A stretch of DNA of 24,367 bases from a virus: positions 1 to 24,367 of the IMG/VR virus record IMGVR_UViG_3300032304_000314, one strand, 5' to 3'. A program made the position numbers and the translations under genes. Under the pieces are notes generated by a model. That model was not told where the DNA came from. It was given only the letters and a program-made list of their open reading frames with translations, and made no database searches. Positions 1 to 24,367 of the stretch are shown here, piece after piece. Each line of letters opens with the position of its first letter. Position 1 is the first letter of the stretch.

Positions 1-92
1 AAAGCATCTTGAAAATCTTTTGCTTTAATTTTAAAGCATCCTAAGCCAAACTGAGTTGTTTGCCAAATTCTAAAAATCTTTAGTGTTGTCAT
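1..92 (-). CDS. Partial unknown protein (N-terminal 30 residues)
   Basis: An ATG at 92-90 opens a frame that runs off the left edge, giving about 30 residues beginning MTTLKIFRIWQTTQ. The reading frame is open to the edge. The leader carries the strong hairpin at 108-123, which ends 15 bases before the ATG. The fragment is too short to assign to a family. It probably continues the transcript that starts at the promoter at 371-401. Confidence 0.55.
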   Translation of the reverse strand, partial: MTTLKIFRIWQTTQFGLGCFKIKAKDFQDA

Positions 93-107
93 TGTGTTTG
101 ATTTAGT

Positions 108-123
108 GGGGGATTGCTCCCCC
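108..123 (-). promoter_or_regulatory. Stable GNRA-loop RNA hairpin between two genes
   Basis: On the minus strand the sequence reads GGGGGA-GCAA-TCCCCC, a perfect six-pair stem closed by a GCAA tetraloop of the GNRA class. It starts five bases after the stop of the 72-residue gene (129-347) and lies 15 bases before the ATG at 92. No U-run follows on the minus strand, so it is not a canonical terminator. It could stabilise an mRNA end, gate translation of the next gene or bind a protein. The structure is certain from sequence; its role is inference. Confidence 0.55.
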
Positions 124-128
124 GTTGG

Positions 129-347
129 TTAGTCGTTAGAAATGTTAAGTTTGAATTTTGATACCTCTAATCCTGTGGGACTTGTTAATGTCAATGATAG
201 TTTTAGAGAAGTCCAACCTAAATAAGTTTCACTTCTTTTTAAAAAGAAAAAATCAAATGCCTCATCAACATTGCTAAACGTGAACTCATAGGTTTTTGTG
301 CCAGAGTTATTGATGTTTTTCTTTAATGTTACGGTAAAATTTTCCAT
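129..347 (-). CDS. Unknown 72-residue protein behind a promoter
   Basis: I do not recognise this small soluble protein. It begins MENFTVTLKK, has alternating beta-type hydrophobic residues, a Phe-rich stretch (DFFF) near residue 33 and no membrane segment or cysteine. The ATG start at 347 is preceded by an A/T-rich leader. It is the first gene after the only convincing Bacteroidota-type promoter in the window (371-401) and is followed by the GNRA hairpin at 108-123. That placement suggests expression independent of the late operon upstream. Confidence 0.6.
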   Translation of the reverse strand: MENFTVTLKKNINNSGTKTYEFTFSNVDEAFDFFFLKRSETYLGWTSLKLSLTLTSPTGLEVSKFKLNISND

Positions 348-370
348 ATTTTTTGTTATTAATTGTAGGA

Positions 371-401
371 CAAAAATAATTGTTTATTTATTATTTACAA
401 T
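371..401 (-). promoter_or_regulatory. Predicted Bacteroidota-type promoter
   Basis: On the minus strand ATTG (401-398) is followed by a 19-base spacer and TATTTTTG (378-371). This fits the known Bacteroidota primary-sigma consensus TTTG/TTG-N19 to 21-TAnnTTTG, with one mismatch in a four-base -33 box. Transcription would start near 364-366, about 18 bases upstream of the ATG at 347. Other TAnnTTTG matches on the minus strand lie inside genes and lack a TTG at the right spacing. Confidence 0.6.
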
Positions 402-482
402 AGCAATAATAAATATTAATAGAAATATTGCATAGGTTTACCATAACTGCTTGATTTTCAAACAGATTATTTTTAAAAAAAC
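402..482. other. A/T-rich intergenic stretch, nothing further seen
   Basis: Between the spanin-like gene and the promoter lies A/T-rich sequence with runs of A and T just after the stop at 483. I see no GC-rich hairpin and no small open frame I would support. Confidence 0.4.
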
Positions 483-863
483 TTATTTTTTAGTAACGAA
501 CAAAGCAAAAAAAGTACCCGAAAAGAAGATTAATAGATAAATCCACCACTTAAATTTGAATGGTTTTTCGATAATGTGAGGCACTTTGACCTCTTTAGTG
601 TAGTAAATTGTGTCCCCGATGCACTCTCCGCTTAGATAAATCTTGTCGTAAACCTTTTTGTATCTTATGACTAAGCGGTCTTTTGTGATAATAACAGAAT
701 CTATACTTTCACTAAAGGCGGTATCTGCTTTTATACTCTCTGTGTAAATAGTATCTCTTACCACTATCGTAGTAGTATCGGTCTGACAGAATTTCTCAAT
801 TGCCCCTTTTTTAGTGTAGCAGGATGAGAATAGTAATAAGCTAATAATTAGTAAATTTTTCAT
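483..863 (-). CDS. Candidate unimolecular spanin (lipoprotein plus C-terminal membrane anchor)
   Basis: The 126-residue product starts at the ATG at 863, which overlaps the previous stop as ATGA; a longer frame upstream has no better start. Residues 1-15 form a lipoprotein signal (MKNLL, hydrophobic core, then LLFSSC with Cys15 as the lipid site). Residues 20-103 are polar and beta-rich with several DT/YT repeats. Residues 106-123 form one membrane segment, followed by two lysines. A lipoprotein N-terminus and an inner-membrane C-terminus is the topology of u-spanins such as T1 gp11, which join the two membranes and disrupt the outer membrane in the last step of lysis. Holin-like and endolysin genes lie about 2 kb upstream. 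The topology is seen; the function is inferred. Confidence 0.65.
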   Translation of the reverse strand: MKNLLIISLLLFSSCYTKKGAIEKFCQTDTTTIVVRDTIYTESIKADTAFSESIDSVIITKDRLVIRYKKVYDKIYLSGECIGDTIYYTKEVKVPHIIEKPFKFKWWIYLLIFFSGTFFALFVTKK

Positions 864-1135
864 TGTTCTTTTATTTTTAGTCCCCACATCAAGTTAACCC
901 AATCCATCTCTTTTCGTGCCGATTCTTTAGTTAAATATTTTAGTTTTTTGCGAATCAGTTTTTCTCCTTCTTCCCTCCAATTCTTGTTCTGCTCTTCGGT
1001 CATTGTGTAATGATTATACCAACCATCTTCCATCTCAAGTACATCTTGAAAGCAAACCTCATAACCTGCTATCTTAAACATCAGATTGATTAATTCTATA
1101 ACTATTAGTTCCTTTTTGTTGTACTTGGGATTCAT
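860..1135 (-). CDS. Conserved-looking phage protein, unknown function
   Basis: This 91-residue soluble protein resembles, from memory, a small protein common in Bacteroidota phages. It has a helical N-terminus (ELIVIELINLMFKIAGYEV), a central patch with DGWYNHYTMTEEQ, and a basic helical C-terminus ending in WVNLMWGLKIKEQ. It has no signal peptide or membrane segment. The ATG at 1135 overlaps the stop of the phosphoesterase gene by ATGA, and its own stop overlaps the spanin-like start the same way, so the three are probably translated as a coupled set. No function can be given. Confidence 0.7.
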   Translation of the reverse strand: MNPKYNKKELIVIELINLMFKIAGYEVCFQDVLEMEDGWYNHYTMTEEQNKNWREEGEKLIRKKLKYLTKESARKEMDWVNLMWGLKIKEQ

Positions 1136-2121
1136 CGAATTTTGCCGTTTATAATCTTCTTATTATATACTTCAAAATCATTGGTGTTAGGGTCTTTTTC
1201 AACAACTGCAAATCCTTGGTTGTGTTTACTTGTTTGCGGGTTATAGTCAGGGTTTATCGTAGTCATTGCACCAATTGAATAACACCCTACTACTTTGCCG
1301 TTCATATCGGTTTCAATGTGTTCACTTGACCTATGAACGTGAGATATTAAAGTAGATGTATTAGTCTTCGTGTAAACACCTCTTGCAGGGTTAACAGGGG
1401 CAAATATACCTTTCACGATGTGGTGTCCGTGAGCGATGTTTAAATTGCCAAATCGCATAAATCTATAATCTTCGACATAGTCTACTTTTAAATCGTCAAG
1501 CATTAATAACTTTTCTAACTTGTTGTTGTGGTACAGTTCTGGTGCTTGTCTGATAACATAGTCCTCTATTCTTTTATCGTGGTTTCCTGAATGAAGAACT
1601 ATTTTGATGTCCATTGTCTTGATTAACCATATCAGAATATTCTTAACTCCCTCAATTTGTTCTAACGCTCGCATCTCGTTAGGCTTTGAAATGAATCGAG
1701 ATATGGTATTGAAGTCTAAACTATCTCCATTTATAATAACACAATCGACCCCTTTGTTGTAGCCGTACTCCAAAGCTAAACTAAGACTATTTATATCTGT
1801 ATAGGGATAGTGTAAATCTCCAATAACTAAGGCTTTGTTATAATTAGCCCCAAAGATGTAGGGAGTTTTATCAGATTGCTCTCTAACGTCTAAATCCACG
1901 CTTTTTCGTAACTCGTTTAACCTCTCAACAAAAGATGATGTGTTAGGATTTGCCCTTTTTTTGCCGTGCTTCTCAAGATGATACCTTACCAGACTTCTTG
2001 CATTTTCAAGGTCGCCAAATAACATTGGGTATTGATTGACTAATATCTTGGCTAAAGTCCTGTTGGAAGTAATTGTAAGATTCTCTTCAATTACTTTCTT
2101 AATCACATCTTCTTTTTTCAT
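1132..2121 (-). CDS. Calcineurin-like metallophosphoesterase with N-terminal HTH-like region
   Basis: The 329-residue protein carries all the metal-binding blocks of the calcineurin-like phosphoesterase superfamily: GDLH (101-104), GDSLD (132-136), GNHDKR (179-184), HGHH (231-234) and HVHR (261-264). These bind two metal ions and hydrolyse phosphoesters; the substrate cannot be read from sequence. Residues 1-55 precede the catalytic domain and look like a small helical DNA-binding region (TSNRTLAKILVNQY and the following helix), joined by a polar linker. It could act on DNA or nucleotides during infection, but that is inference. The gene sits after the lysis genes and overlaps the next gene by ATGA. 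Confidence 0.85.
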   Translation of the reverse strand: MKKEDVIKKVIEENLTITSNRTLAKILVNQYPMLFGDLENARSLVRYHLEKHGKKRANPNTSSFVERLNELRKSVDLDVREQSDKTPYIFGANYNKALVIGDLHYPYTDINSLSLALEYGYNKGVDCVIINGDSLDFNTISRFISKPNEMRALEQIEGVKNILIWLIKTMDIKIVLHSGNHDKRIEDYVIRQAPELYHNNKLEKLLMLDDLKVDYVEDYRFMRFGNLNIAHGHHIVKGIFAPVNPARGVYTKTNTSTLISHVHRSSEHIETDMNGKVVGCYSIGAMTTINPDYNPQTSKHNQGFAVVEKDPNTNDFEVYNKKIINGKIR

Positions 2122-2131
2122 AGGTTAGGGT

Positions 2132-2380
2132 TTAATCAGCATCTTCTTCTACATCGAAGATTTCTGCGTGAATTTCTTTTATGTAATATTCAATGACATC
2201 TATTGCTTTTCTTTTTATGTTTTCCTTTTGTTTAATTTCTTTTTTTAGATAAGTATCTACCATCTCGGTAGCTGCTATGGCGTTGTAACAATGAAGAAGT
2301 ATCTCTCCACGAGTATCGTACTCTTCGTAAATTACTTCTTCTGCTATTTCTTGGTTATTCCCATCCGTATTGTTCGTCAT
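2132..2380 (-). CDS. Unknown acidic 82-residue protein
   Basis: The ATG at 2380 is chosen over an in-frame TTG two codons upstream. The product starts MTNNTDGNNQ, is acidic (EEVIYEEYDTRGE; ends in DVEEDAD) and has a helical middle with a lysine-rich stretch (KKEIKQKENIKRK). It has no signal peptide or membrane segment. It overlaps the 22-residue frame upstream by 26 bases and ends 10 bases before the phosphoesterase ATG. I do not recognise the family. Confidence 0.6.
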   Translation of the reverse strand: MTNNTDGNNQEIAEEVIYEEYDTRGEILLHCYNAIAATEMVDTYLKKEIKQKENIKRKAIDVIEYYIKEIHAEIFDVEEDAD

Positions 2381-2423
2381 ATTCAAAAGGTATTTCTAAA
2401 GGTATTTCAATTTGAGTTTCCAT
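2355..2423 (-). CDS. Possible 22-residue micro-gene
   Basis: The frame from the ATG at 2423 begins METQIEIPLEIPFEYD and ends in GWE. It sits in the only gap between the membrane-protein gene (stop at 2440) and the 82-residue gene, starting 17 bases after one stop and overlapping the next start by 26 bases. The doubled IEIP/LEIP motif reflects a short direct repeat in the DNA. Its placement fits the packed operon, but the length alone gives weak support. It could instead be a leader that couples translation. Confidence 0.35.
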   Translation of the reverse strand: METQIEIPLEIPFEYDEQYGWE

Positions 2424-2439
2424 TATCTTACTTAATATA

Positions 2440-2778
2440 TTATCTAATAATTGCATAAACAATAGAAAAAAATAAACCCCAAACTACATAAGCAAGTAAA
2501 GCCCACCAAGTAAAACCAAATATTGCAATCATAAATGAAAAAATCATAATCATTTTCGCAAATTTGTACAACTCGGTAAACATTACTAAAGCAGTACCAG
2601 ATATAAAAACCGCAATAAAATTAGGCATAAACTTACTTAACCAATCGGCAAAAGTATGCTTAGTTTTCCACCCATCCCTACTAAACCAAATTCCATATTT
2701 TGCAAAAGCATCGTTACTCATTATTGCATCCATAATGGCATTTGATATAATTGTTAAAACAAGTAAAGTGTATATCAT
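2440..2778 (-). CDS. Small integral membrane protein
   Basis: The 112-residue product has about three hydrophobic segments: near residues 2-18, around 52-67 and a long one covering about 72-110 that may be two spans. Between the first two is a polar loop with GIWFSRDGWKTKHTFADW. Its ATG overlaps the preceding stop by ATGA. Its place just after the endolysin and before the spanin candidate allows a lysis role such as a second holin or antiholin, but nothing in the sequence proves it. Confidence 0.65.
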   Translation of the reverse strand: MIYTLLVLTIISNAIMDAIMSNDAFAKYGIWFSRDGWKTKHTFADWLSKFMPNFIAVFISGTALVMFTELYKFAKMIMIFSFMIAIFGFTWWALLAYVVWGLFFSIVYAIIR

Positions 2779-2912
2779 TTCTTGCGTTTATTATGTGGAT
2801 ACTTTCTATGGTCTTCTTCAACTAACTTAATCAGTCGGGTTCGGTTCTCATCGTGTTTTTTAATACCCTCTTTTTGTTCTTCGGTAAGAGGTTTCAATTC
2901 TCCGTGCTTCAT
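2775..2912 (-). CDS. Small basic 45-residue protein
   Basis: This frame overlaps the endolysin stop at its ATG (2912-2910) and the next start at its stop (2777-2775), both as ATGA, which is good evidence that it is a real translated gene. The product begins MKHGELKPLTEEQKEG, is highly charged and ends HNKRKK. It has no membrane segment. Function is unknown; its chain position suggests it is made together with the lysis proteins. Confidence 0.6.
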   Translation of the reverse strand: MKHGELKPLTEEQKEGIKKHDENRTRLIKLVEEDHRKYPHNKRKK

Positions 2913-3361
2913 TGCTTTGGTAGATATTCGGTTTTTCCGAATATGTTCTTAACCGCCTTTATTTTTTGTCCTCTGTTTTTACCTTCAACGTATGAAACGT
3001 GAATCCAATCTGCTGCACCTTCATTTCCAAATTCCCAAATTATCTGGTCAAATGGCAAAGCCTTTAATATCTCCCAAACCTTTAAATAGTCCTTCTTGTC
3101 AACTTGGATGTCGGCTGCTTGTCCAAAACAATGCTGAGAAGTAGAACTTCCTCCTATTGCTTTGTTTAACTTAGGCGAACGATAACCGCTTGTGATATTG
3201 ATAGACTTTCCGTACTTATCTCTAAGTGGTTGGAGTACATTCTCACAAAGCAATCTTAAGTTCTCAATTACTGCGATTGAAGGAGTGTTATCTATGCCTC
3301 TTCTTGATGCAGTTTCCGAACTTGTAAACTCAATTAAATTAAAGCTATTGGATAGTTTCAT
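2909..3361 (-). CDS. Endolysin: zinc D-Ala-D-Ala carboxypeptidase (peptidase M15)
   Basis: The 150-residue protein shows the M15_3-type core: SGYRSPKLN (58-66), SQHCFGQAADI with His77 and Asp84, and WIHVSY with His121. These three residues are the expected zinc ligands. Trp109 and Glu110 in the strand before fit the catalytic region. Such enzymes cleave D-Ala-containing peptide bonds in peptidoglycan, and phages use them as endolysins. There is no signal peptide, so release to the periplasm would need a holin; the gene overlaps a holin-like gene by 17 bases. The size matches compact single-domain phage M15 endolysins. Confidence 0.9.
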   Translation of the reverse strand: MKLSNSFNLIEFTSSETASRRGIDNTPSIAVIENLRLLCENVLQPLRDKYGKSINITSGYRSPKLNKAIGGSSTSQHCFGQAADIQVDKKDYLKVWEILKALPFDQIIWEFGNEGAADWIHVSYVEGKNRGQKIKAVKNIFGKTEYLPKQ

Positions 3362-3593
3362 TGCTTCCGTTTTTTAGTTTTATGACCTGCTCCATTGTAA
3401 CCAAACCTAACAAGATAAGAACTCCACAAAGGTCTATAATTAAAACCTCTGCCACGTTCTCGTGATTAACCCATTTAAAGTGAACGAATGCAATACAAAC
3501 CATAAGAGCGAAGGCACTTAATTTTCTTGCACTAAATCCGTTCTCTTTTACCGTATCAAACGACCCGATAAGATTGTCAATTATTCTTTTCAT
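3345..3593 (-). CDS. Holin-like protein with two membrane segments
   Basis: The 82-residue product has a cytoplasm-like N-terminus (MKRIIDNLIGSFDTVKENG), one hydrophobic segment near 24-40, a short loop with HFKWVNHENVAE, a second segment near 49-69, and a charged tail. Two membrane spans, small size and a position directly before the endolysin, with overlap, fit a class II-type holin that would release the endolysin. From memory it resembles small membrane proteins found next to lysins in Bacteroidota phages. Holins are not conserved enough for the sequence to prove it. Confidence 0.65.
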   Translation of the reverse strand: MKRIIDNLIGSFDTVKENGFSARKLSAFALMVCIAFVHFKWVNHENVAEVLIIDLCGVLILLGLVTMEQVIKLKNGSNETIQ

Positions 3594-3991
3594 TTCTCAA
3601 CCAATTGATATTTTTGAAAAAACTCTAAAATGTTATTATCATACTTATTGAATTTCTCATCGTGCTTGTCGATTATCTTAACCATTCTGTCAATATTTAA
3701 GGTGTTCTGTTGGCTTATCTCAAACAACTTATTAACGTTACCCATATACTGCTTAAGGTTTGCGTTCATATGGCCTAAATCGTTTTGCACAACTTCAAGT
3801 TTAGAGTTTGTAATCTCGGATAAGTGCTTCATCTCTTCTCGAGTTTGTTGCTCAATTAGGCTCAATCTACTTTCGATAGACGTTGTCTTTTCTCGGTTAT
3901 TATTCAAGTCTTTTAGATTTTGCTTAAGGTAGTAGGAAATTATCCCCACGCCAGAACCTATCAAGCCTAATATTATTTGGTCGATTGTCAT
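3590..3991 (-). CDS. Membrane-anchored coiled-coil protein of the lysis region
   Basis: The 133-residue product has a hydrophobic N-terminus (residues 4-22, IDQIILGLIGSGVGIISYYL) followed by a long heptad-rich helical region, roughly 25-125, with many Glu, Gln, Lys and Asn. This outline resembles XhlA-type and other holin-associated proteins as well as inner-membrane spanin subunits, though I see no sequence signature for either. The ATG at 3991 follows the 29-residue membrane peptide by 14 bases, and its stop overlaps the holin-like start as ATGA. Confidence 0.6.
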   Translation of the reverse strand: MTIDQIILGLIGSGVGIISYYLKQNLKDLNNNREKTTSIESRLSLIEQQTREEMKHLSEITNSKLEVVQNDLGHMNANLKQYMGNVNKLFEISQQNTLNIDRMVKIIDKHDEKFNKYDNNILEFFQKYQLVEK

Positions 3992-4005
3992 AAGATTTGA
4001 TATTA

Positions 4006-4095
4006 TTATCCGCCAACAAACAATAAACTTGTGTGTATTGGCGAAAGATAGGCTATTAAACCTGTGATTAAATAGATAGTGTATTTCTCTTTCAT
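4006..4095 (-). CDS. Tiny 29-residue membrane peptide
   Basis: The frame from the ATG at 4095 gives MKEKYTIYLITGLIAYLSP, then a short hydrophobic end (LLFVGG) and two stops in a row. It begins one base after the previous stop, so it fits the packed operon. Nearly all of it is one membrane segment behind a charged start. It resembles the first span of longer phage holin-like proteins, so it may be a reduced holin or antiholin. Function is inferred only from topology and place. Confidence 0.5.
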   Translation of the reverse strand: MKEKYTIYLITGLIAYLSPIHTSLLFVGG

Positions 4096-4096
4096 T

Positions 4097-4261
4097 TTAC
4101 TTTACTACTTCTGCTTCTTTGTCTTGTCTTTCTTTGATTTGTGATTCAAACTCATTTTTAAGTTTTAAAATTAAATCAATAGAATGTTTAGCGGGTAATT
4201 CTGCCAAACCTGATAGAATCATTTGAGCCTCTTGCTCTGTTAGTTTTATTGTTAGTTCCAT
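4097..4261 (-). CDS. Unknown 54-residue helical protein
   Basis: This frame fills the gap between the tail fibre gene and the tiny membrane peptide. The product starts MELTIKLTEQEAQMI, has a helical middle (SIDLILKLKNEFESQIKE) and a charged end (QDKEAEVVK). It is soluble, with no cysteine. Its start lies 9 bases after the fibre stop and its stop lies one base before the next ATG. A small protein made with the fibre could be a fibre chaperone or assembly factor, but there is no motif to support that. Confidence 0.55.
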   Translation of the reverse strand: MELTIKLTEQEAQMILSGLAELPAKHSIDLILKLKNEFESQIKERQDKEAEVVK

Positions 4262-4270
4262 TTTTATTAA

Positions 4271-5296
4271 TTATGCTTTCATTGCTACTATAAAATCTCC
4301 TGCTGCCAAAATATTTGCAGCCGTATCTTTATACATATCTCCAGTTACTAATCCTGTTCTTCCTGTTGGAAGTGCTGCGTTAATATGGCTATTTACTTGA
4401 AGTTTTGCGGTTGAAGAATTGAGAACTGATGTAGTTGCAATTAGCAATTCATAATTACCTGTAAATCTTGCCGTTTCAAGAGCTGGATTATTCCAAATCT
4501 CAAGGGTTGCATTTGCAGCAGTTATAATTTGATTTCTTGTTGTGCTATTTAAATTTAAGCTGCTTGTACTACCACTACCACTACCCATTGTTACTGCTAC
4601 TGCATTTATTCGCAATGTTTGGTCGGCTGCGGTTGCACCCATAACGCCATACAATAAAGATTTAGCTAAATCACCTGCTGCATCTGTTCTATCAGTATTA
4701 TTTACAATAAATCTATTTGAATTTGTATCGTATGCACCTGCAAAATTACCTAAATAAATCCCATTATTTATGGTTGCCGTTCCTACTGCACCACCAAATA
4801 AACTCATAGCATAGTTGCCAATAACAACATTATAATTACCGTTGTATGTGGCATCGCCTGCGTGGTTTCCAAGCATTGTATTAGAACCACCTCCGCTTAA
4901 ATAACTACCACTTGACGAACCAAAACAAGTATTATAGCCTCCTGTATTGATTGACTTGCCGCTACTATAACCCATAGCAGTATTGTATTGCGCACTACTT
5001 GTTAAAGATTGTAAAACATCTTTACCAAAACCTGTATGCCCACCGTTGCCTGCAAAAGTGTTATTTCCTGCACCATAACCAAAAATATTTGATGAGCCAA
5101 CATTAGCCCCGTGTGTCCTAATTGTAAAAACTGCATCATCAATAGATACTTGAGTGTTGCTTAGTTTTAAAACGCTTGCATTACCATCCCCATCTGTAAT
5201 TGCCTGCAAAGTCCCCGACAAATTACTATTTAAAGTATTCAAATTTAGAATACCTTTATAATTTGTGCCTATGTTTTGACCATTTAAGTTTGCCAT
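4271..5296 (-). CDS. Tail fibre with YadA-like beta-roll repeats
   Basis: The 341-residue protein begins MANLNGQNIG. Residues about 69-190 hold repeats of the form N-T-x-hydrophobic-G-x-x-(S/A)-G, such as YNTAMGYSSGKS, YNTCFGSSSGS and SNTMLGNHAGDA. This pattern is typical of left-handed beta-roll stalks in trimeric adhesins of the YadA type. The C-terminus has a motif (TGLVTGDMYKDTAANIL) that I associate with phage fibres from Bacteroidota. The protein probably forms a trimeric receptor-binding fibre at the tail tip. The position, after the head-neck genes and before lysis, fits. No endosialidase-type self-cleaving chaperone is present. Confidence 0.75.
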   Translation of the reverse strand: MANLNGQNIGTNYKGILNLNTLNSNLSGTLQAITDGDGNASVLKLSNTQVSIDDAVFTIRTHGANVGSSNIFGYGAGNNTFAGNGGHTGFGKDVLQSLTSSAQYNTAMGYSSGKSINTGGYNTCFGSSSGSYLSGGGSNTMLGNHAGDATYNGNYNVVIGNYAMSLFGGAVGTATINNGIYLGNFAGAYDTNSNRFIVNNTDRTDAAGDLAKSLLYGVMGATAADQTLRINAVAVTMGSGSGSTSSLNLNSTTRNQIITAANATLEIWNNPALETARFTGNYELLIATTSVLNSSTAKLQVNSHINAALPTGRTGLVTGDMYKDTAANILAAGDFIVAMKA

Positions 5297-5317
5297 ATTT
5301 TTATTTTTTTATTTTTG

Positions 5318-5446
5318 TTATCCCCAAGTTTGAGTAGTAGCACTACCCCAATTATTTGCCGTAGCAGTTCCCCACACAAATGGTAATGGAGGCGCACCAC
5401 CACCCACTCTCGTTCTAAAAGGTATGCCTATGCCTATTCCTATCAT
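5318..5446 (-). CDS. 42-residue Gly/Trp-rich small protein
   Basis: The frame from the ATG at 5446 starts MIGIGIGIPFRTRVGGG, then has APPLPFVWG and ends with repeated WG units (NNWGSATTQTWG). It lies 2 bases after the stop of the 92-residue gene and 21 bases before the fibre ATG, filling that gap. From memory, small proteins starting with repeated GIGIG occur at this place in Bacteroidota phages. It may be a small virion component or a link to the fibre. Function is not known. Confidence 0.6.
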   Translation of the reverse strand: MIGIGIGIPFRTRVGGGAPPLPFVWGTATANNWGSATTQTWG

Positions 5447-5448
5447 AG

Positions 5449-5727
5449 TTAGTTTATCTCGTTACCATAAGCCATTACACTACCACTCGCTAAAGTAATT
5501 GTAGCAATTGGGTCTCCTTTAAACATAGGAATCAAAGTCCCCGCTTTTAAAGTCTTTCCGCTTAAGTTGTAAGTGCTGAGTAAGTTTTGATTTCCCGCTG
5601 ATAATAACGTTGTCAATACACAATCATCATTCACGACTAAGGCGTAAAATCTCTTCCCTGTTGCTGCCGCACTTGAGTCAACGAATAAACATCCTTGACC
5701 GCCTAAAATTTTTTCTAAAAGTATCAT
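5449..5727 (-). CDS. Small virion-like protein, unknown function
   Basis: I chose the ATG at 5727 (MILLEKILGGQGCLF), 25 bases after the previous stop; an extension upstream would overlap that gene and start with an unlikely sequence. The 92-residue product is mostly beta-like and ends with TLKAGTLIPMFKGDPIATITLASGSVMAYG, which looks like a small beta-barrel virion protein. It lies between the tail-completion-like gene and the fibre genes. Possible roles are head decoration or a fibre attachment protein; the sequence does not decide between them. Confidence 0.6.
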   Translation of the reverse strand: MILLEKILGGQGCLFVDSSAAATGKRFYALVVNDDCVLTTLLSAGNQNLLSTYNLSGKTLKAGTLIPMFKGDPIATITLASGSVMAYGNEIN

Positions 5728-5752
5728 AATTGTAAATATTATTTTTTTAAGT

Positions 5753-6193
5753 TTAAGTAATTGAAGGTACTGCGCATCTATTATAAGGGTTTGCAATGTC
5801 TAAAGAAATCAAACAATTCCAACCCGCTACTTCATCTTGATAACTATCCTTGATAGGAGTTGCAGTTATTGAATCTGAGATTATAAATTCATCCTCACTT
5901 GGATTTCTCAACTCGTTAACTACGTCTGAAATAATTTGCAAGCAATCACTCAAGACATCTCGCTCGTTACTCAAGTCTTTTAGAACGATGTCTAAGACAC
6001 TAATTTGTATAGATAGAGTTACTATCTTAGTCGCAAATGAAGAAGGTCTTACATCGCACCAAAGCAACGGATAAAGTAAACTACTCTCCGCTTCTAAGTC
6101 GGCAACATCGCAGAACTTAAACCCCTTTATCTGAAGATGGTTTTGCGCTATACCCTCTAACTTTTTTACTACCTGATTTAGACTTGTATTCAT
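5753..6193 (-). CDS. Neck or tail-completion-like protein
   Basis: The 146-residue protein begins MNTSLNQVVKKLEGIAQNH. Known features of a family I associate with Bacteroidota siphoviruses are present: an N-terminal helix with IAQNHLQI, a YPLLWCDV strand, a VLDIVLKDLSNERDVLSD helix and a DEVAGWNCLISLDI strand near the end. These proteins sit between the connector and tail genes and look like tail-terminator or neck proteins with an alpha-beta fold. The gene overlaps the small upstream gene (6117-6260) by 77 bases. The structural role is likely; the precise one is inference. Confidence 0.65.
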   Translation of the reverse strand: MNTSLNQVVKKLEGIAQNHLQIKGFKFCDVADLEAESSLLYPLLWCDVRPSSFATKIVTLSIQISVLDIVLKDLSNERDVLSDCLQIISDVVNELRNPSEDEFIISDSITATPIKDSYQDEVAGWNCLISLDIANPYNRCAVPSIT

Positions 6194-6260
6194 TTTTACT
6201 TAAGTAAATTCTTAATAACTCTTCGTTTTTCTTATTTGCACTACCTTTTAATCTTGCCAT
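6117..6260 (-). CDS. Small basic protein starting MARLKGS
   Basis: The ATG at 6260 follows the connector stop by four bases. The 47-residue product starts MARLKGSANKKNEELLR and ends in a lysine- and serine-rich tail. The MA-R-x-KGS-x-NK start recalls a family of small phage proteins that are longer elsewhere; here the frame runs 77 bases into the next gene and stops. It may be a shortened remnant whose second half is lost, or a real overlapping gene. No function is known. Confidence 0.45.
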   Translation of the reverse strand: MARLKGSANKKNEELLRIYLSKNEYKSKSGSKKVRGYSAKPSSDKGV

Positions 6261-6264
6261 ATTA

Positions 6265-6855
6265 TTAACATCTAAAAGTGTTTCCAGAATATTTGATTCT
6301 TGCGGGTATATTATCGCAATCACAATCATCGCCTAAGAACATACCGTTTGTATAGTTGTTTTTATTAGGGAAGATAGTTGCGATGTTTGCGTTTTCTTGC
6401 GTTAAATACTTCGGATAAGTAGCATTATTAGCTAAGAGAAAGTTACTTAACCTCTCAGCGTAAACTTCTGCATCGTTTAAACTTTGTTCCTTTAACTTGG
6501 TTAAGTCAGAATAGCCCGCTTGTTGACTAAATTCGCTTGATTTTACGCCTACGTTTTTGTTCTGAAACTTATAACTTAACGTAATCACCATTCTAAACAA
6601 CGAGTATTTAACTAAACAAGGTCTAATATAGGTATCTAACAAGGTCTGATAAGGTACTGATATAGGAGTTCCAGAAACTGCAAATCCACTCACACTTGTA
6701 ACTAAATCATTATATAAATTAGTTCCTAAGATAGGCAATAGATACATATCTTGAGCGTCTGTTATTGCTGACCTAAACAACTTAGGGTCAACATTCGCAC
6801 TTACTACGCTATTCTCTTTAAGAGTCTCTTCTGATATAAATAAAACTTGTGCCAT
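6265..6855 (-). CDS. Head-tail connector-like protein (DUF6712-like)
   Basis: The 196-residue product starts MAQVLFISEETLKENS and contains AITDAQDMYLLPILGTNLYNDL, a pattern I know from connector proteins of Bacteroidota phages (DUF6712-type). The helical body would stack under the portal as an adaptor ring. The ending is unusual, with CDCD and a final cysteine. It starts directly after the portal stop (TAAATG), which is the usual place for the first adaptor. The family call is from memory of sequence patterns; the structural role follows from position. Confidence 0.7.
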   Translation of the reverse strand: MAQVLFISEETLKENSVVSANVDPKLFRSAITDAQDMYLLPILGTNLYNDLVTSVSGFAVSGTPISVPYQTLLDTYIRPCLVKYSLFRMVITLSYKFQNKNVGVKSSEFSQQAGYSDLTKLKEQSLNDAEVYAERLSNFLLANNATYPKYLTQENANIATIFPNKNNYTNGMFLGDDCDCDNIPARIKYSGNTFRC

Positions 6856-8856
6856 TTATCTTTTCTTTTTCTGTGTTAAAATCGAGTTCCAAGTATGTCT
6901 GCAAAATGGAAGATGAATGTCTGTACCTTTTATCGTCTGCCATCCTCCACGTTTGTTCCAAACATTGTACCCTACTCTTTTAGAAATAGTATCAATCTCT
7001 TTTCTGGTATAAACTTTATTGAGGTCTAAAAGTGCAGCGCAAAATTCTCTATTCTTACTATCTTTTGGCCCGACATATTTGTACTTAACTTCAAGACTTT
7101 TTATCTCATCAGCTATCCTATCTACTAAAGCCTTAGAAGGTCTTTTATTATTGATACTCCAAGCACCTTCAACTAATGATAGAACTGATGCCGCTCTTAA
7201 GGAATTGATAATGGTTTCAACTTGACTCTCTGTCAATCCTGTTTCTCTTGCTATGTTTGCTTTGGTAGAAATAGGGTTTTTCTTAACGTACTCTAAGACT
7301 TTATTCTCTTCTGGAGTATTGGCTTCGATTTCTGCAAATTTTTGCCTTCCCTCGTCTATCAATTCCAACTCAACTGATTCAAGTGTTCTTTCGAAAATCT
7401 CTACATCTTCGAACAACTGAACTGACCTTGAACTTAACTCGATAAAGTTATCTGCACTCTCGCCAAATTCGGCAAATACTTCGATGTCCTTTGTCCACTC
7501 TTTTGCAAAGGCGTTAACCTCTACACTTTCATCTGGCACTGCGTTAACAACTCCACCTAAGCCTATCATTGACCTTATCTCTTCTTGACTTAATGAACTT
7601 AAAACTTTGTTCGCAACTAATGGAGATAGCTTACCGATTTCTTCTGCAAGTTTTTGACCTTCTGTTTTTGTAACGTCTAAGATTGGTAAGCCTAAAATCT
7701 CTCTCAACTCATCATTAGTCGCTGCTTGTATCAATGCCGCCTCACTTAAAGTTGGCTCTGGCACGTCTAAAGTTTCAATCTCATAAGCATCTATCGAACC
7801 ATTTATAGCAGCGAAGTAATTAAACAATTCTTCAAAGTGTTGTTGGTCGGGCTTAATCTCGTTCAGGTCGAATAACTTGTAAGCATCCACCATCTCGGTT
7901 CTTCCACCGAGTTGACCTTCAGTTTTAATTCCTAAAAGCATAGGAGAAGTAACTCGATGTGCTACAAACAATTCTTCTTGAACCGTCTTATTTAATATAT
8001 CAAATTGCTTATCTAAGTCATTAGGCTGAATAGGAATCACATTCGGTGCTTTATCTGCTCCATCCGAAAAGTTTATAATCCATCTTCCTGCATTGTTAGT
8101 TCCTTGATGTTTGCGATTGATTCTTCTTACTAAATCTTTTTGCTCCTCATCGGTTGGAACTCCGTTATTAAAGTTCAGAATACCTCCAAAGAAAAATTCG
8201 TTCTGAATGTTTGCTCTGTGATAGTTTGCAATCTCTACGTCTACCTCAATGTAAGGAACTGCTGCAATGTAATCAGGCAAAGGATAAGTCTTAAGCGTTG
8301 GTCTATAATCTTTGCAGTAATAGAGTTGTAAACCTTTTCTTCTGTCTGAATTAAATGCGTTAAACTCTACAATGGTTTCTTTTTTATCTGCCCAATTATT
8401 TGAGTAGAAGAATTTAGAATTATCGACTGAACTACGAACCTTAGAAAAGTCAACGTGAAAAATCTTAGCAATCTTTTGACCTCCTCTATCCCAAATAATT
8501 TGAAGAGCGTAACCTCCGTACAATCTCTTATCTAATGCTAATTTTTTAAAGATGTCATTTAGACTTTCAAATTGATTTGGCTTCGATAATAATTGTTGAG
8601 CCTTTATCATTGAATCTAAGTTCTCGTCTTTTCTTACCTTTAATCCTTTTCCGTAAGTCCACTTTTGTTTTGCCGTCAAGATAGCGTTATGTTTTGCTGA
8701 ACGATTAAATAAATCACATAAGTATTGAGGATAGTTATTATCCTCGCCATAATTAACGTATTCGTTTCTTCTATCTTTAGTAAACAAAGGAATTTGGTAC
8801 GAACTCAAAGGTTCGGCACTAAATCCAATGCGTTGACTTGTCTTATAATCAGCCAT
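6856..8856 (-). CDS. Portal protein fused to a winged-helix module and a Mu gpF-like C-terminus
   Basis: The 666-residue protein has three parts. Residues 1 to about 400 resemble a phage portal: the entry has NAILTAKQKWTYGKGLKV, a middle with RLYGGYALQIIW, and a stem/wing part with VTSPMLLGIKTEGQLGGRTE. Residues about 516-566 look like a winged helix (ISTKANIARETGLTESQVETI, then a wing). Residues about 590-660 resemble the end of Mu gpF-like head morphogenesis proteins, with REFC at 603-606 and CRHTW at 652-656, a likely metal-binding pair of motifs. Portals form the 12-subunit ring for DNA entry. The fusion would carry the minor head protein with the ring. No separate Mu F gene is seen. Confidence 0.85.
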   Translation of the reverse strand: MADYKTSQRIGFSAEPLSSYQIPLFTKDRRNEYVNYGEDNNYPQYLCDLFNRSAKHNAILTAKQKWTYGKGLKVRKDENLDSMIKAQQLLSKPNQFESLNDIFKKLALDKRLYGGYALQIIWDRGGQKIAKIFHVDFSKVRSSVDNSKFFYSNNWADKKETIVEFNAFNSDRRKGLQLYYCKDYRPTLKTYPLPDYIAAVPYIEVDVEIANYHRANIQNEFFFGGILNFNNGVPTDEEQKDLVRRINRKHQGTNNAGRWIINFSDGADKAPNVIPIQPNDLDKQFDILNKTVQEELFVAHRVTSPMLLGIKTEGQLGGRTEMVDAYKLFDLNEIKPDQQHFEELFNYFAAINGSIDAYEIETLDVPEPTLSEAALIQAATNDELREILGLPILDVTKTEGQKLAEEIGKLSPLVANKVLSSLSQEEIRSMIGLGGVVNAVPDESVEVNAFAKEWTKDIEVFAEFGESADNFIELSSRSVQLFEDVEIFERTLESVELELIDEGRQKFAEIEANTPEENKVLEYVKKNPISTKANIARETGLTESQVETIINSLRAASVLSLVEGAWSINNKRPSKALVDRIADEIKSLEVKYKYVGPKDSKNREFCAALLDLNKVYTRKEIDTISKRVGYNVWNKRGGWQTIKGTDIHLPFCRHTWNSILTQKKKR

Positions 8857-9241
8857 AAATTATCACTTTATTATCTTGTTCTAATTCTATTGTATCGTCT
8901 TGAGTAAAATTGTATAACACTTTCCCTGTTTCAACCAATGCGCCTGTAAGTTCTAAGTTTAAATTAGTAGGACTTGCTTGCTGATAGATGTTATAAGTCC
9001 AATAGCCATTATCGTTTAGGTAAATTTGCCCATTAAGCAAGTTAATAGCGTTTTTTGCAACCAATTGGATAACGAATAAGTTATACCTATCCTTGAAATT
9101 TGATGTATCTGAGGCAATAAAAACCACTTCCTCAAGTGAAGTAGCATTGATAAACTGAAATAAATAATTAGGATTTGATATTGTAGTGCTTTCTTTTAAA
9201 GTCAAAGCTACATTATTGTTCCCAAAATTAAGGTTAATCAT
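8849..9241 (-). CDS. Putative neck or head protein of unknown role
   Basis: The start is set at the ATG at 9241 (MINLNFGNNNVALTLKES), since the longer frame would run into the terminator at 9271. The 130-residue product is beta-rich, with YLFQFINATS, RYNLFVIQL and a NDNGYWTYNIYQQ motif that I recall from structural proteins of Bacteroidota phages. It overlaps the portal start by 8 bases. Being the first gene after the terminator, it is made from read-through or a weak promoter I cannot identify. Confidence 0.6.
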   Translation of the reverse strand: MINLNFGNNNVALTLKESTTISNPNYLFQFINATSLEEVVFIASDTSNFKDRYNLFVIQLVAKNAINLLNGQIYLNDNGYWTYNIYQQASPTNLNLELTGALVETGKVLYNFTQDDTIELEQDNKVIIYG

Positions 9242-9270
9242 ATATTTAAATATAAATAAGTGGGTTGATA

Positions 9271-9302
9271 GTAAAAAAGCCACTCAGATTTTACTCCAAG
9301 TG
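9271..9302 (-). terminator. Intrinsic terminator after capsid and tail-tube genes
   Basis: On the minus strand GCCACT (9302-9297) pairs with AGTGGC (9282-9277), extended inward by two G-U and two Watson-Crick pairs to about ten pairs with a six-base loop, and followed at once by six T (9276-9271). This is a canonical Rho-independent terminator for minus-strand transcripts. On the plus strand no T-run follows the stem. It lies 34 bases after the stop of the tail-tube-like gene. Confidence 0.85.
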
Positions 9303-9335
9303 GCTCTCCCAACAACTAAATATGAAAAAAAACAA

Positions 9336-9845
9336 CTAAACTCCTACTGTGATTGCATTTATCGAGGTCAATTGTTGAGCAGGGTTGGCTTCATTACCTA
9401 CTAAAGTAAGTGTTTGACCATTGAAATCTCCCATTGCACTACCTGATAAATGACTTCCTGCCGTAACTTCACATCCATAAACTTGTCCAAGTAACCAATA
9501 AGTTCCATCCTTTTTCTCAATTACAACTAAAGGCTTAGTTTGTGCAATTGCTTGAAACTTATTTCTGCTTGTTTGACTCATCTTAGGGAAGTTACCTACT
9601 ACCGTCTGTTGGTAGAAGATTGTTCCGTTTGCAGGATTAGATTGTATAGCTTCTTCAAATGAATCTGCACCTTGTGGCATTAATTCGTATTTGTAAAAAG
9701 TTACACCACTAACTAAGCTTACTCCACCACTTACGCTTGAGGTAATAGTTGAACCACTTACGCCTGTCGCTAAGTAAATGTTTTTAAGACCACCGACTGC
9801 ATCCTTGCAATCGATGGTAAATCCTGATGTTATTGCGCAAGGCAT
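9336..9845 (-). CDS. Putative major tail tube protein
   Basis: The 169-residue protein is beta-rich and contains FYKYELMPQGADSFEEAIQ, FYQQTVVGNFPKMSQTSRN and KKDGTYWLLGQVYG followed by GSAMGDFNGQTLTLVG. This pattern recurs in structural proteins encoded next to the capsid gene in Bacteroidota siphoviruses, where I consider a tail tube the best reading. It follows the capsid gene by six bases and precedes the terminator, as expected for a protein needed in hundreds of copies. Another virion role, such as head completion, is possible. Confidence 0.6.
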   Translation of the reverse strand: MPCAITSGFTIDCKDAVGGLKNIYLATGVSGSTITSSVSGGVSLVSGVTFYKYELMPQGADSFEEAIQSNPANGTIFYQQTVVGNFPKMSQTSRNKFQAIAQTKPLVVIEKKDGTYWLLGQVYGCEVTAGSHLSGSAMGDFNGQTLTLVGNEANPAQQLTSINAITVGV

Positions 9846-9851
9846 ATACTA

Positions 9852-10805
9852 CTAAGCTAAAGTGAATTTAACAATCTCGTTTGGTAAAGCAATCTGAACG
9901 CCTGCTTTAAATTCTACGTTCCAACGTACTTCCATAGCTTCAACTGCGTAGAACATTTCCCACTTGTACTCTTCATCAGCGATGTCGCAACCAAAGAATA
10001 AGTTAGAAGTTCTCATTGCAATAATTCTGTTAGTGCCATTTAAACCATTAACACCTACAACGGTCAAGTTAGTTCCCGGTATAACGATTTCAAAACTACC
10101 ATTGCTCGCATCAGTATTATAGTGAAACAAGTTAGCGTTTGTTAACGCCATTTGGTAGGCTCTGAATGTATTCATTCCTACGAAGATTCTTAAATCTTCT
10201 TTACCTAACAATTCAACAGGAATGGCTCTGTAAATACCTTGCATAATTGCGATAGCATTTGAAGGAGTAATTCCACCTGATACGCTATAAGGTGCGCCTG
10301 TCATAAAACCACTTACGTTAGCTTCGATAACTCCACTTGCTGCATCAATGATTTTTAAAGCACCATCGAACTTGTTTAAGTTACCATTACCAGATGAAGT
10401 GTTACCTTGCCAAAATGCAGTTTCTAATTGCTCTGCGATTAAGCCTGTTTTCAAAGTAGCATATTGCTCTTCGAATGGTACGGTCTTAGGATTTGAACCC
10501 GAAGGTAATAACAACTGAAGATACTTTGTTTCAAGGTCTTTAGGACACAATGCCTCTTGAACTTTAATAGGTGCTACGGTCATAGTTCTGTTTGAGAACA
10601 CGGTTGTACCACTTGCATTCCATCCGCAAGATGCTCCCGCTTGGAATACTGCATCAGTATCCATCACGTTTACTTGCATTGTAGATTTCACGTTTGGCAT
10701 CTTAGTTGCCAACTGAATAGATTTAGCGGTGAATAATGATTGAATCATTAACTCACGCTCGTTTGGTTTGGTGTAGGCTAATAAGCCTGTTACATTAAAT
10801 GCCAT
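9852..10805 (-). CDS. Major capsid protein
   Basis: The 317-residue protein begins MAFNVTGLLAYTKPNEREL, has an N-terminal arm, an internal stretch EEQYATLKTGLIAEQLETAFW, a later PVELLGKEDLRIFVGMNTF strand, and an end with EVRWNVEFKAGVQIALPN. This layout is typical of HK97-fold capsid proteins in Bacteroidota phages, without an obvious long cleavable delta domain in the same frame. The context is strong: the gene directly follows a scaffold-like protein and a prohead protease and precedes a tube-like gene. Codon use is rich in common codons, consistent with high expression. Confidence 0.8.
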   Translation of the reverse strand: MAFNVTGLLAYTKPNERELMIQSLFTAKSIQLATKMPNVKSTMQVNVMDTDAVFQAGASCGWNASGTTVFSNRTMTVAPIKVQEALCPKDLETKYLQLLLPSGSNPKTVPFEEQYATLKTGLIAEQLETAFWQGNTSSGNGNLNKFDGALKIIDAASGVIEANVSGFMTGAPYSVSGGITPSNAIAIMQGIYRAIPVELLGKEDLRIFVGMNTFRAYQMALTNANLFHYNTDASNGSFEIVIPGTNLTVVGVNGLNGTNRIIAMRTSNLFFGCDIADEEYKWEMFYAVEAMEVRWNVEFKAGVQIALPNEIVKFTLA

Positions 10806-10812
10806 AATTTTT

Positions 10813-11400
10813 TTATTTTTTGTTTAAAATTTTTGATACTTCTTCGATTGAATTGAACAAGTCAAGTTTTTTCTTATCCTTATTCTCTGGCTCAATCACT
10901 TCCACTTCTTCTGGTTCTCCGCTGATTTTTTCAACCACTTCAAACATTAATTTAAGACTTGTTTTTAAGGTGTCATTCTCTGCTTTCAAGGCTTCGAACT
11001 TAGCAACTAAAGTCTTAGCGGTACTATCTGCTTCAATAGCTTCAAGTCTTACCTCGATGCTTTTAACATCTTCTACTTTTGCAAAGTTCTCAATCTCGAT
11101 TTCAGTTTCTCCCTCGTCTTCTGCTTCTTCTTCTTTAGTCTTAACCTCAGTAATTAGTCCGTCTTGAGATACAATAACTCTGCCATCTTCAAGTTCGTGA
11201 GTTCCATCTGGTGCAGGAGTAACGCCTTCTTCAGATATCACATAAAGAGGTGAACCCATTGCAAGGTCTCCTTCCCATTTAACTATGGTAACGCCATCAC
11301 TTAGTTTGGCTTCATCCATCTTCACCTCAACTTTATCTTCTTCGAAAAGAATTTTCTTCAAAGCGGGTAGGTTTTTTTTGATTAAATCTTTCAATTCCAT
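10813..11400 (-). CDS. Scaffolding-like acidic coiled-coil protein
   Basis: The 195-residue protein is very acidic, with a Glu-rich middle (KTKEEEAEDEGETEIEIE), a helical coiled-coil region around 105-155 (EVRLEAIEADSTAKTLVAKF) and a lysine-rich helical C-terminus (EVSKILNKK). An N-terminal beta part has PLYVISEEGV and DGRVIVSQDGLI. Acidic coiled-coil proteins located between the prohead protease and the capsid gene act as internal scaffolds, and the protease would remove them. The call relies on composition and place. It ends seven bases before the capsid ATG. Confidence 0.7.
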   Translation of the reverse strand: MELKDLIKKNLPALKKILFEEDKVEVKMDEAKLSDGVTIVKWEGDLAMGSPLYVISEEGVTPAPDGTHELEDGRVIVSQDGLITEVKTKEEEAEDEGETEIEIENFAKVEDVKSIEVRLEAIEADSTAKTLVAKFEALKAENDTLKTSLKLMFEVVEKISGEPEEVEVIEPENKDKKKLDLFNSIEEVSKILNKK

Positions 11401-11422
11401 ATTGTATAATATTAGTATTTTT

Positions 11423-12526
11423 TTAATTAGTAATTAATTCAAGTAACGCCTCAACTATTTCATCGTCTTGCGACTTGCTATGTTTAAAGATTCCCTCGAC
11501 CGAAAATCCTTTAAACTCGCCTGTCTTAATGAAGTCTTGCCAAATTTCTTCGTTCTCAACTTTGCAAGAAATCCACCAAGTTCCGTCAGGCACTTTATCA
11601 TAACCTTTAGGAGTCATAATTCCACGTTCAGAATTGATAATAAAAGATTCTATCAAGTAAACTCCTTCTGCAATTTCTGAACTATGCGACTTGTTGAAAT
11701 TCTTTGTATAGTCGTGTTTAAAAAAACGCTCAACTATTTTCTCTATCGTTTCTGGTTTAAAGAATACGTTATAAAGTGAGCCATCTTCACGCTTCCTTAA
11801 GATAGGAATGTTTGGAATCATTGCCGCACCACTTATGATTTTCTTTTCCTTATCTGCTTTGAACGCAAACTTAGATTCTTTATCAATGCTTTTTAATTTT
11901 CTCGATGCCCATTCAACTCCTGCATCTCCTCCCCACGCTAACCACATCAATCTTCCGCATCCATCTCCTAATTCTTTTTGTGAGTTCTGTCTATGGCGTT
12001 CAAATGCTGCCATTCTTGCGATTGTATCTCTACTTATTGGTTCGCCTTTTGCCAATTGATTTGCTCTTGCTTTTCCGACTTCAGTTCCACAATCTCCCCA
12101 TCCGTTCTCTTCTGCATATCTTAGGGCTATTTTAGCGTTCTCTTTTGCTGCCTCTGGATAGTCTGAATAACTATCGAACTTGTCTTTATTTAGTTTTGAA
12201 TAACAAATAGCTGCGGCTTGGTCTTGACTATATCCATTGTCTATCTCAGTCGCTATACAACGGCTCATAAAGTCATTTGAACTTTCGTTTGGTTTTGGTT
12301 CGATAATAAATTCCTCGTTGTCAGTTCCGCACTTACACATATAAGGTTTATCTCCACCTTCTGAGATGTCCCAACTATGTCCGCAATTTTTACAAACTAT
12401 AATTTTCACTTCAGCATTAAAGGCTTGCCACTCTAATTCGATAGCAGGACTTTTAACCAAAGCAATAAAATCTACTCCGCTCTCTTCGTTGTCATCAATT
12501 GTTAATTCAAACAATGGTAAGTTCAT
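11423..12526 (-). CDS. Composite prohead protease (XkdF-like, S78_2) with zinc ribbon and inserted module
   Basis: The 367-residue protein is modular. Residues 1-37 resemble the usual start of these proteins (FIALVKSPAIE). Residues 45-66 hold CKNC and CKC, a likely zinc ribbon. Residues 85-112 hold a small RCIATEID/AAAICYSKL motif. Residues about 121-215 form a module with GKARANQLAKGEPISRDT, MAAFERHRQN and MWLAWGGDAGVEWA, which I know as a separate module in other phage proteins. Residues about 225-350 resemble XkdF-like serine proteases: His281 in KSHS and Ser342 in GFSVEG are probable catalytic residues. Such proteases cut scaffold during capsid maturation. The order protease, scaffold, capsid is canonical. 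Confidence 0.8.
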   Translation of the reverse strand: MNLPLFELTIDDNEESGVDFIALVKSPAIELEWQAFNAEVKIIVCKNCGHSWDISEGGDKPYMCKCGTDNEEFIIEPKPNESSNDFMSRCIATEIDNGYSQDQAAAICYSKLNKDKFDSYSDYPEAAKENAKIALRYAEENGWGDCGTEVGKARANQLAKGEPISRDTIARMAAFERHRQNSQKELGDGCGRLMWLAWGGDAGVEWASRKLKSIDKESKFAFKADKEKKIISGAAMIPNIPILRKREDGSLYNVFFKPETIEKIVERFFKHDYTKNFNKSHSSEIAEGVYLIESFIINSERGIMTPKGYDKVPDGTWWISCKVENEEIWQDFIKTGEFKGFSVEGIFKHSKSQDDEIVEALLELITN

Positions 12527-12557
12527 AAACTTAAATATAAATTATTGAGTTTTAGTA

Positions 12558-14240
12558 TTATTGAATTGTCGCTTTCGTTTTGATGCTATTTACCTTTTCT
12601 TGAGCGTTGGTGATGTCTGATTCAGTTACAAATACTCTTACCTTGCCGCCTTCGTTAGTTGTCCTTATTGGCTCTTCATTACCTAATCGAGTGAATGAAG
12701 ATGAAGGTCTGATAACAGGAGGAAGACTTGGAGTTCCACCGCCACCTCCACCGCCACTTGGTGCAGTTGGGTCGATTGAATTTATCTTCCTAACATTAGC
12801 TAAACCCGCTGCAACTATTCCCGCTACGGCAAATGCTTTGGCAACCGTTGGAAGTGTCTTATCTGCTAACACTTGGTTTGCTGCAAGGTAAGTATTAATT
12901 AAAGCATTGGCAGTCGCTAACGCTTTAGCCTCAACCGATTGTTCTTTCGCTAACATACTAAACCCCGCTAAAGCATCTCCAATAGCTGCAATAGTATCTA
13001 TTCTCGCTTGTGATTCTGCATTGAAAATAGCAACCTTTGCATCTGCCGCTTGTTGTGCTGAAATAACTCCTTTTTTATTTAGTTCGTCAATGGCTGCAAA
13101 TCGTTCTTGTTCAGATAATAGTTCATCGTCTTTGATAGATTTTAAATCCTCAATGTTAGCAGCGTACTCTTCACGGTCTGATTCGATTAAGGACTTTTTT
13201 CTTAGCCTATCGTTTTCTTCTTGTGCTTTTTCTTTTTCTCTTCTCTCTTTAGCCCGTTCTTCGTTATCTTTATCGAAGATTTCTTTTTTCTTTTTCGCTT
13301 CTTCTTCTGCCTTTAGCGCATCTTCTTTTTTCTTTTGTAAGTCGGCTATTGCTTTCTCTTCTTTAGCTTTTCTCTTCTCGTCTATGATTGCGCTTGCGTT
13401 ATTTATTTTCTCTCTCTTTTCTTCCAAGTTACCTAATGCTTGCACTCGCTTAGTGTAGTTTTCTTGAAGAGCCTTAAGTTCATCGTCTGCCGCATCATTT
13501 ACGTTATTTAAACTTTCGATAGTTGCACCTTTTTGAATAGCTAAGATTTGTTGATAAGTTGCCCCTGCCGCTTTTGCTTTCTGAACTAAGATTGCAGTCT
13601 CCTCTCTCTGGTTTCTTTTTAAGTCTTCTATTTGAAGGTTCTGAAGTCTTGTTGCTTCTTTGATTAATTCATTTGCCTCCTTCTCGCTGATAGATTTATT
13701 CTTAGCTTGCTTTAATAACTTGTCAATTTGAGCCTCATATTGGGCTTGCTTTAAATTAAATGCGCTAAGATTGTCTTCATAATCTCTTAACATCTTAGAG
13801 GCTTGTTCTGCGGCTGCGGCTTGTTCTCCTATTGCCTTAGTGCTGAACCCTAAACCTTGCGTAAAGTTATAAACTGCCGTTTGTAAGCCTCTAAAAGCAC
13901 CTCCTAACATCGCAAATTTATCAGTAATCAAATCAGCCAATGGAGCGAAGTCTTTAAAGATGGCATACAAAGCACCTAACGCTGCTACTACTGCGGTAAT
14001 AGCTATCCCGATTGGAGTTGCAATTAGTATTTTAAAACTATTGAATAAGTCTTTTACTCCTTTTGCCGCTTGACCTGCGCTGCCAGGAATATTATCGATT
14101 GATTTATCAAAGTCGTTTACTTGCTTTTTCGCTTCTTTAGCACTCTTGCCTGTCTTATCTAAACTCTTTTCGAGGTCGTTTAATTCGGCTTCGGAATTAC
14201 CCGTTTTAACTCCAATCGCAATTAAAATATCGTTTATCAT
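12558..14240 (-). CDS. Tape measure protein
   Basis: The 560-residue protein has the usual parts: an N-terminal segment (MINDILIAIGVKTG), a hydrophobic stretch at 71-95 with ATPIGIAITAVVAALGALYA, a long helical coiled-coil body rich in Lys, Glu and Ala (about 140-400), a C-terminal Ala-rich hydrophobic part with ATANALINTYLAANQ, a run of eight Gly near 495 and a short beta tail. Tape measures set tail length and enter the membrane on injection. At the usual 1.5 Angstrom per residue, the tail would be about 84 nm; this is short for a siphovirus and is inference. It overlaps the 32-residue gene before it by ATGA. Confidence 0.85.
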   Translation of the reverse strand: MINDILIAIGVKTGNSEAELNDLEKSLDKTGKSAKEAKKQVNDFDKSIDNIPGSAGQAAKGVKDLFNSFKILIATPIGIAITAVVAALGALYAIFKDFAPLADLITDKFAMLGGAFRGLQTAVYNFTQGLGFSTKAIGEQAAAAEQASKMLRDYEDNLSAFNLKQAQYEAQIDKLLKQAKNKSISEKEANELIKEATRLQNLQIEDLKRNQREETAILVQKAKAAGATYQQILAIQKGATIESLNNVNDAADDELKALQENYTKRVQALGNLEEKREKINNASAIIDEKRKAKEEKAIADLQKKKEDALKAEEEAKKKKEIFDKDNEERAKERREKEKAQEENDRLRKKSLIESDREEYAANIEDLKSIKDDELLSEQERFAAIDELNKKGVISAQQAADAKVAIFNAESQARIDTIAAIGDALAGFSMLAKEQSVEAKALATANALINTYLAANQVLADKTLPTVAKAFAVAGIVAAGLANVRKINSIDPTAPSGGGGGGGTPSLPPVIRPSSSFTRLGNEEPIRTTNEGGKVRVFVTESDITNAQEKVNSIKTKATIQ

Positions 14241-14335
14241 TGTTCAATTTCTTTTAATAGATTTATAAAATCCGAATCACTTAGTAATTCTTTAATGTGT
14301 CTAATCTCGCTAAAATTCTTTATTAGTTCGTTCAT
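14237..14335 (-). CDS. 32-residue micro-gene before the tape measure
   Basis: The ATG at 14335 comes directly after the stop of the large tail protein (TAAATG), and the stop overlaps the tape-measure start as ATGA. This exact fit to both neighbours argues that it is translated. The product begins MNELIKNFSEIRHIKELLS and ends KEIEQ; it is a single amphipathic helix with hairpin-like charge pattern. It could be a small tape-measure partner or only a coupling peptide that delivers ribosomes to the tape-measure start. Confidence 0.55.
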   Translation of the reverse strand: MNELIKNFSEIRHIKELLSDSDFINLLKEIEQ

Positions 14336-16972
14336 TTATGACCCTCCTGTATTTACTATTACCATTACTTGCCACTTACCTTTATACGCCATTAATTCAA
14401 TTGTATGGTGGTTCTGTAAAGTAAAGCTACTTGAACTATTTATTGTTTGCCCTACTTCGATTGGGTACAATTTAACCGAACCGCCATTGATGTTCTTTAT
14501 TCTGATAATGGGCTGAACTCCATCTAATAGTTGCTGATTCGCATCTGGAAGAATAACATCCTCGCTATCTTCTATAAATGCGACCTCTTCGCTGAAAGGC
14601 AAGAAATGAGTATTGCCGTCATCATAACCTTGAACGGTTGTCTGTCTTCTTTTCTCGTCTGTAAAGATTAATCCATTGTCCTTAGTTGTGAACATTGGCA
14701 TATCTTCATTGTCGATTACTGCACCGCCTCCACCATTACCACTACCTGATTGAAGGATAAACGGAGGTGCTACTTTTAATTTTAAGAACTCAAGTCTGCA
14801 AGGCTCGTTATTTGTCAAGTCGTTTTCAATAGTGTAAAGTCGGTAGAATTGTTTGTCAATTTGGTAGAATTTTCTAAAGTCTAAGTTAGCAAATTGATTC
14901 TCGGTCAAATGAAAATAACCGCCTACTAACTTTGAATCTTTATCGGTAATCTCTTCGATTGTCTTGCGCCAGAATCTATTGTATAAATTCCCATTGGTGT
15001 AGGTCGTATTTCCTAATCCGTAGTTAATCGCTTTAGGCATTGCCCATCCCAAGTCAAGTTGAGGAGTTGCTAAACTATCGAGCATTCCCGCATAAGGAAA
15101 GTCTACATAATTATTCAATCCTGCGTTGTCTTTCAAAGTCCACCCTGTCGAAGTTGCTACCAATCCACCATAATAAAGAATGCGAATGTTAAACGAAGGT
15201 AAATCAGCATCTTGTTTAGGTGGGTCTTCCATCCTAATCTTAGAGTAGATTCTATCGTGAGTGCTTGCGTTTGCTAATGGTGTTGCACTAAAACCTAATT
15301 CTACTTTTTTAGTCTGAGTTAAAAAGTCATTATTGACTTCGACCATTTTAGTCGAGTAAGGCTCTCTGAACAAATCTTGATACTTCTTATTATACTCGTC
15401 TTTATCCTCTTTATAAGTCATCTCTAACTTTCTAAAGTCAAGAACTCCCATAGGTTTAATAAGCAACTCTCGTGAAGTATCTAAGTAGTTAGTGAGGTCT
15501 ACTACATCATTTGTGTAGAAGGTGTCTCTCGGCTCAATTATTAACTTCTTAGCGTCTATCTTATCTGGTACTATGTAAAGGTTAAACATCTTAAATAGAT
15601 AGCTTAAGAAGTCTGCTTGCTTTATCTCTTGTGGGAGTGCTGCGTTGATTGATATAGTTTGACCCTCGTTATAAGTTGATGCAGGAGAAGAATAAAATCC
15701 AAAATTAGACTGAACCTCTACTTCAACATCCTCTGCACCTGTATTTGTCATTATCCAATACAACTCGATATAAACTTTATCTGAGTTAATAACATCAAAT
15801 TCTTTTGAGCCAAAGTTTATAGACTTAGTTATTCCTGTTCCATTTGGAGTTGTATTAAAAGTATATAAGGTATCAAAGGAATCAACTAATAATCTTGTGC
15901 TACTTCGTTCTCGTATTACATTAAATCTTAATGTAACTAATTGAGAAAATGCGCCACCACTAACATTTCTAATAATAACATCGCCTTGTAAACCTACTCG
16001 ATACTTTCCATTATTACCGCTTGCAATTTGAACCCAATCATTAGCTGTATCTGCTCCCGATGGAACGGTGTCTTTGGTGATAGTATTAAAGTTAAATTTA
16101 TTAACATCTGATACTTGGGGAGGAAAAACTCCAGAGTCCACATAAGTAACAACTGCGCTATTCGTTACCTCCCAAGTTCTGTCGTCAACTTCTTGTTCAG
16201 TCATTATGAACTTACCACTCGTAAATGGAACGACTAATCTTTTGAACTCAATCGAATTAAAAAAGTCTGATTGATAGCGGTAGCCTTGACTTGCAAAGAT
16301 TGAATCTACTAATTGCTTGACGTAGATTGAAGGATACATTGCCTTTTCTAAGGTGTATTCTATTTCCTGATTTGCCGTGCTGCTTCCGTTGTCTATGAGT
16401 GGATAAACATAACCCTCGCCATTTGGATTACCGCTGACATCAAAGTTCGTGTAGGCACTTCCGTTTTTTCTTATATAGTTTGCCCAACTATTAGCTATCC
16501 AAAAGGTACTCCACGGATGGTCGAATTGACTAAGGTCTAAGTCGGTCAATAAAGACTCACCCAAGTCTTGAAACAAATTAGCCAACTTACCAATGATGAT
16601 TATCTCGTACTCGATGTCTCGGTCTGTAATTGGAACTTCAGTAAGTTGTAAGTAGCCTCTCATCTGCTCAACTCCATTATTGAGAATGATTGCTTCTGCT
16701 TTTAAATTAGCGTTAAAGTCGGGAGTGAAGTTGGTTGAACTTGTATTTATAGTCGCTCGGTTTAGATTGTCAATGTCCGAGAAGATGCTTCTATTCTTTG
16801 CCGTTGCAGGGATGCGAATCGATAGTGAGTAGTCAGACTTTCTTTGCTCTGGTTCTTTAATGTCAACAATCGACTTATTCACAGGCATCGGAACATTGTC
16901 GTAGAGGTCTACATCAAATGCCTTAACTACCGAACCGCTTACGTTGTATTGATATATTTTAAGTTCTATCAT
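14336..16972 (-). CDS. Large tail/baseplate hub-like protein with C-terminal binding domain
   Basis: The 878-residue protein begins with a beta region containing VNKSIVDIKEPEQRKSDY and SIRIPATAKNRSIF, a motif recurrent near the start of tail-tip proteins in Bacteroidota phages. The body holds beta and mixed segments (SIYVKQLVDSIFASQGYRY; LSYLFKMFNLYIVPDK). At 741-750 a Gly/Ser hinge (GSGSGNGGGG) leads to a small beta domain (about 800-873: IKNINGGSVKLYP, FTLQNHHTIELMAY, KWQVMV) like those at the tips of phage fibres. I infer a tail hub or tip protein that also contacts the cell. It overlaps the previous gene by ATGA. Confidence 0.65.
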   Translation of the reverse strand: MIELKIYQYNVSGSVVKAFDVDLYDNVPMPVNKSIVDIKEPEQRKSDYSLSIRIPATAKNRSIFSDIDNLNRATINTSSTNFTPDFNANLKAEAIILNNGVEQMRGYLQLTEVPITDRDIEYEIIIIGKLANLFQDLGESLLTDLDLSQFDHPWSTFWIANSWANYIRKNGSAYTNFDVSGNPNGEGYVYPLIDNGSSTANQEIEYTLEKAMYPSIYVKQLVDSIFASQGYRYQSDFFNSIEFKRLVVPFTSGKFIMTEQEVDDRTWEVTNSAVVTYVDSGVFPPQVSDVNKFNFNTITKDTVPSGADTANDWVQIASGNNGKYRVGLQGDVIIRNVSGGAFSQLVTLRFNVIRERSSTRLLVDSFDTLYTFNTTPNGTGITKSINFGSKEFDVINSDKVYIELYWIMTNTGAEDVEVEVQSNFGFYSSPASTYNEGQTISINAALPQEIKQADFLSYLFKMFNLYIVPDKIDAKKLIIEPRDTFYTNDVVDLTNYLDTSRELLIKPMGVLDFRKLEMTYKEDKDEYNKKYQDLFREPYSTKMVEVNNDFLTQTKKVELGFSATPLANASTHDRIYSKIRMEDPPKQDADLPSFNIRILYYGGLVATSTGWTLKDNAGLNNYVDFPYAGMLDSLATPQLDLGWAMPKAINYGLGNTTYTNGNLYNRFWRKTIEEITDKDSKLVGGYFHLTENQFANLDFRKFYQIDKQFYRLYTIENDLTNNEPCRLEFLKLKVAPPFILQSGSGNGGGGAVIDNEDMPMFTTKDNGLIFTDEKRRQTTVQGYDDGNTHFLPFSEEVAFIEDSEDVILPDANQQLLDGVQPIIRIKNINGGSVKLYPIEVGQTINSSSSFTLQNHHTIELMAYKGKWQVMVIVNTGGS

Positions 16973-18153
16973 AATGACTGACGATAATTGTCAAAGGTAT
17001 ATTGAATGTTAATCACTAATGAAGTTGGGCGAGTTTCGTTTACCACCTTATTGATAGGGTAGTTTGTTTCCAAAATATTAACAGGGTAATAAGTGCTTCT
17101 ATCTACCTCAAGCATAACAACAGGACTAAGTATCAATTCTCTTAAACCTTCCCATTCGGCATCCGTAAGCAAGTCAGAGTTTAACTCGATGTTTTCACTA
17201 AACTTGGTAAAGTAGTTTGTTTTTAATCTATCTGTCTTAGCATAGTTAAGTTGTTGGAACTTCTTAAACTGCTTCCTCTCTATCTCGACTGATTCTTTAC
17301 TAACCTTAGTAAAGTTAAACGAATCAAATCCTCCTAAGTTGTTCAACCAATGAAGTCTATAAGTCTGGTACTTTGAGCAAGTCTTGTCGATATCGATTCG
17401 CCTTTTGTAAGCATCGAAATTCTCCCCTATGTAAAAGATATAGTAAGCTACGTTATCTAAGTTAGTAACTCCTAAAGCAGTCAATAAAGAATAGCCTACG
17501 TTTATACTTCTTATCCCTAACGTAATCGGTAACTCGGCAAAATTAGTATAAAGTTCTACATTAGATTCGTTGTATGTCTTAACTCCGACAAATTGAGTTG
17601 ATAAATTAGAGGTAAAAAAGGTCAAGAATCTTTGTTGGTTTTGTTTTATCTTATCAGTAAACGTAGTCTGATTTAATGCTTGGTCTACGTTTGTCCCTGC
17701 AAGTAACAACTGCTTAGAAGTAAATGCAGTTTTGCTCCAATCTAAGAAGTCAAAGATTGCGTTAGAACTATTCTTAGGAGTTCCACTTGTTCCGTATTGC
17801 GCTAAGTTTGGGTAAATCACAGGCACTCCGCTCACGTTATCGTATATCTCCCCGAATTGTAGCCAGAATTTTGCTACTGAGTTATTACAACTTAGCACCC
17901 CACTTACGTTAAATGAACCAAAGTCATAGGTAACGTAGTCTTTTATCACGTTAGCTACGTCTAAATTAATCGTTCCTACCCCTACTTGTTTAGGATAAGT
18001 CAACCTTGCAACGGGATTAGTCTGCCCGCTCACGTTCACGTCAACTAAAAACTGAAAGTTAGGTTGTGTAGAGTTATTCGAACTCACATTGAATACGATT
18101 TCATTATAGGCGTTCTGCCAATCGTTCGGACTTGTTATGAAAGTTATTGCCAT
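16969..18153 (-). CDS. Putative distal tail protein
   Basis: The 394-residue protein starts MAITFITSPNDWQNAYNEI and has a beta domain with ARLTYPKQVGVGTINLDVAN, then a middle with QLLLAGTNVDQALNQTTF and a C-terminal part with VMLEVDRSTYYPVNILETNY and SLVINIQYTFDN. From memory this is typical of tail-tip proteins in Bacteroidota siphoviruses that precede the large hub gene. I infer a distal tail or baseplate ring role from place and the strand-rich profile. It overlaps the gp10-like gene by 10 bases and the hub gene by ATGA. Confidence 0.6.
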   Translation of the reverse strand: MAITFITSPNDWQNAYNEIVFNVSSNNSTQPNFQFLVDVNVSGQTNPVARLTYPKQVGVGTINLDVANVIKDYVTYDFGSFNVSGVLSCNNSVAKFWLQFGEIYDNVSGVPVIYPNLAQYGTSGTPKNSSNAIFDFLDWSKTAFTSKQLLLAGTNVDQALNQTTFTDKIKQNQQRFLTFFTSNLSTQFVGVKTYNESNVELYTNFAELPITLGIRSINVGYSLLTALGVTNLDNVAYYIFYIGENFDAYKRRIDIDKTCSKYQTYRLHWLNNLGGFDSFNFTKVSKESVEIERKQFKKFQQLNYAKTDRLKTNYFTKFSENIELNSDLLTDAEWEGLRELILSPVVMLEVDRSTYYPVNILETNYPINKVVNETRPTSLVINIQYTFDNYRQSL

Positions 18154-18770
18154 TGTTTAATATTATTTGCCATCACCGTTACAATCTGTCTACCTAATGC
18201 TTGACTAAGTGCTTGTGCGTAATCGTTTATTACTTGCTCTGATATTGCGTTCTGAATAAATAAAGTCGGCTCGATACCTTTGCGTTTTATAGACACTCCC
18301 ATAGCGTAAGCCATTTTACTCTTCTCGTCTATCTGGGCTTTTTTTCTTTGGCTCTTAGTCAAGTCCCTTGTTTGCGAGTATCTCGATTCGATTGGGATTC
18401 CAACTTTACTAATCCACTTCATCAAAGACTTTTGAAAGTCTGGACTAACGGTTTCTTTTTTGAACGAGAATGGAGAGTTATATTTTCGTCTTGTTCCACT
18501 TACCCCTCTATCAACAAAGGCAGCGTAGTCGTTTCCGTTGATAACTACTAAATAGTTCTTCCCACGTTTGACGGTTGGAACTGCGATAATAGATTGAAGA
18601 AGTGTGCTGCTTGCGTTACTTGAATTAGCCTCGATTAAGTTAGACTTCATTACCTGACTAATGTTAGTAGCCAACTCGTAGAGGCTCTGCCCTATTGTGG
18701 TGTCAAAGCTAATCTCTTGCAAGCTACTCGCATCCGTTCCTAAGTTACCAAGTAATGATTTATAGTCCAT
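18144..18770 (-). CDS. HK97 gp10-like tail/neck protein
   Basis: The 208-residue protein contains YAAFVDRGVSGTRRKYNSPF, a motif close to the core of HK97 gp10-type tail components (the 'Y..yVE.Gt' pattern), and later MAYAMGVSIKRKGIEPTLFI, matching the usual C-terminal G-x-x-P-x-x-F pattern. These proteins join the tail to the neck. It starts 11 bases before the stop of the -1 frame of the chaperone-like gene, so translation is tightly linked to it. Confidence 0.7.
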   Translation of the reverse strand: MDYKSLLGNLGTDASSLQEISFDTTIGQSLYELATNISQVMKSNLIEANSSNASSTLLQSIIAVPTVKRGKNYLVVINGNDYAAFVDRGVSGTRRKYNSPFSFKKETVSPDFQKSLMKWISKVGIPIESRYSQTRDLTKSQRKKAQIDEKSKMAYAMGVSIKRKGIEPTLFIQNAISEQVINDYAQALSQALGRQIVTVMANNIKQWQ

Positions 18771-19430
18771 CTGCTTCGTCTATTTGAAAGGTAACTAAAT
18801 TTAAAAACTCAACAACTCCCATCTTAAAAAAGTAATCCCATTTAGTCTTATCTCCTCCTGCTAAATTATTTATTGTGGCAATCCATCCCCACTTTTTGTA
18901 GAAAGATTTAACTTCTCCAACTTGCCCATTAAATAGGTTGGGATAGCTTGAGATAATTTCTCTAAATAATTGCAAAAAAAAACCATTATCGGAGTAGCAT
19001 CTTTTAACTTCATCTTTAAAAGGTCTTTAGCCACTTCTTTATGGATTGAGCCATTATACAACCATTCGCCAAAGAACGATTTAACAGGGATGAGGAAAAT
19101 AGCTAAGATGTTATGTATCTCGTCTGCGGGTTCATCCTTCCCTGCAAAGTGTGCAAGGTCGATAAATTGGTCTGCACGAATTGAACTCAATCTTGTGTTT
19201 AGATAGTACCAATTCCACCCTACTCGATAGAACTTTGAAATCTTTGCTTTTGGTAGTGTATTTTCAGCATCCAATAATTCTTGATACAAAGCACCTAAGT
19301 CTTTTAACTTTTCGCTCGATGCGTTCGGGTAAACAAACATTAGCCTCTCAAGCCAATCTTCTTTGGGGATTTGGTTTAATTCGATAAACTTCCGTAACGT
19401 TAAATTAAAGTAAGCCTGTTTGATTCGCAT
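18760..19430 (-). CDS. Tail-assembly-chaperone-like protein, -1 frameshift product (223 residues)
   Basis: Two frames overlap at a run of nine T on the minus strand (18982-18974). Zero frame reads GTT TTT TTT TGC and ends at 18870 (186 residues). Slipping back one base on T-TTT-TTT joins 152 residues to a 71-residue extension that ends at 18760 and contains KKWGWIATINNLAGGDKTKW. The extension has no ATG of its own at its start, only TTG inside the T run. The N-part has LTLRKFIELNQI, RADQFIDLAHFAG and LAIFLIPV, a pattern I associate with proteins upstream of tape measures in Bacteroidota phages. Short/long products from one slip are the hallmark of lambda G/GT-type tail chaperones. A sequencing or mutational indel in the T run is the main alternative. 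Confidence 0.6.
18870..19430 (-). CDS. Tail-assembly-chaperone-like protein, zero-frame product (186 residues)
   Basis: This is the product when ribosomes do not slip at 18982-18974. It shares its first 152 residues with the frameshift product and adds a 34-residue end beginning CNYLEKLSQAIPTYLMGKLE. That end is itself plausible as a helix, so both products may be made, as for gpG in lambda-like tails. The start is the ATG at 19430, 16 bases after the stop of the terminase large subunit. Confidence 0.65.
   Translation of the reverse strand: MRIKQAYFNLTLRKFIELNQIPKEDWLERLMFVYPNASSEKLKDLGALYQELLDAENTLPKAKISKFYRVGWNWYYLNTRLSSIRADQFIDLAHFAGKDEPADEIHNILAIFLIPVKSFFGEWLYNGSIHKEVAKDLLKMKLKDATPIMVFFCNYLEKLSQAIPTYLMGKLEKLNLSTKSGDGLPQ
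18974..18982 (-). promoter_or_regulatory. Probable -1 ribosomal slippery site (nine T)
   Basis: On the mRNA the site is G-GUU-UUU-UUU-UGC, which contains the heptamer U-UUU-UUU of the X-XXY-YYZ type in the correct frame. Both tRNAs can re-pair fully after a -1 slip. A weak stem (CCAAC with GTTGG, 18917-18941) lies about 32 bases downstream; it is too weak and distant to count as a firm stimulator. Confidence 0.55.
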
Positions 19431-19446
19431 AATCTAAAATATAAAA

Positions 19447-20607
19447 CTACCCTCTCATAGTAACATACTTGCCTTTTCGATTCTCGTTTAGCTTCATTAG
19501 TGCAAGGTAGCGTAGTGCGTCTATTAAGTGATTGTTAAAGTCGATAGGCTCGTTAATTAATTTACCTGCCTTGTCTTGCTTCCATTTGTAGGTCTTGAAC
19601 TCTCTGGTCAAGTTTGAGCCAATTAAAACTATCTTAAATCTTCGTAAGATGTCGATTGAGTTGAGAATCGAATCCTTGCCTTTTTGAGTTGGTTTAATGT
19701 TCCATCCCATTCGATAGACTTCCTCTATTGATTTTGGCTCGGCACTATCAGCAAAGAACTCATCCCTATTTGTGGCAAAGTCTTTTAGTCTTGAACTTAT
19801 GTCTTGGTTGGTTAGTCCTCTCTCGTAAAGGTGTTCTTTGACATATAGAGTATCATCTCTCTTCCAAACTCCTACGACTGCACTTGGGTCGTTTGTGAAT
19901 CCCCAATCTAATCCGAACCCGATAAACTTTGCACCTTCGGGAATTACAACTCCTTCACTCCAATTGTTGAAGACTAAACCTACTAATTGCCCTCTTTGCC
20001 CTAAACCAAATATCTTCCAATACTCAGGGTCTACGGATGCTAAATTTTCTATCTCCCTCTTAAGCGAATCGGGTAAGTGTGGATTGTCCTTATAAGTTGT
20101 GATGAGTAGTCCTGCATCCTCTCTTGGGATTACTTGGTCGTAAATCCAATGCTCAAAGTCTGAAGGGTTGTAGTCGATTATTATCTTGCCCGTTGTCCTT
20201 AAAACTAATTGCCTCCAATCTTCCAACTCAAGTTCGTTTCCTTCGTTGCAGAATAGCACGTTCCTCTTTCGACCTCGTATCTTTTGCGCATCATCGGTAC
20301 TGAAGAATTCAATTAGATTCCCATTAAGTGTATAGGTGTTCTCGCTCTTGTTATGGTATTTTTCTTCGTACAAACCCACCTCTTTAAGTATCTCAAAGAA
20401 ATCACGCATTGCACTTGTCTTGAGTGCGGGTAAAGTCTTACGGACTATCGAGTACGTCAAACCTTTGTAAGTAGTTGCAGTTCGAATAATCCATTGTAAG
20501 GCAGAAAAAGTCTTCCCAGACCTTGCACCGCCTTGTAAGACTGCAATACGTTTGCCTTGATTCTTAAAGCTATCTTCTATGAATACTAAGTTAGGGTTGA
20601 ACTTCAT
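19447..20607 (-). CDS. terL: Terminase large subunit
   Basis: The ATG at 20607 is used; a TTG two codons upstream is less likely. The 386-residue protein has a Walker A motif GGARSGKT (26-33), a Walker B-like NVLFCNEGNE with catalytic Glu122 (here with Asn in place of the usual Asp), and the nuclease residues Asp234 in GLDWGFTNDPSA, Asp287 in FADSAEP and Asp363 in NHLIDALRY. The ATPase drives DNA into the prohead and the RNase H-like nuclease cuts the concatemer. The set matches the Terminase_3/XtmB type. It overlaps the lipoprotein gene by 17 bases. Confidence 0.95.
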   Translation of the reverse strand: MKFNPNLVFIEDSFKNQGKRIAVLQGGARSGKTFSALQWIIRTATTYKGLTYSIVRKTLPALKTSAMRDFFEILKEVGLYEEKYHNKSENTYTLNGNLIEFFSTDDAQKIRGRKRNVLFCNEGNELELEDWRQLVLRTTGKIIIDYNPSDFEHWIYDQVIPREDAGLLITTYKDNPHLPDSLKREIENLASVDPEYWKIFGLGQRGQLVGLVFNNWSEGVVIPEGAKFIGFGLDWGFTNDPSAVVGVWKRDDTLYVKEHLYERGLTNQDISSRLKDFATNRDEFFADSAEPKSIEEVYRMGWNIKPTQKGKDSILNSIDILRRFKIVLIGSNLTREFKTYKWKQDKAGKLINEPIDFNNHLIDALRYLALMKLNENRKGKYVTMRG

Positions 20608-20908
20608 AAACAACTTTCACTTGCCCAAAATTTTCAAAGGTTGTATCTTTAATCAATTCTTTAAAAACAGATATTTTAACTAAATCTCTGTCCCACGAAC
20701 CTAATGCGCTTAACTCAACCTTTTTGCCTACTTTCCAATAAAACAAAGCAGGAGTTAGAACTTGTACATTGTCAACTAAAACGTAATTGCGTGAAGAGTA
20801 TATCTCAACTCTAACCATATTGCAATGTTCTTCATCTGCTTTTTTGCAAGCGAAATTTATTTGAATGGCGGTAAGTAGGATTAATATCCTGAGTAATTGG
20901 TTATTCAT
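20591..20908 (-). CDS. Small lipoprotein between terminase subunits
   Basis: I choose the ATG at 20908 (MNNQLLRILILLTAIQ), which lies 19 bases after the small-subunit stop; an upstream extension would overlap that gene and bury the signal peptide. The 105-residue product has a hydrophobic signal core and then FACKKADEEHC, where the first Cys is a probable lipid site followed by Lys and acidic residues, as in Bacteroidota lipoproteins sent to the surface. The lipobox (INFAC) is not canonical. The rest is beta-like (VRVEIYSSRNYVLVDNVQVL). Its role may be superinfection exclusion, since phage lipoproteins often block receptors, but that is inference. Confidence 0.6.
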   Translation of the reverse strand: MNNQLLRILILLTAIQINFACKKADEEHCNMVRVEIYSSRNYVLVDNVQVLTPALFYWKVGKKVELSALGSWDRDLVKISVFKELIKDTTFENFGQVKVVYEVQP

Positions 20909-20927
20909 TTTATTTAAGTTGTTGTTT

Positions 20928-21347
20928 TTATTTAATTTCTCCTTTGAGCCAATCTGGCGCATCACTTATCTCAACTTTGGTTTCGGTCTTCTCTGTTAGT
21001 CCGTTAAGGCGTTGAGTGATAGATGGATTGTAATTACCAAGCAGTCCTCCTGTTATTTGGTCTTGTCTGATTTCTTTCTTCACTTGCGAACAGATAGGTA
21101 AAAAGTCATCATAATAGCCTTGCACATTTTTAAAATAGCTATCAATTTGTCCTACCGTATTGTAGCAATAAACTTCAAAACCTTCTAATGTTAGAGGTAA
21201 CTTAGGATAATCTACTACTCTGTTTCCATCTTTACCTACATATTGTACTTTAGGCCATTTCTTAGCTTCTTCTATTAAGGATTCTTTGTACTCTTTAAAC
21301 TTATCATAAAGTTCTTCTGGAGTTTTAAATATTCTTTTAGGATGCAT
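20928..21347 (-). CDS. terS: Terminase small subunit
   Basis: The 139-residue protein has a helical N-terminus (FKTPEELYDKFKEYKESL), then LPLTLEGFEVYCYNTVGQID, where the first part is typical of the helix-turn-helix of P22 gp3-like small terminases, then FLPICSQVKKEIRQDQITGG, GLLGNYNPSITQRLNGL and a polar end. The pattern 'LTLEG...D...GGLLGNYNPSI...LNGL' is known from small terminases that bind pac or cos DNA and hand it to the large subunit. It is the second gene upstream of terL. Confidence 0.85.
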   Translation of the reverse strand: MHPKRIFKTPEELYDKFKEYKESLIEEAKKWPKVQYVGKDGNRVVDYPKLPLTLEGFEVYCYNTVGQIDSYFKNVQGYYDDFLPICSQVKKEIRQDQITGGLLGNYNPSITQRLNGLTEKTETKVEISDAPDWLKGEIK

Positions 21348-21350
21348 AAC

Positions 21351-22400
21351 TTACTTTAATAGATTTTTATAAACTTCGGTTCTTTTTAGGTTTAACTTTT
21401 CGATGTTCCAATTGTCTTTAACTTCGTTGTAGAGATTGGTCGCAAGTTCTGTTCTTAGTTCCTCATTATTAATAAGTTTCTTCATTGCTCGATACCAATC
21501 TTTCTTCTCTACAAATATACAATTTTTATTATTTAGTCCTATATTTTGATAAACAGGGTTTTGACTTACTATGACTGCTAAACCTTTTGCACCCATTTCT
21601 AACATCTTGAGGTTTGATTTACAAATGTTAAACTCTGTATGTCTTAACGGAATTAGTCCGATGTCCATAGCATCGTAAGCACTTGCATAGGTGTTTACAT
21701 CCATAGCGTTTATTCTTGCGTATTGGTTTACGTCTATCTTCCAATTTGAGGTAAAGACTTTTTCATAATAATCCCAAGTCGGGTCTTTTTCCACATAACC
21801 TGATAATATTAGTCTGTATTTATCTATTAAGTCTTGGTCGTGCAATAGTTCGTAAAATGGAGTGTCTAAGAGTTCAACGTCTTGTTTGTGGGTTATTGAA
21901 CCACTCCATCCAATGTGAATCATATCTGGGGATTTGAACTCCCTTACCTTGTCGTCTACTTTGAATTGTGGTTGCTCAAAGTCTATTCCATTAGGTAAGA
22001 CTTCTACGTTTTTGTTAAAGTTACCGATTATGTTAGCTAAGTAATCAGTAGTAGTAGTTACTAAGGTAGCTTGCTTTAAGTTGTAAAGAATGTGTTCGGC
22101 TCTTTGACCTCTTTTCCATTCATTAAACATCGGATGACTATGAGGTAGAACCCAAGTGTCATCTCTATCTATTACTACGGGGATACCTATTCTTTTAAGT
22201 TGCTTCCAAAGTAGTTCTTGATTGCCTAATTTACTGATGACTGAACTTGAAACTATTAAATCATAATCGTGGAAGAATGAATCTGGCTGATGGTCAATTG
22301 AAGGTATGGCAGTAACTTGTTCGTATTGGCAATGTGGGATGAGAATTCTGTGATACTCAACCCCTGTAACATTTTGCGGGCAAACTAATAGTATTCTCAT
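21351..22400 (-). CDS. GT-B glycosyltransferase (family 4-like)
   Basis: The 349-residue protein begins MRILLVCPQNVTGVEYHRI and shows a two-Rossmann layout: VIDRDDTWVLPHSHP in the first half, VLPNGID in the linker, HIGWSGSITHKQD opening the second domain, then FNICKSNLKMLEMGAKGLAVIVS near the nucleotide-sugar site, in the region of the family E-x7-E motif. It transfers a sugar from a nucleotide donor; the acceptor cannot be read. The gene overlaps the family 9-like gene by ATGA and ends just before the packaging genes, so it is made with late genes. Capsid, tail or host surface glycan could be the target. Confidence 0.85.
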   Translation of the reverse strand: MRILLVCPQNVTGVEYHRILIPHCQYEQVTAIPSIDHQPDSFFHDYDLIVSSSVISKLGNQELLWKQLKRIGIPVVIDRDDTWVLPHSHPMFNEWKRGQRAEHILYNLKQATLVTTTTDYLANIIGNFNKNVEVLPNGIDFEQPQFKVDDKVREFKSPDMIHIGWSGSITHKQDVELLDTPFYELLHDQDLIDKYRLILSGYVEKDPTWDYYEKVFTSNWKIDVNQYARINAMDVNTYASAYDAMDIGLIPLRHTEFNICKSNLKMLEMGAKGLAVIVSQNPVYQNIGLNNKNCIFVEKKDWYRAMKKLINNEELRTELATNLYNEVKDNWNIEKLNLKRTEVYKNLLK

Positions 22401-23185
22401 ATTAAATTTAAGTGTTTTAAAGCATACTTAAATCCTTCTTGATTAAACATCTCAAATCCTTTTGTAATTACATTCGGGCAGCCAAAGTAAACTTCAAGTA
22501 GTCTAATCGCACAGCATTGCTCAGCTATTGCATAACACATTGATTGATTGCCGATAAATAGAGATGAGTTTGAAATAAAGTTTTTTAGGTCTAAAAAATT
22601 AAGATGCTTAACATATTCTAATTTTTCAACTTTTGCCTTCATTAGCTGATATTCGATTTCCGTGCCTACAAAGTAAATCGGATACTTAACTTGATTTAGA
22701 ATAGAATAATCTAATTGCCCGTTGTTATATCGCTCTGAACGATTTACAACTATATAATTTTCTTTAGCATATTTGCTTTTAATTAGCCATTCATAAGTGC
22801 ATATATTGAATATATATTCCAAATTATAGTAATGCTCTTTAAGTTCTGGATAAGCGTACAAGTACCACTTCTTAATATCTCCTGCGCCTAAATTAAATCC
22901 GACTTCCCTAAACTTGTCAAAGTCGTAATCTACCTTTTGATTAGTGTAAGGTAAGACATCGTAGATAAATTCGCATTCAAGTAGTAAAGGCTTCAAATTA
23001 TCAAACATATACTTGTTCAGCATAACTCCTCCAAGCGGATGCTTAAAACTTGGATGTAGTTGGATAGGCACATCTAACTTTAAGAACAAGACTACTTTCT
23101 CATCGTGAAGTAAACTTGCCGACCTTACCGCATTTAGTGAATAGATAATATCTCCCGCATTACCAGAGTGTTTGATTTTAATCAT
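22397..23185 (-). CDS. Glycosyltransferase family 9-like protein
   Basis: The 262-residue protein begins MIKIKHSGNAGDIIYSLNAV; the GDIIYSL element matches the N-terminus of heptosyltransferase-like GT-B enzymes. Near the end FIGNQSMCYAIAEQCC matches the FIGNDSGPMHLAAA site of that family, but with N-Q-S in place of the usual N-D-S. Three cysteines cluster here. The enzyme is shorter than typical heptosyltransferases (about 320-350), as in other phage homologues I know of. It is probably a partner of the GT4-like gene. Donor and acceptor are unknown. Confidence 0.75.
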   Translation of the reverse strand: MIKIKHSGNAGDIIYSLNAVRSASLLHDEKVVLFLKLDVPIQLHPSFKHPLGGVMLNKYMFDNLKPLLLECEFIYDVLPYTNQKVDYDFDKFREVGFNLGAGDIKKWYLYAYPELKEHYYNLEYIFNICTYEWLIKSKYAKENYIVVNRSERYNNGQLDYSILNQVKYPIYFVGTEIEYQLMKAKVEKLEYVKHLNFLDLKNFISNSSLFIGNQSMCYAIAEQCCAIRLLEVYFGCPNVITKGFEMFNQEGFKYALKHLNLI

Positions 23186-23436
23186 TTTCTTCTTCTCCTA
23201 TGTCTTATTGTTGGTTGTTGTGTAGTTTCTATTGGTTGAGGTTCGTTCGATTGCTCATAGTGCTTAAAAACGCTTTTTATCAATTCGTTGATGCAACTTG
23301 CGCAACCCATATTTCTGAAAGCAAATCCAAAGTGTTTAGCGTGGTACTCTTTTAAGACTTCCAAGTCTAAGTTCGTGAATTGAGAATAGCAGTCTTTTTT
23401 ATAAACTTCCCATTTTGGTAATAGGTGTTCTATCAT
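23182..23436 (-). CDS. Small Cys- and Arg-rich protein
   Basis: The 84-residue product begins MIEHLLPKWEVYKKDCYS, has LKEYHAKHFGFAFRNMGCAS with a nearby CASC pair, and ends in a basic tail RHRRRRK after a Gln/Thr-rich linker. A basic tail can bind nucleic acid; the cysteines might hold a metal, though only three are present (C16, C45 and C48). It overlaps both neighbours by ATGA. I do not recognise a family. Confidence 0.6.
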   Translation of the reverse strand: MIEHLLPKWEVYKKDCYSQFTNLDLEVLKEYHAKHFGFAFRNMGCASCINELIKSVFKHYEQSNEPQPIETTQQPTIRHRRRRK

Positions 23437-23672
23437 TTGTTTAGTTGTTTGAAGATAAATGAATTAACTACCGCACAAAGACAAGCAAGTAGTAAGCAGT
23501 TGTAGGTAGGTTCGAAGAATACATATAACCCCATCCAAAAGCTAAGACAATAACCGCAGCTAAGAGGCTTAGTAGGCATCTCTTTAAAGAGTTTTAACCA
23601 TACACCAATGAATAATTCGCTGATTACAAATCCTGCGGCACTAATCGAAAATATTAAAATAATCTGTTCCAT
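23433..23672 (-). CDS. Small membrane protein with CxxC motif (DUF1360-like)
   Basis: The 79-residue product has a membrane segment at about 4-26 (hydrophobic with GFVISELFIGVW), then KPLSCGYCLSFWMGL, then a second hydrophobic region to about 72. The C-x-x-C-x-S-F-W-x-G order recalls DUF1360-type small membrane proteins, which have no known reaction. The start overlaps the sigma-like gene by 32 bases; the next gene overlaps by ATGA. Confidence 0.6.
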   Translation of the reverse strand: MEQIILIFSISAAGFVISELFIGVWLKLFKEMPTKPLSCGYCLSFWMGLYVFFEPTYNCLLLACLCAVVNSFIFKQLNK

Positions 23673-24177
23673 ATTTTTCTGCTAATTCTTTTCTGATTTT
23701 AAGTATTTTTTTGCTCACGTTCTGTTGGTCGATGCCTGTTGCCCGACTTACTTCTGCACTACTTAACCCTAAGTTAAGCCAAACGCCAAATAGATTCTTG
23801 TCGTAGTCGTTTAGCGTGTTTAGGTGGGTAGTGATATTTTGAACAAGGTGGTTAAATCCCTCCTCGCTTAGATTCTTTTCATCTTCGCATTCAAAATCTG
23901 TTAACTCGGTAGTTTTTAGCAAGCCTCTGTACTTCTTGTGAAAGTACGATGTCTTGCTTCGATATTGGTTGTTGCTGATTCTGACGAATAGAAACTTTAT
24001 AAACTTAGCCTCGTATGCAGTTACTATCTCTTGGTCTGGCTTTTCAAGTAAAATTAAAATAACTTCGTGAAATAAATCTGAGTAATCATAGTAGTTACCC
24101 GTGCTACAAATCTGCTTACAAATGTTTATGTAGGATTTGTCTTTGTAGATAGCTTCTATGATTTGACTTTTATTCAT
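23641..24177 (-). CDS. Sigma-70-like regulator
   Basis: The 178-residue protein resembles a small phage sigma factor. Residues 30-75 look like region 2 (YYDYSDLFHEVILILLEK, then a helix with FVRISNN), and residues 115-165 look like region 4, with a helix-turn-helix at GLSSAEVSRATGIDQQNVSKK. It would guide host RNA polymerase to phage promoters; since it lies directly upstream of the late genes, it is a candidate late-gene activator. It could instead be a DNA-binding protein that only shares the region 4 fold. The two repeats at 24197-24254 lie in its leader. Confidence 0.7.
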   Translation of the reverse strand: MNKSQIIEAIYKDKSYINICKQICSTGNYYDYSDLFHEVILILLEKPDQEIVTAYEAKFIKFLFVRISNNQYRSKTSYFHKKYRGLLKTTELTDFECEDEKNLSEEGFNHLVQNITTHLNTLNDYDKNLFGVWLNLGLSSAEVSRATGIDQQNVSKKILKIRKELAEKYGTDYFNIFD

Positions 24178-24196
24178 TTTATTTGAATGACTTATA

Positions 24197-24254
24197 ATAC
24201 CTTATAGGGTATAATTATAGTTAATAACCGATATATCATACCATTTAGGGTATA
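24197..24254. repeat. Two operator-like 17-base repeats in the sigma-like gene leader
   Basis: ATACCTTATAGGGTATA (24197-24213) and ATACCATTTAGGGTATA (24238-24254) differ at two positions. Each is an imperfect inverted repeat (ATACC...GGGTAT), and the first extends further (ATAATACC against GGGTATAAT). The starts are 41 bases apart, close to four helix turns, so a bound protein would sit on one face of the DNA. They lie between the ribbon-helix-helix-like gene and the sigma-like gene, a classic site for autoregulation. The binding protein is inferred. Confidence 0.6.
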
Positions 24255-24261
24255 AAGTAAT

Positions 24262-24367
24262 CTATTCTCCAATCTTAGCCGCTTTAATCAAAACCTCCTC
24301 CAGAATCTTCTTGACTGATTTATCTTGCTCAATAGCTTTTAATTGGTAGTGCTTGACTACTTCAGCA
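24262..24367 (-). CDS. Partial ribbon-helix-helix-like protein (C-terminal 34 residues)
   Basis: The frame enters from the right edge and ends with TAG at 24264-24262. The visible end reads LKAIEQDKSVKKILEEVL and then IKAAKIGE. This resembles the second half of a ribbon-helix-helix (MetJ/Arc type) domain, where the helix following a 'K-S-V-x-x-x-I-x-E' turn is typical. The N-terminal strand lies outside the window, so the call is tentative. It could regulate the operator-like repeats just downstream. Confidence 0.4.
   Translation of the reverse strand, partial: AEVVKHYQLKAIEQDKSVKKILEEVLIKAAKIGE

What the first reader, a model, noticed from the sequence alone, without database searches (positions are those of the whole stretch)
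18760..19430. Probable programmed -1 frameshift making a tail-chaperone pair
Two overlapping frames meet at a nine-T run (18982-18974) that contains a canonical U-UUU-UUU slip heptamer in the right frame. The second frame has no credible start of its own, yet its product (with KKWGWIATINNLAGGDK) looks like a real folded extension, and its stop is coupled to the next start. In lambda-like phages tail chaperones are made as a short and a long form in exactly this way. Here the gene lies about 4.6 kb upstream of the tape measure rather than next to it.
Basis: partly seen in the sequence, partly recalled or inferred. Interest (0 to 1): 0.75.

Follow-up and report, generated by a model that had tools for sequence, protein, structure and literature searches.

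The report
Frameshifted tail-chaperone gene in Bacteroidota phages
A phage gene carries a conserved run of nine T's at which a fraction of reads slip back one base, so the gene makes a short and a longer protein; the same trick is kept in more than 160 related phage sequences and most likely supplies the two forms of a tail-building helper protein that had no known function before.

Summary
On the minus strand a 186-codon ORF (19430-18870) runs through nine T's (18982-18974) that hold an in-frame T_TTT_TTT (18981-18975). The -1 frame stays open to 18760 and gives a 223-aa fusion (152 + 71 aa). Sequencing error is excluded: all 17 close relatives have the same nine T's. A scan that did not look at the T-run found 118 diverged loci; all have T9 or T10 at the junction and 117 have both frames in register. 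Two cultured Nonlabens phages also have T9. In a probable sister clade, 47 of 47 complete loci have T7, T8 or T9, always with the first T at codon position 3, which is the ribosomal -1 heptamer. In the overlap, selection acts on the -1 frame (345 synonymous / 96 non-synonymous pairwise differences) and not on the 0-frame tail (54 / 386). Two loci encode both domains in one frame. The tail-chaperone role is inferred from architecture, neighbouring tail genes and a weak fold match to the HK97 chaperone; no known chaperone family matches by sequence. The gene follows the large terminase, 4.5 kb from the tape measure, a conserved order. RNA polymerase slippage is not excluded for the window's clade.

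The parts
18975..19430 (-). N-domain, common to short and long product (152 aa, MRIKQ...PIMVFF)
   Evidence: confident AlphaFold2 model pLDDT 89; relatives belong to phrog_32199, unknown function
18974..18982 (-). nine-T run
   Evidence: identical in 17/17 close relatives; T9/T10 in 118/118 distant loci
18975..18981 (-). in-frame slip heptamer T_TTT_TTT
   Evidence: in-frame heptamer in 118/118 and 47/47 loci
18870..18974 (-). 0-frame tail of the short product (34 codons plus stop); not under protein selection
18760..18975 (-). -1 frame C-domain (71 codons plus stop; LQLFREII...KKWGW...LAGGDKTKW...), completes the 223-aa long product
   Evidence: helical model pLDDT 79
18144..18770 (-). next gene, 208 aa (phrog_29822, unknown); its ATG overlaps the -1 stop by 11 nt
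19447..20613 (-). terminase large subunit, directly upstream
12558..14240 (-). tape measure protein, presumed client of the chaperone
   Evidence: phrog_1538 / phrog_3336, E 9e-7 and 4e-6

Best explanation
The gene makes two proteins from one start. Most ribosomes read to 18870 and give a 186-aa short form. A minority slip back one base on U_UUU_UUU (18981-18975), where both tRNA-Phe can re-pair, and continue in the -1 frame to 18760, giving a 223-aa form with a helical KWGW...LA..D domain. By analogy with lambda gpG/gpGT, the short form would coat the tape measure protein and the rare long form would recruit the tail-tube subunit. Shown here: slip site, two conserved frames, selection on the -1 frame, conserved gene order. 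Inferred: that slippage occurs in cells, its rate, that the ribosome rather than RNA polymerase slips, and the chaperone role.
For: Nine T and both frames kept in 17/17 close relatives from independent samples. A scan for the C-domain only gives 118 loci (55 clusters below 60% N-domain identity), all with in-frame T_TTT_TTT inside T9/T10, although 26% of other Phe codons in the N-domain are TTC. Cultured Nonlabens phages P12024L and P12024S have T9. The probable sister clade has T7 (38), T8 (6), T9 (3), always starting at codon position 3, as ribosomal -1 slippage predicts. In the overlap, pairwise codon differences are 345 syn / 96 non in the -1 frame against 54 / 386 in the 0 frame. One-frame fusions L163 and L151, plus two 260-267 aa BFVD proteins that match both models, show that the two domains form one chain. 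Gene order terminase - this gene - ... - tape measure is kept. The N-domain's best solved-structure alignment is the HK97 tail assembly chaperone 2ob9.
Against: No peptide or expression data. No conserved downstream stem-loop. The fold match is weak (Z 2.3, 67 residues) and no known chaperone family matches by sequence. In the window's clade the run is never shorter than nine, more than a ribosomal heptamer needs. The gene is not next to the tape measure. Homology of the T7 clade rests on the C-domain (E about 1e-5 per genome) and the shared junction; its N-domain does not align significantly.
Confidence: 0.8

Rival explanations
1. Transcriptional slippage: RNA polymerase slips on the nine or ten T's and adds a U to part of the mRNAs; ordinary translation of those gives the long form.
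For: All 118 loci of the window's clade have at least nine T whatever the codon phase (phases 0, 1 and 2 all occur). Bacterial RNA polymerase slips efficiently on nine A or T (review PMC5009743). No stimulatory RNA structure is conserved. Dysgonomonas sp. 520 has one copy with T9 (split frames) and one with T10 (one frame), and sisters L069/L076 differ by one T.
Against: The sister clade keeps only seven T's in 38 of 47 loci, always starting at codon position 3, which points to the ribosome. In phase (9,1) the two extra T's follow partly from the V/I/L and Y/C codons on either side.
Confidence: 0.17
2. Sequencing or assembly error, or a recent frameshift mutation in a normally single-frame gene.
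For: Homopolymers are error-prone; one-frame relatives exist (L151, L163).
Against: The same run in 17 close and 118 distant loci and in two cultured phages; always the same direction of shift; the 0-frame tail is open but unconstrained.
Confidence: 0.01
3. A real -1 frameshift pair, but the protein is another morphogenesis or packaging factor (for example acting with the terminase beside it) and not a tail chaperone.
For: The gene follows the large terminase and is not beside the tape measure. No sequence match to known chaperones.
Against: The short/long architecture with the shift near the 3' end is typical of tail chaperones. The genes that follow are tail-type genes leading to the tape measure. 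The best solved-structure alignment is the HK97 tail chaperone, although weak.
Confidence: 0.15

Closest known systems
Phage lambda gpG / gpGT tail assembly chaperones (and analogues described by Xu, Hendrix and Duda 2004)
   Same: One start, short form plus -1 extended form; shift near the 3' end; small extension domain; no separate start for the extension; encoded among structural genes that include the tape measure.
   Different: Slip site is all U (T7 to T10) and not lambda-type G_GGA_AAG (that heptamer from memory); gene lies directly after the large terminase and 4.5 kb from the tape measure; no detectable sequence homology; no conserved RNA stimulator seen.
HK97 tail assembly chaperone, PDB 2ob9
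   Same: Best solved-structure alignment of the N-domain model (Z 2.3, rmsd 4.0, 67 residues).
   Different: 3% identity, only part of the model aligned, Z in the range of chance for helical proteins.
phrog_32199 and Nonlabens phages P12024L/S gene pairs P12024L_40/41 and P12024S_38/39
   Same: Same N-domain family (46 of 50 members of the alignment match phrog_32199), same T9 junction, same place after the terminase.
   Different: Annotated as two separate hypothetical proteins; the frameshift is not annotated.
Thermus thermophilus dnaX slippage on nine T's
   Same: Nine-T run giving products in two frames (PMC5009743).
   Different: There RNA polymerase slips; here the seven-T sister clade points to the ribosome.

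Membership tests
lambda-type G/GT frameshift tail-chaperone pair | Two overlapping frames joined by a conserved slippery heptamer, extension without its own start | tested here: met
lambda-type G/GT frameshift tail-chaperone pair | Extension is a selected protein domain | tested here: met
   -1 frame 345 syn / 96 non against 0 frame 54 / 386 in the overlap; C-domain conserved in 118 loci
lambda-type G/GT frameshift tail-chaperone pair | Gene directly upstream of the tape measure gene (usual, not strictly required) | tested here: not met
   Three genes and 4.5 kb lie between; the same in relatives, where the gene follows the terminase
lambda-type G/GT frameshift tail-chaperone pair | Sequence or fold homology to known tail chaperones | tested here: inconclusive
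   No PHROG, Pfam or PDB sequence match to a known chaperone; 2ob9 best in structure but Z 2.3
lambda-type G/GT frameshift tail-chaperone pair | Short form binds the tape measure, long form binds the tail-tube protein, neither is in the virion | not testable with these tools
   needs pull-down and virion proteomics
ribosomal -1 frameshifting | X_XXY_YYZ heptamer in the correct phase | tested here: met
   118/118 and 47/47 complete loci; exact phase with only seven T's in the sister clade
ribosomal -1 frameshifting | Downstream stem-loop or pseudoknot stimulator | tested here: inconclusive
   No excess folding stability within about 230 nt downstream (mean z -0.3 in the T9 clade and -0.65 in the T7 clade for the first 70 nt); pseudoknots were not tested
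transcriptional slippage | Long A/T homopolymer (about nine or more) | tested here: met
   T9/T10 in the window's clade, but only T7 in most of the sister clade
transcriptional slippage | mRNAs of differing length at the run | not testable with these tools
   no transcript reads available

The most novel reading that the evidence does not exclude
In the T9/T10 clade the long chaperone is made mainly, or jointly, by RNA polymerase slippage, while the seven-T sister clade uses the ribosome: one phage gene family that moved between the two ways of frameshifting, as dnaX did between bacteria.
Probability: 0.2. Interest if true: 0.65.

Novelty: new variant of a known kind. Interest (0 to 1): 0.45.

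Why it matters
It gives a likely function to a phage family listed as unknown (phrog_32199) and adds its missing second half, in Bacteroidota phages where tail genes are poorly annotated. The C-domain plus an in-frame U_UUU_UUU can serve as an annotation rule. Paired clades with T7 and with T9/T10 in the same gene allow a direct test of ribosomal against transcriptional slippage. No earlier report was found in the open-access library searched, which is not a full literature search.

Tried and rejected
tblastn of both window frames against cultured phages: no match. Pfam, PHROGs and PDB sequence searches with the N- and C-domains: only unknown or chance families. Foldseek against the PDB: nothing significant for the N-domain, no chains for the C-domain. 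Downstream RNA structure: none. Alignment A5, meant for a full-length fusion model, misaligned N rows onto the C-domain and was not used. Flavobacterium phage 6H gp10, a weak structural match, ends in CFFYSTR, but its -1 frame meets a stop at once, so no pair is claimed. Sequencing error rejected on conservation. Hits with the KWGW pattern in unrelated genomes (L146, L149, L150, L152-L154) are chance matches without the gene pair.

Full report
The window is a 24.4-kb virus record. Its structural genes run on the minus strand: terminase small (20928-21347, phrog_606) and large subunit (19447-20613), the gene in question, a 208-aa gene, a 394-aa gene, an 878-aa gene, the tape measure (12558-14240), a head-protease-like protein, the capsid-region protein (9852-10805), the portal (6856-8856) and an endolysin.

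Check of the observation. The 0 frame reads ATG GTT TTT TTT TGC across nine T's (18982-18974) and ends at 18870. The -1 frame continues TTG CAA TTA TTT AGA and ends at 18760, overlapping the ATG of the next gene at 18770. The predicted products are 186 aa (21.7 kDa) and 223 aa (26.1 kDa). In 17 of 17 close relatives with the full region (82-95% identity to the N-domain) the nine T's and both frames are identical in layout. This rules out a read error.

Selection. Among 15 distinct close sequences the overlap varies mainly at the third position of the -1 codons (10 of 17 variable sites), which is the second position of the 0-frame codons. Summed over pairs, codon differences in the overlap are 345 synonymous and 96 non-synonymous in the -1 frame, but 54 and 386 in the 0 frame. 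After the 0-frame stop the -1 frame shows 619 and 56. Pairs share ancestry, so these sums are not independent events. The -1 product is the selected one, and the 34-residue 0-frame tail looks passive.

Distant relatives of the same clade. A DNA pattern for the C-domain motif KWGW...LA..D, which says nothing about the T-run, found about 119 loci in IMG/VR. In all 118 loci that contain the junction there is a run of nine (95) or ten (23) T's where a 0-frame ORF, in most open for about 160-190 codons upstream, meets the -1 frame. All hold an in-frame T_TTT_TTT. The one locus out of register is L076, which has one T fewer than its sister L069. The set is diverse: 55 clusters below 60% and 14 below 40% N-domain identity. 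Elsewhere in the N-domains 26% of Phe codons are TTC. Other T>=9 runs are rare on the coding strand (33 in 1.01 Mb) and nearly all lie between genes. Cultured Nonlabens phages P12024L and P12024S have the same T9 junction, annotated as two hypothetical proteins.

Sister clade. A profile of the C-domain found weak matches (E about 1e-5 per genome) in Bacteroidota genomes. Their -1 frame begins at CA TTTTTTT A. A second pattern scan gave 48 viral contigs, some with IMG isolate-type identifiers. In all 47 with the junction the run starts at codon position 3 and has seven (38), eight (6) or nine (3) T's. An invariant nnT_TTT_TTT in one exact phase is the signature of ribosomal -1 slippage, and seven T's is short for RNA polymerase. 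The relation of this clade to the window rests on the C-domain and the junction; the N-domains do not align significantly (hhalign P 0.02).

One-frame relatives. L163 encodes N- and C-domain in one 247-aa frame (profile E 6.5e-6 and 5.6e-8 in a single-sequence test). Dysgonomonas sp. 520 carries two copies, one with T9 and split frames (L147) and one with T10 and a single 251-aa frame (L151). Two BFVD proteins of 260 and 267 aa match both domain models. The two domains therefore belong to one chain.

Protein identity. The N-domain models well (pLDDT 89). It matches many uncharacterised phage proteins in BFVD, and its relatives match phrog_32199 of unknown function (46 of 50 members; the window's own protein scores no family on its own). 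Its best solved-structure alignment is the HK97 tail assembly chaperone 2ob9, but with Z 2.3, which alone proves nothing. The C-domain is a small helical domain (pLDDT 79) without clear matches.

Gene order. In relatives the gene follows the large terminase, and about 4.5-5 kb of tail-type genes lead to a putative tape measure.

Mechanism. Ribosomal -1 slippage on U_UUU_UUU is the common denominator of all split loci and the best-supported mechanism. In the window's clade the run is never below nine whatever the codon phase, and no stimulatory RNA structure was found, so RNA polymerase slippage, known for nine A or T (PMC5009743), may contribute. Sequence data cannot separate the two here.

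Verdict. The recoding site is real (about 0.97). Ribosomal slippage is the main mechanism (about 0.8). A tail-chaperone function is likely (about 0.8) and inferred.

Noticed in passing
L147 and L151 (Dysgonomonas sp. 520): Two prophage-like copies of the gene in one genome, one with T9 and split frames, one with T10 and a single frame coding both domains; run-length change or assembly difference.
   Followed up: partly
L069 and L076, T-run: Sister loci differ by one T (10 against 9), which puts L076 out of register for a -1 shift; may be an assembly error or real run-length variation.
   Followed up: no
about 510-610 nt upstream of the slip site in L054, L063, L077, L090, L097, L100, L107, L111, L120, L132, L136 and others: Many relatives have a T9/T10 run just before the chaperone gene, placed like an intrinsic terminator, so the gene may start its own transcript.
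   Followed up: no
Flavobacterium phage 6H, NC_021867 10352-10927 (L167): gp10 is a weak structural match to the N-domain and ends at T_TTT_TTC, but its -1 frame stops at once; a different recoding or no recoding.
   Followed up: partly
window 11372-11379: A-run of eight in coding sense near the start of the 195-aa gene (10813-11400); possible slippery site, conservation not examined.
   Followed up: no
window 9336-9845 and 9852-10805: Candidate tail-tube (phrog_19091, unknown) and capsid-region (phrog_11320, unknown; weak phrog_1623 virion structural) proteins lie together downstream of the protease, far from the tape measure and the chaperone.
   Followed up: no
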